Shown one piece after another: positions 1-64,000 of a stretch of DNA of 64,000 nucleotides; the stretch's first letter is position 1, and every line of letters starts with the position of its first letter. This stretch comes from Granulicella sp. WH15 (GTDB lineage Bacteria; Acidobacteriota; Terriglobia; Terriglobales; Acidobacteriaceae). The DNA lies in NCBI RefSeq assembly GCF_009914315.1, contig NZ_CP042596.1:682001-746000 (forward strand), in the 5' to 3' direction. A model generated the notes under the pieces. The model worked only from the letters and a program-made list of their open reading frames with translations. It searched no databases and had not been told where the DNA came from. The translations under genes and the position numbers were made by a program.

Positions 1-1
1 G

Positions 2-511
2 GTCTTCGCGGCGGGTGAGGTGCTGTTTCTGGCCGACGCGGCCCGCCTGGAGGCTCTGGGAGGGGATCGGCTGCTGCGTGAGCTGGTTGCGGGGGACCGG
101 CGGCGAACCCCGCAGGCTCTGGCCGAGGGAGCGGCGGTGCCAGCGATTGGGCTGGAGCCGGGGTACTACACGGTCATGGCGCGCTCCACCGAGACTGAAG
201 GGGCGATGGCTCTGCTGTCGAACATCGTGTTTTCCGCCGGGTTCATCCTGGGCACGGCCAGCGGGGAGTTGCAGCTTTGGAGCGGCGATCGGGTGGCCCC
301 GGATCGGGACGCCGAGCGTGGAGAAGCTGTAGATCGCAGGATTACGGTCACGCCGGGGTGGTACAGGGTGACGGTGGTTGCGGGGATTCGGCTGGACGAC
401 GAGGGAGAGGAGACGCGGGAGTGGGTCTGCTGCTTCCTGCTGGAGCCGAGCGCCGCGCAGCCCGAGCCGCTGGGGGATATGAGCAAGACGCTGGGGCTGT
501 TCGGCTCGTAA
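2..511 (+). CDS. 3' part of an unrecognised protein (partial at window start)
   Basis: The reading frame is open from base 2 and ends at TAA 509-511, so the gene starts before the window. About 169 residues are visible. The C-terminal half looks beta-rich, with a segment ITVTPGWYRVTVVAGIRL followed by acidic residues and a short tail. I do not recognise the family, and no signal peptide or membrane segment is visible in this part. It is convergent with fabF, and a composite palindromic repeat fills the gap. The function is unknown. Confidence 0.6.
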   Translation, partial: VFAAGEVLFLADAARLEALGGDRLLRELVAGDRRRTPQALAEGAAVPAIGLEPGYYTVMARSTETEGAMALLSNIVFSAGFILGTASGELQLWSGDRVAPDRDAERGEAVDRRITVTPGWYRVTVVAGIRLDDEGEETREWVCCFLLEPSAAQPEPLGDMSKTLGLFGS

Positions 512-698
512 GCATTTGTCCTGCCGGACGGGCCTCCTGCGCGGAGGGCGGTCACTTCGTGACTTTCACACTCGTCTTGCTGACTCAAAGTGCAAAGGTC
601 CTCCCGCTGGTCGGAAGCAAAGATTGCTCGCTTCCGACCAGCGGGAGGACCTCAAAAGATAATCCCGGCTATGCCGCCCCGAGGACCGCACGAAGTGC
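512..698. repeat. Composite palindromic repeat, family A, copy 1
   Basis: The whole gap between two convergent genes is repeat. Its core is a 23-bp perfect inverted repeat (596-618 with 630-652) of the CTCCCGCTGGTCGG type. It is flanked by a CCTGCCGGACGGGCC module on the left and a GAGGACCGCACGAAGTGC module on the right. Nearly the same 180 bases recur in opposite orientation at 14075-14255. Confidence 0.85.
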
Positions 699-1949
699 TT
701 ACTCCATCCAGCGCTTGAAGACCAGCGAGCCGTTGGTGCCGCCGAAGCCGAACGAGTTCGAGAGCGCGTAGTCGATCCGCGCGGGCTGCGGCTTGTTGGG
801 CACGTAGTTCAACCGGCACTGCGGGTCCAGCTCCTCGATGTTCATGGTCGGGGGAGCGATCTGGTTGAGCAGCGCCATCAGCGTGATGCCCGCCTCCAGC
901 CCGCCCGCGCCGCCGAGCAGGTGCCCGGTCATCGATTTGGTGGAGCTGACCAGCAGCTCGCCCTCGATGGCGCGCTCGCCGAAGAGGTTCTCGATCGCCT
1001 TCGACTCCATCGCGTCGCCGAGCGGGGTACTGGTCGCGTGAGCGTTCAGGTAGTCGATCTTGTCCGGCGTGATGCCAGCCACCTTGAGCGCCGCCGCCAT
1101 TGCTCGATAGCAGCCCTCGCCCTCGGGGGCCATGCCGGTCATGTGGTAGGCGTCGGCCGACATGCCGTAGCCGATCACCTCGCCCAGAATCTTCGCGCCG
1201 CGCGCCTTGGCGAACTCCAGCTCCTCCATGATGAGGATGCCCGCGCCCTCGCCGACCACGAAGCCGTCGCGATCCTTGTCGAAGGGGCGGCAGGCGTGCG
1301 TGGGGTCGTCGTTGCGGGTGGAGAGGGCCTTCATGGCCGCGAATCCGCCGACGCCCATGGGAGTGATGGCGGCCTCGGTGCCGCCCGCGATCATAGCGTC
1401 GGCATCGCCGCGCTGGATGATGCGGAAGGCGTCGCCGATGGAGTGCGCCGATGAGGTGCAGGCCGTCGCGGTGGCCTCATTGGGACCCCGCGCGTTGTAC
1501 TTGATCGAGACATGGCCCGCGGCCAGGTTCACGATAGAGCCGGGGATGAAGAACGGCGAGATCTTGCGCGGTCCACCGGCCAACATCGCCGAGTGCTCAC
1601 GCTCGATCACGTCGAAGCCGCCGATGCCCGAGCCGATGTGTACGCCGAAGCGGTCGCGGTTCGTCTCGTCGATCACCAGACCCGAGTGCGCCATCGCCTC
1701 GGCGGCGGCCGCCAGCGCGAAGTGGATGAAGCGTCCCATCTTGCGGGACTCTTTCTTCTCGACAAAAAGAAGCGGATCGAAGTCCTTGACCTCCGCTGCA
1801 AATCGAACGGAATGGCCGGTGAGATCAAAAGCCTTGATCTCGGCCATTCCGCTCTTGCCGGCCAGTAGACCCTCCCAGACCTCGGGAACGGTTTTGCCTA
1901 CGCCGCACACGAGACCGATTCCGGTCACCACGACCCTGCGCTGTTCCAT
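699..1949 (-). CDS. fabF: Beta-ketoacyl-ACP synthase II
   Basis: This 416-residue condensing enzyme elongates acyl-ACP with malonyl-ACP in type II fatty acid synthesis in the cytoplasm. The Cys-His-His triad is visible: the Cys in TACTSS, the first His in NAHATSTPLGD and the second in KSMTGHLLGGAG. The GGTEAAI and FGFGGTN glycine motifs are present, and the length is normal for FabF. The ATG at 1949 follows an AAGGAAG ribosome binding site. The gene lies 84 bases after acpP on the same strand, the usual acpP-fabF order, so the two are probably cotranscribed. Confidence 0.95.
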   Translation of the reverse strand: MEQRRVVVTGIGLVCGVGKTVPEVWEGLLAGKSGMAEIKAFDLTGHSVRFAAEVKDFDPLLFVEKKESRKMGRFIHFALAAAAEAMAHSGLVIDETNRDRFGVHIGSGIGGFDVIEREHSAMLAGGPRKISPFFIPGSIVNLAAGHVSIKYNARGPNEATATACTSSAHSIGDAFRIIQRGDADAMIAGGTEAAITPMGVGGFAAMKALSTRNDDPTHACRPFDKDRDGFVVGEGAGILIMEELEFAKARGAKILGEVIGYGMSADAYHMTGMAPEGEGCYRAMAAALKVAGITPDKIDYLNAHATSTPLGDAMESKAIENLFGERAIEGELLVSSTKSMTGHLLGGAGGLEAGITLMALLNQIAPPTMNIEELDPQCRLNYVPNKPQPARIDYALSNSFGFGGTNGSLVFKRWME

Positions 1950-2033
1950 GCTCTTCCTTGCTCCCGACTACTGCGTTGCTTCTACAGACGACCTTGCCCT
2001 TGCAGTCCGTGTTGCTTCTGCAGACCAGCCCGC

Positions 2034-2273
2034 TTACTTCTTCTGGTTCTTCTCGATGTAGTCGACAGCGTCCTTGACGGTCTTGATCTTCTCGGCGTCT
2101 TCGTCGGGAATCTGGATGTCGAAGGCTTCTTCGAACTGCATGACGAGCTCGACGACATCGAGCGAATCTGCTCCGAGGTCCTCCTGGAAGCTTGCGCCGG
2201 GGGTCACTTCGGCCTCATCCACCTGAAGCTGCTCGACAATGATCTGTTTTACTTTTTCGTCTACCGCTGCCAT
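2034..2273 (-). CDS. acpP: Acyl carrier protein
   Basis: This 79-residue acidic four-helix protein carries acyl chains on 4'-phosphopantetheine during fatty acid synthesis. The attachment serine is Ser37 in the motif GADSLD. The helix that follows ([14 protein letters not shown]) and the IKTVKD segment are typical of the family. Its length is canonical. It is upstream of fabF on the same strand. Confidence 0.97.
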
Positions 2274-2537
2274 GTATATCTCCTGGAACGTTCTTGGGTC
2301 AGAGTTTGGATGTGTCTGCGTTCAAAAACACGCATAGTCCAAAGGATACTGAGAGCCTTGCCGAGTGTAAAGCAAACGGCGAGGAATCGCCCGCAAGGAA
2401 TATGAGGATTTCCGGCTGAGGGAAGATTCTTTTTCCCCTGTTGATGTCTTATGGACGCAATTTCAGGCTTTTTGCGAGCATCTGGGAGCATCTTTGCAGA
2501 GGAGGGTCCTGCGGCGGATGAACTGCGTCCAACAGGT

Positions 2538-3311
2538 ATGGCTCGCGAAGCAAAACGGTGGTTGCTGACGGCGGTTGCGCTTGGGATGGTGCTGGGGACA
2601 GCTTCGGACGGCGTGGGGGAGGAGTACAAACCGCCCCGCAAGGTGCCGGGAATCAGGCCGTGCCCCCGGTTCGCCGGGCCGTCGCGCCGGGTGATGGACC
2701 ACGGGCGCGAGGCCATCGAGATGGTGACCAAGATGAACGTGGATGTGGACGGCGCGCCTAACGCCTACGGTCCGCCGGGCAAGAAGGCGCTCGATATCGC
2801 CGAGCATTCGCTGTCTCCCGCCGATGCCGAGCATCCGGGCGCGGTGGTGGGGTACATGACCGAGTACGAGGGCGGCCCGCCGACGGTCCAGAAGCCGGGC
2901 GACCCGTATCCCGGCTACTACGTCTCGCAGACCGACTTCGCCGACAAGGACAATCCGCGCATGGAGGACCCGCGCCGGTACGTGGACGCCACGAAGATCA
3001 ACTACCTGGTGCAGGGGCGAGTGGCGCGCAAGGCCGGTGTCGTGATGGGAGATTACGCGACTGTCTACAGTTGTCGCACGGGTAAGTCGGCGTTTGCCAT
3101 TGTGGCCGACTCGGGCAACGAGCGCGGCGACGAAGGCTCGCTGGCGCTGGTGCAGGCGCTGGGATACCCCATCAAAGACGGCATCGACCAGTCGGTGGAC
3201 GACCCGGAGATCGTGATCCACTACTTCCCGAAGTCGAATCCCGGCAAGACGTTCTTCAAGACGCAGGCCGCGCTGGATGAGGCGGCGGCCAAGCTGGGGC
3301 TGAGGAAGTAG
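2538..3311 (+). CDS. Secreted GH75 chitosanase-like protein
   Basis: The product has 257 residues from the ATG at 2538. That start gives a clean signal peptide (MAREAKRWLL, then a hydrophobic run and AS-D); an in-frame ATG at 2451 would bury it behind 29 residues. The body resembles fungal-type chitosanases of glycoside hydrolase family 75: a VDVDGAPNAY segment early, then VADSGNERGDEGSLAL, which lines up with the catalytic Asp...Glu region of that family, and a C-terminal HYFPKSNPG segment. The family call rests on remembered motifs, so chitosanase activity is only a suggestion. It is divergent from acpP and convergent with rmuC. Confidence 0.5.
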   Translation: MAREAKRWLLTAVALGMVLGTASDGVGEEYKPPRKVPGIRPCPRFAGPSRRVMDHGREAIEMVTKMNVDVDGAPNAYGPPGKKALDIAEHSLSPADAEHPGAVVGYMTEYEGGPPTVQKPGDPYPGYYVSQTDFADKDNPRMEDPRRYVDATKINYLVQGRVARKAGVVMGDYATVYSCRTGKSAFAIVADSGNERGDEGSLALVQALGYPIKDGIDQSVDDPEIVIHYFPKSNPGKTFFKTQAALDEAAAKLGLRK

Positions 3312-3314
3312 CGC

Positions 3315-4790
3315 TTACTCTTCTTCGCCGCTGGCCACCAGTCGCGGTGCGATCCCGTCGAAGCTGAGCACGTTGTCCTCTATCGCATCGGTCTCGCCTA
3401 CATCGCGCAGGTTGCGGTTGATGGCGCGCGTCCGCACGCCCAGCTTCTGGATCGTGTTTTGCACCGTGCCCACCTGCTTCTCCATCGAGGTCATCAGGTC
3501 GCCGAACTTCTCGAACTCGGTGCGCGTCGAGGCCAGCACCTTCCAGACGTCGTCGCCCTTCTTTTGCAGGTTCAGCATGTGGAAGCCCATCTTGAAGCTG
3601 ATGAGGATCGCCGAGAGAGTGCTAGGGCCAGCGATGGTGACCCGGTAGTTGCGTTGCAGGTCGTCCTGCAGGCCGTCGCGCCGGATTACCTCGGCGTACA
3701 GGCTCTCGGTGGGCAGGAACATGATGCCGTACGGCGTCGTCACCGGCTCGTTGATGTACTTGCTGAAGATGCGCTTGCCCTCGGTGCGGATCGCCGTCTC
3801 GAAGGCCCGGCCTGCCACGGCGATCTCCTCGGGGATGCCGGTCTCGTAGGCTGTCTCCAGCCGCTCCCAGTCCTCGCGGGGGAACTTGGCATCGATCGGG
3901 AGCAGGGTCTCGCCCGTGGTGCCGGGGAACTTGACGGCGTACTCGACGACCTCTTGCGTGCCGGGTTTTACCTGTGCGTTGTGGACGAACTGGCTGGGCG
4001 CGAGCGTCTGCGAGATGAGCTGGCCGAGCAGTACCTCGGCCATGCCGCCGCGCGATTTGACGTTGGTGAAGATGCGCGAGAGGCCGTCGACGCCCTCGGA
4101 GAGCTTCGACATCTCGCCCAGGCCGGTATGGACCTTGGTGAGCTGGTCGGTCACCTGGCTGAAGGACTCGGTGAGCCGCGTGTTCAGCGTGGCGTGCAGC
4201 TTCTCGTCCACGGTGGCGCGCATCTCTTCGAGCTTGGCGGAGTTATCGGTGTTGAGCTTGTTCAGGCGCTCCTCGACGGTCGAGCGCAGCTTGTCCTGAT
4301 GGGCGGAGTTGCTGTCCATCAGCCCGATCAGCCGGGTGCTGAGCGACTCCTGTAAGGCGGCGTGCTTGCGGCTGGTCTCTTCTTTTAGCTCGCCAAAACT
4401 CTGTGAGATGGAGCGCATCTTCTGCTCGACGTCGCCGCGCAGGCGCTCGGCGGAGGCGGTGCTGTTCTCGCCGAACTTGGCCAACTCGGTCTTGAGAGTG
4501 TTGCCGAGCGTGGTGATGTTGCCGATAACCTCGTTGCGCAGCGCGGCGGCGGCGGCTTCGTTGTCCTTGCGAGTGCGGCTGGCCTCGGCGGGGATGTCGC
4601 TGCGCATCTGGGTCAGGGCCTCGCGCAGATAGGCGTCCAGATAGGTGTCGAGGCGCGTGAGCTGGGCGGGCAGGGTCTCGGCTAGTTGGGCTAGGCGTGG
4701 GTCGGCCTCGGGTGCGGTCGGCTTGCGCAGAAACAGCGCGGCTACCGCGATGAGGACGACGATCTGGAGGAGAAGCAGAGCGATCAACAT
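3315..4790 (-). CDS. rmuC: DNA recombination protein RmuC
   Basis: The 491-residue protein has an N-terminal membrane helix (LIALLLLQIVVLIAVAALFL), a long coiled coil to about residue 230, and the conserved RmuC domain after it (SRGGMAEVLLGQ, then LLPIDAKFPREDWERL). In other bacteria RmuC limits recombination at inverted repeats and has a nuclease-like fold. The gene lies 26 bases downstream of folP on the same strand, so it is probably in the same transcript. Its presence next to a repeat-rich genome region may be relevant, but that is conjecture. Confidence 0.9.
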   Translation of the reverse strand: MLIALLLLQIVVLIAVAALFLRKPTAPEADPRLAQLAETLPAQLTRLDTYLDAYLREALTQMRSDIPAEASRTRKDNEAAAAALRNEVIGNITTLGNTLKTELAKFGENSTASAERLRGDVEQKMRSISQSFGELKEETSRKHAALQESLSTRLIGLMDSNSAHQDKLRSTVEERLNKLNTDNSAKLEEMRATVDEKLHATLNTRLTESFSQVTDQLTKVHTGLGEMSKLSEGVDGLSRIFTNVKSRGGMAEVLLGQLISQTLAPSQFVHNAQVKPGTQEVVEYAVKFPGTTGETLLPIDAKFPREDWERLETAYETGIPEEIAVAGRAFETAIRTEGKRIFSKYINEPVTTPYGIMFLPTESLYAEVIRRDGLQDDLQRNYRVTIAGPSTLSAILISFKMGFHMLNLQKKGDDVWKVLASTRTEFEKFGDLMTSMEKQVGTVQNTIQKLGVRTRAINRNLRDVGETDAIEDNVLSFDGIAPRLVASGEEE

Positions 4791-4816
4791 TCGATTTTCC
4801 TTCGCCTAAGGATAGC

Positions 4817-5674
4817 TCAGGATTGCGTCGCCGCGAGCAGAATCTTGTCGGCGACTGCGGCGGCTTCGGCGGCGGGACGGATCTCGTGGACGCGCAGGAT
4901 GTGCGCGCCCGCGAGGATGGCGGCGACGTTCGAGGCGGTGGTGGCGTGGATCTCCTTGCCGAGAAAGCCTTTGCGCGAGGTGCCGACCAGCAGGGGATGG
5001 CCAAGTTGTTGCAGATCAGCGAGATGTGCGTGCAGAACGAAGTTTTCCTCCCCGCGTTTGCCGAAGCCGAAGCCGGGGTCGAGAACGATGGCGTTTGCCG
5101 GGATACCAGCGGCGCTGGCCGTGGCGAGCTGGCTGCGGAGACCTTCGAGGACTATGGGGATCACCTCAGATGGGGCGAGCCGCGTCTGCGTGGCCCACTC
5201 CTGTGGAGTCCCGCGAGTGTGGGTGAGGACCAGTCCGCAGCGCGTCTCCGCCGCAGTGGAGGCCATCTCCGCGTCCCACAGCAGGCCGGAGACGTCGTTG
5301 ACGATCTCGGCCCCGGCCTCTGCGGCGCGGCGGGCTGTGGAGGCGTGGTAGGTGTCGATGGATATGACGGCATCGGGACGGGCCTTCAGGATCGCGGCCA
5401 GCACGGGCAGGATGCGGGCCTGCTCCTCCTCCGCCGTGACGGGTGTGGAGTCGGGACGCGTGGACTCGCCGCCGAGGTCGAGGATCGCGGCTCCCTCGTC
5501 GAGCAGCCACAGCGCCTGGTCGAGGGCGGTCTGCGGGGAGGTGAACTGGCCGCCGTCCGAGAAGCTGTCGGGGGTCAGGTTCAGGATGCCCATCAGGAGC
5601 GTCTCTTCGCCGAGCGCGAGGGTGCGGGTGCGGAGCTGCCAGTCGAAGCGCGGGCGGGTGAGCGGGAAGGCCAT
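4817..5674 (-). CDS. folP: Dihydropteroate synthase
   Basis: This 285-residue TIM-barrel enzyme joins 6-hydroxymethyl-7,8-dihydropterin diphosphate to p-aminobenzoate in folate synthesis. The pterin-binding signatures are clear: MGILNLTPDSFSDGG near residue 28, the second signature ILDLGGESTRP, VISIDTYH, VLDPGFGFGKR and VGTSRKGFLG. The start has no Shine-Dalgarno sequence but has TAGAAT six bases upstream (complement of 5681-5686). The gene is divergent from dacB and leads into rmuC. Confidence 0.95.
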   Translation of the reverse strand: MAFPLTRPRFDWQLRTRTLALGEETLLMGILNLTPDSFSDGGQFTSPQTALDQALWLLDEGAAILDLGGESTRPDSTPVTAEEEQARILPVLAAILKARPDAVISIDTYHASTARRAAEAGAEIVNDVSGLLWDAEMASTAAETRCGLVLTHTRGTPQEWATQTRLAPSEVIPIVLEGLRSQLATASAAGIPANAIVLDPGFGFGKRGEENFVLHAHLADLQQLGHPLLVGTSRKGFLGKEIHATTASNVAAILAGAHILRVHEIRPAAEAAAVADKILLAATQS

Positions 5675-5680
5675 TCATAA

Positions 5681-5686
5681 ATTCTA
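5681..5686 (-). promoter_or_regulatory. TAGAAT -10-like box six bases before folP start
   Basis: The complement reads TAGAAT, then six bases, then ATG. No ribosome binding site lies between, which suggests a leaderless folP transcript. Confidence 0.5.
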
Positions 5687-5705
5687 CGGGTGCGGTTTTG
5701 CCGGG

Positions 5706-5711
5706 TAGACT
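5706..5711 (+). promoter_or_regulatory. TAGACT -10-like box six bases before dacB start
   Basis: TAGACT is followed by six bases and then the dacB ATG. It is back-to-back with the folP box in a 43-base divergent spacer, so both genes could start leaderless transcripts here. Confidence 0.5.
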
Positions 5712-5717
5712 CGACGG

Positions 5718-7283
5718 ATGAAGCGGATTGCGAGTTTTTTCCTGCTGCTGATGATGAGCGGCACGGCGGCGGCACAGGACGGCATGGCCGCGCAGATTGC
5801 GGCGTTGGTCGCCGAGCCTGCCGTGGTGCGGGCGCACTGGGGCGTGGCCGTGGCGGGGCTCGATGGGGAGAGGATCTTCGGGCTGAACGATGGGCAGCTC
5901 TTCCAGCCAGCCAGCAACGCCAAGCTGTTTACGACGGCGGCGGCGGTGCATCTGCTGGGGGAGTCGCAGCGGTTTACTACGGTGGTAGAGGGGCCGCCGG
6001 GTTCGGCTGGGGCAAAGGTGTTGAGGGGCGACCTGACGTTGCGCGGAGCGGGCGATGCGAACCTCTCTGGCCGCACGGTGCCATATGCGGGGCCTGCAGG
6101 GGCTGACGCGGCTGCGTTGCGTTATCTGGAGGAGCTGGCCGACGGTGTCGCGGCGGCGGGTGTTCAGCGGATCACCGGGGATATTGTGGGCGACGATACA
6201 CGCTTTCCGTGGCAGCCCTACGGGGCGGACTGGGCCGTGGACGACCTGCTGTGGGGGTACGGTGCGCCCGTCTCGGCGTTGAGCGTGAACGACAACCAGA
6301 TTCGGCTGAAGGTGACGCCGGGTGTGAGCGCCGGGGAGGCCGCTACGGTGGAGCTTGATCCGGCGGTGCCGTACTACACGGTTGCCGCGTCGGTGCGGAC
6401 GGTGGCGGCGAAGAGTGCGGCTGCGGTGGAGATCGAGCGCGACCCCGGCTCGAAGGTGCTGCGGGTCTCGGGGACGATTGCGGCGCGGTCGGGAGTCTAT
6501 GCGGAGGAGATCGCCATTCAGGACCCGGCGGAGTACGCCGCGATTGCGTTGAAGGCGATGCTGGAGGCTCGCGGGATTCGCGTGGATGGACGTGCCCGCA
6601 GCGAGCATCGGGTGATCCCGGAGCCGGTGAGTTTTTTGAAGGAGACGCGGGAGCCTCTGCCCGGCCTGCCTGTTGAGCCATTGGGAGGCGTGAGCAGGCT
6701 GCTTACCGGGAAGGGCGTCTGCATGGATGCCTGCCCGCTGCGGGTTGAGCATACTTCGTTCACGGTTATCGAAGACGTGACCGTGGCTAACAAGGTCAGC
6801 CAGAACCTGCATGCGGAGCTGCTACTGCACCAGTTGGGCAAGAGCTTCGGCAATGACGGCTCGACGGCGCAGGGGGCGCGGGTGGTGCGGCAGTTTCTTA
6901 TCAATGTGGGGCTTGATAAGGACGATTTTGTGTTCTACGACGGCTCGGGGCTGAGCGGGCACGACTTGGTGACGCCGAGGGCGACGGTGCGGCTGTTGAC
7001 CTATGCAGCGCGGCAGCCGTGGTTTGCGGAGTGGAAGGCTTCGCTGCCGGTGGGTGGCGTGGACGGGTCTTTGTCGGGGCGCTTCGCCAAGGCTCCGCTT
7101 CTCGGTAAGGTATTGGCGAAGACGGGGACGCTGGGTGAGGCGCGGGCGCTGAGCGGGTATGTGGTGTGTGCGAGCGGGCGGACGGTGGCGTTCTCGGTGA
7201 TGGTGGGGAACCATGCGCCGGGTACGAGTGCGGACAGGGATGTGATGGACCGGATTGTGGCGACGATCGCGGCAGCGAATTGA
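5718..7283 (+). CDS. dacB: D-alanyl-D-alanine carboxypeptidase/endopeptidase (PBP4 type)
   Basis: This 521-residue exported penicillin-binding protein trims peptidoglycan peptides or cuts cross-links in the periplasm. A signal peptide (MKRIASFFLLLMMSGTAAAQ) precedes the domain. The serine nucleophile is in the SNAK (SxxK) motif of QPASNAKLFTTAA. The second motif region reads DGSGLSGHD, and the third is the KTG in LAKTGTLGEA. The long insert between motifs 1 and 2, typical of PBP4, is present. It is divergent from folP and is followed by a repeat cluster. Confidence 0.93.
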   Translation: MKRIASFFLLLMMSGTAAAQDGMAAQIAALVAEPAVVRAHWGVAVAGLDGERIFGLNDGQLFQPASNAKLFTTAAAVHLLGESQRFTTVVEGPPGSAGAKVLRGDLTLRGAGDANLSGRTVPYAGPAGADAAALRYLEELADGVAAAGVQRITGDIVGDDTRFPWQPYGADWAVDDLLWGYGAPVSALSVNDNQIRLKVTPGVSAGEAATVELDPAVPYYTVAASVRTVAAKSAAAVEIERDPGSKVLRVSGTIAARSGVYAEEIAIQDPAEYAAIALKAMLEARGIRVDGRARSEHRVIPEPVSFLKETREPLPGLPVEPLGGVSRLLTGKGVCMDACPLRVEHTSFTVIEDVTVANKVSQNLHAELLLHQLGKSFGNDGSTAQGARVVRQFLINVGLDKDDFVFYDGSGLSGHDLVTPRATVRLLTYAARQPWFAEWKASLPVGGVDGSLSGRFAKAPLLGKVLAKTGTLGEARALSGYVVCASGRTVAFSVMVGNHAPGTSADRDVMDRIVATIAAAN

Positions 7284-7290
7284 GGCATGG

Positions 7291-7396
7291 GCCTCTCGTT
7301 GGTCGGCTTTGTTGCCGAACAACGGGAGGCGCGCGCGAAGCAGTAAACAGGCGTGTGAAGGCCCGCTCGCCGCGTAGGAGGCCCATCCGGCAGGAT
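7291..7396. repeat. Composite palindromic repeat, family A, diverged copy
   Basis: The CTCTCGTTGGTCGG and CCGAACAACGGGAGG arms form an imperfect hairpin. A GGCGTGTGAAGGCCCGC...CCGGCAGGAT module follows, as in the copy at 9250-9416. This is the first part of a 384-base stretch without genes (7284-7667). Confidence 0.7.
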
Positions 7397-7401
7397 GAGT
7401 T

Positions 7402-7431
7402 TTAAGGGCACGGCTTTAGCCGTGCTCTTAA
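7402..7431. terminator. Hairpin after dacB, possible terminator
   Basis: A 13-bp stem (7402-7414 with 7419-7431, one G-T pair) with a TTTA loop surrounds GGCTTTAGCC. No long T run follows, so a terminator role is only possible. Confidence 0.35.
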
Positions 7432-7454
7432 TGTTCTGGGCGGAGTGGAAGAAA

Positions 7455-7625
7455 GCATACCTCGGGGGCTAAAGCCCGCTTTGGTGGTGAGCTTTAATGT
7501 CCGGGCTAAAGCCCGGACCTACCTCAGAAGCAAGAGCAAGTGCAACGACAAAGGCAGAAGCAGATTCCTCCGCTTCGCTCCTGAATGACAACCAAGAAAA
7601 CAAACAACGGCAACCACGAAACAAG
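7455..7625. repeat. GGGCTAAAGCCC repeat element, family B
   Basis: Two hairpins (GGGGGCTAAAGCCC near 7463 and the perfect GTCCGGGCT-AA-AGCCCGGAC at 7499-7518) are followed by an A-rich run and then ATTCCTCCGCTTCGCTCCTGAATGACAACC. The same block recurs in reverse orientation at 45500-45700. No gene is seen between 7284 and 7667. Confidence 0.8.
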
Positions 7626-7667
7626 CACTGGCAGCAGCACCCTTCTTTGGAGAAGATAGAGGGCGCG

Positions 7668-9176
7668 TTAGTAGTGCACGGGCTGGCCTTTTAGGGTCTG
7701 CTCAATGACTTCATGGACCTGTACCAGCGGCCAGGGAGTGTTGTTGAACTCCGGTTTTGACTGGCCGGGCTGGTGGATGATGAGGGCCGGGCGCGGGTCG
7801 AAGACGTCGCGGCTGGCAGCGTCGTCCTCTTCGGTCCAGGCGGGCAGGCCGTCCCAGATCTCAGTGCGCCAGGAGTGGTCGCCCTGGATGATGACGGTTG
7901 TGTCCTTCCAGCGCGGCGAGCCCTGGAGGATGGTCATCATACGGCCCAACTCGCGGTCGGCCAGGGCCAGCGAGTCCAGGTAGGAGCTGTCGCAGGTGCC
8001 GGTGTAGTTGTCGTTGATGCGGCTCCAGATGTTGGGGCTGTGCGGGATGGCCAGGTGCAGGTAGACGAAGTCGGCCTGATCGCCGTGGAGGACGTCGAAG
8101 CTGTGCTGCTCGAGGTCGAGGTGTGTGACCAGGCGGCGCTGCACGTCGAGGGTGCATAGCTCGCGCTCGGCCTTCGAGGGCGACTGGATCTCGCGGGCCA
8201 TCTGGACGAATGGCCGGGCGACGTTGCGCCAGATCGGATCGGACTGCACCATGGGGCCGTCCATCTTGTCGTGGTTGCTCCAGTAGCACTGGTCGAGGCT
8301 GTCGCCGTAGAGGGTGCAGTAAGGGTTGTACCAGCCGACGGCGGCGGTGCGCCAGCCGCCGGCCTTGGCGTCGCCGAAGACGGTCTCGCGGCCGGTGACG
8401 GGATGCCAGCCGGGAACGCCGGTGTAGTGGACCTTGAGCTGGTTGGAGAGGCTGTAGCGGAAGTCGTCGACGACGCGGCCGGTGAAGAGCGAGGGGATGA
8501 CCTTGACGGTGCGGATGCCGGAGGGCTGCACGTTGGTGAAGACGGTGCTTTGGTCGCGCAGGGCATCGAAGGAGGGCAGGGGCAGGTCTTTGGCGCGGTG
8601 CTCGTAGACCTGGTCGTAAGATAGCTCGTCGAAGACGACCCAAATGAGACGCGGGTGCTGGCGAGGGGGCTGCTGCTGCGACCAATGCGCGTCGATCTGT
8701 TGCGCGCCGGGCCGCCAGCGGGCTATCCAGAGCAACTGCAGAATGCTCGAAAAGGCGAAGATGGCGAAGCAGGCGGCCAGTCCGCTGGCGAAGCGCATGA
8801 CGACCCGGTACCAGACGGGGAACATCAGCATCAGCATCAGGAGCGCGCCGCCCCAGGCCAGCATCAGCAGAGGCACCGCGCTGCCGAGCGTCTGGAGCGG
8901 CAGGATGGACTGCGTGCGGACGAGCAGGTAGGGCGGGATCGCGATGGCCAGGACGAGGCGCACCCAGCGGTAGGCGCGCGTGCGCTCGAGCGGGCGCAGG
9001 ATGAGGAAGATCGCCACGCCGAGCAGCAGGATGTCGGCGATGGAGGCCAGGCAGACGCCGGTGAGCGAGCGCGGGTAGTGCATCCGCACGTCGCTGCCGC
9101 CGCCGAGCAGGTCACCGTAGTTGACGACGAGGATGAGTGAGGAGAGGCCGATGCACTGGCAGAGCCGCTTCAGCAT
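7668..9176 (-). CDS. Membrane sulfatase/phosphatase-superfamily enzyme
   Basis: The product has 502 residues from the ATG at 9176. A longer open frame to 9377 only translates the upstream palindromic repeat, so it was rejected. Five or so membrane segments occupy roughly residues 10-165. They precede a periplasmic alkaline-phosphatase-fold domain with IWVVFDELSYD (first metal motif), a PSLFTG segment near the usual nucleophile region, HLAIPHSPN and IIQGDHSWRTE. This layout matches the LTA-synthase/phosphoethanolamine-transferase-like group. The substrate cannot be read from sequence. It follows the methyltransferase fusion gene on the same strand, separated by a repeat. Confidence 0.75.
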   Translation of the reverse strand: MLKRLCQCIGLSSLILVVNYGDLLGGGSDVRMHYPRSLTGVCLASIADILLLGVAIFLILRPLERTRAYRWVRLVLAIAIPPYLLVRTQSILPLQTLGSAVPLLMLAWGGALLMLMLMFPVWYRVVMRFASGLAACFAIFAFSSILQLLWIARWRPGAQQIDAHWSQQQPPRQHPRLIWVVFDELSYDQVYEHRAKDLPLPSFDALRDQSTVFTNVQPSGIRTVKVIPSLFTGRVVDDFRYSLSNQLKVHYTGVPGWHPVTGRETVFGDAKAGGWRTAAVGWYNPYCTLYGDSLDQCYWSNHDKMDGPMVQSDPIWRNVARPFVQMAREIQSPSKAERELCTLDVQRRLVTHLDLEQHSFDVLHGDQADFVYLHLAIPHSPNIWSRINDNYTGTCDSSYLDSLALADRELGRMMTILQGSPRWKDTTVIIQGDHSWRTEIWDGLPAWTEEDDAASRDVFDPRPALIIHQPGQSKPEFNNTPWPLVQVHEVIEQTLKGQPVHY

Positions 9177-9249
9177 TCGCGGCCGGAGGGTGTTGCAAAG
9201 ATGGAAGCACGAGTCATCGCTCCCCAAGATAGCGTACTTCGTGTACTTC

Positions 9250-9416
9250 GGCACTTCGTGCTGTTCTCGGGGCGGCATGGGAGGGATTATTTGCATGGGG
9301 CCTCCCGCTGGTCGGCAGCGAGAATATTTATTTCCGACCAACGGGAGGAGCACGCGAAGCAGTAAAAAGGCGTGCAAACGCCCGCCCCGCGCGTAGCGGA
9401 CCCGTCCGGCAGGACT
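9250..9416. repeat. Composite palindromic repeat, family A
   Basis: Modules in order: GCACTTCGTGC-TGTTCTCGGGGCGG, the hairpin CCTCCCGCTGGTCGG (9301-9315) with CCGACCAACGGGAGG (9334-9348), then GGCGTGCAAACGCCC and CCGTCCGGCAGGAC. It lies between the two minus-strand genes of the cassette. Confidence 0.85.
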
Positions 9417-9422
9417 GAGTTT

Positions 9423-10850
9423 CTATTGAGTGGATTTTTCGAAAAAGAGCAGGACGCGGCCGTTGTCGAGCGTCTGGCGGCAGAGCAGCGTGAAGAGGCC
9501 GTCGCAGGCCGTGTGCAGGTCGGATTCTGCCAGCGCGCCGTAGAGGCTGACGCGGCCTCGCATCAGGCTCTGGTACATGGGGTCGGCGACTGGAACCCAC
9601 TCGACCAGCCAGTGACGTGCGGCGAGGCGGTGGGCGAGATCGACGATAGCCGGGATGGGTATCTGCTCCATCAGGATGAGGTGATGGATGACGGCGAGCA
9701 TCAGGACCAGGTCGCACTGGCCCGCGAGCCGGGGGATGAGGGCGCTGGACTCGGCGTTCTCCCAGCCGACGGCGGGGGTGGGGCGGGCGAGGTCGGCGTG
9801 GATGGTCTGGATCGGCAGCGAGCGGGCGCGGCTCATGCAGAAGAGCCGCTCGGCAGCGGCGGCGTCGCGCTCGAGGGCGATGACCTCGGCTCCGTTTTCG
9901 GTGGCGAGGGCGCTGTACTCGCCGGTGTTGGCGCCGATGTCGAGGACGCGCGCGGGCTTGTGCTTGAGCAGTGCGGCGCGGACCCACTCGCGCTTGCTGG
10001 CTGCCTGTTCGGCGGTGTAGTGGGTCAGGGTTTGCTGGTACTCGGCCCAGGCGGAGCCGGAGTTACGCGGCATTGCGCGGAGAGTGCGGCGGCGCAGGTC
10101 GGCAAGAGTGCGGTGGAGCAGGTGCGCGGCCAACTCGGAGTCGTCTTTGTGCCCGATTGTCGGGTTGGAGCTGGTGGCCTCGGCTTTTTTGCCGCGCTCG
10201 AGCCATGCGGGCAGAGTGATGGGCCAAAAGACCGAGCGCGAGAGCCGCTGCGGCCAGCTCATGGCCTGGTACAGCTCGGCGGGCTCGTAGCCGTCGCGCT
10301 TGAAGAGGCTGAGTGCGAGCGGCCAGGATAGCTCGCGGTTCATCAGCAGCGGCAGCAGAAAGGTGCGCATGTACTGCCCGTAGGCCAGCCAGATGGAGGC
10401 GTGCGGATCGTGCTGCTCGAACGAGAGGATATCGACGAAGACGGGCCGGTGGCCGACGAAGAGGATGTTGAGGGGAGTGGCGTCTTTGAGGATCCAGCCG
10501 TGGCTGAGAGCCTCTTCGCAGAGGGCGAGCGTCAACTCGGCGGCGGCGAGCCACTGTGACGGCGTCCACTCCCACGGGTATGTGGGAACGGGGATGCGCG
10601 GGTGGATCAGGCGCAGGCCGCCGGGAGCGTCGTCGATGCAGGCGGCTACGAGGTCGCCCCGCTGCTGGGCCTGATGGCAGAACTCCGACTCGAGGAACTC
10701 GAGCGTGGACTGGCGGGCTGCGGGGTGGATGCTGCGGACGACTCGATCCGCCTCAAAGCTGAGGGAGCCCGCTGGGTCTCGAAAGGTGGGTGTGACCTGG
10801 CTTTGACTGGGGGCCCGATTTGCAACGTTCTGGTGCAAGATTACGCTCAC
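9423..10850 (-). CDS. Kinase-like domain fused to SAM-dependent methyltransferase (NoeA-like)
   Basis: The GTG at 10850 overlaps the stop of the preceding small gene (GTGA), giving 475 residues. The longer open frame to 11051 only overlaps that gene. The N-terminal half begins with FRDPAGSLSFE and contains ILKDATPLNILF and PVFVDILSFE. These resemble the catalytic-loop D-x4-N and the metal-binding Asp loop of protein kinase folds. The C-terminal half is a class I methyltransferase: VLDIGANTGEYSALA (SAM loop), VIALERD, and LVLMLAVIHHL. The overall form recalls NoeA-type nodulation host-specificity proteins. The target is unknown; context suggests a surface glycan or lipid carrier. Confidence 0.7.
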   Translation of the reverse strand: MSVILHQNVANRAPSQSQVTPTFRDPAGSLSFEADRVVRSIHPAARQSTLEFLESEFCHQAQQRGDLVAACIDDAPGGLRLIHPRIPVPTYPWEWTPSQWLAAAELTLALCEEALSHGWILKDATPLNILFVGHRPVFVDILSFEQHDPHASIWLAYGQYMRTFLLPLLMNRELSWPLALSLFKRDGYEPAELYQAMSWPQRLSRSVFWPITLPAWLERGKKAEATSSNPTIGHKDDSELAAHLLHRTLADLRRRTLRAMPRNSGSAWAEYQQTLTHYTAEQAASKREWVRAALLKHKPARVLDIGANTGEYSALATENGAEVIALERDAAAAERLFCMSRARSLPIQTIHADLARPTPAVGWENAESSALIPRLAGQCDLVLMLAVIHHLILMEQIPIPAIVDLAHRLAARHWLVEWVPVADPMYQSLMRGRVSLYGALAESDLHTACDGLFTLLCRQTLDNGRVLLFFEKSTQ

Positions 10851-11095
10851 GCGGCGTTGGCGGAGTTGGATTTTTTGGCTGCGATGGGCAGATCGGTATC
10901 GCTCTTTTTGCGGCTGAAGAAGCCGAAGATGCGGCGGCGCATGAAGTATCCGAAGGCGGCCGCTACCGAGGCGATGCTTTGCAGGGCGAGCAGGCCCGAG
11001 CCGGGATCGACGTAGCCGAAGGCGAGATGCTCCGACGCAATCAGAAGACAAAAACAGGTAAAGATGCCGAGCAGTACGGAGGCCAGTCTTTTCAT
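10847..11095 (-). CDS. Small membrane protein with YVDPGSG motif
   Basis: The product has 82 residues. It has an N-terminal hydrophobic signal or anchor (LASVLLGIFTCFCLLIA), then FGYVDPGSGLLALQ, a second hydrophobic helix (SIASVAAAFGYFM) and a basic tail RRRIFGFFSRKK. Small proteins with a Y-[IV]-DPG-[ST]-G motif often sit beside methyltransferase and sulfatase genes for surface polymers; that is recalled knowledge. The gene overlaps the methyltransferase fusion by four bases, so translation is probably coupled. It is the first gene of the three-gene minus-strand set. Confidence 0.7.
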   Translation of the reverse strand: MKRLASVLLGIFTCFCLLIASEHLAFGYVDPGSGLLALQSIASVAAAFGYFMRRRIFGFFSRKKSDTDLPIAAKKSNSANAA

Positions 11096-11372
11096 TGGTG
11101 TGTCATTCTCCCTGAGAGGCGCTTACGATCTTTGAATCAGAAGAACGCCCGTGAAAAAAGATCTGCCTACGAGCGCATGGGTTAAGGTCTGCCCTGACGG
11201 GACGTGGGACATTGAGGTAGACGAGAAACGTTTGCGATCGTTGCAGTTATGGGCAACTTCCCGCTTCTCATTAACGTGAATGAAATAGAACTCTTCATCC
11301 AACAGACGGGTATTGGCGGCGAGAAGACGCAGCCGTCGGCCGTTCTCTTGTAAGAGATGCGAGAATTGAGGG

Positions 11373-11735
11373 ATGAGAGGGCTACAAGCTGGAATGTTTT
11401 TTGCCGGACTGGGGCTGGTGGTGGTAGCGGCTGTCGGCTGCCGCTCTACTCCACCGCCGCTGCCGTTGGCGCAGTTGAATCCGCAGCAGGCGCACGGGCA
11501 CGCCATCTTTGGGACGCAGTGCGCGGTCTGCCACTACGATCGGCAGAGTGGAGTGTTGCACGGTCCGTCGCTGGCCGGGCTGTACAAGAAACCAGCGCTG
11601 CCCAGCGGGGCCGCCGCCACGGACGAGCGCGTGAGCGCGACGATCATGCAGGGGCGCAACAACATGCCTGCGATGAGGCAGCATCTGGAGCCGGGCGATC
11701 TGGACGATCTGCTGGCCTATCTACATACGTTGTAA
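11373..11735 (+). CDS. Small c-type cytochrome lipoprotein
   Basis: The product has 120 residues. The signal sequence ends in a lipobox-like VAAVGC, so the protein is probably anchored in a membrane facing the periplasm. One haem c site (CAVCH) lies near residue 50 and a likely axial Met in NNMPAM near residue 97, giving a class I monohaem cytochrome. The following gene, 16 bases on, encodes a small membrane protein and may be cotranscribed. The electron partner is unknown. Confidence 0.85.
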   Translation: MRGLQAGMFFAGLGLVVVAAVGCRSTPPPLPLAQLNPQQAHGHAIFGTQCAVCHYDRQSGVLHGPSLAGLYKKPALPSGAAATDERVSATIMQGRNNMPAMRQHLEPGDLDDLLAYLHTL

Positions 11736-11751
11736 GGGATTAGGGGACGGT

Positions 11752-12120
11752 ATGGAGCCGGTTGGAGAGAAGAAGATCGTGAAGGGGCAGTTGCTGCCGG
11801 GAGTCGCCGGAATCGCGATCTACATGCTGTCGGTCTCGCTGGTGGGCGTGGTCGGGGTCATCCGGGGCCAGTATCCGGGCGCGGCGGCCAAGTATGCGGT
11901 GCTGCCCATGTGTACGCTGGTGGTGGTCGGGGTCTTCGGGCTGCTGAGGATGCGCCGGTGGGGTTGGGCGCTGGTGATGGCGGGCACGCTGATGCTTTCG
12001 TTCGGCTATGCGGCTATGTCCCGCATGACGAAGAACCCGGCGATGATGGTGATGGCGGCGTTGGACCTCTGCCTGTTCCTGTACCTGGTCAGGACCGAGG
12101 TTCGGGAGCGGATGCGGTAG
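11752..12120 (+). CDS. Hypothetical four-helix membrane protein
   Basis: The 122-residue protein has four predicted membrane helices (around residues 12-32, 46-64, 68-88 and 95-115) joined by short loops. No family motif is recognised. It follows the cytochrome c lipoprotein by 16 bases on the same strand, and a family A repeat downstream reads as a terminator-like hairpin. The function is unknown. Confidence 0.7.
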   Translation: MEPVGEKKIVKGQLLPGVAGIAIYMLSVSLVGVVGVIRGQYPGAAAKYAVLPMCTLVVVGVFGLLRMRRWGWALVMAGTLMLSFGYAAMSRMTKNPAMMVMAALDLCLFLYLVRTEVRERMR

Positions 12121-12133
12121 GCAGTCGCTGTCT

Positions 12134-12190
12134 TCACGCGAAGCGTCGAGAACGGACGAAGTGCCGCCCGCCCGGCGTGAGGGCGCTTTT
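12134..12190 (+). repeat. Family A repeat, terminator-like module
   Basis: It contains ACGCGAAGCGT, then ACGAAGTGCCGCCCGCCCGGCGTGAGGGCGCTTTT. The CGCCC...GGGCG stem followed by CTTTT would act as a terminator for the upstream plus-strand gene. Confidence 0.7.
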
Positions 12191-12194
12191 GCTC

Positions 12195-12200
12195 TACAAT
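12195..12200 (+). promoter_or_regulatory. TACAAT -10-like box before lipA
   Basis: TACAAT is followed by seven bases and then the lipA ATG at 12208. The short spacer includes AGAGG, so either a leaderless or a very short-leader transcript is possible. Confidence 0.45.
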
Positions 12201-12207
12201 TTAGAGG

Positions 12208-13119
12208 ATGACTCCTCCAGTGGCGGAACTCGTACAGATTGATTTGAGTCCGAAGGTGCCGGTGCGCAAGCCGGAGTGGCTGAAGGCCAAGGCTCCGGTG
12301 GGCGAGACCTTCCACTCGCTGAAGAAGATGGCGCGCGAGCTGAACCTGCACACCGTCTGCGAGAGCGCGCAGTGCCCCAACATCGGCGAGTGCTGGAACC
12401 AGAAGGCCGCGACCTTCATGATGCTCGGCAACCTGTGCACGCGGCGGTGCGGCTTCTGCGCGGTGCCCAAGGGCAAGCCGGAGCCGATCGACTTTGACGA
12501 ACCACGGCGTGTGGCCTATGCGGTCGCGCAGTTGGGGCTGAATCATGCGGTGGTTACGAGCGTCAACCGCGACGACGACAACATGGGCGCGGCGAGGGCG
12601 TTCGTCGAGGTGATTCGCGAGATTCGTTTGCAGGCTGTGGGGTGCCGGGTCGAGGTGCTGACGCCTGATTTTCAGGGCAACGAAGAGGCTCTGAGGCTGG
12701 TCGTCGATGCCGCGCCGGAGATTCTGAACCACAACATCGAGACGGTGCCGCGGCTTTACAAGATTGCGAAGTCGGGCGGACGGTATCCACGCTCGTTGGA
12801 GTTTCTGGCCCGCGCCAAGGCGATGAACCCCGCACAGGTGACCAAGACCGGCATCATCGTCGGCATGGGCGAAGAGATGCACGAGCTGCTGGCGGTCTTC
12901 CGCGACCTGGCGGATCGCAAGGTGGACATCCTGACGATTGGCCAGTACCTGCGGCCCTCCAAGGACCATCTCGTGATGAGCCGCTTCTACACGCCCGAGG
13001 AGTTCGCCTTCCTGAAGCACGAGGCGATGGCGATGGGCTTCAAGCACGTGGAGTCGGGGCCGCTGGTGCGCTCGAGCTATCACGCGCAGGAGCAGGCGGA
13101 ATCGACCGGGCTGGCTTAG
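12208..13119 (+). CDS. lipA: Lipoyl synthase
   Basis: This 303-residue radical-SAM enzyme inserts two sulfurs into octanoyl groups on lipoyl domains. Both Fe-S clusters are covered: the auxiliary cluster CESAQCPNIGEC (C-x4-C-x5-C) and the SAM cluster CTRRCGFC (C-x3-C-x2-C). The C-terminal RSSYHAQ supplies the serine ligand of the auxiliary cluster. The length is normal. lipB is not in the window. It is followed after nine bases by a small unknown gene. Confidence 0.96.
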   Translation: MTPPVAELVQIDLSPKVPVRKPEWLKAKAPVGETFHSLKKMARELNLHTVCESAQCPNIGECWNQKAATFMMLGNLCTRRCGFCAVPKGKPEPIDFDEPRRVAYAVAQLGLNHAVVTSVNRDDDNMGAARAFVEVIREIRLQAVGCRVEVLTPDFQGNEEALRLVVDAAPEILNHNIETVPRLYKIAKSGGRYPRSLEFLARAKAMNPAQVTKTGIIVGMGEEMHELLAVFRDLADRKVDILTIGQYLRPSKDHLVMSRFYTPEEFAFLKHEAMAMGFKHVESGPLVRSSYHAQEQAESTGLA

Positions 13120-13128
13120 GGAGATTCG

Positions 13129-13407
13129 ATGAAGCCTTCTGAGGTCGTCCGGGTCGAGAAAGCACTTGAGACCGGCAATAAACGCGAGCTGGAGTGGTCG
13201 CTCTGGTATGCGCGGATGCGGCAGTCCGTGCCCTCGGCGAGGCCTGCGGATGTGAAGTACTGGGGCGCGGTCGAGGCGCAGGTGCAGGGTGTGCTGGAGC
13301 CTGTCGAGGCTCCGAAGGTGTATCCCGCGAAGAAGAAAAAGAAGGGCGTGCGCGGGCTCGGAGTCGGGCCGCTGCCGGGCGAGGCGAGCACGCCGGAGCA
13401 GGGATAG
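13129..13407 (+). CDS. Hypothetical small basic protein
   Basis: The product has 92 residues. The ATG at 13129 follows an AGGGAGATTCG ribosome binding region and lies nine bases after lipA, so the two may be cotranscribed. The N-terminal half looks helical with SLWYARMRQS. The C-terminal part has a run of five lysines (PAKKKKKGV) and a Gly/Pro-rich tail. No known domain is recognised. Confidence 0.6.
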   Translation: MKPSEVVRVEKALETGNKRELEWSLWYARMRQSVPSARPADVKYWGAVEAQVQGVLEPVEAPKVYPAKKKKKGVRGLGVGPLPGEASTPEQG

Positions 13408-13489
13408 TTTGTCTCCGCTAAGACAGCGGCAAGGGCTTTTCAGTAGAATCGCTTGAGGCGCTTCAGCGCTTTGTGAGGCAAGTAAAGAT

Positions 13490-14074
13490 ATGGCATCGGC
13501 GATGGCGAGTATTGTGGCTTTGAAGGACGTTCACCAGCAGCTGAAAAGCCGCTTCGAGAAGACCGTGGAAGACTTTCGGGCGAACCTGCTCTCGACCCGG
13601 ACCGGGCGGGCGAGCGTGCACATGCTGGACCAGGTGAAGGTCGACTACTACGGCACCGATACGCCGATCGCGCAGGTGGCGCAGGTGACCACGCCTGAGG
13701 CCCAGCTCATTTTGGTGCAGCCGTGGGAGATCTCGCTGGTGACGGCCATCGAGAAGGCTATCCGGACCAGCGGGCAGGGCTTCAACCCGTCGCATGATGG
13801 GCGGATCATCCGCGTGCCCATCCCGGCGATGACCGAGGAGCGGCGCAAGGAGGCGGTGAAGCATCTGGCGGGCGTGCTCGAAGGGCACAAGACCTCGATG
13901 CGGAACATCCGGCGCGAGGGCAACGAGCAGGTGAAGAAGGCCGCGAAGGACAAGCTGATCTCGGCCGACGACGAAAAGCGCGCCAATGAAGAGATTCAGC
14001 AGTTGACGGACGGCGAGATCAAGCGTCTGGACGACCTCTTCAAAGCCAAAGAAAAAGAACTAATGACCGTCTGA
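13490..14074 (+). CDS. frr: Ribosome recycling factor
   Basis: The 194-residue protein splits post-termination ribosomes together with EF-G. Family hallmarks include RANLLSTRTGRASVHMLDQVKVDYYG near the N-terminus, NPSHDGRIIRVPIPAMTEERRKE, and a C-terminal KANEEIQQLTD-like helix. A GAGG ribosome binding site lies upstream. An in-frame ATG at 13502 (MASIVALKD) could be the true start. A TAGAAT box at 13444 suggests a promoter with a 40-base leader. It is not next to rpsB-tsf-pyrH as in many genomes. Confidence 0.95.
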   Translation: MASAMASIVALKDVHQQLKSRFEKTVEDFRANLLSTRTGRASVHMLDQVKVDYYGTDTPIAQVAQVTTPEAQLILVQPWEISLVTAIEKAIRTSGQGFNPSHDGRIIRVPIPAMTEERRKEAVKHLAGVLEGHKTSMRNIRREGNEQVKKAAKDKLISADDEKRANEEIQQLTDGEIKRLDDLFKAKEKELMTV

Positions 14075-14255
14075 GGTACTTCGTACGGTTCTCGGGGCGG
14101 TATAGGGAAGTGATCTTCTGAGGTCCTCCCGCTGGTCGGAAGCGAGCAATCTTTGCTTCCGACCAACGGGAGGACCTTTGCACTTTGAGTCAGCAAGACA
14201 AGTGTGAAAGTCACGAAGTGACCGCCCTCCGCGCAGGAGGCCCGTCCGGCAGGAC
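14075..14255. repeat. Composite palindromic repeat, family A, inverted twin of copy 1
   Basis: The hairpin arms are 14121-14143 and 14155-14177. The outer modules (GGTACTTCGTAC, TTTGCACTTTGAGTCAGCAAG, GAAAGTCACGAAGTGACC, CCGTCCGGCAGGAC) match 512-698 in reverse complement nearly base for base. It fills the gap between convergent frr and the DUF4440-like gene. Confidence 0.9.
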
Positions 14256-14257
14256 GC

Positions 14258-14767
14258 TTAGGACTTGGGGTTCAGGTGGCGCTGGGCGATGCGGGTGGCT
14301 TCGAAGTTGGTGATCTTCCATACGCCGGAGGGCAGGCGCAGATAGACGCGGGTGTAGCGGTAGGTGCCCGTCATGCTGATGCCCTCGTTGGTGCCCTCGA
14401 TCTCGGCCTGCGAGGTGACGATGGCGATGCGGCCGAGCAGCTTGATCTTGGAGTCGCTGAGGGCCATGCTGGTGATGACCAGCGTGCGGTTGCGGGTGCG
14501 GTCCAGTTGCTGGACCTTGGTGTTGACCTGCCCGGTCAGCGAGATGCCGATGTAATCGTCCGAGAGCAGCCGTTCCAGGGTGGGAACGTCATTGGCGATC
14601 TGAGCGACCCGCCACTGCTCTTCGAGCTGTTCTATCTGGCGTTTTTCGTCTTTTTTATCGCTGTGAGGCAGCGAGGCAAAGGCGATGCGGGACGCGCCGA
14701 GCAGGGCAATGCAGAGCGCGAGCGAGAGGAAGAGGGGGAGCCGACGGGATGGGGCGGCGCAGCGCAT
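14258..14767 (-). CDS. Exported DUF4440/SnoaL-like protein
   Basis: The product has 169 residues. A signal peptide (basic start, then FLSLALCIALLGASRIAFA) precedes a single NTF2-like cone fold: IEQLEEQWRVAQIANDVPTL, LLSDDYIGIS, and a C-terminal TRVYLRLPSGVWKITNFEAT. Such DUF4440 proteins often bind small ligands, and some are enzymes; no catalytic residues can be assigned here. It probably acts in the periplasm. It is convergent with frr. Confidence 0.75.
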   Translation of the reverse strand: MRCAAPSRRLPLFLSLALCIALLGASRIAFASLPHSDKKDEKRQIEQLEEQWRVAQIANDVPTLERLLSDDYIGISLTGQVNTKVQQLDRTRNRTLVITSMALSDSKIKLLGRIAIVTSQAEIEGTNEGISMTGTYRYTRVYLRLPSGVWKITNFEATRIAQRHLNPKS

Positions 14768-14855
14768 AGGAGTACCGGATAGTAGTCTGGATCGCGCTCA
14801 GAGTCAAAACAAACTTCTGTTGCAAAGCCAAAAGCTTGCTATCCCGCTATCGGGG

Positions 14856-14990
14856 TCACTTCGAGCGGTTCTCGGTAACAGGCCGAAATTCTTAGCTGCC
14901 GACCAACGGGAGGCCCTCAGAAGAGCATCCTGCCTATACCGTCCCGAGAACCGCACGAAGTGCCGACCGCCCGGCGTGAGGGCGCTTTTG
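14856..14990. repeat. Composite palindromic repeat, family A
   Basis: It contains CACTTCGAGCGGTTCTCGG, one hairpin arm CCGACCAACGGGAGG, CGTCCCGAGAACCGCACGAAGTG and a terminal CCGCCCGGCGTGAGGGCGCTTTT. It lies just beyond the stop of the ABM gene. Confidence 0.8.
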
Positions 14991-14994
14991 CTTT

Positions 14995-15282
14995 TTAGCT
15001 GATGGCGATGAGAGCTTCCCGGGAGCGGTCGCGCATCTTCTGGTAGAGACCGCCGATGGCGTGCTGGGCGAAGTGCGGGGTGGTGCCGTGGAACTCGACT
15101 GCGGCTTCGTCCAGATACTGCTCATAGATCAGGACGGTATTGGGATCGTCCTCGATGAAGTGGGCGATGTAGCTGACGCAGCCGGGCTCCTTGCGGGAGC
15201 CCAGTTGCAGTGCCTGCAGGTGAGCGGTAACCTCGGCGTGGTCGGCCGGATCGAAGCGCATACGAACGGTAAAGCTGATCAT
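14995..15282 (-). CDS. Putative quinol monooxygenase (ABM domain)
   Basis: The 95-residue protein is a single ferredoxin-like antibiotic-biosynthesis-monooxygenase domain. It has SFTVRMRFDP at the start, EPGCVSYIAHFIEDDPNTVLIYEQYLDE in the middle, and F-x-G-T-T-P-H-F-A. Related YgiN-type proteins oxidise quinols or scavenge reactive compounds. An AGGAG ribosome binding site lies before the ATG. The gene is immediately upstream of purA's stop on the same strand with a 28-base gap, but a functional link is unlikely. Confidence 0.8.
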   Translation of the reverse strand: MISFTVRMRFDPADHAEVTAHLQALQLGSRKEPGCVSYIAHFIEDDPNTVLIYEQYLDEAAVEFHGTTPHFAQHAIGGLYQKMRDRSREALIAIS

Positions 15283-15310
15283 GGTTCCGTCTCCTGGTTA
15301 GATGATCCGG

Positions 15311-16627
15311 TTAGCGGTTGAGCGCCTCTTCGAACTCAGGCAGATTGATGGTCTGGGTGCGGTCGGGGCCGGTGGAGACCATGCCGATCTTCGCGTTCGA
15401 CTCGCGCTCGACGAAGTGCAGATAATCCTGCGCCAGTTTGGGCAGCTTGTCGAACTCGGTGATGCCCTCGGTGGAGCAGTTCCAGCCCTTGAGCGTGGTG
15501 TAGATCGGCTTGATCGACTCGAAGCCTCGGATATCGGCGGGAATCTGGTCGGTCTCCTTGCCGTTGATCTTGTAGCCCACGCAGACGGGGATCTCGACGC
15601 ACTCGTCCATCACGTCCATCTTGGTGACGACGAGCCACTCGGTGGCGTTGATCATGTTGGAGTAGCGGAGCAGCGGCAGATCGAGCCAGCCGCAGCGGCG
15701 CGGACGCCCGGTGACCGCGCCGTACTCCTGACCGCGTGCGCGGAGCAGGTCGGCGGTGTCGTCGCTGATCTCGGTGGGGAAGGGACCCTCGCCGACGCGG
15801 GTGACGTACGCCTTGGTGACGCCGATGACCGTGCCGATGCGGGTCGGCCCGACGCCCGTGCCCGTGACCGCGCCGCCCGCCGTCGAGGACGAGCTGGTGA
15901 CGAAGGGGTAGGTGCCGTGGTCGATGTCGAGCAGTGCGCCCTGCGCGCCCTCGAACATGACCTTCTGGCCGTCGGCGATGGCCTTGTTGAGCATGACGGC
16001 CGTGTCGGTGACGAAGGGAGCGATCTGCTCGGCCAGGCGCGCGTACTCCTCGTACATGGCGCGGGGATCGAGCGGCTCGGTGCCGAAGAGGGCGTGGGCG
16101 ATGGTGTTCTTCTCGTGGCAGGCGTTCTGGATGTGCGTGCGCAGCAGCGAGGGGTTCAGCAGGTCGGCCACGCGGAGGCCGTTGCGGTGGATCTTGTCCT
16201 CGTACGCGGGGCCGATGCCGCGGCGGGTGGTGCCGATGGGCGTGCGGCCGGGCGCGGTCTCAGCGGCCAGCTCGATCATGCGGTGGTAGGGCAGGATCAC
16301 CTGGGCGCGGTTGGAGACAAAGAGCTGGCCATCGACGGGCAGACCGGCTTCCTTGAGCTTGCGGACCTCGTTCAGGAAGGCCAGGGGGTCGAGCACCACG
16401 CCGTTGCCGATGACGCCGATGCAGCCGGGGCGCAGGACGCCGCAGGGGATAAGCTGCAGGACGAACTTGCGTCCGTGGATGATGACGGTGTGGCCGGCAT
16501 TGTGGCCTCCGGCATAGCGGGCAACGACGGAAAACTTCTCCGAAAGGACGTCGACGATCTTGCCCTTGCCCTCATCGCCCCACTGGGCTCCGAGGATGAC
16601 GGCGGACTGGCGCTGGTTGTGGCTCAC
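15311..16627 (-). CDS. purA: Adenylosuccinate synthetase
   Basis: This 438-residue enzyme uses GTP to join IMP and aspartate on the way to AMP. Near the N-terminus it has GAQWGDEGKGKIVD with the catalytic Asp, then GGHNAGHT. Later it has the IMP-site segment TTRRGIGPAYEDK and GRPRRCGWLD. The C-terminal guanine-recognition segment is VSTGPDRTQTI. The length is normal. Upstream, GGTATAAAATG about 70 bases before the start may be a promoter shared divergently with mutM. Confidence 0.96.
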   Translation of the reverse strand: MSHNQRQSAVILGAQWGDEGKGKIVDVLSEKFSVVARYAGGHNAGHTVIIHGRKFVLQLIPCGVLRPGCIGVIGNGVVLDPLAFLNEVRKLKEAGLPVDGQLFVSNRAQVILPYHRMIELAAETAPGRTPIGTTRRGIGPAYEDKIHRNGLRVADLLNPSLLRTHIQNACHEKNTIAHALFGTEPLDPRAMYEEYARLAEQIAPFVTDTAVMLNKAIADGQKVMFEGAQGALLDIDHGTYPFVTSSSSTAGGAVTGTGVGPTRIGTVIGVTKAYVTRVGEGPFPTEISDDTADLLRARGQEYGAVTGRPRRCGWLDLPLLRYSNMINATEWLVVTKMDVMDECVEIPVCVGYKINGKETDQIPADIRGFESIKPIYTTLKGWNCSTEGITEFDKLPKLAQDYLHFVERESNAKIGMVSTGPDRTQTINLPEFEEALNR

Positions 16628-16775
16628 GAGGTGGGTTGCTCCGGGGGAACTTCTAATGGGAAGTACGCGTTCAGGTTCGATCGCGCCCGTAAGTCATTTT
16701 ATACCGTGGCGGGTTATACCGGGGCGGCTCAATCGCCTACGATAAGAGACTGCTGCGTATAAGGGGATTGTTGCG

Positions 16776-17582
16776 ATGCCTGAGTTGCCGGAGGTGGAGA
16801 CCGTTGCCAATGGGGTGCACGAGCGCGTGCACGGGGTGACGGTGGTGTCGGTGTGGACGAGCGGGAAGCCGCAGACCTTCAAGTCGGCCCCCGAGGTGAT
16901 CGAGGCGGCGCTGACCGGGGCGCGGATCGAGCGGGTGCGGCGGGTGGGGAAGACGATCGTCTGCGACCTGCTGCGGAAGGGAAAAGGGGCGCAGTTTCTG
17001 GTGCACCTGGGGATGACCGGGCGGCTGCTGGTCTCGTCGCCGGACGTGCCGCTGCCGCCGCATACACACGCGGCGCTGTCGTTGAGCAGCGGGCAGGAGC
17101 TGCGCTTTGTGGATGCGAGGCGGTTTGGGCGGCTGTCGGTTGCGGATGGTGAGTATGGAGGCCCGGGGACGGAGCCGCTGACCGTCTCCGAGGATGACTT
17201 TGTGGCGCTCTTCCGGGGGCGCAAGACGCCCATCAAGGCCGCTCTGCTGAACCAGTCGCTGCTGCATGGGGTGGGGAATATCTATGCGGATGAGAGCCTC
17301 TTCCGGGCGGGGATTCGCCCTCGGCGACAGGCTGGGAGCCTGACCCGGGCGGAGTTGCTGCGGCTGCGGACGGCGCTGGTCGCGGTGCTGAAGCACGCGA
17401 TCAAGCTGGGGGGATCGTCGGTCTCGGACTACGTGGATGCCGATGGCGTGCGCGGGTTCTTCCAGCTCGAGCACAAGGTGTACAGCCGCGCCGGGGAACC
17501 CTGCAAGGACTGCGGGGCAGAACTGAAGAAGCTGTCGATTGGTGGAAGGACGACGGTGTACTGCCCGGGGTGCCAGAAGTAG
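16776..17582 (+). CDS. mutM: Formamidopyrimidine-DNA glycosylase
   Basis: The 268-residue Fpg removes 8-oxoguanine and other oxidised purines and nicks the DNA. The N-terminal Pro2-Glu3 catalytic pair is present (MPELPEVET), followed by HLGMTGRLL, the helix-two-turn-helix segment LLHGVGNIYADE, and a complete C-terminal zinc finger (C-x2-C-x16-C-x2-C, CKDC...CPGC). It is divergent from purA, and a 400-base repeat region follows it. Confidence 0.96.
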   Translation: MPELPEVETVANGVHERVHGVTVVSVWTSGKPQTFKSAPEVIEAALTGARIERVRRVGKTIVCDLLRKGKGAQFLVHLGMTGRLLVSSPDVPLPPHTHAALSLSSGQELRFVDARRFGRLSVADGEYGGPGTEPLTVSEDDFVALFRGRKTPIKAALLNQSLLHGVGNIYADESLFRAGIRPRRQAGSLTRAELLRLRTALVAVLKHAIKLGGSSVSDYVDADGVRGFFQLEHKVYSRAGEPCKDCGAELKKLSIGGRTTVYCPGCQK

Positions 17583-17604
17583 GGTTTAAGCCTTTGGGTT
17601 CGAC

Positions 17605-17885
17605 GGTAGGGATAGGTCGGGCTTTCAGCCCTCATCCGTGCACGGGATTGTTACCTGGGGCGTTGCCCCAGGCTGGTATAGGACGCGCCGTTGGCGCTCT
17701 TGTCCCGTAATTCTGCGTGGTTTTGTTGTGGGCTTTTATGGTGTGTTTGGGAGACCGTTTCGGGATGGGAAACATTCCCGAATGGACGCCGGAAAGCGCT
17801 GAAGGCGCACTCTATACCAGCCTAGGGCAACGCCCTAGGTAACCGTGTACAGAGGCAAGATGAGGGCTGAAGGCCCGATCTATTA
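17605..17885. repeat. Large composite inverted repeat after mutM
   Basis: The left half reads TAGGTCGGGCTTTCAGCCCTCATC, TTACCTGGGGCGTTGCCCCAGGCTGGTATA. The right half reads TATACCAGCCTAGGGCAACGCCCTAGGTAA, GATGAGGGCTGAAGGCCCGATCTA. The two halves are imperfect reverse complements about 280 bases end to end, and each is itself made of hairpins. The centre (about 17690-17800) has GCGCCGTTGGCGC and GGGATGGGAAACATTCCC. No gene is seen between 17583 and 17987. Confidence 0.8.
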
Positions 17886-17900
17886 CTCGGCACGGCACTG

Positions 17901-17985
17901 TCCTGCCGGACGGGCCTCCTGCGCGGAGGGCGGGTGTTTGCACGCCTTTTTACTGCTTCGCATGGTCCTCCCGCTGATCGGAAGG
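17901..17985. repeat. Partial family A palindromic repeat
   Basis: Modules CCTGCCGGACGGGCC, GCGCGGAGGGCGGGTG and GTCCTCCCGCTGATCGG are present, but the second hairpin arm is missing. It ends at the stop of the ROK gene. Confidence 0.7.
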
Positions 17986-17987
17986 AA

Positions 17988-18884
17988 CTATCGCGCCGCC
18001 GCCTGCTCCGCCGCCACCGCCGCGCCGATAACGCGGGTCTCGGCGTAGTCGTCGCAGATTTCGAAGGAGTAGCTGAGCAGCGGGCTCATCTTGACCATGT
18101 TCTTCATCTCCTCCTTCAGCAGCGCCATGTCCACGAACTTCACGTTCAGCCCGGTCAGGTAGATCTTGCCCGGCCCGCTCATGTGGACGGTGCTGGCGCT
18201 GCCCGCCGCCAACGCGCGGTGCCAGAGCTTCTTGAACTCGACGCAACGCGGATCGCCTTTGGCGGCGTTCTCGAAGACCTCCTCCGGCTCCATGTCGAGG
18301 AAGCGCAGCCGCATGGCCCTGTGCCCCATGATGCCCTCCATATGGCCGCGCCCGCCGCAGCCGCAGAAGCGCTCTTTTTCATCCAGAGTGACGACGGTGT
18401 GACCGCCCTCCCAGACGCCGGGAGAGAACGGGTAGCGTCCGTAGCCTATGCCGATCCCGAGTGTCCACACCCGGATCAGCGAGTCCAGCTTGCCCTTGGT
18501 GGCGGCCAGCCCCGCGGCCACCGCATCGGCGTCGTTGAGCACGGTGACCTTGGTGCGGATCCCATGCTCGGACAGCATCTCGGTGAGCTTCTCCTGGATC
18601 TTCGCACCCTTGAGCTGGGGCAGGTTAGGAGCCTCTTCGACGACGCCGTTGCGCACGAAGCCCGGCAGCGCGACCCCCACGGCGGCGATATCGCGATCCT
18701 CATCGGCCAGCTTGACCACCTGCTCGCAGATCTTCCGCATCATGGCTTCGGAGTGCATCTGGACGAGTGCATCGTCGGTCTCCACGCTCTCCGGATAGCT
18801 CTGGAGCGGACCTGCCAGCTTGTGATCGACGATCAGGCCGGCAAGAATTCGCTCCGATAAGGTCACGCCAATGGTCTTAGCCAT
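17988..18884 (-). CDS. ROK-family protein (sugar kinase or regulator-like)
   Basis: The product has 298 residues. It has an actin-like ATPase fold with VGVALPGFV, LNDADAVAAGLA, and LGIGIGYGRY in the phosphate-binding region. The ROK zinc site appears as GGH followed by CGCGGRGHME. There is no N-terminal helix-turn-helix, so it is more likely a sugar kinase such as glucokinase than a repressor. The motif LGTGIGGG usual in glucokinases is altered to LGIGIGYG, so substrate and activity are uncertain. GGAGTAGAG serves as ribosome binding site. It lies downstream of the transhydrogenase gene. Confidence 0.75.
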   Translation of the reverse strand: MAKTIGVTLSERILAGLIVDHKLAGPLQSYPESVETDDALVQMHSEAMMRKICEQVVKLADEDRDIAAVGVALPGFVRNGVVEEAPNLPQLKGAKIQEKLTEMLSEHGIRTKVTVLNDADAVAAGLAATKGKLDSLIRVWTLGIGIGYGRYPFSPGVWEGGHTVVTLDEKERFCGCGGRGHMEGIMGHRAMRLRFLDMEPEEVFENAAKGDPRCVEFKKLWHRALAAGSASTVHMSGPGKIYLTGLNVKFVDMALLKEEMKNMVKMSPLLSYSFEICDDYAETRVIGAAVAAEQAAAR

Positions 18885-18938
18885 GTCTCTACTCCGTCTG
18901 CCATTTGGGGGTCTTCTCTGTGAGCAAGAGTGTGCAAC

Positions 18939-20336
18939 CTACTCGAACTTACTCACGCGGTTCAACCCGTTGAACGCGGCCACTTTATAACATTCGGCCA
19001 GAGTTGGGTAGTTGAACACGGTTTCCACAAAATAGTCCAGCTTGCCCCCTAAAGCCATGACGGCCTGACCGATGTGCAGCAGCTCGCTGGCTCCCTCGCC
19101 GATGATGTGAACGCCCAAAATGGCGTGGGTCATGCGGTGGAAGATGAGCTTGAGACGGCCCGTGGTATCGCCACGAATCTGGCCACGGGCGATCTCGCGG
19201 TAGTAGGCCACGCCGACCTCGTAGGGTACGTCCTCTTCGGTCAGTTGCTCCTCGGTCTTGCCGATGAAGCTGATCTCAGGAATGGTGTAGATGCCGTAGG
19301 GATAGAAGCTGGGGTTGGAGATGACGGTGTCGTCGCCGAAGGCGCGGGCGGCGGCGATGCGGCCCTGCTCCATCGAGACTGAGGCCAGCGAGGGGAAGCC
19401 GATGACGTCACCCACGGCGAAGATCGTCGGCTGCTTGGTGCGGAAGTCCTTGTCGACGGGGATGCGGCCGCGCGAGTCGGAGTCGACCCCGACGGCGGCG
19501 AGGTTCAGCTCGTCCACGTTGCCCTGGCGGCCTACCGCGTAGAGCAGGGCATCGCCCTGAACCTTCTTCTTCGATTCGAGGTTGGCGACGACGGTGCCGT
19601 CCGGCATCTCTTCGACGCTCTCCACCTCTTCGTTCAGCCGCATGGTCACGCGGGAGTCGCGCAGGTGGTAGCTGAGGGCTTCGATGATCTCCTGGTCGGC
19701 GAACTCGAGCAGGCGCGGGCGGCGCTCGATGAGCGTGACGCGGACGCCCAGCGCGGCGAACATGCAGGTGTACTCCACGCCGATGACGCCGCCGCCGACC
19801 ACGATCATGGTCTTGGGCAGGTTCACCAGGTCCAGTACCAGGTCGGAGTTGATGATGGAGTGGCCGTTGATCGGCACTTTGGCCGAGGCGGCGGGCTTGG
19901 TGCCGGTGGCGATCAGGATGTTCTTCGCCTCGTAGACCGTGGACCCGCGGGAGTTGGTCACCTTGACGTGGGTGGTGTCCTCGAAGCTGGCGATGCCGGT
20001 CAGCATCTCGATGTTGTTGCGCGAGAGCTGCGCCTCGGTGACGTCGATCTCGGTCTTGATGACGTGCTGTACCCGGAAGGCGAGGTCCGCCATGGTGATG
20101 CGTTCCTTCACCCGGTAGTTCATGCCATAGATGGACTTGTAGTTGTAGCCGGAGAGGTGGAGAACGGCCTCGCGCATGGTTTTGGAGGGGATGGTGCCGG
20201 TGGAGATACAGGCTCCGCCGACGACCTCACGCATCTCCACCAAGGCTACTTTTTTGCCAAGTTTGGAAGCGTAGATAGCGGCTCTCTGTCCTGCCGGGCC
20301 GGACCCGATGACGATCAGATCGTAGACTGTGCTCAT
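18939..20336 (-). CDS. sthA: Soluble pyridine nucleotide transhydrogenase
   Basis: The product has 465 residues. The start at 20336 (MSTVYDLIVIG) is preferred because AAGGAAG sits 11 bases before it; an upstream ATG at 20363 would overlap that site. It is a flavoprotein disulfide reductase fold: GSGPAGQRAA (FAD), VVGGGVIGVEY (NAD(P)H), AVGDVIGFPSLAS. At the redox position it reads ACISTGTIPSKT: the second Cys of the usual C-x4-C is Thr, as in SthA, so it is not a lipoamide dehydrogenase. It balances NADH and NADPH pools in the cytoplasm. It is divergent from thiE. Confidence 0.88.
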   Translation of the reverse strand: MSTVYDLIVIGSGPAGQRAAIYASKLGKKVALVEMREVVGGACISTGTIPSKTMREAVLHLSGYNYKSIYGMNYRVKERITMADLAFRVQHVIKTEIDVTEAQLSRNNIEMLTGIASFEDTTHVKVTNSRGSTVYEAKNILIATGTKPAASAKVPINGHSIINSDLVLDLVNLPKTMIVVGGGVIGVEYTCMFAALGVRVTLIERRPRLLEFADQEIIEALSYHLRDSRVTMRLNEEVESVEEMPDGTVVANLESKKKVQGDALLYAVGRQGNVDELNLAAVGVDSDSRGRIPVDKDFRTKQPTIFAVGDVIGFPSLASVSMEQGRIAAARAFGDDTVISNPSFYPYGIYTIPEISFIGKTEEQLTEEDVPYEVGVAYYREIARGQIRGDTTGRLKLIFHRMTHAILGVHIIGEGASELLHIGQAVMALGGKLDYFVETVFNYPTLAECYKVAAFNGLNRVSKFE

Positions 20337-20534
20337 GCGCGGTCGGACTCTTCCTTCATGCATCTGGACGGGCCAGTTGCAGTTAGTGGACCCTTAGCCC
20401 GCGCCGTTGTGCGCCAAGCGATTCGAGTGCCAGTTCCAGCGAACCGAGGCCGGCTTTTGGGAAGCGTTGCCGGACACTCGCTGCCTAGAAACTACCACAT
20501 TCCGATATACGGACCTATAAATGCAGCAGGACTT

Positions 20535-20540
20535 TACACT
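20535..20540 (+). promoter_or_regulatory. TACACT -10-like box before thiE
   Basis: TACACT is followed by GTTAAC and then the GTG start at 20547. No Shine-Dalgarno sequence is visible. Confidence 0.45.
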
Positions 20541-20546
20541 GTTAAC

Positions 20547-21176
20547 GTGCTGCGTTACGCCATTACCGATCGAAGCCTGTTTGCGGTGGATTCGTCGGAT
20601 CGGTTTGGAGCGTTGATTGCACGGTGCGTCCAACTGGCGCAGAGTGGCGTGGATCTGTTGCAGGTGCGTGAAAAGGATCTACCGCCGGAGAAACTGGCCG
20701 AGCTTTCGCGGCGGCTGCTGGCGGCGGTTCGGGCTGCGGGTGGTGCGATGCGGGTGCTCATCAATAGCCGTGTGGACCTTGCCCTCTCTATCGGCGCGGA
20801 TGGGGTTCACCTTAGTTCCGCGCCGGGGCAGGCTTCGCCGGATGCCATTCGGCTGGAGTATCGCCGCGTCGGGCTGCCGGAGCCGTTTGTGAGCGTCTCC
20901 TGCCACAGCCTCGACGAGGCGCGGCGCGCGAGAGAGATGCGGGCATCGGCGGTATTGTTCGGGCCGGTTTTTGGCAAGACTGTCAGCGGCGAACAGGTGG
21001 TTGCTCCGGCGGGGCTTGGAGCGCTGCGGTCGGCCTGTCTGGAGGCGGGAGAGATGCCTGTGCTTGCGCTGGGCGGTGTGACGCCGGATCGGGTGCAGAG
21101 CTGTCTGGACGCGGGTGCTGCGGGGGTGGCGGCCATCCGGATGTTCCTTACGGGCGATCTCGAGCGGATCGGCTGA
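20547..21176 (+). CDS. thiE: Thiamine phosphate synthase family protein
   Basis: The product has 209 residues from a GTG start chosen for the upstream TACACT box and because homology begins at YAITDR. The open frame extends far upstream, but that part is antisense to sthA. Motifs are QVREKDLP (phosphate/pyrophosphate site), LINSRVDLALSIGADGVHL, LFGPVFGKT, and ALGGVTPDRV, typical of ThiE/TenI barrels. ThiE joins the pyrimidine and thiazole moieties of thiamine. TenI paralogues share these motifs, so the exact role is not certain. No other thi gene is in the window. Confidence 0.8.
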   Translation: MLRYAITDRSLFAVDSSDRFGALIARCVQLAQSGVDLLQVREKDLPPEKLAELSRRLLAAVRAAGGAMRVLINSRVDLALSIGADGVHLSSAPGQASPDAIRLEYRRVGLPEPFVSVSCHSLDEARRAREMRASAVLFGPVFGKTVSGEQVVAPAGLGALRSACLEAGEMPVLALGGVTPDRVQSCLDAGAAGVAAIRMFLTGDLERIG

Positions 21177-21182
21177 TAAAAT
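21177..21182 (+). promoter_or_regulatory. TAAAAT -10-like box before the carboxylase gene
   Basis: TAAAAT begins one base after the thiE stop and is eight bases before the ATG at 21191, with no ribosome binding site between. Confidence 0.4.
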
Positions 21183-21190
21183 CGCCGCCT

Positions 21191-22672
21191 ATGCCGTCTT
21201 CTTCCAAGCTGCCTAAACCTACACCGCAAGAGGCTCGTCTCGCCGAGTTGGAGATTCGCAACCGCTTCGCAGAGCAGGGTGTCGGTGCTCCTGCGCGTGG
21301 TGCGGGTAGGCTCTCGGCTCGGGAGCGGATTGCCCTTCTGCTGGACGAGGGCAGCTTCGTCGAGACGGGCAAGCTGGTCACGCACCGCGCCGTTGAGTTC
21401 GGGATGCAGGAGATGCGCGTGCCGGGTGATGGCTGCATCACCGGCCACGGCAAGGTGCAGGGCAGGGTGGTCTTCGTCTTCGCGCAGGATGCTTCCGTCT
21501 TCGGAGGCACTCTCTCTGAGGCCAACGCGGCGAAGATTGTCGCGACGATGAATCGTGCGATGAGCGTGGGTGCGCCCATCATCGGCCTGTACGATTCGCA
21601 GGGCATCCGGATTGAGGATGGCATCTCTGCACTAGCTGGGATGCAGGAGGTTCTGCTGAGTGGTGCTAAGGCCAGCGGGGTGGTGCCGCAGATCGCTGTG
21701 CTGCTGGGACCGGCTACGGAGGGCACGCTGCTTGCCGCTTCAATCGCGGATTTTATTGTGGCTCGGGATTATGTAACAGAAAATGTTTCGGATGTTGCGC
21801 ACCTCTTTGCGGCCGATGACGAGGCTTGTATTCGAACGGTGCGTGAGCTGCTCGGCTTCCTGCCTTCAAGCTATCGTGACGTGCCGCCGATGAGCGCCTA
21901 TGCGGGGCAGGATGCGGACGTTCCCGAGATTGCGGATGAGCCGTATGACATGGTCGATGCGATCTCGAAGATCGTGGACAAGGGATATCTGTTGCAGGTG
22001 CAGGAGCACCACGCCCGCAATTTAATCGTTGGCTTTGCGCGGATGGAGGGGCGGACGGTGGGGATCGTAGCCAATCAGCCTCTGTATCTGGACGGCGCGC
22101 TGGATGGCGATGCAGCGGCCAAGGGGGCGCGTTTTGTGCGTCTCTGCGATGCGTTCAACGTTCCGATTCTCACCTTCGAGGATGCTCCCGGCTTTCTGCC
22201 GGGAACGATTCAGCACAGTGCAAAACTGCTCTGCGCGTATGCAGAGGCGACGGTGCCGAAGTTGACCGTAGTGATGCGGCGGGCGTATGGCGCGGCCAGT
22301 TGCGTGATGGGTGCGAAGGCCGGTCTGAGCCTTGCGTGGCCGTCGGCGGAGATTACCGTGATGGCTCCCGAGGATGCGGTCGATGTGATTCATCGCCGCG
22401 AGTTTGAGGAGCATCTAAAGCACGCTCAGGCCATGTGGCCGCAGGGGATGGCCTTCAGCGAAGAGAAGAAGTCCGAACTGCTCACGCGGCTGCGGGAGGA
22501 GAAGATTGCAGTGTTCCGCGAGCGGTTTGCGCATCCGTACAACGCCGCCGAGCGTGCCTATGTGGATGCGGTGATTTACCCGAACGAAACGCGGCGGCGG
22601 TTGATCGACGGGCTCGATATGCTGGCGAGAAAGCACCTCCAACGCAGTGGGAAGAAGCATGAACGCGATTAG
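21191..22672 (+). CDS. Acyl-CoA carboxylase carboxyltransferase subunit
   Basis: The 493-residue protein has the paired crotonase-like domains of propionyl-CoA/acyl-CoA carboxylase beta chains: RLSARERIALLLDEGSF at the start, GHGKVQGR, DSQGIRIEDG, and in the second half FEDAPGFLPGTIQH, then RRAYGAASCVMGAK. It transfers carboxyl groups from carboxybiotin to an acyl-CoA. No biotin carboxylase or biotin carrier gene is adjacent, so partners must be elsewhere. The acyl-CoA is undetermined. The next gene overlaps its end by 14 bases. Confidence 0.85.
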   Translation: MPSSSKLPKPTPQEARLAELEIRNRFAEQGVGAPARGAGRLSARERIALLLDEGSFVETGKLVTHRAVEFGMQEMRVPGDGCITGHGKVQGRVVFVFAQDASVFGGTLSEANAAKIVATMNRAMSVGAPIIGLYDSQGIRIEDGISALAGMQEVLLSGAKASGVVPQIAVLLGPATEGTLLAASIADFIVARDYVTENVSDVAHLFAADDEACIRTVRELLGFLPSSYRDVPPMSAYAGQDADVPEIADEPYDMVDAISKIVDKGYLLQVQEHHARNLIVGFARMEGRTVGIVANQPLYLDGALDGDAAAKGARFVRLCDAFNVPILTFEDAPGFLPGTIQHSAKLLCAYAEATVPKLTVVMRRAYGAASCVMGAKAGLSLAWPSAEITVMAPEDAVDVIHRREFEEHLKHAQAMWPQGMAFSEEKKSELLTRLREEKIAVFRERFAHPYNAAERAYVDAVIYPNETRRRLIDGLDMLARKHLQRSGKKHERD

Positions 22673-23027
22673 CAGAGATAACGCCGAGCACTATCGCTGG
22701 GGCCACGAGTGCGATGGCTGGCATCTGGTGCGCGCGCCGCAGTTGAGCGTGATCGAAGAGCGTATGCCCGCGGGCACGGCGGAACGGCGGCACCGGCACG
22801 AGAGGGCACGGCAGTTCTTCTATGTGCTGGCCGGGGAGTTGACCCTTGAGGTAGATGGGCAGGTGACGACGCTCACGACGGGGCAGGGGCTGGAGATTGC
22901 CCCCAAGACCATGCATCAGGCGATGAATCGCAGCAGCGGCGATGTGCGCTTTCTGGTAACGAGCCAGCCGCCGAGCCACGGAGACCGGATCGACGACCCG
23001 CAGGGCGTAGAGGAGAAGATGCGATGA
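22659..23027 (+). CDS. Cupin-domain protein
   Basis: The product has 122 residues. The ATG at 22659 is preferred over GTG 22647 because GGGAAGAAG lies directly before it. A single cupin barrel shows RRHRHERARQFFYVLAGELTLEVDG (metal-binding His and Glu residues) and TGQGLEIAPKTMHQ with the second-motif His. It is probably a small metal-dependent enzyme or ligand-binding protein. It overlaps the carboxylase gene and shares ATGA with the next gene, so the three are likely one transcript. Confidence 0.85.
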   Translation: MNAISRDNAEHYRWGHECDGWHLVRAPQLSVIEERMPAGTAERRHRHERARQFFYVLAGELTLEVDGQVTTLTTGQGLEIAPKTMHQAMNRSSGDVRFLVTSQPPSHGDRIDDPQGVEEKMR

Positions 23028-24427
23028 GATGGATTGCTGTGATCTGCCTGCTGGCAGGTGTAGCCAATGCGCAGGAAGTTAGCGCGCAGGATATGACGCC
23101 GGAGCTGCGTGGCCGTGTCGATGCTGCGATTCGTCAGGTGGTCGAGTCGACGGGCGTGCCCAGCGCCTCGGTGGGCATTGTTCGCGGTGGCCACATCGTG
23201 ATGACTGCGGCTTACGGCAAGGCTCGCCTGAGCCCTCCACTTGAGTCCACGCCCGCAATGGCTTATCCCATCGGCTCCATCTCGAAGCAGTTCACGGCGA
23301 GCTGCATTCTGCTGCTCGAACAGGATGGCAAGCTGAAGCTCGATGACACGGTCAGCCGCTGGTTTCCTGAGCTGACGCAGGCAAACGAGGTGACCGTGCG
23401 CGAGCTGCTCTCGCACACCTCGGGCTACGAGGACTACGCCCCGCAGGACTATACGATCCCCGCGTGGATGCAGCCGAACGACCCGCACGCGCTGGTCGAG
23501 ACCTGGGCGAAGAAGCCGCTGGACTTCGCGCCCGGCACCCAGTGGCAGTACAGCAACACCAACTTCGTGCTGGCTGCGCTCATCGTCGAGAAGGCGAGCG
23601 GGATGCCGTACTTCGACTTTCTGCGGACGCGGGTGTTGCAGCCGGCGGGGATCACCGAGGCTCTGAACCTCGACACCGACCGCGCCAAGCTGCAAGTACA
23701 GGGCTATGAACGGCACGCGCTGGCTCCGCTGCGGCCCGCTGTTTTGGAGGCTCCGGGGTGGTACTTCGGCGACGCTTCGCTGGCGATGCCGGTAGCCGAT
23801 CTGCTGCGCTGGGATATCAGCATCCTGGGACGGACGGTGCTCTCACCCGCGTCTTACGCGGCCTTTGAGAGCGAAGTGAAGTTGAAGGATGGCAAGGGTA
23901 CGAGTTATGGGCTGGGCATCACGGTGCGCACGCACGATGGCAAGCGGATGCTCGAGCACAGCGGCGAGGTGGGTGGATTCGTCGCCGAGAACGTGGTCTT
24001 TCCCGATGACGGGCTGGCGGTTGCGGTGTTGACCAACCAGGAGGCCAGCCCGGCGGCGCAGCAGATTGCGCGGGCGGTGCTGCCGTTGCTGCTTACGGAG
24101 AAGAAGCCGGAGCCTGCGCCCCATACGGCTGCGGAGGATCAGGTGAAGACGATCCTCAACGGACTGACGCATGGGCAGATCGACCGCAGCCTGTTTACAC
24201 CGGATGCGAACTTCTACTTTTCGCCGGAGACGATGACGGATTTCTCGAGCAGCCTTGGCCCGCTGGGGTCTGTGACCAGCGTGATCCAGCAGCAGGAATC
24301 GTTGCGCGGAGGCATGACGGAACGCTCGTTTGTGGCGGTGTTTTCGGACGGAGCCAGCGTCTCGATCTCGACCTACGTGATGCCGGATGGGAAGCTCGAA
24401 CAGTTTCTGGTGACAGGTAAGTTATAG
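23024..24427 (+). CDS. Exported serine hydrolase (class C beta-lactamase fold)
   Basis: The product has 467 residues. A signal peptide (MRWIAVICLLAGVANAQ) is followed by a beta-lactamase-related domain with the nucleophile in SISKQF (S-x-x-K), the YSN motif in WQYSNTNF, and a late HSGEVGGF segment in place of KTG. Such proteins are peptidases or esterases more often than true beta-lactamases. A C-terminal extension of about 110 residues follows the domain and is unassigned. The start overlaps the cupin stop (ATGA). Confidence 0.85.
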   Translation: MRWIAVICLLAGVANAQEVSAQDMTPELRGRVDAAIRQVVESTGVPSASVGIVRGGHIVMTAAYGKARLSPPLESTPAMAYPIGSISKQFTASCILLLEQDGKLKLDDTVSRWFPELTQANEVTVRELLSHTSGYEDYAPQDYTIPAWMQPNDPHALVETWAKKPLDFAPGTQWQYSNTNFVLAALIVEKASGMPYFDFLRTRVLQPAGITEALNLDTDRAKLQVQGYERHALAPLRPAVLEAPGWYFGDASLAMPVADLLRWDISILGRTVLSPASYAAFESEVKLKDGKGTSYGLGITVRTHDGKRMLEHSGEVGGFVAENVVFPDDGLAVAVLTNQEASPAAQQIARAVLPLLLTEKKPEPAPHTAAEDQVKTILNGLTHGQIDRSLFTPDANFYFSPETMTDFSSSLGPLGSVTSVIQQQESLRGGMTERSFVAVFSDGASVSISTYVMPDGKLEQFLVTGKL

Positions 24428-24440
24428 AGACAACAGCAAC

Positions 24441-24497
24441 AGCGCCCTAACGCCGGGCGGGCGGCACTTCGTGCGGTTCTCGACGCTTCGCGTGAAA
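24441..24497. repeat. Family A repeat between convergent genes
   Basis: It reads GCGCCCTAACGCCGGGCGGGCGGCACTTCGTGCGG followed by ACGCTTCGCGT. Read on the minus strand, the CGCCCGGCG...GGGCGC stem lies just after mntH and could end its transcript. Confidence 0.7.
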
Positions 24498-24502
24498 GGC
24501 TT

Positions 24503-25879
24503 TTATGTTGTGTGTGCAAAGGCATCGTGCGCGATCTGGCCCAGCAGCACGATGTTCAACGCAACGATGATGCTGACGATCACCCACCCCGCAATACGCG
24601 TATGCAGCGCGCTGACGAACGAATCCATCACGCTGGTCCGGTTGGTCAAGATGAGCAGCGGCACCAGCGCGAAGGGCAACGTGAAGCTGAGGATGACCTG
24701 CGAGAGAAGAAGAATCTTCAATGCATCGAGACCGAGGCCGATCACCACGAACGCCGGGATGATGGTGATGAGGCGGCGCAAGAAGATTGGGAAGCGAATG
24801 GCGAGGAAGCCTTCGATGATGACCTGTCCGGCCATGACGCCGACCGTCGAAGAAGAAAGCCCGGAGCAGAGCAGTGCCACCGCGAAGGCGGTCGCCGACG
24901 CCGGACCGAGCAGCGGTCCCAACGTCTTGTGCGCGGTTTCGATGTCGGATATCGGCTCGGCCATATGGGTGAAGGCGACCGCTGCCATCACGATCATGGC
25001 CGAGTTGATGAGCCACGCGCCGTTCATCGCCACGAAGACGTCGATCAGCTCGAAGCGCAGGTAGCGGCTGCGCTGAGTCTTCTTCACGATGGCGTCGTGC
25101 GCCGCCATCTGCGTCAGGCGCGGCTGTACCAGCGCCGAGTGCAGGTAGATGACGTGCGGCATTACGGTCGCGCCCAGCATCGCGACGGCGAGGTAGATGC
25201 TGTCGTGAAAGCCCTGTGGAGACGAGGTATCGAGCGTGGGGATGAGGGCGTGGATGGCCGCCAGCCGCCAGTCCGGGTGCACCAGGAAGACCTCGAAGCC
25301 ATAGCAGAAGCCGATGGCTCCGACGAAGAACATGATGCCGCGCTCGAACCAGCGGTAGCCCGCGAGATCGAGCGCGAGGATGGCGAAGACGAGCACGGTG
25401 GAGAAGAGCGCCGAGACCAGCAGGCTGCCCGTACGCGAGAGCCCGTGGGCCAGCATCATGGGGCCGATGAGGAGGTAGATGCCCATTGCGGCACCGAGAA
25501 ATTCGGCCAGGTCGGTGGCGATGGCGGCGATCTCGGCCGCGATCCAGAGGGAGAAGTTAATCGCGGGCGCGAAGTGCTTGCGGCAGTTCTGCGGCAGCGT
25601 CAGGCCGGTGACGATGCCCAGCTTGGCCGAGAGGTACTGGATCAGGATGGCCATGGCGTTCGACCACAGCAGCACCCACAGCAGCCGGTAGCCGAAGGCG
25701 CTGCCGCCCTGGATGTTGGTGGCGAAGTTGCCGGGGTCGATGTACGCGACCGAGGCGACGAAGGCCGGGCCGAAGTAGGTCCAGATCTCGTTGCGGCGGA
25801 AGGGCGTCGGGGGTGGAGCCGCGTTGGCGGCTGTATTGGGGGAGGCGCTCGGCAGATCGCGAGGAGTGAGACCTTCCAT
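24503..25879 (-). CDS. mntH: Nramp-family divalent metal transporter
   Basis: The product has 458 residues with about eleven membrane helices. The Nramp metal-binding motifs are intact: DPGNFATNIQGG in helix 1 and ATVMPHVIYLHSALV in helix 6. It probably imports Mn2+ (possibly Fe2+) with protons across the inner membrane. A TATACT box lies seven bases before the ATG and no ribosome binding site is seen. No MntR box could be recognised. It is convergent with the serine hydrolase gene. Confidence 0.9.
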   Translation of the reverse strand: MEGLTPRDLPSASPNTAANAAPPPTPFRRNEIWTYFGPAFVASVAYIDPGNFATNIQGGSAFGYRLLWVLLWSNAMAILIQYLSAKLGIVTGLTLPQNCRKHFAPAINFSLWIAAEIAAIATDLAEFLGAAMGIYLLIGPMMLAHGLSRTGSLLVSALFSTVLVFAILALDLAGYRWFERGIMFFVGAIGFCYGFEVFLVHPDWRLAAIHALIPTLDTSSPQGFHDSIYLAVAMLGATVMPHVIYLHSALVQPRLTQMAAHDAIVKKTQRSRYLRFELIDVFVAMNGAWLINSAMIVMAAVAFTHMAEPISDIETAHKTLGPLLGPASATAFAVALLCSGLSSSTVGVMAGQVIIEGFLAIRFPIFLRRLITIIPAFVVIGLGLDALKILLLSQVILSFTLPFALVPLLILTNRTSVMDSFVSALHTRIAGWVIVSIIVALNIVLLGQIAHDAFAHTT

Positions 25880-25886
25880 TGTGTCC

Positions 25887-25892
25887 AGTATA
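25887..25892 (-). promoter_or_regulatory. TATACT -10-like box before mntH
   Basis: The complement reads TATACT, seven bases, then ATG. This is the closest match to a consensus -10 element among the leaderless candidates. Confidence 0.5.
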
Positions 25893-25978
25893 GCGGTGGA
25901 TTTCGCCCCTGTGGGTTACAGCGGAGCGACGAAATCGGCTAGGCTCAAAGGGATGGCTTGCAAACGAGGTGAGTTGGG

Positions 25979-27244
25979 ATGAAGGTGTTGGTGATTGGCG
26001 GCGGTGGCCGTGAGCACGCGCTGGCATGGGCGCTGAAGAAGAGTGCGCGGGTTAGCGAAGTGGTTTGTATGCCGGGCAATGCCGGAATCGCGGAGCTGGC
26101 GCGGTGCGTGCCGGTGGCGGTAACGGACCTGGAAGGCACTCTGGCGCTGGTCGAGCGTGAGCAGCCGGGGTTGGTGGTGATTGGGCCGGAGGTGCCGCTG
26201 GCGCTGGGGGTTGTGGATCTGCTCGAGAAGCGTGGGGTGCGGGTCTTTGGGCCAACGGCGGATGCCGCGCAGCTCGAGTCCAGCAAGGCGTTTGCCAAGG
26301 AGTTTATGCGCCGGTTCGATATTCCGACTGCTGCCTACGCTGTTTGTCGCTCGGTGGCCGACGTCGAGCACGAGCTGAAGGACTTTGCCTCGCAGGTGGT
26401 GGTCAAGGCCGACGGGCTGGCGGCGGGCAAGGGCGTCGTCATGTGCGAGAGCCACCGCGAGACGCTGGAGGCGGCGGGGCAGATGTTCGATGGCGTGGTC
26501 ACGGGCGAGCCGATCGGGCAGTTGGTGATCGAGGAGACGCTGGTGGGGCCGGAGATCAGCTTCTTCGCGGTCTGCGACGGCACGCACGCGGCCACGCTGG
26601 GCGTCGCGCAGGACCATAAACGCGTGGGCGAGGGCGACACCGGCCCCAACACCGGGGGGATGGGCGCGTACTCGACCGACAGCCTGGTGACGCCGGATAT
26701 GATCGAGTGGCTGCGCGTGAACGTCGCCCAGAAGGTCGTGGACGGGATGCGCTCGGAGGGGATGCCGTTCGTCGGCGTGCTCTTCTGCGGCATGATGCTG
26801 ACGCCTGATGGTCCCAAGGTACTGGAGTTCAACACGCGCTTCGGCGACCCCGAGACCCAGGCCCTGATGCTGCGGCTCGAGACCGATCTGCTGACGGTCT
26901 TTGAGGCAGCCATCGACGGCCGGATCGACTCGCTGCCGATCCGGATGAAGCGTGGCGCTAGTGTCTGCGTTATCGCCGCGAGTGGGGGGTATCCCGGTAG
27001 CTACACCTCGGGGAAGGCCATTACGGGAGTCCCTGTGCCCTCGTCCGATGAAGTTGTCTTTCACTCCGGCACGGCCATCAAGGATGGGCAGTTGGTGACA
27101 GCAGGTGGGCGTGTGCTGGCTGTCACCGCCGCCGCCGCGACGCTCGAAGATGCTCTGCACAAGGCTTATGGGGCATTGGCGGGGATTCGCTTCGAGGGGA
27201 TGCAGTATCGCCGCGATATTGCCTGGAGAGCTTTAAAGAACTAA
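25979..27244 (+). CDS. purD: Phosphoribosylamine-glycine ligase
   Basis: This 421-residue ATP-grasp enzyme makes glycinamide ribonucleotide in purine synthesis. It shows MKVLVIGGGGREHALAWAL at the start, GPEVPLALGVVDLL, VVKADGLAAGKGVV (ATP-grasp), GPNTGGMGAYS, and EFNTRFGDPETQ with the metal-binding residues. The length is normal. It is divergent from mntH and is followed by a 200-base family A repeat. Confidence 0.96.
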   Translation: MKVLVIGGGGREHALAWALKKSARVSEVVCMPGNAGIAELARCVPVAVTDLEGTLALVEREQPGLVVIGPEVPLALGVVDLLEKRGVRVFGPTADAAQLESSKAFAKEFMRRFDIPTAAYAVCRSVADVEHELKDFASQVVVKADGLAAGKGVVMCESHRETLEAAGQMFDGVVTGEPIGQLVIEETLVGPEISFFAVCDGTHAATLGVAQDHKRVGEGDTGPNTGGMGAYSTDSLVTPDMIEWLRVNVAQKVVDGMRSEGMPFVGVLFCGMMLTPDGPKVLEFNTRFGDPETQALMLRLETDLLTVFEAAIDGRIDSLPIRMKRGASVCVIAASGGYPGSYTSGKAITGVPVPSSDEVVFHSGTAIKDGQLVTAGGRVLAVTAAAATLEDALHKAYGALAGIRFEGMQYRRDIAWRALKN

Positions 27245-27446
27245 AAGCGCCCTCACGCCGGGCGGGCGGCACTTCGTGCGGTTCTCGGGGCGGTTTGGGT
27301 AGGATCAACAGCAAAGGTCCTCCCGCTGGTCGGAATTGAGATATTCATTCCGACCAACGGGAGGACCCTTACTTTTTCTTGACCCAGACAAGGTATACGC
27401 GTCACGAAGTGACCGCTCCGCGCGTAGCGGGCCCGTCCGGCAGGAC
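27245..27446. repeat. Composite palindromic repeat, family A, full-length copy
   Basis: It carries all modules: GCGCCCTCACGCCGGGCG, GCACTTCGTGC, TCTCGGGGCGG, the long hairpin (27316-27336 with 27347-27367), GTCACGAAGTGAC, GCGCGTAGCG and CCGTCCGGCAGGAC. It lies between convergent purD and the aldo/keto reductase gene. Confidence 0.9.
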
Positions 27447-27454
27447 AGAGCCGG

Positions 27455-28489
27455 TTAGACCGGCTTGGGGTTGCGCTCTACGAACTGGCGCTGGTGCCAG
27501 TACGGATAAGCGATTGTCGGCTCGCTGGCGGCGTCGAGCTTGGCTACCTGTTCCGGCGTCAGCTTCCAGCCCACCGCGCCGAGGTTCGCGCGTAGCTGCT
27601 CCTCGTTGCGAGCGCCGATCACCAGCGTCGACACCGTCGGGCGTCCCAGCAGCCAGTTCAGCGCAATCTGCGGAACCGTCTTGCCGGTCTCGGTGGCTAC
27701 CTCATCGAGCGCGTCGACCACCTTGTACAGGTACTCGTCCTCCACCTGCGGGCCGAAGTCCGCGGTCTTGTGCAGGCGGCTCTTCTCGGGCAGCGGCTGG
27801 CCCCGGCGGATCTTGCCGGTCAGGCGTCCCCAGCCCAGCGGCGACCACACCAGAGCGCCCACGCCCTGGTCGAGCGCCAGCGGCATCAGCTCGTGCTCGT
27901 ACTCGCGGCCGATCAGCGAGTAGTAAACCTGGTGCCCAACGTACTTGGCCCAGCCGTAGCGCTCGGAGATCGAGAGCGACTTCATCAGGTGCCAGCCCGA
28001 GAAGTTCGAGCAGGCGATGTAGCGCACCTTGCCCGAGATCACCAGGTGGTTCAGCGCCGAGAGCGTCTCATCGAGCGGCGTCAGCGCGTCGAAGCCGTGC
28101 AGGTGGTAGACGTCGATGTAGTCTGTGTTCAGCCGCTTCAGGCTGTTCTCGACCGCCTGAATGATGTGGTAGCGCGAGGAGCCCACGTCGTTCGGCCCCT
28201 TCAGGTTGCCCTGGCGGAAGGTCGTCTTGCTGGAGATCAGCACGTCTTCGCGGTGCAGGTGGGCGATGGCCTTGCCCAGCATGGTCTCGCTGGCGCCGTC
28301 CGAGTAGACATCGGCCGTGTCGAAGAAGTTCAGACCGGCTTCCATGCAGATGCTGACGATGTTGGTGGCTTCATCCTGGGAGGTCTCGCCCCAGGCCTTG
28401 AAGAACTCGTTGCCTGCGCCAAAGGTACCTGCCCCGAAACATAGCTCGGGAACTTTGAGTCCGGATCTGCCTAGATTTCTGTATTCCAT
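27455..28489 (-). CDS. Aldo/keto reductase
   Basis: The product is a 344-residue NADPH-dependent oxidoreductase barrel. The tetrad residues are visible: DTADVY (Asp and Tyr), SSKTTF (Lys) and YHLHG (His). RNLGRSGLKVPELCFG is typical of the YajO/Tas-like subgroup. A C-terminal VIGARNEEQLRANL segment binds the cofactor. A GAAAGG ribosome binding site lies upstream of the ATG. The substrate is unknown. Confidence 0.9.
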   Translation of the reverse strand: MEYRNLGRSGLKVPELCFGAGTFGAGNEFFKAWGETSQDEATNIVSICMEAGLNFFDTADVYSDGASETMLGKAIAHLHREDVLISSKTTFRQGNLKGPNDVGSSRYHIIQAVENSLKRLNTDYIDVYHLHGFDALTPLDETLSALNHLVISGKVRYIACSNFSGWHLMKSLSISERYGWAKYVGHQVYYSLIGREYEHELMPLALDQGVGALVWSPLGWGRLTGKIRRGQPLPEKSRLHKTADFGPQVEDEYLYKVVDALDEVATETGKTVPQIALNWLLGRPTVSTLVIGARNEEQLRANLGAVGWKLTPEQVAKLDAASEPTIAYPYWHQRQFVERNPKPV

Positions 28490-28614
28490 GTGGGTTCGAT
28501 GCCTTTCGATTTGGATGGTCGCGAAAGTTTAAGCGGCCGCAAAACAACACGACAGCGTCTCCCGCATTCTACGGGGGAAGCTGTCGCCTGTGTATGAACC
28601 GGGGTGGCGCTGGG

Positions 28615-28824
28615 TTACGACATCATCGCCGGCTGGAAGCCGTCGCATCCGCTGGTGGGGGTGACCTTCAGATGGAGTGCGGCGTTCTTGGGCAGGCCGC
28701 AGGCGTCTACCAGAGACTCGGGTGCCTGCTTGGTGGTGAGGATGCTGACGAGAACCTGGTTTCTGGCGTGTTCTTCGCCGAAGTGGCTACAGAGACCGCA
28801 TTGACCGTCGTGAACTGAGAGCAT
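28615..28824 (-). CDS. Small putative zinc-binding protein
   Basis: The product has 69 residues. The ATG at 28824 has a strong GGAGG seven bases upstream, which supports translation. The N-terminus has C-x2-C-x-H-F-G-E-E-H (GQCGLCSHFGEEH), which could bind one metal ion. The middle ILTTKQAPESLVDACG and the C-terminal VTPTSGCDGF look like conserved family features. I do not recognise a named family. It stands alone between the reductase and a divergent small gene. Confidence 0.65.
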   Translation of the reverse strand: MLSVHDGQCGLCSHFGEEHARNQVLVSILTTKQAPESLVDACGLPKNAALHLKVTPTSGCDGFQPAMMS

Positions 28825-28916
28825 GGCAGAACCTCCGTGGATTGGTGCTGATTAGGTAGATTCCTCTTTTGCTCTCAAAGAAGTACGACCGAGATGGTCG
28901 GAAACGAGTTTTTGAG

Positions 28917-28922
28917 TAACCT
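28917..28922 (+). promoter_or_regulatory. TAACCT box before small gene at 28929
   Basis: TAACCT is followed by AAGGGA and then ATG. It fits the same six-base spacing seen at other starts. Confidence 0.3.
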
Positions 28923-28928
28923 AAGGGA

Positions 28929-29204
28929 ATGGCTTCGTTTTCCCGTTCCCTGTTCCCCCGGCCTGAGGCTGAAGTAGCCGGTGACCCCGAGGTTCCCACC
29001 GCTGGGCTGGATTCGCTCTTCGGCGATGTGCCCGATATGGACCCGGTCTGGGCCGAGGGCAGCGAGTTTTTTCATATCAAGGATCGTTGCAGGCGGTATC
29101 AGGCGATCGAAGAAAAGAACAAGCGTAGCCAGAAGGCCGAACCGGTGGGGAAGATGCTGTGCGAGATATGTCGGCAGATATCGCTTAGAGGCCGCAAAGG
29201 ATAA
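28929..29204 (+). CDS. Hypothetical small protein, possible gene
   Basis: The 91-residue product is hydrophilic, with DVPDMDPVWAEGSEFFHI in the middle, a basic helix after it and a C-terminal CEIC pair. AAGGGA abuts the ATG, and a TAACCT box precedes it. No family is recognised. It ends exactly where a family A repeat begins, as real genes here do. The opposite strand has only weaker frames. Confidence 0.45.
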   Translation: MASFSRSLFPRPEAEVAGDPEVPTAGLDSLFGDVPDMDPVWAEGSEFFHIKDRCRRYQAIEEKNKRSQKAEPVGKMLCEICRQISLRGRKG

Positions 29205-29300
29205 AAAGCGCCCTCACGCCGGGCGGGCGGCACTTCGTGCGGTTCTCGGGGCGGTATGGGAGGGATGATCTTCTGATGGCCTCCCGTTGGTCGGCAGCTA
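29205..29300. repeat. Composite palindromic repeat, family A
   Basis: It begins AAAAAGCGCCCTCACGCCGGGCG, then GCACTTCGTGCGGTTCTCGGGGCGG and one hairpin arm CCTCCCGTTGGTCGG. On the minus strand it lies just past the LLM oxidoreductase stop, with the stem followed by CTTTTT. Confidence 0.85.
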
Positions 29301-29306
29301 AGATTT

Positions 29307-30341
29307 TTACGCCGTTGCCTTGCGCACAATCGGCGCTACCTTCGTGCCCAAAATCTCAATCGCCCGCATCAGCTTGGCATGTGGCAACGACGCCACACTC
29401 ATCTGGAAGCTGATCCGCGAGATGCCTCCCAGCGCCTCGCTATGCTGCAACAACTTCTCCGCCACCCGCTCCGCATCGCCCACCAGCAGCGCCCCCGTAG
29501 GCCTCAGCAGGGCATCGAACTGAGCCCGCGTCGTCGGCGGCCAGCCCCGCTCCTTGCCGATCTCGGTGAAGGCCTGCGCGTAGCCGGGGAAGAAGTCATC
29601 GGCGGCCTGTTCATTGGTATCGGCGGCGTAGCCCAGAGCATGAACGCCGACTTTCAACTGCTCCCGCGGAACCCCGGCCCGCTTGCCCGCCTCGTAGTAA
29701 AGATCGACCAGCGGCCGAAAACGGTGCGTCTCGCCGCCGATGATCGCGACCATCAGCGGCAGCCCCAGCGCCCCGGCTCGAGCGAACGACTGCGGCGTCC
29801 CGCCCACCCCCAGCCAGATCGGCAGCGGGTCTTGCAGCGGCCGCGGATACACCCCCTGCCCGTTCAGCGAGGTGCGATGCTTGCCGCTCCAGTGGACGTG
29901 CGTGCTCTCCCGCAGCGCCAGCAGCAGGTCCAGCTTCTCGGCAAACAGGGAGTCGTAGTCCTCGAGCTTCAGCCCGAAGAGCGGGAACGACTCGATGAAC
30001 GAGCCGCGGCCCACGATGATCTCGGCCCGGCCTTTCGAGATGAGGTCCAGCGTCGCGAACTCCTGGAAGACCCGCACCGGGTCGGCGGCGCTCAGCACCG
30101 TCACCGCGCTGGTCAGACGGATCTTGCTGGTGCGCGCGGCTGCGGCGGCCAGCAGCATCACCGGGGCCGAGTCGAGGTACTCCTGCCGGTGATGCTCGCC
30201 CAGGCCGAAGTGGTCGAGGCCCACCTGGTCGGCCAGCTCGATCTCTTCCATCAGGTTGGCAATGCGCTCCACCGGGCTGACGGTAATGCCGGTGACGGGG
30301 TCTTTGGAGGTTGCTGCGAAGCTGTCGATGCCGATCTGCAT
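29307..30341 (-). CDS. LLM-class flavin-dependent oxidoreductase
   Basis: The product is a 344-residue luciferase-like barrel. Its start [10 protein letters not shown], the [15 protein letters not shown] segment, the [19 protein letters not shown] region and [13 protein letters not shown] match the LLM family that uses FMN (or F420) for monooxygenation. The substrate is unknown. A GATAAT box lies six bases before the ATG with no ribosome binding site. Confidence 0.85.
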
Positions 30342-30347
30342 ACCAGC

Positions 30348-30353
30348 ATTATC
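30348..30353 (-). promoter_or_regulatory. GATAAT -10-like box before the LLM gene
   Basis: The complement reads GATAAT, six bases, then ATG. The first base departs from TANNNT. Confidence 0.35.
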
Positions 30354-30454
30354 ACCGGGAATCCCGGCAGATGCCTGGTTCGAATCCGTAAGTCAGGCTG
30401 TATCATCTAAAGAGCGATGAACTTTGCCAGCGCAAACCCGGTGAGCTGCTCCCG

Positions 30455-30474
30455 CATGACGCCCCCGCGTCATG
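30455..30474. promoter_or_regulatory. Perfect hairpin in prfA leader
   Basis: CATGACGC and GCGTCATG pair perfectly around a CCCC loop, about 90 bases before prfA. It is not followed by T residues, so a leader structure is more likely than a terminator. Confidence 0.4.
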
Positions 30475-30533
30475 ACTTTGCCTAGCTGCGCCTGCCCGCA
30501 CCCCCTTTTCCTTTAGAAAATTCAGATGGATAC

Positions 30534-30554
30534 CCTGCCGCGACCGGCAGGAGG
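30534..30554 (+). promoter_or_regulatory. Hairpin overlapping the prfA ribosome binding site
   Basis: CCTGCCG (30534-30540) pairs with CGGCAGG (30545-30551). The right arm shares three bases with the strong AGGAGG site (30549-30554), nine bases before the prfA ATG, so folding could limit ribosome access. Confidence 0.4.
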
Positions 30555-30563
30555 AGAGACACC

Positions 30564-31643
30564 ATGTTCGACCGCCTTGCCCAAATGGAAGCCCGCTACA
30601 ACGCCCTCAGCCAGCAGATGTCCGACCCCGCGCTGGTGACCGATCAGAAGAAGTTTCAGGCCACGGCCAAGGAGAGCCGCGACCTGGAGCCGGTGGTCGA
30701 GAAGTACCGCGAGTGGAAGAAGGTTTCGGAGGGTATTGCCGAGGCTAAGACGATGCTGGCCGACAGCGACGCCGACCTGCGCGCCATGGCCGAGGAGGAG
30801 CTGGCATCGCTTGAGCCGCGCCTCGAGCCGATTGAGGAAGAGCTGAAGATCATGCTGCTGCCCAAGGACCCGAACGACGATAAGAACGTCATTGTGGAGC
30901 TGCGCGCGGGCACCGGCGGCGACGAGGCCGCGCTCTTCGTCGCCGAGGTCTTCCGCATGTACCTGCGCTTCGCCGAGCAGCACCGCTGGAAGGTGCAGGT
31001 GCTCTCGGAGTCGGAGTCCGGCATCGGCGGCGGGCTGAAGGACGTGACGGCGATCTTCGAGGGCGACAAGGTCTACTCGCAGATGAAGTACGAGAGCGGC
31101 GTGCACCGCGTGCAGCGCGTTCCGGCTACCGAGACGCAGGGCCGCGTCCACACCTCGGCCATCACGGTGGCGGTGCTGCCCGAGGCCGAGGAGGTCGATA
31201 TCAAGGTCGAGGCCAAGGACCTGCGCATCGACACCTTCTGTTCGTCGGGGCCGGGCGGCCAGTCGGTCAATACGACCTACTCGGCTGTGCGGATCACGCA
31301 CCTGCCCACCAATACGGTGGTGAGCTGCCAGGATGAGAAGTCGCAGATCAAGAACCGCGAGAAGGCGATGCGCGTGCTGCGCTCGCGGCTGTACGAGGTG
31401 GAGGCGGAGCGCATCCACCAGCTCCAGGCCAAGGAGCGCAAGCAGCAGGTCGGCTCGGGCGACCGTTCGGAGAAGATTCGCACCTACAACTTTCCGCAGA
31501 ACCGGCTGACGGACCACCGCATCGGGCTGACCAACCACCAGTTGGCGATGGTGATGGAAGGCCAGTTACAGCCGACGATTGATGCGCTGATCGCGCACGA
31601 CGTGGCCCAGAAGATGAAGGGCGAAACAGTAGACGCCGCCTGA
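30564..31643 (+). CDS. prfA: Peptide chain release factor 1
   Basis: The 359-residue RF1 reads UAA and UAG and triggers release. The codon-reading PAT motif (RVPATETQ) identifies RF1 rather than RF2, and the peptidyl-transferase GGQ is in [18 protein letters not shown] lies nine bases before the ATG. The methyltransferase that modifies the GGQ glutamine, prmC, is 4 kb downstream and not in the same unit. The leader contains two hairpins. Confidence 0.96.
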
Positions 31644-31730
31644 GCACTTCGTGCCGTTCTCGGGGCGGTATCGGTAGCAATCTTCTAAGGTCCTCCCATA
31701 CCGCCCCCGAGCACGGTACGAAGTACCTGA
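31644..31730. repeat. Family A repeat, rearranged copy
   Basis: The order is GCACTTCGTGC, TCTCGGGGCGGTATC, GGTCCTCCC, then ATACCGCCCCCGAGC and GGTACGAAGTACC, so the outer modules face each other with most of the central hairpin lost. Confidence 0.75.
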
Positions 31731-31814
31731 ATGTCTGCAAGCAAACTTTATTTTGCGTTCTTCCCGGCGACGGGTTAGGCTTCTTGGCAATTGCTCGTTG
31801 AGTTTGGAGGCGGA

Positions 31815-32462
31815 ATGAAGCTTGGTCGGTTGGCTGGCAGAATAGTTCTCGGCTGTGTTGCGTTGGCGATGTTGCCTATGCCGTCACAGGCAGCACAGGA
31901 TCGGGGCAAGGAGCAGGGGAAGCGTCCGGAGACGCGGCCCGCTCCGGCGGCAAGACCGCAGCAGCCCGGCAACGGCGGCAATCGCCCCAATCCGGGGAAC
32001 AACCGTCCCAATCCAGGCAATAATCGTCCGAATCCGGGCAATAATCGGCCCAACCCTGGCAACAACCGTCCAAATCCCGGGAACAACCGTCCCGGCGGTA
32101 ATCGTCCGCCTGCCCGGCCCAATCGCCCCAGCCGTCCGAATCGGCCCAGTCGGCCTCCGCAGTGGGGACGTCCGCCGCGGAACCGTCCGTCGTACAACTT
32201 CCGTCCCAATGACCGGAGTGTGCTCTTCCGCTTCTATCAGGGCCGTTTTGCCTCCATCAACCGGGCGCACCGTCCGCACTTCGCCATCGGCGGATTCTTC
32301 CCGTACGCCTATATCCCGTACATCTCGCCGCTGCCGCCGGATCTGTACGGCACGTTGCCTCCGCCGCCGCCGGGCTACTCCATGGGCTACTACGACGGCT
32401 ACGTGGTCGTCTACGATCCTGTGAGCTACTTCATCGCGAACGTGATCGACCTGTTGCAGTAA
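31815..32462 (+). CDS. Exported Asn/Pro/Gly/Arg repeat protein
   Basis: The product has 215 residues from the ATG at 31815, which follows TTTGGAGG. A signal peptide (MKLGRLAGRI, then hydrophobic residues to SQA-A) is followed by a low-complexity region with five copies of a seven-residue NRPNPGN unit. More Arg/Pro-rich sequence follows (NRPSRPNRPSRP). The C-terminal 90 residues are ordered and Tyr/Pro rich (YYDGYVVVYDP), reminiscent of RcnB-type periplasmic proteins. The repeat region is coded by 21-base units that differ at synonymous sites. The function is unknown; surface or metal binding is possible. Confidence 0.7.
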   Translation: MKLGRLAGRIVLGCVALAMLPMPSQAAQDRGKEQGKRPETRPAPAARPQQPGNGGNRPNPGNNRPNPGNNRPNPGNNRPNPGNNRPNPGNNRPGGNRPPARPNRPSRPNRPSRPPQWGRPPRNRPSYNFRPNDRSVLFRFYQGRFASINRAHRPHFAIGGFFPYAYIPYISPLPPDLYGTLPPPPPGYSMGYYDGYVVVYDPVSYFIANVIDLLQ

Positions 32463-32498
32463 CTTCGGCCAAGGTAGATCCGGCATGAGACTCCACGT

Positions 32499-33113
32499 AT
32501 GAAGATCGGAGCCGCAGGCCGGATCGCCGCCTCCTGCATCGCCGCCATCGCCCTGACGGGCCTGGCGGTGCAGTGCATTGTGGTCTATCGCGAGAACTCG
32601 TCGATCCTGCTCACCCTCTGGATCGTATTCGCGTTCTTTACCATCACGACGAACCTGCTCGTGGCGGTGGTTTTCACCAGCATCGCGTCCGCTCGCTCCG
32701 GCTTACGGGCGGATTGGGTGGTCGCGGGGACGATGCTGGCGATTCTGCTCGTCGGCGTCATCTACGCCCTTCTGCTGCATGGCACGACGGAGCTGTCGGG
32801 CGGCTCCGCCGTCGCGAATGTGCTTCTGCACATGGTCACGCCGGTGCTCGTTCCCCTCTTCTGGATAGAGTTCTACCGGAAGGGCGGCCTTGAGTGGCGA
32901 CACGTTCTCCTGTGGGCCATCTATCCGCTGGCCTACCTGGGGTATGCGCTCGCGCGTGGTGCGGCGACGGGCCGCTATGCCTATCCGTTTTTGAACGTGT
33001 CCGTACTCGGCTGGCAACAGACCGCGCTGAACGCCATCGTGATCGCAATCGGCTTCATGCTGTGCGGATGCGCCGTCATCTGGCTCGACCGCCGTGCCGG
33101 TTTGAGCCGCTAG
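32499..33113 (+). CDS. Pr6Pr family membrane protein
   Basis: The product has 204 residues and six membrane helices. The FAFFTITTNLLVA segment in helix 2, H-x2-TPVLVPLFW near the middle, and YAYPFLNVSVLGW near helix 5 match the Pr6Pr/FAR-17a-like family of six-helix proteins; its biochemical role is not established. Its TAG stop directly abuts the stop of the convergent metallophosphoesterase gene, with no spacer. Confidence 0.75.
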   Translation: MKIGAAGRIAASCIAAIALTGLAVQCIVVYRENSSILLTLWIVFAFFTITTNLLVAVVFTSIASARSGLRADWVVAGTMLAILLVGVIYALLLHGTTELSGGSAVANVLLHMVTPVLVPLFWIEFYRKGGLEWRHVLLWAIYPLAYLGYALARGAATGRYAYPFLNVSVLGWQQTALNAIVIAIGFMLCGCAVIWLDRRAGLSR

Positions 33114-34046
33114 TTACGTATTCTGCGGCTCTACCGACTTGAAGCCATACGTCTCATACCGCGTCGTCAGCCTGCCGTTCGCGACGCTGACCACGGTGAA
33201 CCCCTCCGGCGTGCCCATGCGCGTGCCGTGCCACCAGTTGCCGCACACCGCGCCCGAGGTGATGTACGGAACCCCGTGCCAGACCACCTGCTCGTTGATG
33301 TGGGTATGGCCCTGCAACACGCCGAGAACGTTGTGCCCCTCGAAGAGCTTGATCGCCTCCGGCCCGTTGACGAAGGTAAACCCGCTCGGCGAGGACTGCG
33401 GCGCGGGCGGCGTGTAGCTGTTCATCGCCGTCACCAGCGGAATGTGGGTGGTGACGATGATCGGCGTGCCCGCGGGCGTCGCGGCCAGATCGTTGGCCAG
33501 CCACTGCATCTGGTCGGCGTCGATGCGTCCCTGGTAGTGGTGGTCGTCCGTGATGCCGATGGAGTCCAGCACGATGAAGTGATGACCCTTGTGGTCGAAC
33601 GAGTACCAGGTGGGGCCGAAGCGGTCGGCGAAGAGCTTCTTGCCGTAGAGCGGGTCGGTCGGCGGCACCCCGCCGCTGGGGTAGATGCCGAGGACGTCGT
33701 GGTTGCCCAGCGTGTGGTGGACCTTCAGCCCCAGATCCTGCTCGGCCTTGTCGTAGAGCGAGTAGTTCTGGAGCACCGTGGCCTTGGGCGTGCCCAGCGC
33801 ATCGAAGATGTGGTCGCCGCCCTGGATGGCGAAGTCGGCGCGGAGGCTGCGCGCGTGCTTGAAGGCCATGGTGGTGCCGTCGACGCCGCGAAGCTCCGGC
33901 TGAAGATGCGAGTCGGTGAGGAAGAGGAAGCTGAAGTCCTCCTGCTTCGGAGCGGCAAAGGCCAGCGCGGAAGAGGGCAGCGCAGCGGCGGCGGCTCCAG
34001 CGCCCAGCAGCGAGAGGAATTGGCGGCGATTGAACGAGGACGGCAT
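33114..34046 (-). CDS. Tat-exported metallophosphoesterase
   Basis: The product has 310 residues from the ATG at 34046; an open extension to 34253 lacks sense and overlaps the VKOR promoter. A twin-arginine signal (NRRQFLSLLG, Ala-rich core) leads to a calcineurin-like domain: FLTDSHL (D-x-H), QGGDHIF (GGD), HTLGNHDV (GNHD), ITTHIPL-like VTTHIPLV and LQGHTHIN (GHxH). All metal ligands are present. It probably hydrolyses phosphoesters in the periplasm; the substrate is unknown. A TATCAT box lies seven bases upstream. Confidence 0.88.
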   Translation of the reverse strand: MPSSFNRRQFLSLLGAGAAAAALPSSALAFAAPKQEDFSFLFLTDSHLQPELRGVDGTTMAFKHARSLRADFAIQGGDHIFDALGTPKATVLQNYSLYDKAEQDLGLKVHHTLGNHDVLGIYPSGGVPPTDPLYGKKLFADRFGPTWYSFDHKGHHFIVLDSIGITDDHHYQGRIDADQMQWLANDLAATPAGTPIIVTTHIPLVTAMNSYTPPAPQSSPSGFTFVNGPEAIKLFEGHNVLGVLQGHTHINEQVVWHGVPYITSGAVCGNWWHGTRMGTPEGFTVVSVANGRLTTRYETYGFKSVEPQNT

Positions 34047-34053
34047 GTGGGGA

Positions 34054-34059
34054 ATGATA
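34054..34059 (-). promoter_or_regulatory. TATCAT -10-like box before the metallophosphoesterase
   Basis: The complement reads TATCAT, seven bases, then ATG, with no ribosome binding site. Confidence 0.4.
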
Positions 34060-34129
34060 GCGGACGATGGTGCCGAATGCGTCACAGATCTGTCAAAGGA
34101 GCAGAGCGTTCGATAAAAGAGACGAAGGA

Positions 34130-34135
34130 TAAAAT
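34130..34135 (+). promoter_or_regulatory. TAAAAT -10-like box before VKOR gene
   Basis: TAAAAT, six bases, then ATG at 34142. No Shine-Dalgarno sequence lies between. Confidence 0.5.
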
Positions 34136-34141
34136 AACCGG

Positions 34142-34600
34142 ATGCGAAATATGGTGTTGCGAGTCCTGATTGCTGCGCTGGCTCTGGCCGGTCTGGTGGT
34201 AAGCGTAATGGCCCTGCGGGTGCACAACATGGACCCGGCTGCCGCGCCGCCATGCGCCGTCAGCGAGCACTGGGACTGCGGCGCGGTGAACCACTCGCGC
34301 TTCGCCGTCTTCCCGCCGCGTTCCTACGACGAGGACGCGGGCAGCAAGAAGCTGCACATCCCGGTGGCGACGGTGGGGATCGCAGGCTACTCGCTGATGC
34401 TGGTGCTGGCGCTGCTGGGCCGGTTCTGGATCGTCCTGCAACTGGCCGAGATCGGCTTCGCTGCGGCCTGCTTCCTCAGCTATCTTGAGGCCTTCGTGCT
34501 GGAGAAGTGGTGCATCTACTGCGTCTGGTCGCAGGGCATCGTTACGGTGCTGCTGCTGACGACGGTCGCGGCGCTGATCCTGCGGCGGCGAGAGGCGTAA
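34142..34600 (+). CDS. Vitamin K epoxide reductase (VKOR) family protein
   Basis: The product has 152 residues with four membrane helices. The active-site pair is in EKWCIYCVW (C-x2-C), and a loop Cys with conserved Ser/Asp neighbours is in HWDCGAVNHS. Bacterial VKORs pass electrons from thiol partners to menaquinone or ubiquinone and so support periplasmic disulfide formation. A fused thioredoxin domain, common in other bacteria, is absent. The next gene, nine bases on, is an MqnC-like protein, a second link to menaquinone. Confidence 0.88.
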   Translation: MRNMVLRVLIAALALAGLVVSVMALRVHNMDPAAAPPCAVSEHWDCGAVNHSRFAVFPPRSYDEDAGSKKLHIPVATVGIAGYSLMLVLALLGRFWIVLQLAEIGFAAACFLSYLEAFVLEKWCIYCVWSQGIVTVLLLTTVAALILRRREA

Positions 34601-34603
34601 AAT
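34598..34603 (+). promoter_or_regulatory. TAAAAT box overlapping the VKOR stop codon
   Basis: TAAAAT contains the VKOR TAA stop and lies six bases before the ATG at 34610. The MqnC-like gene may have its own leaderless promoter as well as read-through. Confidence 0.45.
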
Positions 34604-34609
34604 TTCCTT

Positions 34610-35527
34610 ATGGGTATCAGTCGGGAACAGGCGCTGGATTGCTTTGCAAGTGATGATCTGATCGGGATTGGGATGGAGGCGGACGCCGTGCGTCGGCAGC
34701 TTCATCCCGAGGGAGTGGTCTCCTACCTGGTCGATGGGACGGTAGACGTGGCGGAGATGGCCGCCGAGACCGCGAGCTTCGACACCATCTACACCCGCAT
34801 TGGCACCATCGTCGAAGCGGGCGGCACGGGGATACGGCTCGCGGGCACCTCCTCCAGCCAGTTCACGATGGAGCGGCTCGAAGGTCTGCTCGCCGCCATC
34901 AAAGACCGCTTTACCTCACTGTGGGTACAGGGCTTCAGCGCGGGCGAGATCCTCGCTCTGGCCAATCGTGCAGGCATCTCCGTGGCCGATACCATCCAGC
35001 GGCTCCAGACCGCTGGGTTGGACTCGATCCCCGGCACGCCCGACGTGGAAGGCTGGGCGGACGTCCACCGCACCGCGCACCGGCTGGGCATGAAGACTTC
35101 GGCGGCGATGATCTTCGGCGCGGGCGAGACGATGGAGCAGCGCGTGGCCCAGCTCGAGGCGATCCGTCAGCTCCAGGCCGAGACCGGCGGCTTCACGTCC
35201 TTCGTCCCCTACACCTTCCAGCCCAGTGGCGCGCAGCGCGCAGGCGGTCTCGAAGAGGCCACGGCGGTCGAGTACCTCAAGACCCTGGCCATCGCGCGCA
35301 TGTACCTCGACAACATCGAGAACGTGCAGGCCAGCGTCGAGACGCAGGGGCTGAAGGTAGTGCAGATGGGGCTGCGCTTCGGCGGCAATGATGTGGGCAG
35401 CGCGCTCTCGGGCGCGGCGGGATACACGTCTGGCGCGACCGAAGAGGAGCTGCGGCGCATCATCCGCGACGCCGGTTTCAAGCCCGCGCAGCGTGATCCG
35501 CTCTATAGAATGATGTTCCTGAACTAA
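34610..35527 (+). CDS. MqnC-like protein lacking the radical-SAM cysteines
   Basis: The 305-residue protein aligns along its whole length with MqnC, the dehypoxanthine futalosine cyclase of menaquinone synthesis: MGISREQAL and GMEADAVRRQLHPEG at the start, VEAGGTG, GLDSIPG, TGGFTSFVPYTFQP, TAVEYLKTLAIARMYLDNI and RFGGNDVGS. At the cluster site MqnC has C-x3-C-x2-C between a YI-[IV] strand and FY. Here the same spacing reads MAAETASFDTIY, with Ala51, Ala55 and Asp58 in place of the three Cys. The only Cys in the protein is Cys11. Some 20 residues after the cluster site and another 20 after SIPG are missing. The frame is intact, so this is probably a paralogue with a new role rather than a decayed gene. 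Confidence 0.8.
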   Translation: MGISREQALDCFASDDLIGIGMEADAVRRQLHPEGVVSYLVDGTVDVAEMAAETASFDTIYTRIGTIVEAGGTGIRLAGTSSSQFTMERLEGLLAAIKDRFTSLWVQGFSAGEILALANRAGISVADTIQRLQTAGLDSIPGTPDVEGWADVHRTAHRLGMKTSAAMIFGAGETMEQRVAQLEAIRQLQAETGGFTSFVPYTFQPSGAQRAGGLEEATAVEYLKTLAIARMYLDNIENVQASVETQGLKVVQMGLRFGGNDVGSALSGAAGYTSGATEEELRRIIRDAGFKPAQRDPLYRMMFLN

Positions 35528-35547
35528 ACAGATCGCAGAGGACAGGC

Positions 35548-36393
35548 ATGACGGTTCAGGAGGCGTTGACCCGGGGCACCGGCCAGCTTGCGGCGCACCC
35601 GCAGTTGCGCGAGCGCGCGTTGCAGGACGCGGCGCTGCTGCTGATGCACACGCTCGGTATCTCGCGCACGGCGCTGATCGCGCACCCGGAGCGGATCTTT
35701 ACGCGTGACGAGCAGGCCGCCTACCAGCGGGCCATCGAGCGACGTCTCACCTTCGAGCCGATCCAGTACATCACCGGCGAGCAGGAGTTTTACGGGCTTC
35801 CGTTTCATGTAACATCTTCGGTGCTAATTCCACGGCCCGAGACCGAGCTGCTCGTAGAGGCAGTATTGGCGCGGGTTTCCGGCGCTGGCCGCATTGTGGA
35901 CGTGGGCACTGGCTCGGGTGCGATTGCGGTTGCGCTGGCTAAATATCTGCCCCATGCGGCTGTCACTGCCGTCGATCTTTCTCCAGCGGCACTCGCTGTT
36001 GCGAGAGAGAACGCCGCGCACAATCAGGTCGCGATCACGTTCGTCGAGTCCGATCTGCTGGCTGCGTTGAAAGATGAAGCCCTCTTCGACGCCATCGTCT
36101 CGAACCCCCCGTATATCCCCGAGGATGATGCAGCCTCGTTGCACCCTGAGGTGCGCGAGTACGAACCCTCGCAGGCGCTCTTTGCCGGAGCGACGGGAAT
36201 GGATGTGTACGCCCGGCTGGTGCCTCAGGCCGAGCGGCATCTGAGGCCGGGCGGCCTGCTCGCAATGGAGATTGGCTTCGGGCAGCGCGAGCCGATTGCG
36301 CAGTTGCTGACGGGCTGGCAGGATGTCGAGTTCCTCGATGACTTGCAAGGGATTCCCCGCGTAGCCCTGGCGCGGCGGCATCAAGAGTCGTAA
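35548..36393 (+). CDS. prmC: Release factor glutamine methyltransferase
   Basis: The 281-residue enzyme methylates the GGQ glutamine of RF1 and RF2. The substrate-binding N-terminal helical domain is followed by a Rossmann fold with VDVGTGSGAIAVAL (SAM), AVDLSPAAL, and the catalytic SNPPYIP. IPRPETELLVE is also typical. It lies 20 bases after the MqnC-like gene and may be cotranscribed; AGAGG precedes the ATG. Confidence 0.94.
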   Translation: MTVQEALTRGTGQLAAHPQLRERALQDAALLLMHTLGISRTALIAHPERIFTRDEQAAYQRAIERRLTFEPIQYITGEQEFYGLPFHVTSSVLIPRPETELLVEAVLARVSGAGRIVDVGTGSGAIAVALAKYLPHAAVTAVDLSPAALAVARENAAHNQVAITFVESDLLAALKDEALFDAIVSNPPYIPEDDAASLHPEVREYEPSQALFAGATGMDVYARLVPQAERHLRPGGLLAMEIGFGQREPIAQLLTGWQDVEFLDDLQGIPRVALARRHQES

Positions 36394-36559
36394 TCGGTTA
36401 CATAATCTTAGGCCGCTTGCCTCGCCGTTCTGGCGTCCAGGTTACGGAGGATACCTCCAGGGCTCAACTTCCCGCTGAAGTACTCTGCCTCCTCTGCCGA
36501 TACACCTCTTATGGAGGAAGCCCAGCCAGCAGGCCAGTCCTGGGCAACGGAAGGGGGCG

Positions 36560-37888
36560 ATGAGCTTGAGCGGGGAAGAGGCTGCGGGGGCAGACGGGGT
36601 GTCCGAGACGTTCCTCTTCAAGGACGATCCGGAGTTCATGGTCGAGTTCTTGCTGGATACGGGCGAGCACCTGAGCGGCATAGAGGCGCAGATCCTGCTG
36701 CTCGAGGGTAACCCCGCGCAGATGCAGGTTGTCCACAGCGTCTTTCGCGCGTTTCACAGCATCAAGGGGCTGGCCGGATTTCTCGGGCTGGTCAAGGTGC
36801 TGCGGGTGACGCACGAGGTCGAGACCCTGCTCGATCACGCCAGAAATCTGCGCACCACGATCACTCCCGATCTTGTGGACCTGCTGCTCGGCGTCTCGGA
36901 GTATCTGAAGCAGGAGGTCGAGGCGCTTCAGTGCAGGCTGAGTCACAGGTCCGAACCTCCGGTGCGCGAGATGAACTCGCTGCTGGAGTCGCTGCGGGGG
37001 GTGAATCAGAAGATTGTCGCCGGCTTGCCCGGCACCGCGCTGCTCGCGCCCGAGCATCTGCGCTGGACCGCGCCGGCCGTGCGCCAGCAGCCCGGCGAAG
37101 ACTTCGAGCAGCGCACGGTCCGGGTGGAGACAGCGAAGATCGAGCGGCTGATGGAACTGCTCGGCGAGATGGCGAGCGTGCAGGTGCGGCTGCGCAGCCA
37201 CATGCGGTCCGCCGTCGCGAGTGAGGAGTTTTCGCGGCTCGAGCACATTACCGGAGAGGTGCGGCACTGCGCGATGAGCATGCGCATGATGCCCGTCGGC
37301 GCTCTCTTCCTGAGGTCCGCGAGGATGGTGCGGGAGCTGTCGCGCCGCAGCGGCAAACAGGTCTCGCTGGAGTTGGCGGGGGAGGACGTCGAACTGGAGC
37401 GGAGCATCGCCGAGGAGCTGGCCGACCCTCTGGCGCACATGATCCGCAACGCGCTCGACCATGGCATTGAGACGCTGCCGGAGCGCATTGCCGGGGGCAA
37501 GCGGCCGGTGGCCCACCTGCGTCTGATGGCCGGGTACCAGGCGGGGCAGGTCGTCGTCTCCGTCGCCGACGATGGCCGCGGGCTGGATGCGCAGCGCATT
37601 CTGGCCCGCGCGGTCGAGCAGGGGATCGTCGCGGCCGACTCTCAGCTCTCGCAGGATGAGATCTTCCGCCTGATCTTTTCCCCAGGTTTTTCCACAGCGG
37701 TGGAGGTCACCGAGACCTCCGGCCGCGGCGTCGGCATGGACGTGGTGCGGCAGTATGTGGAGAAGCTGCACGGCAGCATCGAGGTCCACTCCGAGCCGGG
37801 GCAGGGAACGACCTTCTTCCTCTATCTGCCGGCGACGCTCGCCCCTGCTGCGTTCCACAAGACCGCCGTTATCGCGGGCAACTCCTAG
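36560..37888 (+). CDS. CheA-like histidine kinase without a CheW-like domain
   Basis: The 442-residue protein has an N-terminal HPt domain with the phosphorylated His66 in AFHSIKGLAGF, a dimerisation helix pair (TAKIERLMELLGEMASV) and a CheA-type ATPase (MIRNALDHGIE, VADDGRGLD, TSGRGVGMDVV). It stops 15 residues after the ATPase domain, so the C-terminal CheW-like P5 domain is absent. The region between HPt and dimerisation domain is short and has no recognisable P2. GGAAGGGGG precedes the ATG. No chemotaxis gene is adjacent, so its input and target are unknown. Confidence 0.82.
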   Translation: MSLSGEEAAGADGVSETFLFKDDPEFMVEFLLDTGEHLSGIEAQILLLEGNPAQMQVVHSVFRAFHSIKGLAGFLGLVKVLRVTHEVETLLDHARNLRTTITPDLVDLLLGVSEYLKQEVEALQCRLSHRSEPPVREMNSLLESLRGVNQKIVAGLPGTALLAPEHLRWTAPAVRQQPGEDFEQRTVRVETAKIERLMELLGEMASVQVRLRSHMRSAVASEEFSRLEHITGEVRHCAMSMRMMPVGALFLRSARMVRELSRRSGKQVSLELAGEDVELERSIAEELADPLAHMIRNALDHGIETLPERIAGGKRPVAHLRLMAGYQAGQVVVSVADDGRGLDAQRILARAVEQGIVAADSQLSQDEIFRLIFSPGFSTAVEVTETSGRGVGMDVVRQYVEKLHGSIEVHSEPGQGTTFFLYLPATLAPAAFHKTAVIAGNS

Positions 37889-38031
37889 CGGACAGATCAG
37901 CTCAAAAGGCTTGTCAGAGACAGAAGCAAAGACGTCCTGTGCCGGACGCTGTTTTTGTACTTTCGACCTGGCCAAGTCTCTTGCTTTTAAGTTATCTTTG
38001 GCGATCGCTGCTCAAGTAAGCGGCGCTCCCC

Positions 38032-38054
38032 GTCGATGAAGTAAGTTCATCGAC
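38032..38054. promoter_or_regulatory. Nine-bp perfect hairpin upstream of small membrane peptide
   Basis: GTCGATGAA (38032-38040) pairs with TTCATCGAC (38046-38054) around GTAAG. It lies 46 bases before the small gene at 38101 and could be a leader structure. Confidence 0.4.
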
Positions 38055-38100
38055 CCCTGAAACACCCCATAAGAACTGTCACAAGAGAATGAGGGAAACC

Positions 38101-38199
38101 ATGCGTACTCTGTCACAAGGTCCGTTTCTGTTTGGTATCTGCGCCGTAGTCGTTGTCCTGGTGGGCAGCGTCTTCATGGCCTTTTGCGAAGGCTTCTAA
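38101..38199 (+). CDS. 32-residue single-helix membrane peptide
   Basis: ATG at 38101 follows GAGGGAAACC and the frame closes at TAA 38197-38199. The peptide has a short polar start, a hydrophobic helix (FLFGICAVVVVLVGSVFMAF) and a CEGF end. The strong ribosome binding site and clean one-helix composition support a real small membrane protein. It is the only gene seen in the 534-base gap 37889-38422; the bases from 37889 to 38031 hold nothing I recognise. Confidence 0.55.
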   Translation: MRTLSQGPFLFGICAVVVVLVGSVFMAFCEGF

Positions 38200-38204
38200 C
38201 CCTT

Positions 38205-38258
38205 GATGGAACCCCTTCCATCGACGGCGTGGCCAGCCCGGCTCGGGGCTGCAGCCCC
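38205..38258. terminator. Two hairpins after the small membrane peptide
   Basis: GATGGAA and TTCCATC pair around CCCC (38205-38222), and GGGGCTGCAGCCCC (38245-38258) is a perfect palindrome followed by CTCCTGCGTTTT. Together they may end transcripts from either side. Confidence 0.35.
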
Positions 38259-38422
38259 CTCCTGCGTTTTGAAATAGCAAAAAAATAAGCCATTCTTCCG
38301 CCCAAAATCATGGCAGACTGAATGCAATTCGGCTATCCCTCCTGCTCTTACTCCCAGCCGAATCCGCGATTCGACGACATCTTCTGACCGCGAACCAGAC
38401 CGCACCTCTCTACTTCGGAGAG

Positions 38423-39973
38423 TTACTGGCCCAGGATCGCGACACCAGCCAGCTCCTGGCTCGCCGCAATGCGTTTCGACCACTCCGCCGGACCCGTCTT
38501 ATGCACTGACGTGCCCTTTGAATCGACCGCCACCGTCACCGGCATATCCACCACGTCGAACTCGTAGATCGCCTCCATCCCCAGGTCCTCAAACGCCAGC
38601 ACCCGCGAGTGCTTGATCGCCTTCGAGACCAGGTAGGCCGCGCCGCCGACCGCCATCAGGTACACGGCCTCGTTGTCGCGGATCGCCTCAATCGCGGCAT
38701 CCCCGCGCTCGGCCTTGCCGATCATCCCCAGCAGCCCGGTGGACTCGAGCATCTGCCGCGTGAACTTATCCATGCGGGTCGCAGTCGTCGGTCCGGCAGG
38801 TCCGACGGCCTCGTCGCGCACCGCATCCACCGGCCCCACGTAGTAGATAAATCGCCCGGTAAAGTCGACCGGCAGCGTCTCGCCGCGGTTCAGCATGTCG
38901 GTCATGCGCTTGTGGGCGGCGTCGCGGCCGGTCAGCAGCTTGCCGGTCAGCAGCAGTACCTCGCCCGGCTTCCACGACTTCACATCATCCTTAGTCACGG
39001 TATCGAGATTCACATGCGTAGCCGTATGCACGTCGTACGTCAGCTTCGGCCACGAGGCCAGGTTCGGCGGATCGAGCGCCACCGGTCCCGAGCCGTCCAG
39101 CACAAAGTGCGCGTGCCGCGTCGCGGCGCAGTTGGGGATCATCGCCACCGGCAGGTTGGCCGCGTGGGTCGGCCAGTCCAGAATCTTGATGTCGAGCACG
39201 GTCGTCAGCCCGCCCAGTCCCTGTGCGCCGATGCCGAGCGCGTTCACCTTGTCGTACAGCTCGATGCGCAGCTTTTCGATGTTCGTCTGCGGCCCGCGCG
39301 CCTTCAGCTCCTGCATGTCGATCGGGTCCATCAGCGACTGCTTGGCCAGCAGCATGGCCTTCTCGGCCGTGCCGCCGATGCCGATGCCGAGCATCCCGGG
39401 CGGACACCAGCCCGCGCCCATCGTCGGCACGGTCTTCAGCACCCAGTCCACGATGGAGTCCGACGGGTTCAGCATGGCGAACTTGGTCTTGGCCTCGCTG
39501 CCGCCGCCCTTGGCCGCGACGATCACATCGACCTTCGCGCCGGGAACCAGCGCCACTTCGACGACGGAGGGAGTGTTATCCACCGTGTTCTTGCGCGAGA
39601 AGGCGGGGTCGCGCAGGATGCTGCCGCGCAGCTTGTTATCGGGGTCGAGCCACGCCTTGCGCACGCCCGCGTCGCACATCTCTTGTAGCGAGAGCGTGGG
39701 CGAGCCACCGTCGTCGCCGACGAACTGGACCTCCATGCCGACCTTGAGGAAGATGGTCACGATGCCGGTGTCCTGGCAGATGGGACGATGGCCTTCGGCG
39801 CACATGCGGCTGTTGATGAGGATCTGCGTGATGGCGTCTTTAGCGGCGGGCGACTGCTCCAGCTCGTAGGCTCGCGCCAGGTTTTCGATGTAGTCCACCG
39901 GGTGATAGAAGCTGATGTACTGTAGCGCGTCCGCTACGGACTCGACCAGATCGCCTTGCTTAACCGTGACCAT
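38423..39973 (-). CDS. fumA: Class I fumarate hydratase (Fe-S)
   Basis: This 516-residue single-chain class I fumarase interconverts fumarate and malate in the TCA cycle. The three cluster cysteines are visible in RPICQDTG, GAGWCPPG and IPNCAATRH. The alpha and beta parts are fused as in FumA/FumB. The C-terminal beta domain has VGPAGPTTATRMDKF and KGTSVHKTGPAEW. GAGGG serves as ribosome binding site. The gene stands alone between repeat-bearing gaps. Confidence 0.93.
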   Translation of the reverse strand: MVTVKQGDLVESVADALQYISFYHPVDYIENLARAYELEQSPAAKDAITQILINSRMCAEGHRPICQDTGIVTIFLKVGMEVQFVGDDGGSPTLSLQEMCDAGVRKAWLDPDNKLRGSILRDPAFSRKNTVDNTPSVVEVALVPGAKVDVIVAAKGGGSEAKTKFAMLNPSDSIVDWVLKTVPTMGAGWCPPGMLGIGIGGTAEKAMLLAKQSLMDPIDMQELKARGPQTNIEKLRIELYDKVNALGIGAQGLGGLTTVLDIKILDWPTHAANLPVAMIPNCAATRHAHFVLDGSGPVALDPPNLASWPKLTYDVHTATHVNLDTVTKDDVKSWKPGEVLLLTGKLLTGRDAAHKRMTDMLNRGETLPVDFTGRFIYYVGPVDAVRDEAVGPAGPTTATRMDKFTRQMLESTGLLGMIGKAERGDAAIEAIRDNEAVYLMAVGGAAYLVSKAIKHSRVLAFEDLGMEAIYEFDVVDMPVTVAVDSKGTSVHKTGPAEWSKRIAASQELAGVAILGQ

Positions 39974-40043
39974 TGTTTGTGATTCCCTCGAAAAGATTTT
40001 AGCGCGGGTATTCAGGTATTTTGAGGAGGCTCGATCAAGAGCA

Positions 40044-40141
40044 AGATCCTCCCGCTGGTCTGGAAGGATGCTCGCTTCCGACCAACGGGAGGACCTAAGA
40101 AAATCGTTCCCCCATACCGCCCCGAGAACGGTACGAAGTAC
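40044..40141. repeat. Composite palindromic repeat, family A
   Basis: Hairpin arms GATCCTCCCGCTGGTC and GACCAACGGGAGGACC are followed by ATACCGCCCCGAGAACGGTACGAAGTACC. It ends at the stop of the beta-barrel gene. Confidence 0.85.
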
Positions 40142-40861
40142 CTACTTGAGCTTGCCGAACCGGTAGACCAGGCCCATGTCGAAGCCCTTGTTGTTCTGGA
40201 CGCTGCCGCCGAAGGTCGTTGCCTTGTAGAGCGGCGAGATACGCAGGGCCAGGTTGGGGTAGAAGTTGTAGTCGAAGTTCACCCCGGCCGAGACCGCGCC
40301 CGAGTAGCCCGAGTTCCACAGGTGATAGCCCGCGTCCTGGAAGTCCTGCGAGGTGAATCCCTTGGAGTCGCCGTCGAACTTGCCCAGCGCCAGACCGCCG
40401 GTGACGAAGACGCTGAGCGCGTACTTCTCCCGCATCCGGAAGCGATAGGTCGGACCCGCCATAAAGGTGTACTCGGAGATCTTCGGGTTGTACTGGATCA
40501 GCCCGTTGTTCCCCAGCTTGGCGTTACCGTAGGAGCCGTTTACCTGGCCGGTGATGCCGAGCTTCCGGTCCAGATAGTAGGTATTGTTCGCCCAGAACGA
40601 GACCTCGGAGCTTTGCTGCAGGTTGCTGCCCGAGCGGAAGCGCAGGAATCCGCCGCCGCCGCCTGCCTCGTAGCGATGGCTGTAGGTTTCGTCGACCGTG
40701 CGCTGAATCCGGTTCTTCCGGTTCTGGTTGCTCTCGCGCCGAATTCTGCTTGCGCTCTGCGCCTGGGCCGGAACCGTTGCTGCTACTACCGCGGCCGCGA
40801 GACAGGCCGCAACAAGGGCGCGTTTTACGCCCAGAATTTTCTTCGTGCCAACAGAGTTCAA
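40142..40861 (-). CDS. Outer-membrane beta-barrel protein
   Basis: The product has 239 residues from a TTG start at 40861 (no in-frame ATG serves; GGGAG lies eight bases before). A signal peptide (VKRALVAACLAAAVVAATVPAQAQ) is followed by an RNQNRK-like basic linker and alternating beta strands ending in GLVYRFGKLK, consistent with a small 8-10 strand outer-membrane barrel. No specific substrate or family name can be given. Confidence 0.7.
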   Translation of the reverse strand: MNSVGTKKILGVKRALVAACLAAAVVAATVPAQAQSASRIRRESNQNRKNRIQRTVDETYSHRYEAGGGGGFLRFRSGSNLQQSSEVSFWANNTYYLDRKLGITGQVNGSYGNAKLGNNGLIQYNPKISEYTFMAGPTYRFRMREKYALSVFVTGGLALGKFDGDSKGFTSQDFQDAGYHLWNSGYSGAVSAGVNFDYNFYPNLALRISPLYKATTFGGSVQNNKGFDMGLVYRFGKLK

Positions 40862-41016
40862 CGCTTCGCTCCCGCAGTTTGATACCGTAATCGGACAGGT
40901 CCGGCGATGGTAAGTTTTCTTCGCCGCTGCATCTTTGTATTAGAACACCCGCCGCTCGATTCTGGCGGCAAACACGATAAACTCAGTCACCTCGTTGCGA
41001 AAGGTTTTCTGCTCCC

Positions 41017-41586
41017 ATGGCCACACGATCCAGCTCAGGTAGACGTTCCGGCGGCTTTCTCCCGTTTTTTCTGGGGTTTTTACTGGCGCTGGTGCTAGTC
41101 GCCGCGGGCGGTTGGGCGTATCTGCATTTTGGCCATCTGCCTGTCTCGACCGGCGATCCGGCCTTTCCGTTCGAGGCCCAGGTCGTCCATGTCCCGCTGC
41201 ACGCCCGCATCGCCGGGGAGATGAAGCACCCTCCGTTCGGCATCAGCGAGGATGTTTTCGAGGCTGGAGCCCGCGTCTACCGGGCCCAGTGCGCCGAGTG
41301 CCACGGTACCCCCGGCCACGACCGCCCGTATGCTCGCTATATGTTCCCCAAGGCCCCGCAACTGTGGAAGAAACACACCGCGAGCAGCGTCGTCGGGGTC
41401 TCGGACGACGAGCCGGGCGAGACTTACTGGAAGATCGCAAACGGGATTCGCCTGTCGGGAATGCCCAGCTACCAGCACCTGCTCTCGGATACCCAGATGT
41501 GGCAGGTCACGCTGCTGCTGAAGAACGCCGATCAGCCCCTGCCCGACCCGGTCCAGCAGATTCTGAACGGGCCTCCGGCGAAGTAG
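41017..41586 (+). CDS. Membrane-anchored c-type cytochrome
   Basis: The product has 189 residues. An uncleaved N-terminal helix (FFLGFLLALVLVAAGGWAYL) is followed by a periplasmic domain with one haem c site (CAECH near residue 95) and an axial Met candidate in LSGMPSY. PGETYWKIANGIR and MWQVTLLLKNAD are typical of cytochrome c555/cbb3-like small domains. The redox partner is unknown. It stands alone. Confidence 0.85.
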   Translation: MATRSSSGRRSGGFLPFFLGFLLALVLVAAGGWAYLHFGHLPVSTGDPAFPFEAQVVHVPLHARIAGEMKHPPFGISEDVFEAGARVYRAQCAECHGTPGHDRPYARYMFPKAPQLWKKHTASSVVGVSDDEPGETYWKIANGIRLSGMPSYQHLLSDTQMWQVTLLLKNADQPLPDPVQQILNGPPAK

Positions 41587-41604
41587 GCATTGTTTTTGCC
41601 GTTG

Positions 41605-41698
41605 TTTCTAGGGTAGGTCCGGGTTTTAGCCCAGTTCTTTGGCGAGTTTTAATGTCGGGGCTAAAGCCCCGACCTACCCCAGAAGCAAAGACAACAAC
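41605..41698. repeat. GGGCTAAAGCCC repeat element, family B
   Basis: The left hairpin with GGGTAGGTCCGGGTTTTAGCCC faces a right one with GTCGGGGCTAAAGCCCCGACCTACCC (41654-41679), so the two form a larger inverted repeat. An A-rich run follows. It is part of a 405-base gap (41587-41991) without other genes. Confidence 0.8.
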
Positions 41699-41757
41699 AA
41701 AAGCGCCCTCACGCCGGGCGGACGGTACTTCGTGCGGTTCTCGACGCTTCGCGTAAC
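41699..41757. repeat. Family A repeat joined to family B
   Basis: AAAGCGCCCTCACGCCGGGCG, GGTACTTCGTGCGGTTCTCG, ACGCTTCGCGT directly follow the family B element. Confidence 0.75.
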
Positions 41758-41818
41758 AACAATCCGTCCCGCAAAAACCGCCCAAATCCTGAAAATTTGT
41801 TCCAGTTAAAGGAATTTG

Positions 41819-41848
41819 TTGCCAATTGTTTACTCATAGGCTTACTAT
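41819..41848 (+). promoter_or_regulatory. Candidate promoter upstream of gvpL/F gene
   Basis: TTGCCA (41819-41824) and TACTAT (41843-41848) are 18 bases apart in an AT-rich patch, 140 bases before the GvpL/F-like start. Confidence 0.3.
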
Positions 41849-41991
41849 CCGTTTCGCACTCGGCTCAGTACGGTATTCGCGCACGCGCCAGGGTGAACTC
41901 GTTCGAGGCCAGGTAATACTAACCGTCTTATTTCACCAACTTACGCCGGATCGGGCACTAGACCCCCCAGGCGTCTCGGAGCGTCAACGCC

Positions 41992-42726
41992 ATGGCATGG
42001 TACGCCTACTGCATCGCAGAAAGAATGTCTTTTCCGGAACTGCTTCGTCACCGCCGTCCAATGCCCCTTACCGGCGTCACCGGCATCTTCAACAACCAGA
42101 CCTTCCTCTTTCCAACCGGAGACCTGGCCGTTATCGTCTCCGAGCACGCTGAAGACGACAAGGCCCGTCTCGACCAGCAGGCCGCCAAAGATCACGCCCG
42201 CGTCATCGCCGAGGTATTCAAGCTCTCCACCGTCCTGCCCTTCCGGTTTTCCACCACGTTTCAGGACGACGACAGCCTCCGTCGCTCCGTCCGCTCCAAC
42301 CAGCGTCACTTCCTGGCCAATGTCGAGCGCCTGCGCGGCAAGGCCGAGATGCACCTGAAGGTGCTCGTCGACGACACCTGCCCCGGCACCTCTGCCCGCG
42401 ACATGACCGTCGGCCAGCAGTACCTGACCAGCCTGCGCGAGAGCGCCAGCCGTCAGCGCGAGCGCCAGTCCCGCGCCCGCGCGCTGTCCATCCAGATGCA
42501 CCGGATGTTCCTGCCGCTGGCTGAGGAGATCACCTGCAAGCGCACCGACTCCGGCAAGATGCTGCTCGACATCGCTCATCTGATCGACAACAAGACGGTC
42601 GAGCGTTACCAGAACAAGTACACCTCGGCCACGGCGGAGCTGAAGGAGTGCAGTATGCAGCTCTCCGGCCCCTGGCCGCCGTACCACTTCGTCCAGCGCC
42701 ACAGCGCGGTCGCACACCACGCGTAG
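41992..42726 (+). CDS. GvpL/GvpF-family gas vesicle protein, orphan
   Basis: The product has 244 residues. The first beta-alpha domain contains WYAYCIAERM and LAVIVSEHAED. It is followed by DHARVIAEVF, the family signature TVLPFRFSTTFQDD, and the C-terminal LSGPWPPYHFV that ends most GvpL/F proteins. In gas vesicle clusters these are minor shell or assembly proteins. No gvpA or other gvp gene is present here, so the job of this orphan is unclear. A perfect terminator follows directly. Confidence 0.82.
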   Translation: MAWYAYCIAERMSFPELLRHRRPMPLTGVTGIFNNQTFLFPTGDLAVIVSEHAEDDKARLDQQAAKDHARVIAEVFKLSTVLPFRFSTTFQDDDSLRRSVRSNQRHFLANVERLRGKAEMHLKVLVDDTCPGTSARDMTVGQQYLTSLRESASRQRERQSRARALSIQMHRMFLPLAEEITCKRTDSGKMLLDIAHLIDNKTVERYQNKYTSATAELKECSMQLSGPWPPYHFVQRHSAVAHHA

Positions 42727-42740
42727 TCGATGACCCAAGT

Positions 42741-42780
42741 CACCAAAAAGCCCGGACTAAATGGTCCGGGCTTTTTGGTG
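42741..42780. terminator. Strong bidirectional terminator after gvpL/F
   Basis: CACCAAAAAGCCCGGAC (42741-42757) and its exact complement (42764-42780) pair as a 17-bp stem around TAAATG. The GC core is flanked by A and T runs, the classic intrinsic terminator form. Confidence 0.85.
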
Positions 42781-42797
42781 TCTGCAAAGATATGTCA

Positions 42798-42878
42798 TCC
42801 CGGACGGGTCTCCTGCGCGGTGGGCGGACGTTTGTACGCCTTTTTAAAGCTTCGCGTGACCCTCCCTCTGGGCGGGAT
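42798..42878. repeat. Partial family A repeat
   Basis: Modules CCCGGACGGGTC, GCGCGGTGGGCGGACG, ACGCCTTTTTAAAGCTTCGCGTGACC and CCCTCTGGGCGGG are present without the second hairpin arm. Confidence 0.65.
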
Positions 42879-42998
42879 TGAGCGTTTTGCTACGAACGTG
42901 CATCTGCAACATCGGACTACCTTTCCTCTCTTCCGGGCATCCGTATAAGCAGCGTTGTCTGCAAGCACTGCCGGTTCCGCTCCAGGAGACTACGACTC

Positions 42999-44570
42999 AT
43001 GAATCTCAGCACGATCGCACGCCGCCGTACCCCCGCCTTTTTCCTTGGCGCCGCCTTCGCTCTTTCGCTCTCGCTGCCTGCCCTGGTCTCCGCGCAGGAG
43101 CCGAACCCGACCAGCGTTCCCGCACCCGCCGGAGCCGTCGTTACCCAGAACGGCGACGTCTTCTTCTACCAGGTAAAGGTCGTCCAGCGCGACATCGACG
43201 CCGTCAACTACCTGCACCGCAGCGGCTCGACCAAGATCGGCTTCGTCGGCACCGAGCTGCTCCAGGCCGCCAAGGGCGAGGCTGTCGTCAAGAGCCAGAA
43301 CGGCCAGACCAGCATCGACGCGAAGTTCTCCGGTCTCACCCCCGCCAACAGCTTCGGCGCCGAGTACCTGACCTACGTTCTCTGGGCCATCACGCCGGAG
43401 GGCCGCCCCGTCAACCTGGGCGAGATCCTGCCCTCGTCGGGCGGCAAGTCCAGCATCCAGGTCACCACCGCGCTCCAGGCCTTCGGCCTCATCATCACGG
43501 CCGAGCCCTACTTCGCCGTCAGCACGCCCTCCGATGTCATCGTGGTCAAGAACGTCATCATCAACGACAAGACCAACGGCGTGCTCGAGAAGGTGAACAC
43601 CAAGGCCACCCTGATGCCGCGCGGCATCTACACCTTCCAGGGCACCAACGAGAACCCCATCACCCGCAATGAGAAGTCGCCGCTGGAGCTGTATGAGGCC
43701 TATAACGCGGTCCGCATCGCCCAGGCAGCCGGGGCCGACCAGTACGCTCCCGACATTATGGCCAAGGCCAAGCTGGCGCTGAAGAACGCGGCCGACATGG
43801 ACTCGAACAAGAAGCGTGACCTGAAGATGGAGATCACCTTCGCCCGCGGAGCCGTTCAGAGCGCCGAGGATGCCCGCATCAGCACCCTGCGCAAGAAGGC
43901 CGACGAGCGCCGCCGCAACGATCAGGCAGCTAAGGAGCGGGCGCAGCGCGAGGCTGAGCAGTCCCAGCTTGCCGCTCAGCAGTCGCAGCTCCAGGCTGCC
44001 CAGGCCCAGGCTGCTGCCGCCCAGTCCGCTGCCGCACAGGCCCAGGCGGAAGCCGAGCGTCTACGCGCCCAGCACGCCGCCGCCGCTGCTCAGGACGCCG
44101 CTGCCCGCTCCGCTGCGGAGGTAACCGCCGCCCGCGAGCGCCTGCGCGCTCAGCTCAACAAGGTGCTCCAGACCAACGAGACCGCTCGCGGGCTCATCGT
44201 CAACCTGTCCGATGTGCTCTTCGATACCGGTCGCTACACCCTGAAGCAGGACACCAAGATCTCGCTCGCCAAGGTTGCGGTCATCCTGCAGGCGTACCCC
44301 AGCCTGAAGCTGCAGGTGGAGGGCTACACGGACAGCGTCGGCAGCGACGACTATAACCAGAAGCTCTCGGAGAACCGCGCCAACACGGTCAAGGACTTCC
44401 TGATCTCCCAGGGCACGGACCCGGGCAGCATCACCTCGGCGGGCTACGGCAAGGCCAACCCGGTGGCCGATAACGGCACCGCCGCTGGCCGCAAGCAGAA
44501 CCGCCGTGTCGACCTGATCGTCTCGGGAGCGGCTATCGGCGTGCCGACCTCGGCTCCTCCGGCTCAGTAA
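42999..44570 (+). CDS. OmpA-family peptidoglycan-associated protein
   Basis: The product has 523 residues. After a signal peptide (FFLGAAFALSLSLPALVSAQ) come a beta-rich domain of about 230 residues, an alpha-helical segment, and an Ala/Gln-rich coiled coil (roughly residues 300-385). The C-terminal OmpA domain has LSDVLFDTGRYTLK, VEGYTDSVGS and KLSENRANTVKDFL, with the Asp and Arg that hold diaminopimelate. AGGAG precedes the ATG. It probably links the outer membrane to the cell wall. The N-terminal domain is unassigned. Confidence 0.87.
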   Translation: MNLSTIARRRTPAFFLGAAFALSLSLPALVSAQEPNPTSVPAPAGAVVTQNGDVFFYQVKVVQRDIDAVNYLHRSGSTKIGFVGTELLQAAKGEAVVKSQNGQTSIDAKFSGLTPANSFGAEYLTYVLWAITPEGRPVNLGEILPSSGGKSSIQVTTALQAFGLIITAEPYFAVSTPSDVIVVKNVIINDKTNGVLEKVNTKATLMPRGIYTFQGTNENPITRNEKSPLELYEAYNAVRIAQAAGADQYAPDIMAKAKLALKNAADMDSNKKRDLKMEITFARGAVQSAEDARISTLRKKADERRRNDQAAKERAQREAEQSQLAAQQSQLQAAQAQAAAAQSAAAQAQAEAERLRAQHAAAAAQDAAARSAAEVTAARERLRAQLNKVLQTNETARGLIVNLSDVLFDTGRYTLKQDTKISLAKVAVILQAYPSLKLQVEGYTDSVGSDDYNQKLSENRANTVKDFLISQGTDPGSITSAGYGKANPVADNGTAAGRKQNRRVDLIVSGAAIGVPTSAPPAQ

Positions 44571-44588
44571 CCATTCGGTAAAACACTG

Positions 44589-44627
44589 TCCCCACTGCTC
44601 CTCCGCACCCTTGAGCCGCAGTGGGGA
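44589..44627 (+). terminator. Hairpin after the OmpA-like gene
   Basis: TCCCCACTGC (44589-44598) pairs perfectly with GCAGTGGGGA (44618-44627), with a 19-base loop. TACTTATT follows; it is a probable but weak intrinsic terminator. Confidence 0.5.
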
Positions 44628-44675
44628 TACTTATTGATGCACGGCAATGGTCAAAGCTGGTACAAAGGTATGACC

Positions 44676-45452
44676 ATGCTATCTCTTCGCGGAAAGATCG
44701 TCCTCATCACCGGCGCAACCTCGGGCATCGGTCGTGCCACTGCCTTCGCCTTCGCGGCTCTCGGAGCTAAACTCATCCTCTGCGCCCGCCGTCTCGAAGT
44801 CCTCACCGAGCTGACGCCCCAGCTCCTCGAAGCGGGAGCCGAAGATGTGCTCAACATCAAGCTCGACGTGCAGGATCGCGCCGCCGTTGAGGCCGAGCTG
44901 GGCGCCGACCTCGATCCCGAGTGGCAGGAGATCGCCGTTCTGGTCAACAACGCAGGCCTCAGCCGCGGACTCACCAAGCTCTGGGAGGACGACGTCCAGA
45001 ACTGGGAAGAGATGATCGACACCAACATCAAGGGGCTGCTCTACGTCACCCGCACGGTGGTCCCGGGCATGGTCGCGCGCGGTGCGGGCCACGTCATCAA
45101 CCTCGGCTCCACGGCGGGCCACGAGACCTACGCCAACGGGGCCGTCTACTGCGCCACCAAGGCTGCCGAGCTGGCCATCACCGAGGGCCTCCTCATCGAC
45201 CTGATCGCCTCCCCCGTCCGCGCCACCTCCATCGACCCCGGCATGACCGAGACCAGCTTCGCGGAGGTTCGCTTCCGTGGCAACAAGGAGCGCGCCGCGC
45301 AGGTCTACGCCAACATCACGCCGCTACAGCCGGAAGACGTCGCCGATACCATCGTCTGGGTAGCGACCCGCCCCGCTCACGTCAACATCCACGACATCGT
45401 GATGACGACGGTCGATCAGGCCAACTCAACGGTCTTCAACCGCCACTCCTAA
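44676..45452 (+). CDS. Short-chain dehydrogenase/reductase (YdfG-like)
   Basis: The product has 258 residues from ATG 44676, chosen because AAAGG lies seven bases before it; in-frame ATGs at 44637 and 44670 are alternatives. The cofactor loop is TGATSGIGRA, with CARR suggesting NADP, NNAGLS in the core, and the catalytic Ser and Tyr-x3-Lys in LGSTAGHETY and VYCATKAA. DPGMTETSF and the C-terminal VNIHDIVMTT resemble YdfG-type 3-hydroxy acid dehydrogenases. The substrate is inferred only from that likeness. Confidence 0.88.
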   Translation: MLSLRGKIVLITGATSGIGRATAFAFAALGAKLILCARRLEVLTELTPQLLEAGAEDVLNIKLDVQDRAAVEAELGADLDPEWQEIAVLVNNAGLSRGLTKLWEDDVQNWEEMIDTNIKGLLYVTRTVVPGMVARGAGHVINLGSTAGHETYANGAVYCATKAAELAITEGLLIDLIASPVRATSIDPGMTETSFAEVRFRGNKERAAQVYANITPLQPEDVADTIVWVATRPAHVNIHDIVMTTVDQANSTVFNRHS

Positions 45453-45489
45453 ACGGCCACAGAACCGGGTGGGGAAGCAAACAATCCCC

Positions 45490-45700
45490 ACCCACGACCA
45501 GCCGTTGCCTGTTCCTGTTCTTGTCGTTGCTTGTTCTTTTGGTTGTCATTCAGGAGCGAAGCGGAGGAATCTGCTTCTGTTTTTGCTTTTGCCGTTGCTT
45601 TTGTTGTTGCTGTTGCCTCTGGGGTAGGTCCGGGCTTTAGCCCGGACACTTAAAGCCATGCACAATGCGGGCTTTAGCCCCCGAGGTATGCTTTCTTCAA
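45490..45700. repeat. GGGCTAAAGCCC repeat element, family B, inverted copy
   Basis: In reverse orientation to 7455-7625 it carries GGTTGTCATTCAGGAGCGAAGCGGAGGAAT, a T-rich run of GTTGC/TTGCTT units, the perfect hairpin GTCCGGGCT-TT-AGCCCGGAC (45628-45647) and GCGGGCTTTAGCCCCCGAGG. No gene is seen from 45453 to 45808. Confidence 0.8.
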
Positions 45701-45713
45701 AAGAGGAAAGACG

Positions 45714-45796
45714 TCCTGCCGGACGGGCCCGCTACGCGCGGGGCGGGCGTTCACACGCCTTTTTACTGCTTCGCATGGCCTCCCGCTGGTCGGGAC
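45714..45796. repeat. Partial family A repeat
   Basis: Modules CCTGCCGGACGGGCC, GCTACGCGCGGGGCGGGCG, CACGCCTTTTTACTGCTTCGC and CCTCCCGCTGGTCGG are present, with one hairpin arm only. Confidence 0.75.
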
Positions 45797-45808
45797 TGAG
45801 ATTCTCGC

Positions 45809-46087
45809 CTACAGGTGCAGCGTCCAGCCCAGCTCGGCGAGCTTCTCTTCAATATCCGCCAGCGCATTGGTCAGCGCCGTCCGCCGATGAACATTCGACG
45901 TCCGCTCCGAAAGGATGCGCTCCCGCTGCAACTCCAGCTCCTGCACCTTCCGCCGGCGATTCGCGTCGGCCACAATGTTATTTTCGGCGACAACCTTCGC
46001 CGCAGCCTTCTCAGCCGCTGCCGCCTTAGCCTGCGTAGCTTCCGCCTGCTGTCCTTCGACCGATTTGCTTTCCCATCCTTGCGCCAT
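45809..46087 (-). CDS. Small coiled-coil hypothetical protein
   Basis: The 92-residue product is almost entirely helical and charged: an Ala/Lys/Glu-rich first half (AKAAAAEKAAAKVVAE), then RRRKVQELELQRERIL and ALADIEEKLAELGW. No cysteine or known motif is present. A TAGAAT box lies six bases before the ATG, which supports expression. It is divergent from the ABC transporter genes. Confidence 0.65.
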   Translation of the reverse strand: MAQGWESKSVEGQQAEATQAKAAAAEKAAAKVVAENNIVADANRRRKVQELELQRERILSERTSNVHRRTALTNALADIEEKLAELGWTLHL

Positions 46088-46093
46088 ATCCCG

Positions 46094-46099
46094 ATTCTA
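46094..46099 (-). promoter_or_regulatory. TAGAAT -10-like box before the coiled-coil gene
   Basis: The complement reads TAGAAT, six bases, then ATG, with no ribosome binding site. Confidence 0.45.
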
Positions 46100-46183
46100 C
46101 CGCTTCCGATTCAACGAAGGTGCCTATAATCGGGTCAGGCACGCGAGATAGGCCCAGACCGGGAACTAGAACAGGGAATCCGA

Positions 46184-47125
46184 GTGATCGTAGAAGTCCA
46201 GGGACTGAACAAGATTTACGAAGGTAAGCAGCGCGTCGTCGCCGTCGATGGCATCGACCTCGCAGTAGGCTCCGGCCAGATCTTCGGCCTGCTCGGCCCC
46301 AACGGCGCGGGCAAGACGACCACCATCAGCATCTGCACCACCCGCGTGCTGCCCAGCTCCGGGGTGGTCCGCATCGCCGGAGTGGACGTCGTCGCCAACC
46401 CTGCCGTTGCCCGCCGCTCTATCGGCGTCGTGCCCCAGTACAACACGCTCGACCGCGCCTGCACCATCGCCGAGAACATCAACTTCCACTGCCTCTACTT
46501 CGGCTTCTCCCGCGCCGAGGCCAAGGCCCGCACGGCCCAGCTCCTCGATCAGTTCCATCTCTCCGAGCGCGTCAACGCCTACCCCTCGCAGCTCTCCGGA
46601 GGGCTGGCCCAGCGCGTCCAGATCGCCCGCGCTATCGCCCACCGGCCCAAGGTGCTCTTCCTCGACGAGCCATCTGCGGGCCTCGATCCGCAGTCCCGCA
46701 TCGCCATGTGGGAGGCCGTGCGCGGCCTGCGCGAGGAGGGAATCACCGTCGTCCTGACCACGCACTACATGGAGGAGGCCGACGAGCTGTGCGACCGCGT
46801 CGCCATCATCGACCACGGCAAGATCCTGGTCGAGGACACCCCCGCCAACCTGAAGAACTCGGTCGGTGCGCAGAAGGTCTACGAGCTTCAGCTCCGCGAC
46901 TCGCGGGGCATCGCCACGCTGGCAGCTTCGCTCAAGTTGCTCTCCGGCGTTACGAAGGCCGAGCCGACTCCCGAGGGCATCCGAGTCTTAGCTCACGGGG
47001 CCGACGGGCTACTCTCTGAAGTCGTTACCGCCGCGAACCCCTTCGGGCTGCGCGACATGACCATCACCGAGACCAGCCTCGAGACCGTCTTCATCCAACT
47101 GACCGGCCGCGATCTTCGCGAGTAA
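46184..47125 (+). CDS. ABC transporter ATP-binding protein (DrrA type)
   Basis: The 313-residue ATPase starts at GTG 46184 after AGGGAATCC. It has Walker A GPNGAGKTT, signature LSGGLAQRVQIARAI, Walker B VLFLDEPSAGLD and switch His in TTHYMEEADE. The C-terminal extension after the nucleotide domain resembles the daunorubicin-resistance DrrA subfamily. It pairs with the permease 21 bases downstream to form an exporter; the cargo is unknown. Confidence 0.92.
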   Translation: MIVEVQGLNKIYEGKQRVVAVDGIDLAVGSGQIFGLLGPNGAGKTTTISICTTRVLPSSGVVRIAGVDVVANPAVARRSIGVVPQYNTLDRACTIAENINFHCLYFGFSRAEAKARTAQLLDQFHLSERVNAYPSQLSGGLAQRVQIARAIAHRPKVLFLDEPSAGLDPQSRIAMWEAVRGLREEGITVVLTTHYMEEADELCDRVAIIDHGKILVEDTPANLKNSVGAQKVYELQLRDSRGIATLAASLKLLSGVTKAEPTPEGIRVLAHGADGLLSEVVTAANPFGLRDMTITETSLETVFIQLTGRDLRE

Positions 47126-47146
47126 TCCGACTCCCAAGAGGTCCCC

Positions 47147-48019
47147 ATGAGCACCACCGCCATCCGCACGGCCACCATCGAGAGCCCCGCCTCGAACCTC
47201 ACCCAGTACACCCGCGCTTTCGCCGGACTCTTCCTGCGCGACCTCTACGTGCTGCGCCGCGAGCTGTTTCCCTTCGTCATCCGCGTCTGCATGAACCCGC
47301 TGCTCTTCCTCTTCGTCTTCACGTACATCATGCCGCATATCTCGGGCGGCGGAGCTGGCGCGGGCATGAACCCCACGGCCCACATGGCCGAGGCCACCGG
47401 CTCTAACTTCTCGACGATCCTGCTGCCGGGCCTGATGGCGGTGGCGATCATGTTCTCGGGCATCGCCGCCGTGGCCCTGCCGCTGGCGCAGGAGTTCGGC
47501 ATCACCCGCGAGATCGACGACCGCGTGATGTGCCCGCTGCCCGTGGCCGCCGTGGCTGCGGAGAAGATCGTCTTCTCGGCCATGCAGAGCATGATCGCCG
47601 CCGCCGTGGTCTTCCCGCTGGCCTACTACGTGCCTTCGACGCCGGTCGTCGCCCACGTCTCCAGTTGGCCGTTCCTGCTGCTGGTGCTGGTGCTGGCGAG
47701 CCTCACTGCCGGGGCGCTCGGCCTGACCATCGGCACCTCGGTCAAGCCGCAGCAGATCGGCCTGATCTTCGGCGTGGTCGTCATGCCGATCACCTTCCTC
47801 GGCTGCGTCTACTACCCCTGGGCCGCGCTCAAGCCGATCCCGTACCTGCAATATGGAGTCCTCATCAACCCCATCGTGTACATGAGCGAGGGTCTCCGCG
47901 CGTCACTGATTCCCGGCGCACACATGCCCGAGCCGCTCATCCTCGGGATGCTCTGCTTCTTCCTTGTGCTGCTGAGCTGGCTGGGGATGCGCGGTTTCCT
48001 GCGCAGGGTAATCGGGTAA
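47147..48019 (+). CDS. ABC-2 type transporter permease
   Basis: The 290-residue inner-membrane protein has six hydrophobic helices, first at VIRVCMNPLLFLFVFTYIM. The ABC-2 motif region includes EFGITREIDDRVMCPLP and a late FLGCVYYPWAALKPIPYLQ. AGAGG precedes the ATG. It is the membrane partner of the ATPase just upstream, as in DrrAB-type exporters. Confidence 0.9.
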   Translation: MSTTAIRTATIESPASNLTQYTRAFAGLFLRDLYVLRRELFPFVIRVCMNPLLFLFVFTYIMPHISGGGAGAGMNPTAHMAEATGSNFSTILLPGLMAVAIMFSGIAAVALPLAQEFGITREIDDRVMCPLPVAAVAAEKIVFSAMQSMIAAAVVFPLAYYVPSTPVVAHVSSWPFLLLVLVLASLTAGALGLTIGTSVKPQQIGLIFGVVVMPITFLGCVYYPWAALKPIPYLQYGVLINPIVYMSEGLRASLIPGAHMPEPLILGMLCFFLVLLSWLGMRGFLRRVIG

Positions 48020-48023
48020 AGAT

Positions 48024-48120
48024 AAAAAGCGCCCTCGCGCCGGGCGGGCGGCACTTCGTGCGGTCCTCGGGGCGGGCGTGGGTAAGTCAATATCCGAGGG
48101 CCTCCCGCTGGTCGGCAGCG
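48024..48120. repeat. Composite palindromic repeat, family A
   Basis: AAAAAGCGCCCTCGCGCCGGGCG, GCACTTCGTGCGGTCCTCGGGGCGG and CCTCCCGCTGGTCGG are present. It sits between the convergent permease and YpdA genes. On the minus strand the first module is a stem followed by CTTTTT, after ypdA. Confidence 0.85.
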
Positions 48121-48136
48121 TGAGGCCCGAGAAATA

Positions 48137-49159
48137 TTAGCCCTTCGCTAGAGTGCTGAGCGAGGCACGCAGCGAGTCCGCAATCAGCTTCCCGTGGAAG
48201 CGTCCGTTCTCGATAAACACCTCGTTCGTCCGCTCCCCAGCCACGATCACGCCCGCCAGATAGATCCCCGGCACATTGCTCTCATGCGTAGCCGGATCGC
48301 ACACCGGGCACCGCGCATTGGCCTCATCCAGCTTCACTCCCAGCCGCTCGATGAACTCGAAGTCCGGGTGATACCCCGTCAGCGCGAACACAAAATCATT
48401 CGCAATCGTTACCTCTCCGTCAGGGGTAGACAGCACTACCTCATCCTCTCCAATCTTCTTTACCGAGCTGGAGAAGTAAGCCGTAATCTCCCCGTTCTTC
48501 ACGCGGTTATTGATATCCGGCAGAATCCAGTACTTCACATGCCGGTGCATCTCCGCGCCGCGATGCACCAGAGTCACCTTGGCTCCATGCCGCCACAGGT
48601 CCAATGCGGCAATCGCAGCCGAGTTCTTCCCCCCGATCACCAGCACGTTCAGCCCAAAGAACGGGTGAGGCTCGTGATAGTAGTGCTTCACCTTGCTCAG
48701 CTCTTCACCTTCGATACCCATGTAATTCGGCAGGTCATAGTACCCGGTCGAGACGATCAGCTTCCGTGCCCGAACCTCCACCGCTCGCCCGAATTTATCG
48801 GACATATGCACGGTAAACTCGCCATCCGCGCCCGAGACCCGCTCCACCGTCAGGTACTGCCGCACGTCCAGCCGATAGTGCTCGGCGACCTTGCGGTAGT
48901 ATTCGAGCGCCTCATTGCGGTTGGGCTTCTGGTTTGGGCTGGCGAAGGGCATATCGCCGATCTCGAGCAGCTCCGGCGTCGTAAAGAAGGTCATATGCGC
49001 CGGGTAGTGAAACAGCGAGTTGCACAGGCAGCCCTTATCGACGACCACCACGGAGAACCCCGCCCGCTGCGCATCAATCGCACACGCCAACCCCGTCGGC
49101 CCCGCCCCAATCACCAGCACATCGTAGATCCGGTTCTCAACTCGCGCATCCATGCTCAT
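48137..49159 (-). CDS. ypdA: YpdA-family bacillithiol disulfide reductase
   Basis: This 340-residue single-domain flavoprotein has GAGPTGLACAIDAQ (FAD), VIGGKNSAAIAALDLWRHGA (NADPH) and FALTGYHPDFEFI. The Cys in KGCLCNSLFHYP is in the YpdA position; a classical thioredoxin-reductase C-x2-C is missing. YpdA reduces oxidised bacillithiol, which suggests this organism uses that thiol. The ATG at 49159 is preferred because TAGAAT lies six bases upstream. Confidence 0.87.
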   Translation of the reverse strand: MSMDARVENRIYDVLVIGAGPTGLACAIDAQRAGFSVVVVDKGCLCNSLFHYPAHMTFFTTPELLEIGDMPFASPNQKPNRNEALEYYRKVAEHYRLDVRQYLTVERVSGADGEFTVHMSDKFGRAVEVRARKLIVSTGYYDLPNYMGIEGEELSKVKHYYHEPHPFFGLNVLVIGGKNSAAIAALDLWRHGAKVTLVHRGAEMHRHVKYWILPDINNRVKNGEITAYFSSSVKKIGEDEVVLSTPDGEVTIANDFVFALTGYHPDFEFIERLGVKLDEANARCPVCDPATHESNVPGIYLAGVIVAGERTNEVFIENGRFHGKLIADSLRASLSTLAKG

Positions 49160-49165
49160 GTGTCT

Positions 49166-49171
49166 ATTCTA
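49166..49171 (-). promoter_or_regulatory. TAGAAT -10-like box before ypdA
   Basis: The complement reads TAGAAT, six bases, then ATG. No ribosome binding site is visible. Confidence 0.5.
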
Positions 49172-49229
49172 GGGATAGCTCTTGTTCCCGCGCCAGAAGA
49201 GGGCGAAAATGAAAGCGTCGGGCTGGATT

Positions 49230-49526
49230 ATGGACAAGAATACCGTTCTCGAGATTCTGCGCATTCACGCCCCCGAGTTGAAGGCCGCCGGGGTAGCTCA
49301 CCTGCGCCTTTTCGGCTCGATAGCCCGCGACGAGGCCAACGAGCACTCGGATATCGACCTGATGGCCGACCTCGATCCCGCGATGAAGGTCACGCTCTTC
49401 ACCCTCGGCGGCCTGCAGCACCAGGTCAACACCCTGCTCGGCACCGAGGTCGACTTGACCTTCACCGCGATGATGCGCGAGCCTATCCGCCAGCGTGCCC
49501 TGCGGGAGGCGATTATTGCCTTTTAG
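49230..49526 (+). CDS. Minimal nucleotidyltransferase (MNT antitoxin-like)
   Basis: The 98-residue protein is a lone polymerase-beta-type nucleotidyltransferase: FGSIARDEANEHSDIDLMAD carries the GS and D-x-D catalytic residues, with a third acidic residue in EVDLTF. MNT proteins of HEPN/MNT pairs silence the HEPN partner, in studied cases by adding AMP to it. Start MDKNTV is preferred over upstream in-frame codons by family length. It overlaps the HEPN gene by 11 bases. Confidence 0.85.
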   Translation: MDKNTVLEILRIHAPELKAAGVAHLRLFGSIARDEANEHSDIDLMADLDPAMKVTLFTLGGLQHQVNTLLGTEVDLTFTAMMREPIRQRALREAIIAF

Positions 49527-49863
49527 AGATCCCCGCACACACTTTCAGGACATTCTCGACAGCATCGCCCTCATACGCAGCTTCGCAGCTGATCTCAGCC
49601 TGGAGGAGTATCGGCTCGATATCAAGACCAAGTCCGCCGTGGAGCGTCAGCTCCAGATCATGACCGAAGCAGCCCGCAGGCTTGGGGACGACGCCGAGTT
49701 GCTGTGTCCGGGGCCGGACTGGAGGGCGATTCGCGATCTGGGCAATGTACTGCGGCATGCCTACCACAGCATCGACGACGGCATCATCTGGGATGCGATC
49801 CACGATCAACTCCCCGCGCTGGAAGCCACGGTCGCACAGGCTCTGGCGGCTCTTAATCCCTAA
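49516..49863 (+). CDS. HEPN protein (HepT/DUF86 toxin-like)
   Basis: The product has 115 residues from TTG 49516, chosen because GGGAGG (49504-49509) sits six bases before it; GTG 49495 is the alternative. It is all helical: HFQDILDSIALIRSF, YRLDIKTKSAVERQLQIMTEAARRL, and near the end IRDLGNVLRHAYHSID. HEPN RNases use an R-x4-6-H motif; here the usual Arg position is Gly (GNVLRH) while the His and Tyr are kept. It forms an overlapping pair with the MNT gene. Toxicity is inferred from the family. Confidence 0.82.
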   Translation: MPFRDPRTHFQDILDSIALIRSFAADLSLEEYRLDIKTKSAVERQLQIMTEAARRLGDDAELLCPGPDWRAIRDLGNVLRHAYHSIDDGIIWDAIHDQLPALEATVAQALAALNP

Positions 49864-50576
49864 TCCATCTCCACCAGTTTGTGCGCGATGGAGAACAGCG
49901 CCAGCTCCAGCCGCGTCGAGACGCCGGTCTTGTCGAAGATGTTCGACAGGTGCCGCTTCACCGTCTCCTCGCTGATGCCGAACTGCTTAGCGATGTCCTT
50001 GTTGCTGCACCCCTCCACGATGCACCGCACCACCTCCAGCTCGCGGGGTGTCAGCCCGTAGGTCTTCCGCTCGGTCGCCGCGGCGGCCCTCTGGGTCAGC
50101 TCGGCCAGCGCCTTCAGCAGGTTCGCCACTCGCTCGCCGCCGATCCAGTAATCTCCGCCCACCACCGCCCGCAGCGCGTTCGCCAGATCCCCGGCCACCG
50201 AGTCCTTCAGCAGAATGCCGCGTGCGCCGATCTGCAACGCCTCGATGACCTGCTGGGTCGAGATCGTGCTCGTCAGCAGCAGTATCTTCACTCGTGGCGA
50301 CCGCGCCATGATGGCCCGCATGGCCTCCAGCCCCGGCAGGCGCGGCATCATCAGGTCGAGCAGCAGGATATCCGGCTCCAGCTCCAGCGTCTGCGTGATG
50401 GCGACGTCGCCGTCCTCGGCCTCGCCGACCACGGCGAAGCCAGGCTCGCTCAGCAGCATGTTTTTTACACCGAAGCGCACCACAGGGTGATCGTCCGCGA
50501 CGACGATCCGTATCGTATGAGCCGTGGCCGTCGCCGGGGTGCTAAGCGCCGAGACGCTGCCAACAGTAGGATTCAT
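49860..50576 (-). CDS. NarL/FixJ-type response regulator
   Basis: The product has 238 residues. The receiver domain starts IRIVVADDHPVVRFG, has the phosphorylated Asp in DILLLDLMMPRLPG and Lys in ILLKDSVAG. The LuxR-type helix-turn-helix is LTPRELEVVRCIVEGCSNKDIAKQ then EETVKRHLSNIF. It is a DNA-binding regulator; its kinase is not adjacent. Its stop overlaps the HEPN gene end by four bases in convergent orientation. It may share a transcript with the REC-HPt gene upstream, 58 bases away. Confidence 0.9.
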   Translation of the reverse strand: MNPTVGSVSALSTPATATAHTIRIVVADDHPVVRFGVKNMLLSEPGFAVVGEAEDGDVAITQTLELEPDILLLDLMMPRLPGLEAMRAIMARSPRVKILLLTSTISTQQVIEALQIGARGILLKDSVAGDLANALRAVVGGDYWIGGERVANLLKALAELTQRAAAATERKTYGLTPRELEVVRCIVEGCSNKDIAKQFGISEETVKRHLSNIFDKTGVSTRLELALFSIAHKLVEMD

Positions 50577-50634
50577 GCGTTATATCGCTCCTGTATTGAA
50601 TCCGGGGAGAACCTGCAGGTACAGCAGAAGTACA

Positions 50635-51309
50635 TTATTCCTGAGCGTCCAGCATACGCTGAAGCCTGCCGCAGGCTGCAAGGAATCCGTCGAGCGCCCG
50701 CAGCCGGACATCCCGGTCGACATTCTCCTCCATGCCCTCCATAGCCGCCGCCAGCTTGTGCAGCTCGGTCGCGCCCACCAGCCCGCATCCGCCCTTCAGC
50801 GCGTGAGCCTCGCGGACATAGGCCGCATGGTCGTCTGCCTCGGCTGATTGCCGCATCCGCGCCACGCGCTTTTTAGCATCTTCAAGACACATCGCATACA
50901 TCGCCCGGCGCTGCTCTACGCCCATCGCTTCCGTCAGGCTCCGCAGGGTGCTCTCGTTCAGCACCTGCGCTTTGCCGTCGAGCAGCGCGGACAGCTCCTC
51001 CATCGCAAACGGCTTCCGCAGAAAGCCATCGAAGACCTCGCCTCCGCCATCGCCGCTCGCGCTCATGGCGATGATCCGGGTTCCCGTCGCGCAGACCTCA
51101 CGCAGGGCCGAAGCCAGGGCAGCGCCGCTGGTCCCCGGCATCCGCAGATCGGTCAGGATGATCTCCGCAGGCGATCCTTCGGCCAGTATCGTCAACGCCG
51201 CATCGCCCGATTCGGCGGCTGTAGCCTGAAATCCGGCCTCCTCGGCCAACAGGCACAGCACCTCCCGGCTCACCGCATCGTCATCCACAATCATCAGCCG
51301 CTTCGCCAT
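50635..51309 (-). CDS. Receiver-HPt two-domain protein
   Basis: The product has 224 residues from ATG 51309, chosen for the GGAAAGGG site just before it. The receiver has LMIVDDDAVSREVL, the phosphorylated Asp in IILTDLRMPG and Lys in FLRKPF. The C-terminal HPt domain has the phospho-His in REAHALKGGCGLVGA. No kinase or output domain is present, so it probably passes phosphate between other proteins, possibly to the NarL-type regulator downstream. Confidence 0.85.
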   Translation of the reverse strand: MAKRLMIVDDDAVSREVLCLLAEEAGFQATAAESGDAALTILAEGSPAEIILTDLRMPGTSGAALASALREVCATGTRIIAMSASGDGGGEVFDGFLRKPFAMEELSALLDGKAQVLNESTLRSLTEAMGVEQRRAMYAMCLEDAKKRVARMRQSAEADDHAAYVREAHALKGGCGLVGATELHKLAAAMEGMEENVDRDVRLRALDGFLAACGRLQRMLDAQE

Positions 51310-51391
51310 AACCCTTTCCCACTCCGGCATATGCGGAGTCTGTTCCATCCGGTACAGCCAAACATAGCAGCAAAAAATAATCCCAACGCGT

Positions 51392-51397
51392 TACAGT
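51392..51397 (+). promoter_or_regulatory. TACAGT -10-like box before DUF2339 gene
   Basis: TACAGT, six bases (AGGGCG), then ATG 51404. Confidence 0.4.
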
Positions 51398-51403
51398 AGG
51401 GCG

Positions 51404-53227
51404 ATGGCCCCGCAGCATCCACAACCGGAGCAGCCCAGCCAGCCGGAAGCCCCTTCGGAGGCTTCCGTTCTCGCCGATCTCACCGCCCGCGTCGAATCGC
51501 TGGAGCGCCAGCTAGCCGAGCTTCGCCAGCAGCCCGTGAGCCTCCGGCCCAGCGCCAGCCTGCCCATAAAGCCTGTCGCCGCGCCCGCTCCGCCGCTCGA
51601 GCTGCCGCCGCCTCCCCCGAAGCAGTCCCTCGAAAACCGCCTCGGCTCCCAGGTCTTCAGCCGCGTCGGCATCATCGCGTTGCTGGTCGGCACCACCTGG
51701 TTCCTCAAGTGGGCCATCGACAACCAGTGGATCGGCCAGACCGGCCGCGTGCTCATCGGCCTTCTGGCCGGAGCGGCTCTCATCCTCTGGTCCGAGCGCT
51801 TCCGCCGCACCGGCTTTTCCGCATTCTCCTACACCCTCAAGGCCGTCGGCTCCGGAGCGCTCTATCTCTCGCTCTGGGCGGCCTTCCAGCTCTACCACCT
51901 GCTGCCCGCTCCGGTCGCGCTCGCGGCCATGCTGCTGGTCACCGCGTGGAACGCGTGGATGGCGTGGGCTCAGGACGCCGAGCTGCTCGCCGCCTATGCG
52001 CTCATCGGAGCCTTCGCCACGCCGGTACTGCTCTCTACCGGCGGTAACAACGAGCTATTCCTCTTCGCCTATCTCGCCGCCACGGACTTGGCCACAGTCG
52101 CGCTCGTCCGCCTCAAGCCCTGGCCGCGCCTGCTGGTCCCGGCCTTCGCCGCCACCGTGGTCTACTTCACCGGCTGGTACATCCAGTTCTTCTCGCCCAC
52201 TGTAACCGCCGCGCAGGACCAGCTCCCCACCACCCTCATCTTTCTGGGCCTCTTCTTCGCGCTCTTTGCCGCCGCCTCCATCACGTCCAAACCCAACCTC
52301 GCGCGCCACTCCCCCGTCATCCTGGAGATCGCGCTCCCGCTGGCCAACGCCCTCTTTACGGCCCTGGCGGCCTACGCGGTGCTCGACGGCAGCGGCCACC
52401 ATGCCCTGCTGCCCTGGGCTGCCGTCCTGCTCGCCGCCACCTACCTGGGCCTGATGCGCCTGCACAAGACAGCCGCCGCCGCTGCCGTCCACCTCTCGCT
52501 GGCCATCGCCTTCCTCACCATCGCGATCCCGCTCAAGGCCAGCGGCCGCTGGATCACCATCGGCTGGCTGGTAGAGGGCACGGCCTTGCTCTGGTCGGCC
52601 AGCCGCCTGGCCTCCGCCGCTCAGCTTACTTACCAAGCCCTGCGCCTGCTGGCCCTGGCGGCGCTGGCGCTGGGCTTCTGCGGCCTCGTCAGTTTGCCCT
52701 TCTGGCTCTTCGGACAAGTCCCCACGGCTTTTTTCAATGATCGCTTCGCCACCTCGCTCGTGGGGATAGCCGCCTTCGCGTTCTGCGTCTTCATCGCCCG
52801 CACGGCCGCTCCCGAACCCTTCTGGACCCGCACCGCCATCGCCGGAACGCTCGCCCTGAACCTCGCCGCGCTCCAGTCCGGCGTCACCGAGATTGTCACC
52901 TTCTGGCACACCACCACCGGCCTGGAGCGGGCACTCAAGTCCGATCTCTCCATCTCCTTCTTTCTGGCCGGATACGGCGCGGCCTTGCTGGCGATCGGCT
53001 TCTGGCGGCGCTCCGCCTTCCTTCGCTGGCAGGCGCTGGCGCTGATCGTCTTCACCATCGCCAAGGTCTTCCTCTACGACGTCTCCGGTCTCTCGCAGGG
53101 CTATCGGGTCGCCAGCTTCCTCGGCCTTGGAGCCTTGCTGCTGGCCGTCAGCTTCGCCTACCAGAAGAACCTGCTCGGCCTGCGCGAAGCCCCCCAGCCG
53201 ACCCACGCAGAGGAGGCGCAGCCATGA
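51404..53227 (+). CDS. DUF2339 multi-spanning membrane protein
   Basis: The 607-residue protein has a cytoplasmic Pro/Glu-rich start with a short coiled coil (LTARVESLERQLAELRQQP). The DUF2339 signature ENRLGSQVFSRVGIIALLVGTTWFLKWAIDN follows near residue 80 and leads into some fourteen or more membrane helices. YDVSGLSQGYRVASFLGLG near the end is also typical. It overlaps the DUF3999 gene by four bases (ATGA), the usual pairing of these two families. The function of the pair is not established; cell-envelope work is suspected. Confidence 0.85.
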   Translation: MAPQHPQPEQPSQPEAPSEASVLADLTARVESLERQLAELRQQPVSLRPSASLPIKPVAAPAPPLELPPPPPKQSLENRLGSQVFSRVGIIALLVGTTWFLKWAIDNQWIGQTGRVLIGLLAGAALILWSERFRRTGFSAFSYTLKAVGSGALYLSLWAAFQLYHLLPAPVALAAMLLVTAWNAWMAWAQDAELLAAYALIGAFATPVLLSTGGNNELFLFAYLAATDLATVALVRLKPWPRLLVPAFAATVVYFTGWYIQFFSPTVTAAQDQLPTTLIFLGLFFALFAAASITSKPNLARHSPVILEIALPLANALFTALAAYAVLDGSGHHALLPWAAVLLAATYLGLMRLHKTAAAAAVHLSLAIAFLTIAIPLKASGRWITIGWLVEGTALLWSASRLASAAQLTYQALRLLALAALALGFCGLVSLPFWLFGQVPTAFFNDRFATSLVGIAAFAFCVFIARTAAPEPFWTRTAIAGTLALNLAALQSGVTEIVTFWHTTTGLERALKSDLSISFFLAGYGAALLAIGFWRRSAFLRWQALALIVFTIAKVFLYDVSGLSQGYRVASFLGLGALLLAVSFAYQKNLLGLREAPQPTHAEEAQP

Positions 53228-54486
53228 GCTTCCTTGCACTCCTGCTCTTCCTCTTCGCCGCTGCCCCGCCGCCCGAGCAGCTCCACTTCCGCTACCAGCG
53301 CCCGGTCATCGTCGCCCCCGGAGCCGCGCCGCAGGCCTGCACCGTCCTCGGAGCCGACCTCTTCGCCCACGCCTCCGGCTCGCTCGCCGACCTGCGCCTC
53401 TACAACGGGGCCGCGGAGGAGCCTTACGCCCTCACGATGTCCGAGGCCGCCACGCCCACGGACGACCCCGCCACCGTCCAGAACCTCGGCTCTCGCTCCG
53501 GTCACATCGTCTTCGACCTCCAGATGCCCGCCCGCTCCTACACCAGCGTGGACCTCGGCCTGGCCGCCAAGGACTTCCTCGCCACCGCCAAAGTCTCCAC
53601 CCCCTCCGGCACCCAGCTCGGCGAGTTCACCCTCTTCGACCTGACCGCCCAGCACCTCTCCCGCAGCACCACGCTGGCCCTCGCGGAGTCCACCTTCCCC
53701 CGCCTGCATGTCGAGCTGACCCTCACCCCCGCGCCCGGCACCCCCGCCCAGAGCTTCGCGCCAAGCATCGTCACCGGAGCCTCGGTTCCGCCCAGCCGCG
53801 AGGCCCAGACCCTCTACACTCCGGTCGCCGAGGTAACTTCTTTTACGCACCGCGACCGCAAGACCATCGCCGAGCTGCACATTCCCGCCCGCGTCCCCGT
53901 GGAGCGCGTCGCCTTCCGCCTTCCGCCCGAGTTCAAAGCCAACTTCAGCCGCCCGGTCCAGATCACCGCCTACGCCGACAAATCTCCTAACCCCGCCCAC
54001 GAGGTGGTCTCCGGCGAGATCAGCCGCGTCCACCTCGACGCCGCAGGCCACCCCGTCCGCGAGCAGCTCCTCACCGTCCCAGCCACGCTCGGGGCCAACC
54101 TGCAATCGGACGCCACTGTCCAGGTCGCCATCGACGATGGCGACGACCACCCCCTCCCCCTTGCCGCTGTCCATCTCGAGATGCGCCAGCGCCAGCTCTG
54201 CTTCGATCCCGGCTCGCCCTCCCGCGCTACCGCCCAACCCGTGCTCTTCTACGGCGACCCCGACCTCCATGCCCCTGTGTACGACTACGCTCGCCTCTTC
54301 ACGCCCTCTGCCGCCATCCGCACAGCCCGCCTCGCACCTGAGCAGGTCAACCCGGCCTTCACCCCCCGAGCCGACACCCGCCCCTTCACCGAGCGTCATC
54401 CCGAGCTGCTCTGGATCGTTCTTCTCGCCGTCATCGGTGTACTCAGCGGCGTCGCCTTTCGTGCTGCGCGACGCCTGCCCCGGTAA
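53224..54486 (+). CDS. DUF3999 envelope protein
   Basis: The product has 420 residues. A signal peptide (FLALLLFLFAAAP) is followed by a beta-rich periplasmic region starting HFRYQRPVIV and ADLRLYNGAAEEPYAL. A single C-terminal membrane helix (LLWIVLLAVIGVLSGVAF) ends in a basic tail. Its overlap with DUF2339 and this architecture match the DUF3999 partner seen in other bacteria. The substrate is unknown. Confidence 0.8.
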   Translation: MSFLALLLFLFAAAPPPEQLHFRYQRPVIVAPGAAPQACTVLGADLFAHASGSLADLRLYNGAAEEPYALTMSEAATPTDDPATVQNLGSRSGHIVFDLQMPARSYTSVDLGLAAKDFLATAKVSTPSGTQLGEFTLFDLTAQHLSRSTTLALAESTFPRLHVELTLTPAPGTPAQSFAPSIVTGASVPPSREAQTLYTPVAEVTSFTHRDRKTIAELHIPARVPVERVAFRLPPEFKANFSRPVQITAYADKSPNPAHEVVSGEISRVHLDAAGHPVREQLLTVPATLGANLQSDATVQVAIDDGDDHPLPLAAVHLEMRQRQLCFDPGSPSRATAQPVLFYGDPDLHAPVYDYARLFTPSAAIRTARLAPEQVNPAFTPRADTRPFTERHPELLWIVLLAVIGVLSGVAFRAARRLPR

Positions 54487-54570
54487 AAGAGCTTCGTTAA
54501 AAGGCGCTACCTCATTGAAAATGGATCGAAGGAGTGGTGAGGTAACATTGCGCAGCGAGGATGTTTGGTC

Positions 54571-56187
54571 ATGAGCCGAAGGCCTGTGCTGATGTTGAGC
54601 CGAACACCCCTGGCGCGTATCCTCCTGTTTTTCTCCGCCACCCTGCTGGGCGCGTTTCTGGCCTTCACCCTCTCGCGCCTGATAGGGCTGCACTCCGAAC
54701 GGGCCGCGCTGGCTCGCGGCTCCCATCGCCTGCTCGACCAGGGCAACCTGCTCGGCATGGAGATCCGCCAGAGCCTCGACCACCTGACCCAGAACCCTCC
54801 GCCCGCCTGCTCCGACAGCGACATCGCCTTTATGCGCGACCTGGTCTTCAGCTCGCTGCACATCCGAGACGTGGGCCGTATGCACGAGGGCAGGCTCCTC
54901 TGCGCGGCGGGTGTGGGGCGGCTGGCCCAGCCGGTGGACCCCGGCGCTCCCAGCTTCACCGTCCGGGGAGCGCAGGTCTGGCCTGCGGCCAACCTGATGG
55001 CCTCACCCGCATCCCACGGCTTCATGATCGAGCAGGGCGGCGTCTTCGTCGTGCTCAACCCGGAGACCCTGACGGAGGTGCTCGACCCCGCACCGCACCA
55101 CGCCACCGGCTTTCTCTACGACCAGCCGACCGGCCGCATGGTCCGGGTCTCGGGCGAGCCGGTCCCGCTCTCGGTGGCGGAGATCGCCGCCAGCCGCTTC
55201 CTCGTGCGCGACCACGTCTTCTATCAGCCGCTCTGCACCCCCACCTCGACGATCTGTACCGTTGTCTACGAGCGCTGCCGGGAGTACGAGGCCCGCACCC
55301 GTTCGCGCGTGGTCCTGCGGACGCTTGGCGGCGCGATTCTGGGCGCGCTCTTCGCGCTTTCGGTCATCACGCTCGATATCCGCTGCCGCTCCATGGAGTC
55401 GCAGCTTCGCCGGGCCATCCGCCACGGCTGCCTTACGCTGGTCTACCAGCCCATCGTGGACCTGGCTACCGAAGTTGTCACTGGGGCCGAGGCGCTCGTC
55501 CGCTGGGTCGACGAGGACGGCGAGGAGATCGGCCCCGAGGTCTTCATCGCGCTGGCCGAGTCCAAGGGGTTTGTCACGGGGATCACCCGCCTGGTGATGC
55601 ACCGGGTCGTCGAGGAGCTGAGCGACCTGCTTGCCCAGGGCCGTCTCCGCATCTCGCTCAACATCACCGCGCAGGATCTCCAGAACCCGTCGCTGCTCGA
55701 GGAGCTGAACCTCTGCATGGACACGGCCCAGATCCACCACTCGCTCATCGGCCTGGAGCTGACGGAGCGGTCTACCGCTGACCACGGGCTGTCGTCCGGG
55801 GCCATCGCGCGGCTGAAGCAGGCGGGCTACTACCTGTATATCGACGACTTCGGCACCGGCTACTCCAGCCTGGCCTACCTGCACCAGCTCTCGGCGGACG
55901 CCATCAAGATCGACCGGACGTTCACCCACCTGGTCGGGGCTCAGGCGGACGGGAGCAGGTCGGTTACCTCTTCGGTCGTGCTGCAGATCCTCGAGATGGC
56001 GCGCCTGCTGGAGCTTCAGGTGGTCGTCGAGGGCATCGAGACTCCGGAGCAGTCCGAGTACTTCCGCAGGACGCTGCCCGGCATCGCGGGCCAGGGTTGG
56101 CTCTACAGCAAACCCCTGACGGCCCCGGAGCTGCGCAAGCTGCTCCAGGAGACGTCCTCGAGGAAGTCCACCGGAAAACTGTTCTAG
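54571..56187 (+). CDS. Cyclic-di-GMP phosphodiesterase, CSS-sensor plus EAL
   Basis: The product has 538 residues from ATG 54571. Two membrane helices (about residues 12-32 and 250-270) flank a periplasmic CSS-like sensor with PACSDSDIAFMRDL and the second Cys in LLCAAG. The EAL domain is complete: AEALVRW, NITAQD, ELTERS, DDFGTGYSS, IKIDRTF and VVEGIET, so it should hydrolyse c-di-GMP. The CSS signature itself reads CAA. No GGDEF domain is present. Confidence 0.87.
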   Translation: MSRRPVLMLSRTPLARILLFFSATLLGAFLAFTLSRLIGLHSERAALARGSHRLLDQGNLLGMEIRQSLDHLTQNPPPACSDSDIAFMRDLVFSSLHIRDVGRMHEGRLLCAAGVGRLAQPVDPGAPSFTVRGAQVWPAANLMASPASHGFMIEQGGVFVVLNPETLTEVLDPAPHHATGFLYDQPTGRMVRVSGEPVPLSVAEIAASRFLVRDHVFYQPLCTPTSTICTVVYERCREYEARTRSRVVLRTLGGAILGALFALSVITLDIRCRSMESQLRRAIRHGCLTLVYQPIVDLATEVVTGAEALVRWVDEDGEEIGPEVFIALAESKGFVTGITRLVMHRVVEELSDLLAQGRLRISLNITAQDLQNPSLLEELNLCMDTAQIHHSLIGLELTERSTADHGLSSGAIARLKQAGYYLYIDDFGTGYSSLAYLHQLSADAIKIDRTFTHLVGAQADGSRSVTSSVVLQILEMARLLELQVVVEGIETPEQSEYFRRTLPGIAGQGWLYSKPLTAPELRKLLQETSSRKSTGKLF

Positions 56188-56188
56188 C

Positions 56189-56220
56189 TCTTCGTGCGGT
56201 CTTTGGACGCTTCGCGTAAA
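56189..56220. repeat. Short family A fragment
   Basis: CTTCGTGCGGTCTTTGGACGCTTCGCGTAAAG keeps only the GCACTTCGTGCGG/ACGCTTCGCGT modules between convergent genes. Confidence 0.55.
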
Positions 56221-56232
56221 GACGTCAAGCGC

Positions 56233-58980
56233 CTACCGCAGAGCCGCGTCTACTTCGCTGAAGTAATTCGGCGACTTCAAGATCTCCCGCGGCTTGCTCC
56301 CGTCCGCCGGACCCACCAGCCCATCCTTCTCCATCAGGTCGATCAGGTGCGCCGCCCGTCCATAACCCACGCGCAGCCGACGCTGCAACAGGGAAGTACT
56401 CGCCTTGCCAAACTCGAAGACCAGCCGCACCGCATCGTCGTACATCGGGTCGTCGTCATTCCCATCCGACTCGCCGTCTCCGCCCTTATCCTTCTCGTCC
56501 TTCGGCCCTTCGAGGAAGCCTTCGACGTACTCCGCCTGCCCCTGCGCGCGCCAGAACTCGGTCACCGCCGAGATCTCCTTCTCGGTCACAAACGGAGCAT
56601 GAACCCGCTGCAAACGGCTCGTCCCCGGCGGTAGGTACAGCATGTCGCCTCTGCCCAGCAGGCTCTCCGCACCGTTCGAGTCGATGATCGTCCGCGAGTC
56701 CACCTTGGTCGCCAGCCGGAAGCTCATACGCGTGGGCACATTGGCCTTGATGAGTCCGGTAATCACGTCCACCGAGGGCCGCTGCGTCGCCAGAATCAGG
56801 TGGATGCCCACCGCGCGGGCCATCTGGGCCAGTCGCGTAATAGACTCTTCCACGTTCGACCGGTCCAGCATCATCAGGTCAGCCAACTCGTCGATGATGA
56901 TGATGATGTAGGGCAGCGGCTCCTGGTTCACGTCCTCGAACAGGTACTCCGAGCCGCTATCGAAGAGCTTGTTGAACTGGTCGATGTTGCGGACGTGATT
57001 GGCGGCCAGCAGCTTCAGCCGCCGCTCCATCTCCCTCACCGCGTTACGCAGCGCATTGGCGGCCAGCTTGGCCTCGGTGATGATCGGGGTGAAGAGGTGG
57101 GGAATCCCCTCGTACATGCCCAGCTCGACCCTCTTCGGGTCGACCAGGATCATCCTCACCTGCTCAGGCGTGCTCTTGAAGAGCACCGACATGATCATGG
57201 CGTTGATCGCGACTGACTTACCCGAACCGGTAGAACCGGCGATCAGTACGTGCGGCATACTGGCCAGATCAGCGGTCACGATGCGTCCGTTGATGTCCTT
57301 TCCCAGCGCGATGGCCAGCTTGCTCTTCGACTGCGCGAAGCTCTCGCACTCGACCACGTCGCGCAGCCAGATCGTCTCGCGGTCGTGGTTCGGCACCTGG
57401 ATGCCGACGGTGGACTTACCCGCCATGCGCTCGATCAGGATGGACTCGGCGGCCATCGCGAGGCACAGGTCATCGGCCAGCCCGGTCACGCGCGAGTATT
57501 TCACGCCCGCATCAGGCCGGAACTCGAAGGTCGTCACCACCGGGCCGGGGTTGATCTGGGTCACCTGCCCGTCCACGCCGAACTCGCCGCACTTCTCCAC
57601 CAGCACCTTGGCCTCTTCGCGCAGAGCCTCCTCGCGCACGATGGCCTCTTCGCCGCTCTTGTACAAAAGCGACGAGGGCGGCAGCTTGTAGCCGCGCACG
57701 GACTTCGCCGTCATGGCCACGGGCTTGATATCGGTGTCGGCCCGCCGTCCGAACGAGATCGCCTCGGCCTGGGGCGCGGGAGCCTGATACGCCGGAGCCT
57801 GAACCGGCGGGGCAACTCTCTCGGGAACAATCCTCTCGGGAGCAACCCGTTCAGGCGCAACCCGCTGCGGCTCCGGCCATGCCGTCGCCTGCGGCTTGCT
57901 CACAAATCCGAACGGTTCTTCCTCCACCACCGGCTCGCCGAACTCGCGCCCATCGTACTCGTAGCTGATCTCGTCGATCTGCGGGGGCAGGGGAGCGGCC
58001 GCAGCCGCCAGCGCGTCCGCATACGGAGCCGCCGCTGCAGCCGCCGTGCCCAGCGCCGTCACCGGGGCCGCATCGACCATCAGCCGCGGCATGGCGTTCC
58101 AGACGCTCTGCGCCGGAGCCTCCACCGTCGCCTCATCCTCCGCCGTGGCGGCCACCTCGCCCTTGCGACGACGGCTCCACCAGCCGAAGAGGCTTCCCAG
58201 CAGGGTGTTGTTCGCGCCCGCCGCCCGCGCCGCCTCCTTCGCGGCCTCGCGCTCGGTCTTCTCGCGCTCTTTCCTGGTTGCTTCGAGCTGCTTGGCCCGC
58301 TTGCTGCCGTACTCTTCTTCGTCCTCGTCGCCGAAGCCGGGGATCGCCGCCTCGCTCTTCCGGTTCCGGAAGGCCATCCACCGCTCGCGCAGCACGCCCA
58401 CAAAGGCGAAGCGCGTCGAGGTCCACTCCTGCGCCGTATTGAAGGTAAAGGTCGTCGCCAGGTACAGCGACAGAGCCACCATCAGGGCCACGACGATGCA
58501 GGCTCCCGGCAGGTTCAGGAAGTGCACCATCCCGTCGGCCACCATCCGGCCCACCATGCCCTCGATCGGCAGGGCTTTGTGCAGCAGCATGTGTCCCGGC
58601 AGCAGCGCGATGGCGGCGGGAGCAAAGAGCACCCACAGAAGCATCCCGATGGCCTTGGCCACGCCCGAGCCCGCCGCGACCGACCGCATCCAGCAGATAC
58701 CCACGCGCCCCAGCAGCAGAGGCAGGAAGAACGCCGCGATTCCGATGATCTGGAGCAGAATGTCGGCCAGATAGGCCCCGGCGATGCCGGTCCAGTTGTG
58801 CGCAGGCCGTCCCGTCGCGTAGCCGCCCACGGTGTTGAACGAGGGATCGGTAGGCGTGTAGCTGACCAGCGCCAGCAGCAGCAGCCCGGCGGCCACCAGC
58901 ACGATCATGCCCAGGATCTCGTTCACGCGTCGGTAGCGGGTCGGTGTGGAGACGAATCGAACGGTCTGCATGGTCTTCAT
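56233..58980 (-). CDS. ftsK: DNA translocase FtsK/SpoIIIE
   Basis: The product has 915 residues from ATG 58980, preceded by GGAAGG; an upstream ATG at 59007 has no such site. Four membrane helices lie in the first 200 residues, then a Pro/Ala/Glu-rich linker to about 430, and the hexameric motor: IAGSTGSGKSVAIN (Walker A) and IIIIIDELADLMM (Walker B). The C-terminal winged-helix gamma domain (STSLLQRRLRVGYGRAAHLID) recognises orienting DNA sequences. It resolves chromosomes at the division septum. Confidence 0.95.
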   Translation of the reverse strand: MKTMQTVRFVSTPTRYRRVNEILGMIVLVAAGLLLLALVSYTPTDPSFNTVGGYATGRPAHNWTGIAGAYLADILLQIIGIAAFFLPLLLGRVGICWMRSVAAGSGVAKAIGMLLWVLFAPAAIALLPGHMLLHKALPIEGMVGRMVADGMVHFLNLPGACIVVALMVALSLYLATTFTFNTAQEWTSTRFAFVGVLRERWMAFRNRKSEAAIPGFGDEDEEEYGSKRAKQLEATRKEREKTEREAAKEAARAAGANNTLLGSLFGWWSRRRKGEVAATAEDEATVEAPAQSVWNAMPRLMVDAAPVTALGTAAAAAAPYADALAAAAAPLPPQIDEISYEYDGREFGEPVVEEEPFGFVSKPQATAWPEPQRVAPERVAPERIVPERVAPPVQAPAYQAPAPQAEAISFGRRADTDIKPVAMTAKSVRGYKLPPSSLLYKSGEEAIVREEALREEAKVLVEKCGEFGVDGQVTQINPGPVVTTFEFRPDAGVKYSRVTGLADDLCLAMAAESILIERMAGKSTVGIQVPNHDRETIWLRDVVECESFAQSKSKLAIALGKDINGRIVTADLASMPHVLIAGSTGSGKSVAINAMIMSVLFKSTPEQVRMILVDPKRVELGMYEGIPHLFTPIITEAKLAANALRNAVREMERRLKLLAANHVRNIDQFNKLFDSGSEYLFEDVNQEPLPYIIIIIDELADLMMLDRSNVEESITRLAQMARAVGIHLILATQRPSVDVITGLIKANVPTRMSFRLATKVDSRTIIDSNGAESLLGRGDMLYLPPGTSRLQRVHAPFVTEKEISAVTEFWRAQGQAEYVEGFLEGPKDEKDKGGDGESDGNDDDPMYDDAVRLVFEFGKASTSLLQRRLRVGYGRAAHLIDLMEKDGLVGPADGSKPREILKSPNYFSEVDAALR

Positions 58981-59007
58981 GGGGGAGTCCTTCCAATCCT
59001 GAAACAA

Positions 59008-59316
59008 GCCCGAAAAGCGCGACAGAGCCCTCGGCGGATGCCGACAGCGGTGCCAGTCTCAATTACAGCAGAGCCCCGATTGTTTCGGGGATCTACGCAA
59101 GCTGCGGAATCAGGATGCAAACCCTTGCCCCCGCCGGGCATCTACCTTGTGCAGTGCAAGCCGGACCGCGGCGTATGCGATCCGGTCTCCAGAACACGGG
59201 TTGCGGGGCGCGGGGTTTTCGCGATTTCTTCCGCTTGCCGCCGGCGCAGGAGAATCGCGCCCAGCCGGCGAACCCGCCCCGATCTGGCAAATCCGTAGTA
59301 GCCAAGGGTACCCATC
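59008..59316. other. Intergenic region between ftsK and DUF2383 gene
   Basis: The 309 bases hold no convincing gene. A small hairpin CCCCGA-TTGTT-TCGGGG lies at 59074-59090. No family A or B repeat and no clear promoter was seen. Confidence 0.5.
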
Positions 59317-59778
59317 ATGTCGACCGATGCAGTTAAAAACAGCACGCTTGAATCCACCGTGAAGTCAGTCATCAACGTTCTCCAGGACAGCCAGAAGGGC
59401 TTTGCCGATATCGGCGAGCACCTGAAGGATGAGACCCTGAAGCGCTACTTCTTGGCCGAGAGCCTCAAACGTGCCCGCTTCCGTGCCGAGCTGGAAAACG
59501 AGCTGCATCGCCACGGCGTCAAGGATGTCCACGAGACGGGCACCGTCTCCGGCACTCTCCATCGGGCGTGGGGCGATCTGAAGGGCAAGGTCTTCGGCTC
59601 CTCCGACCATGAGCTGCTGGCTACAGCCGAGCAGGGCGAGGACGTGGCCAAGAAGACCTACACCGAGGCGCTCGAGCAGGAGCTGCCGTTGCCTCTGCGT
59701 CAGTTGCTGACCGAGCAGTTCGCCCACATCCAGACCTCGCACGGTTACGTGAAGCTTCATCGCGACGAGACGAAATAA
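59317..59778 (+). CDS. PA2169-type four-helix-bundle protein (DUF2383)
   Basis: The 153-residue protein is entirely helical: STVKSVINVLQDSQKGFADIGEHL, FLAESLKRARFRAELENELHRHG and a middle GTVSGTLHRAWGDLKGKVFG loop, all typical of the DUF2383 stress-related ferritin-like fold. EQGEDVAKKTYTEAL follows. AAGGG lies upstream. The role of the family is not established. It stands alone. Confidence 0.85.
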   Translation: MSTDAVKNSTLESTVKSVINVLQDSQKGFADIGEHLKDETLKRYFLAESLKRARFRAELENELHRHGVKDVHETGTVSGTLHRAWGDLKGKVFGSSDHELLATAEQGEDVAKKTYTEALEQELPLPLRQLLTEQFAHIQTSHGYVKLHRDETK

Positions 59779-59794
59779 GCACGTTGAAATGCAA

Positions 59795-59894
59795 AATCCT
59801 CCCGTTGGTCGAAAACGAAGAATACTCGCTTCCGGCCAACGGGAGGACCTCAGAAGATCACCCGCCTATGCCGCCCCAGGGACGGCACGAAGTG
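59795..59894. repeat. Composite palindromic repeat, family A
   Basis: Hairpin arms ATCCTCCCGTTGGTCG and CGGCCAACGGGAGGAC are followed by TGCCGCCCCAGGGACGGCACGAAGTGC. It fills the gap between convergent DUF2383 and uppP genes. Confidence 0.85.
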
Positions 59895-60797
59895 CTAATA
59901 GCCTGCGGTGAACAGGTAATACACCACACCCGAGGCCACCAGGCAGTAAATCCCGAAGAGCCACCACTTGCCCGTCTCCAGCCACGAGCTGAGCCACTTG
60001 AGCGCTACCAGCCCGGCCAGGAACGAGAACACCATTCCCAACAGGCTCGAAACCAGGCTCGCCTTCAGGTCAATCGCCGCGCCGGTAGCCGCCGCTTCGT
60101 GCGAAGCCTTCAGCAGCCGCAGCGCCTCCATCCCCACCACAGCCGGTGTAAGCACCACCGCCAGCGCAAAGCTGAAGGTCTCCGCAGGTCCCTTCTTCGC
60201 GCCCACCAACATTCCCGCCGAGATCGTCGAGCCTGACCGCGAGAAGCCACGGAAGGGAAGCGCCAGCCCCTGCACCGCGCCCATCCAGCCCGCCTGCTTC
60301 ATGGTGACGCTGGTGCCCGCCGTCGAGAGCAGGGAGGTGGACGACGAGGCCGCAGCCTTCTGGTTCCGCTCACGCAGCCCGGCGATCAGGATGATGACGC
60401 CCGCCGCCGCCAGCGCCGGAGCGATCAGGTCCAGCCGCCCGAAGAGCTGTTCCAGTTCGGCCTTGGGAGCGCCGTGAAAGAGCGTTTTCTCGATGATCTT
60501 CTTGATAACCTCGCCGATGACGCCGGTCAGGATCGTCGCCCAGATGACCCGGATCGCGAACCGCTTGAAGGCGTCGGCCGAGGCGAAGTACGTCTTCACC
60601 CACTGCTTCCAGAAGTACACGATCACCGCGAACATCGTGCCCGTGTGCAGCATCACCAGCAGCAGCGTCATCGCCGGGGAAGACGGGTCGAGGCCCATCA
60701 GTTTTTCAGCCACAATCACGTGCGCCGAGCTGGAGACCGGCAGCAGCTCCGCCAGCCCCTGCACAATCGCGAGGAGGATCACTTTGAGAAGAGTCAT
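59895..60797 (-). CDS. uppP: Undecaprenyl-diphosphatase
   Basis: The 300-residue membrane enzyme has about eight helices and recycles the C55 lipid carrier for wall synthesis. The catalytic segments are QGLAELLPVSSSAHV (Glu-rich motif, here LAELLPVSSS) and GFSRSGSTISAGML with the conserved Arg and Ser. The family usually has TEFLPVSSTGH; the Leu and the SAHV ending vary but the Glu is kept. A TAGAAT box lies six bases before the ATG. Confidence 0.92.
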   Translation of the reverse strand: MTLLKVILLAIVQGLAELLPVSSSAHVIVAEKLMGLDPSSPAMTLLLVMLHTGTMFAVIVYFWKQWVKTYFASADAFKRFAIRVIWATILTGVIGEVIKKIIEKTLFHGAPKAELEQLFGRLDLIAPALAAAGVIILIAGLRERNQKAAASSSTSLLSTAGTSVTMKQAGWMGAVQGLALPFRGFSRSGSTISAGMLVGAKKGPAETFSFALAVVLTPAVVGMEALRLLKASHEAAATGAAIDLKASLVSSLLGMVFSFLAGLVALKWLSSWLETGKWWLFGIYCLVASGVVYYLFTAGY

Positions 60798-60803
60798 GCA
60801 GCC

Positions 60804-60809
60804 ATTCTA
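60804..60809 (-). promoter_or_regulatory. TAGAAT -10-like box before uppP
   Basis: The complement reads TAGAAT, six bases, then ATG, with no ribosome binding site. Confidence 0.5.
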
Positions 60810-60853
60810 GCTGTGAATTCTCAAGATTCCGTGAAGGGGTAAGTGTCTAGTTA

Positions 60854-61867
60854 TCAGTCCCGGTCGCTGCCGAAGATCGGGATGCCCTGACGTACTTTAT
60901 AGGCGATGCTCTGCGCGCGGGCCGCGTAGTCCGTCTTGCCGAATCGGTCCTTCATCTCCGCCGCCAGCGCCTGTACCTGCTTGGCTGCGTCGTCGGCCCG
61001 CTTCTTGTCTTCGTCGAAGTTGTACATCGAGACCAGCACGCCCTTGCGATAGATCGCGTGGTACATCGCCTCGGCGGCGCGCGGCGACTCCGGGAACTGG
61101 TCGGCGTACTTCAGGTACAGCACGGCCTCCATCTCGGGACACTTGGGCAGCCCCTGCCAGTCGCCGCACAGCTTGTTGTCGATCAGGTCGTACGCCGCCA
61201 GCATCGCCTGCTTCGACCCCGGATACATCTTCATCACCCGCTTCATCTCGCCCTCGTAGAGCTGAGGCCGCAGGTAGGATTCCTGCTCCTTGGCCGAGGG
61301 CAGCGTGCTCACGTCCCGCTTCTCGAGCTGCCAGCGGATATCGGCCGAGCGAAAGGCCGCCTCGGATGCCAGGGGCGAATCCGGAAAGTACTCCCACACC
61401 CGCCGATACAGCAGATGAGCGGCACTCGCGGCGTCCTTCGGAGCGTGAGGCTCGCTGGCCTCCTCCTCGAGGTTCGCTGCCGTTCCGAAGAGAATGGCGT
61501 CGCCACCCTCGGTATGCGCGTCCACGACACCCTTGTCCTTGATCCAGCCCGACTCCGGCGACTGCACCTGCTCCTCCGCAAACTCGGGTCGATCCTCCGG
61601 CTGGTCCGGTGTGTCCGAGTTGGCGAAGACCTTGATCCACGGGCCGCTGCGCTGGATCACCACGACCTCGTGGCCGGGCGTCACCTCGGAGACCTTCTGC
61701 GCAGCATCGTCCGCGCCGACGTAGACGATGGCGTCGTGCAGCAGCGTGGCCCGCGCCGAGCGGTCGTACCCCGAGCGATTATCCGGCTCCCCGTTCTTCG
61801 GCTTCTTCTGCGCCACGAGCGCACAAGGCAGGCAGACCCACGCAACCGCAATCCAGACTCGCATCAT
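60854..61867 (-). CDS. Exported SH3-like/TPR-like protein
   Basis: The product has 337 residues from ATG 61867, after GGAAGGCGAGG; the longer frame to 61972 only translates an AT-rich inverted repeat. A signal peptide (VWIAVAWVCLPCALVAQ) is followed by a bacterial SH3-like segment (VTPGHEVVVIQRSGPWIKVF ... SGWIKDKGVV). Helical repeats come next (LLYRRVWEYFPDSPLASEAAFR, YLKYADQFPESPRAAEAMYH) that look like TPR units. It is probably a periplasmic scaffold. No enzyme motif is seen. Confidence 0.7.
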   Translation of the reverse strand: MMRVWIAVAWVCLPCALVAQKKPKNGEPDNRSGYDRSARATLLHDAIVYVGADDAAQKVSEVTPGHEVVVIQRSGPWIKVFANSDTPDQPEDRPEFAEEQVQSPESGWIKDKGVVDAHTEGGDAILFGTAANLEEEASEPHAPKDAASAAHLLYRRVWEYFPDSPLASEAAFRSADIRWQLEKRDVSTLPSAKEQESYLRPQLYEGEMKRVMKMYPGSKQAMLAAYDLIDNKLCGDWQGLPKCPEMEAVLYLKYADQFPESPRAAEAMYHAIYRKGVLVSMYNFDEDKKRADDAAKQVQALAAEMKDRFGKTDYAARAQSIAYKVRQGIPIFGSDRD

Positions 61868-61910
61868 CCTCGCCTTCCGGTATCGAAGAACAAAATAAGC
61901 AAATGCAAGA

Positions 61911-62140
61911 ACAAAGCAAACGGGGAAAAAGGGATAAAAAGGATCAAGACGGATCAAGCAAAAACAAAGCAAAACGGATCAAAACAAGCCGAGACAGGTC
62001 ATGCAAAAACAGATTAAAACTTAAAACGGATCAAGCAAAAGCAAGTGATTGACCCTTGGCCACGACCAAATCCCTCTTGATGTTGCTTTTGTTTTAATCC
62101 GTCTTGATCCTTTTTATCCCTTTTTCCCCGTTTGCTTTGT
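61911..62140. repeat. 44-bp perfect inverted repeat with AT-rich spacer
   Basis: The arms 61911-61954 and 62097-62140 are exact reverse complements. The 142-base spacer contains at least three ACGGATCAAGCAAAA-like units and is far less GC-rich than its surroundings. The element lies between two minus-strand genes, so it is within or next to a possible transcript boundary. Confidence 0.85.
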
Positions 62141-62147
62141 CCTTCTC

Positions 62148-63140
62148 TTACCCAGTCGCAACCTCTTCGCGGAGCTTCTCCAGCAGCACCGGCTCCACGT
62201 TCCGCCCGCTCAGCACCACGACGACCTTCTCCACCTGAGGCAGCTCCTTGGCGTGGAAGAGCGCCGCTGCCGTGGTAGCCGCGCCGCTCGGCTCCGGCAC
62301 CAGGTCGGAGTGGCGCAGCATCACCCGCATCGCCTCCAGAATCTCATCCTCCGACACGGTCACAATCCCGTCCACATAGCGCAGAATGTGCTCGAAGTTC
62401 CTCTTGCCCAGTGACTGCGTGCGTAGCCCGTCGCTGATGGTGCGGGTGGTCTTCGCCGCGGGCCACTCCACCAGTGTCTTAGTGTCGAAGCTCTCCTTGG
62501 CGTCGGCGGCCAGCTCCGGCTCGGCCCCCCAGACGCGGGTGTTGGTGCCCCGCTCCATGCTGGCCAGACGCACCGCCGTGGCCACGCCGCTCAGCAGCCC
62601 GCCGCCGCTTACCGGCGAGATGACCAGCCCGGCGTCGGGCATCTCCTCCACGATCTCCAGCCCGCAGGTGGCTTGTCCGGCGATGATGTGCGGATGGTCG
62701 TACGGGGGGATGATCGTATAGCCGAACTTCTCCGCCAGCTCCTCGGCCTTCTCCTTGCGCGCCGAGCTGGCCGGACCGACGAAGACCACCTCCGCCCCCA
62801 GCGCCCGCGTGGCCTCGATCTTCACCTCCGGCGCGTTGTCCGGCATCACGATGACTCCTTTCGCTCCCAGCGCCCGCGCCGCGTAGGCCACACCCTGCGC
62901 GTGGTTTCCGCTGGAGTAGGTGATGACCCCGCGCCCCAGCGCGTCGGCCGGAAGCTGCGCCACCATGTTGTACGCGCCGCGCAGCTTGAAGCTCCCGATG
63001 GGCTGGGCGGACTCGCACTTTACCCACAGCTCGAAGTCCAGCCCCGGCACATCCAGCCGCACCAGTGGCGTCTTTACCGCCACCCCAGCGATCCGCGCCT
63101 GAGCCGCCCGAATCTCCGCCAACGTCACCAACTCACTCAT
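62148..63140 (-). CDS. Threonine/serine dehydratase-like PLP enzyme
   Basis: The 330-residue fold type II PLP enzyme has the Schiff-base Lys in GSFKLRGAYNM, SSGNHAQGVAYAA and the glycine-rich phosphate loop VSGGGLLSG. There is no C-terminal ACT regulatory domain, so it is the short catabolic or hydroxyaspartate-lyase type rather than biosynthetic IlvA. Substrate (threonine, serine or 3-hydroxyaspartate) cannot be decided from sequence. GGAGAG precedes the ATG. Confidence 0.87.
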   Translation of the reverse strand: MSELVTLAEIRAAQARIAGVAVKTPLVRLDVPGLDFELWVKCESAQPIGSFKLRGAYNMVAQLPADALGRGVITYSSGNHAQGVAYAARALGAKGVIVMPDNAPEVKIEATRALGAEVVFVGPASSARKEKAEELAEKFGYTIIPPYDHPHIIAGQATCGLEIVEEMPDAGLVISPVSGGGLLSGVATAVRLASMERGTNTRVWGAEPELAADAKESFDTKTLVEWPAAKTTRTISDGLRTQSLGKRNFEHILRYVDGIVTVSEDEILEAMRVMLRHSDLVPEPSGAATTAAALFHAKELPQVEKVVVVLSGRNVEPVLLEKLREEVATG

Positions 63141-63188
63141 CGTTCTCTCCGCGACAACTTGATCGAGTCCATCTTATCGGCTCCCAGT

Positions 63189-64000
63189 CTATCGACTCTC
63201 GGCCTCGTGCATCACCAGAGCAAACAGATGCACCAGCTTCCACTGCTCCCACAGACCCGGACTGGCCGCGACGTCGATGTGCGAGATCACCGGGCTGACC
63301 AGCATCGCCCGCAGGCTCGACGGCGGCAGCTCGCGCGCCATCCACAGCGTCTCGGCGGCGGGGATGATGTTGTCGCCCTCGCCGTGCAGCAGGTACACCG
63401 GCGTCTTTAGTTGCTTGAGACGATCTCCGGGAGACAAAGCCTCCATCTCCCTGCCATGTTTCTCTATGGCCTGTTCGAGCCGCGCCTGCGTGGCCACAGA
63501 ACCCGCATCCATCATCGCCACCGCCTCGGCCTCCTGGGCCTCGTTCAGCTTCGCCTTAGCTGCGTCCTCGGCGGGTTTGTCCTCGTAGAGATGAGCCCGC
63601 AGGACCGTCCTGACCGCCTCCACATCTGCCGGGGGGACGAAGTCCTCGATGTACTCGTACTCCAGCACCAGCGGACCGTACTCGTGCGCGGGCAGGCGCT
63701 CGATGGTGCCGTCCGGCCTCGCGTCCGCGCCGGTCCTGAAGTACTGGGCCACCCGCTCCATGCGGTCCTGCGACCCTACCGCAAACACAAACTTGAAGTT
63801 TTTCTCATACAGCGGATCGGTCGCCGCCACCAGCGCCAGCCCGCCCGAGAAGCTAAGCCCCATCACCCCGACCGGCCCACCTGTCTTCTTCGCGTACCAC
63901 GCCACCGACTCGCCGATGGTCTCGACCGACTTCTGATCGACGTGGTAGTCCTTGATATCCGGTAATTCCGGCGTCAATACGCGCAGACCGCAGCTCGCCA
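63189..64000 (-). CDS. Alpha/beta hydrolase (5' end outside window)
   Basis: The frame stays open through base 64000 on the minus strand, reading ...ASCGLRVLTPELPDIKDY, so the start lies beyond the window. About 270 residues are visible. The nucleophile elbow is GVMGLSFSGGLAL with Ser in G-x-S-x-S-G, and a late YLLHGEGDNIIP and SHIDV carry the likely Asp and His. The middle cap region (about 90 residues, EAQEAEAVAMMDA) is helical. No specific substrate is indicated. Confidence 0.78.
   Translation of the reverse strand, partial: ASCGLRVLTPELPDIKDYHVDQKSVETIGESVAWYAKKTGGPVGVMGLSFSGGLALVAATDPLYEKNFKFVFAVGSQDRMERVAQYFRTGADARPDGTIERLPAHEYGPLVLEYEYIEDFVPPADVEAVRTVLRAHLYEDKPAEDAAKAKLNEAQEAEAVAMMDAGSVATQARLEQAIEKHGREMEALSPGDRLKQLKTPVYLLHGEGDNIIPAAETLWMARELPPSSLRAMLVSPVISHIDVAASPGLWEQWKLVHLFALVMHEAESR

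Follow-up and report, generated by a model that had tools for sequence, protein, structure and literature searches.

We find that the acidobacterium Granulicella sp. WH15 carries, at the locus of the futalosine-pathway enzyme MqnC, an uninterrupted gene whose product has lost the iron-sulfur cluster motif and, judging from sequence comparisons, very probably persists as a selected, noncatalytic protein. Our best overall explanation, to which we give about an even chance, is that a divergent homolog, MqnC2, catalyzes the reaction and that the old MqnC is retained as a pseudoenzyme working through its two ends. MqnC2 would have taken over the radical cyclization step, and the old MqnC, which has lost its iron-sulfur, GGGAE, and NVVKAAG elements with its frame staying open, would be kept as a noncatalytic pseudoenzyme. 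Its working part would be the N-terminal helical hairpin together with the C-terminal half-barrel; as a unit, these may serve as a scaffold or regulator by binding another macromolecule, the likeliest candidate being an enzyme of the futalosine/menaquinone pathway. That this unit is the functional part seems probable to us; that the putative partner belongs to the menaquinone pathway is a possibility to which we give slightly less than an even chance. Cyclization of dehypoxanthine futalosine by the protein itself appears implausible given the loss of the cluster motif.

The gene lies in a window of 64,000 nucleotides, the whole stretch of DNA analyzed here, from a single-contig genome of 4.67 Mb that is 99.8% complete. 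Its reading frame (34610..35527, plus strand) starts with ATG and encodes 305 amino acids. The protein matches the MqnC model TIGR03699 at 240 bits (E = 3e-71), below the model cut-off of 428.1, and it passes the gathering score of PF19288 (CofH_C; 68 bits versus 27) but not that of PF04055 (Radical_SAM; 13.1 versus 29.5). An earlier note on this DNA had described an intact MqnC homolog with an open frame, a single cysteine, and no C-x3-C-x2-C motif, and that description holds: the only Cys is residue 11, and CxxxCxxC is absent. We call this state Cys-less. With respect to the radical-SAM proteins, the cluster motif is missing and the barrel fold is present. Pseudoenzymes are proteins in which catalytic residues have been lost and the fold is kept under selection; here, the catalytic residues are likewise gone and the remainder is under purifying selection. 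A VKOR-family gene (34142..34600, plus strand) lies directly upstream and prmC (35548..36393, plus strand) directly downstream. Because the Cys-less gene starts 9 nt past the VKOR stop, the two are likely cotranscribed. The −10-like box that the gene had been credited with was not recovered, as a sigma-70 promoter scan of 33900-36500 gave 0 sites.

By its neighbors, the Cys-less gene occupies the canonical MqnC's own locus, and there is no other close MqnC in the genome; it is therefore a positional ortholog of canonical MqnC and not the paralog first proposed. VKOR precedes the gene in the same orientation at 30 of the 48 Cys-less loci examined, versus 19 of 98 canonical ones. Downstream, again in the same orientation, 46 of the 48 Cys-less loci have a glycosyltransferase gene, usually no more than ~1 kb away, as do 49 of the 90 canonical loci with at least 1.5 kb of downstream sequence; we call it GT2-like from reading its sequence, not from a family search. 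The two Cys-less loci that lack it belong to G378 and to the window genome, where the GT2-like protein has no match anywhere in the 64-kb window. In relatives, both canonical and Cys-less mqnC are linked to this membrane glycosyltransferase (for example, L235 2262-3926).

Besides the Cys-less gene, the source genome holds two family members at E ≤ 0.001. One (L002; motif CVASCRLC) is MqnE, which at 500 bits is above the TIGR03700 cut-off. The other (L003/P0240; motif CVAQCDYC) is a divergent CxxxCxxC MqnC-like protein, for which MqnC2 is our own label. It scores 308 bits to TIGR03699 against the cut-off of 428, with a start that may be scored 22 residues short, so its MqnC activity is something that we infer. 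The 336-aa reading of MqnC2 (L003 1303-2313; G000:C1:1218834-1219904) starts at TTG, the first ATG, GTG, or TTG after a stop; it may be truncated, because P0240 and relatives of similar length begin 22 residues further upstream (358 aa). We considered a split enzyme, in which MqnC2 would lack an N-terminus of its own, and rejected it: P0240 (358 aa) and six relatives, six among at least 118 matched, carry an N-terminal extension of the usual type.

Among 398 sampled Acidobacteriaceae genomes, MqnC2 is present in 54, from 7 of 79 genera (E ≤ 1e-100). The exact canonical MqnC motif pattern matches 295 of the 398 genomes and only two of these 54 (G351 and G207). We retrieved the old locus in 52 of the MqnC2 genomes; it is canonical in the same two and Cys-less in the other 50, the window genome included. 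These 50 copies comprise 47 intact open reading frames of 266 to 334 aa, one in-frame half-barrel of 178 aa (G301), and two copies (G279 and G325) cut by runs of N, which are assembly gaps. The old MqnC was not recognized in G099 and G306 (85 and 84% complete), where a very divergent copy could escape. Of the 344 genomes without MqnC2, 293 match the canonical motif, a lower bound because the pattern misses variants such as CTEFC. Among the remaining 51, the 15 closest matches are 14 variant or fragmentary canonical genes and one Cys-less gene (in G273, 93% complete, where MqnC2 was not found, which counts against our preferred reading); the other 36 genomes gave more distant matches only, or none. 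Because the genomes are related, all of these figures are counts and not independent events. MqnC2 appears to have been gained horizontally, as suggested by its patchy presence and its relatives outside the family, of which the nearest is 60% identical and the others at most 43% (199 genomes of the phylum). It evolves slowly, with a dN/dS of 0.11 to 0.14 (20 and 86 pairs).

Aligning 48 Cys-less with 99 canonical MqnC sequences (positions in reference numbering) revealed what was deleted and what was kept. The cluster cysteines had been thought to be replaced in exact register by Ala51, Ala55, and Asp58, which is true of ungapped numbering only. The gap after window residue 54 covers reference 55-74, and window FDTIY (57-61) aligns to reference 77-81; residues 55 and 58 are thus unpaired with the old cysteines, and the register is a coincidence of numbering. 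Ala51 is the sole window residue opposite a canonical Cys position, the stretch with the last two cysteines being deleted. In-register substitution of Cys by Ala or Asp is thereby ruled out. Across the 48 Cys-less rows, reference 51-70 is gapped in 92 to 95% (means over tens). Three junctions, all on the plus strand, mark the deletions in the window protein: residues 54/55 (34769..34774), at the site of the 4Fe-4S cluster loop, most of which (reference 55-74) is missing; residues 144/145 (35039..35044), where the loss is of reference 165-181, adjacent to the GGGAE motif; and residues 269/270 (35414..35419), where the canonical NVVKAAG loop lacks reference 308-312.

Two modules remain, both on the plus strand. 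The N-terminal module (residues 1-40; 34610..34729) consists of two helices and the first strand and has an identity of 0.85 to the canonical consensus. The C-terminal module (residues 213-305; 35246..35524) consists of the last barrel part and the C-terminal tail, lies within PF19288, and is conserved except for the NVVKAAG loop. Altogether, 63 near-invariant canonical positions are lost in Cys-less rows, including the cluster motif, GGGAE, and NVVKAAG, and 49 positions are kept in at least 46 of the 48. Of these 49, all but one (L219) carry the commonest canonical residue.

Selection follows the same division. In pooled Nei-Gojobori comparisons of Cys-less pairs with dS of 0.1 to 0.8 (n = 62, G301 left out), dN/dS was 0.15 for residues 1-40, 0.41 for 41-200, 0.28 for 201-300, and 0.17 for 301-348; the corresponding values for canonical MqnC (n = 173) were 0.14, 0.15, 0.09, and 0.05. 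At dS of 0.8 to 1.3, the picture was the same (0.12, 0.47, 0.27, and 0.21 in 185 Cys-less pairs; 0.15, 0.12, 0.09, and 0.07 in 1745 canonical pairs). Together with position conservation, the regional values indicate that the ends are held and that the active site is gone. For the whole gene, the Cys-less value was 0.30 pooled (pair median, 0.25; range, 0.08 to 0.93), 2.6 times the canonical 0.11. Among the twelve closest Cys-less pairs, eight gave 0.08 to 0.20, and the four with the 178-aa G301 form gave 0.64 to 0.87. Part of the protein is thus relaxed, which counts against our preferred reading. Sequencing error or a frameshift is ruled out, because 50 genomes show the Cys-less state at this locus.

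The retained ends could also be the remnant of a moonlighting role unrelated to menaquinone, with an earlier second function of MqnC, for example with a neighbor's product or RNA, alone being kept. We regard this as unlikely, although it fares best among the alternatives. As 48 of the 49 kept positions are the canonical enzyme's, the kept function may predate MqnC2, and the GT2-like gene lies downstream of nearly all Cys-less loci and of about half of the canonical ones. However, the source genome, whose window has no GT2-like match, retains both the N and the C part, and in the 16 Cys-less rows from the other genera no VKOR was seen next to the gene. Because the neighbors vary, no single one explains retention.

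A new nonradical enzyme or a small-molecule sensor that uses the old pocket is improbable. In its favor, the core dN/dS of 0.41 is below 1, and structure prediction suggests that the 305-aa form folds well and keeps the barrel. Against this, the Cys-less rows share little new residue pattern (only four positions have a noncanonical residue in at least 30 of 48), the pocket loops are lost, and forms of 174 to 185 aa drop most of the barrel. These short forms make up 19 of 118 new proteins among the best 120 of 1562 matches to the G301 query. What remains in them is the first 40 residues, a single beta-alpha unit, and the C-terminal part; structure prediction gives a good fold for a natural half-barrel of 179 aa as well. 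CxxxCxxC is absent from 233 of 238 distinct proteins among the matches listed, the window's own included. The loss of the GGGAE and NVVKAAG loops and the existence of half-barrels without most of the barrel also weaken the earlier proposal that the protein binds a menaquinone precursor.

It is very improbable that the gene is redundant, is slowly decaying, and simply happens to be unbroken. Such decay would account for the missing catalytic parts, the relaxed core, and single pairs with dN/dS as high as 0.93, as well as for drift in the two genomes that hold both MqnC2 and canonical MqnC. In these two, the canonical protein is already drifting: of 244 canonical-conserved positions, 13 have changed in G351 and 7 in G207 (canonical-row median, 1), and all of these changes fall within 41-252 (hypergeometric P = 0.0012 and 0.029). 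Yet ~2.6% of all single changes in the gene create a stop, so that, with dS up to 1.3 in the pairs used, an unselected gene of 305 codons should have gathered many stops, whereas 47 of the 50 copies are open, one is shortened in frame, and only N runs interrupt the other two. The N-terminal dN/dS also equals that of the active enzyme. The earlier note's view of a selected nonradical protein, and not an error or simple decay, is thus supported by the pooled dN/dS and by the absence of any unambiguous inactivating mutation in 50 copies. It had named normal cysteines at this locus in sister species and dN/dS near 1 as counterevidence; the former were found in genomes of the same genus (G034, G130, and G351 among them), but dN/dS was not near 1.

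Last, a role for the DNA or mRNA instead of the protein, through translation coupling or a promoter for downstream genes, accords with the tight same-strand row in which the gene sits but is highly improbable, given that the conserved ends have accumulated many synonymous changes (dS 0.45 and 0.68; dN/dS 0.15 and 0.17), that 33900-36500 has neither an Rfam match nor a promoter-like site, and that the ends are kept in the source genome too, despite a different downstream gene.

Other canonical rows also deviate, namely, L080 at 25 positions (19 in the core) and L090 at 7. In L033 (Granulicella sp. dw_53; match 6001-7056), a canonical MqnC with the motif CTEHCTFC has 13 unusual changes, all in the core, and is probably an early stage of the same loss. 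An MqnC tree of 90 rows, with many weak forks and long branches, has two changes, and a single Cys-less clade is not rejected (p-AU = 0.71; conserved columns only, with long rows G040, G066, and G389 left out). The tree of the adjacent VKOR (54 rows, some being the same gene twice) rejects a single clade (p-AU = 1e-6) and has seven changes, only two of which are forced by well-supported branches. As VKOR may itself have moved, we do not claim convergence as shown.

Returning to retention as a pseudoenzyme beside MqnC2, we tentatively propose, at a little under even confidence, that MqnC has a second, noncatalytic function in its N-terminal hairpin and C-terminal half-barrel. The arrival of MqnC2 would have let evolution separate the two functions, the radical core being eroded, in one group to a stable half-barrel, and the second function being kept in almost every such genome. 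If true, a futalosine-pathway enzyme would also be an essential scaffold or regulator, and menaquinone biosynthesis would offer a natural separation-of-function experiment, with the core removed and the ends retained in dozens of genomes. This points to an unrecognized second role of MqnC, and the 174- to 185-aa half-barrel would be a small tool for a partner search.

The closest known system is MqnC itself (cyclic dehypoxanthinyl futalosine synthase, TIGR03699; the canonical acidobacterial form is mostly 348 aa), which the Cys-less protein resembles in locus, N-terminal 40 residues, C-terminal part, and barrel fold. It differs in lacking CxxxCxxC, GGGAE, and the NVVKAAG loop and in its score of 240 bits, versus 447.6 for a canonical protein (P0012). 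MqnE, the aminofutalosine synthase (PDB 6xi9 and 6xig), is 26% identical to the window protein where the two align, and the source genome has its own copy at a different locus. MqnC2, of the same superfamily and the likely stand-in for the lost activity, is 26 to 32% identical to the window protein and, unlike it, has the full radical-SAM motif, a separate locus, and slow evolution. Pseudoenzymes in general share the loss of residues within a selected fold; here, the catalytic half of the barrel is also physically eroded, down to a half-barrel of 174 to 185 aa. Among the titles and abstract openings listed for open-licence papers, we found no description of a Cys-less MqnC. Many of the Cys-less proteins listed are nevertheless named "cyclic dehypoxanthinyl futalosine synthase," a misannotation, as the cluster motif is absent.

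A table covering five Acidobacteria proteomes gives counts of five each for MqnA, MqnC, and MqnD and four for MenC and has no entry for MenF or MenB (PMC3914697). The source genome has two PF02621 (MqnA/MqnD family) genes, and such genes occur in every one of the 54 MqnC2 genomes and of the 17 same-genus genomes tested that lack MqnC2. In the 54, matches number two in 51 genomes, three in G378 (two being pieces of one gene), and one in G306 and G337. MqnC2 lies less than 1 kb from a PF02621 gene in G378, G395, and G397, which supports a menaquinone role for it. A caution against our preferred reading comes from G576 (family f67), the source of the 60%-identical MqnC2 relative: a search with canonical MqnC (P0012) at E ≤ 1e-20 recovered nothing else there, and even MqnE was missing, so that MqnC2 does not clearly require a partner. 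This genome carries two PF02621 genes; either its assembly has a gap or its futalosine pathway is unusual. In G194, which has neither the canonical motif nor MqnC2, an MqnC-like gene lies between two PF02621 genes (G194:C1:4819666-4822352).
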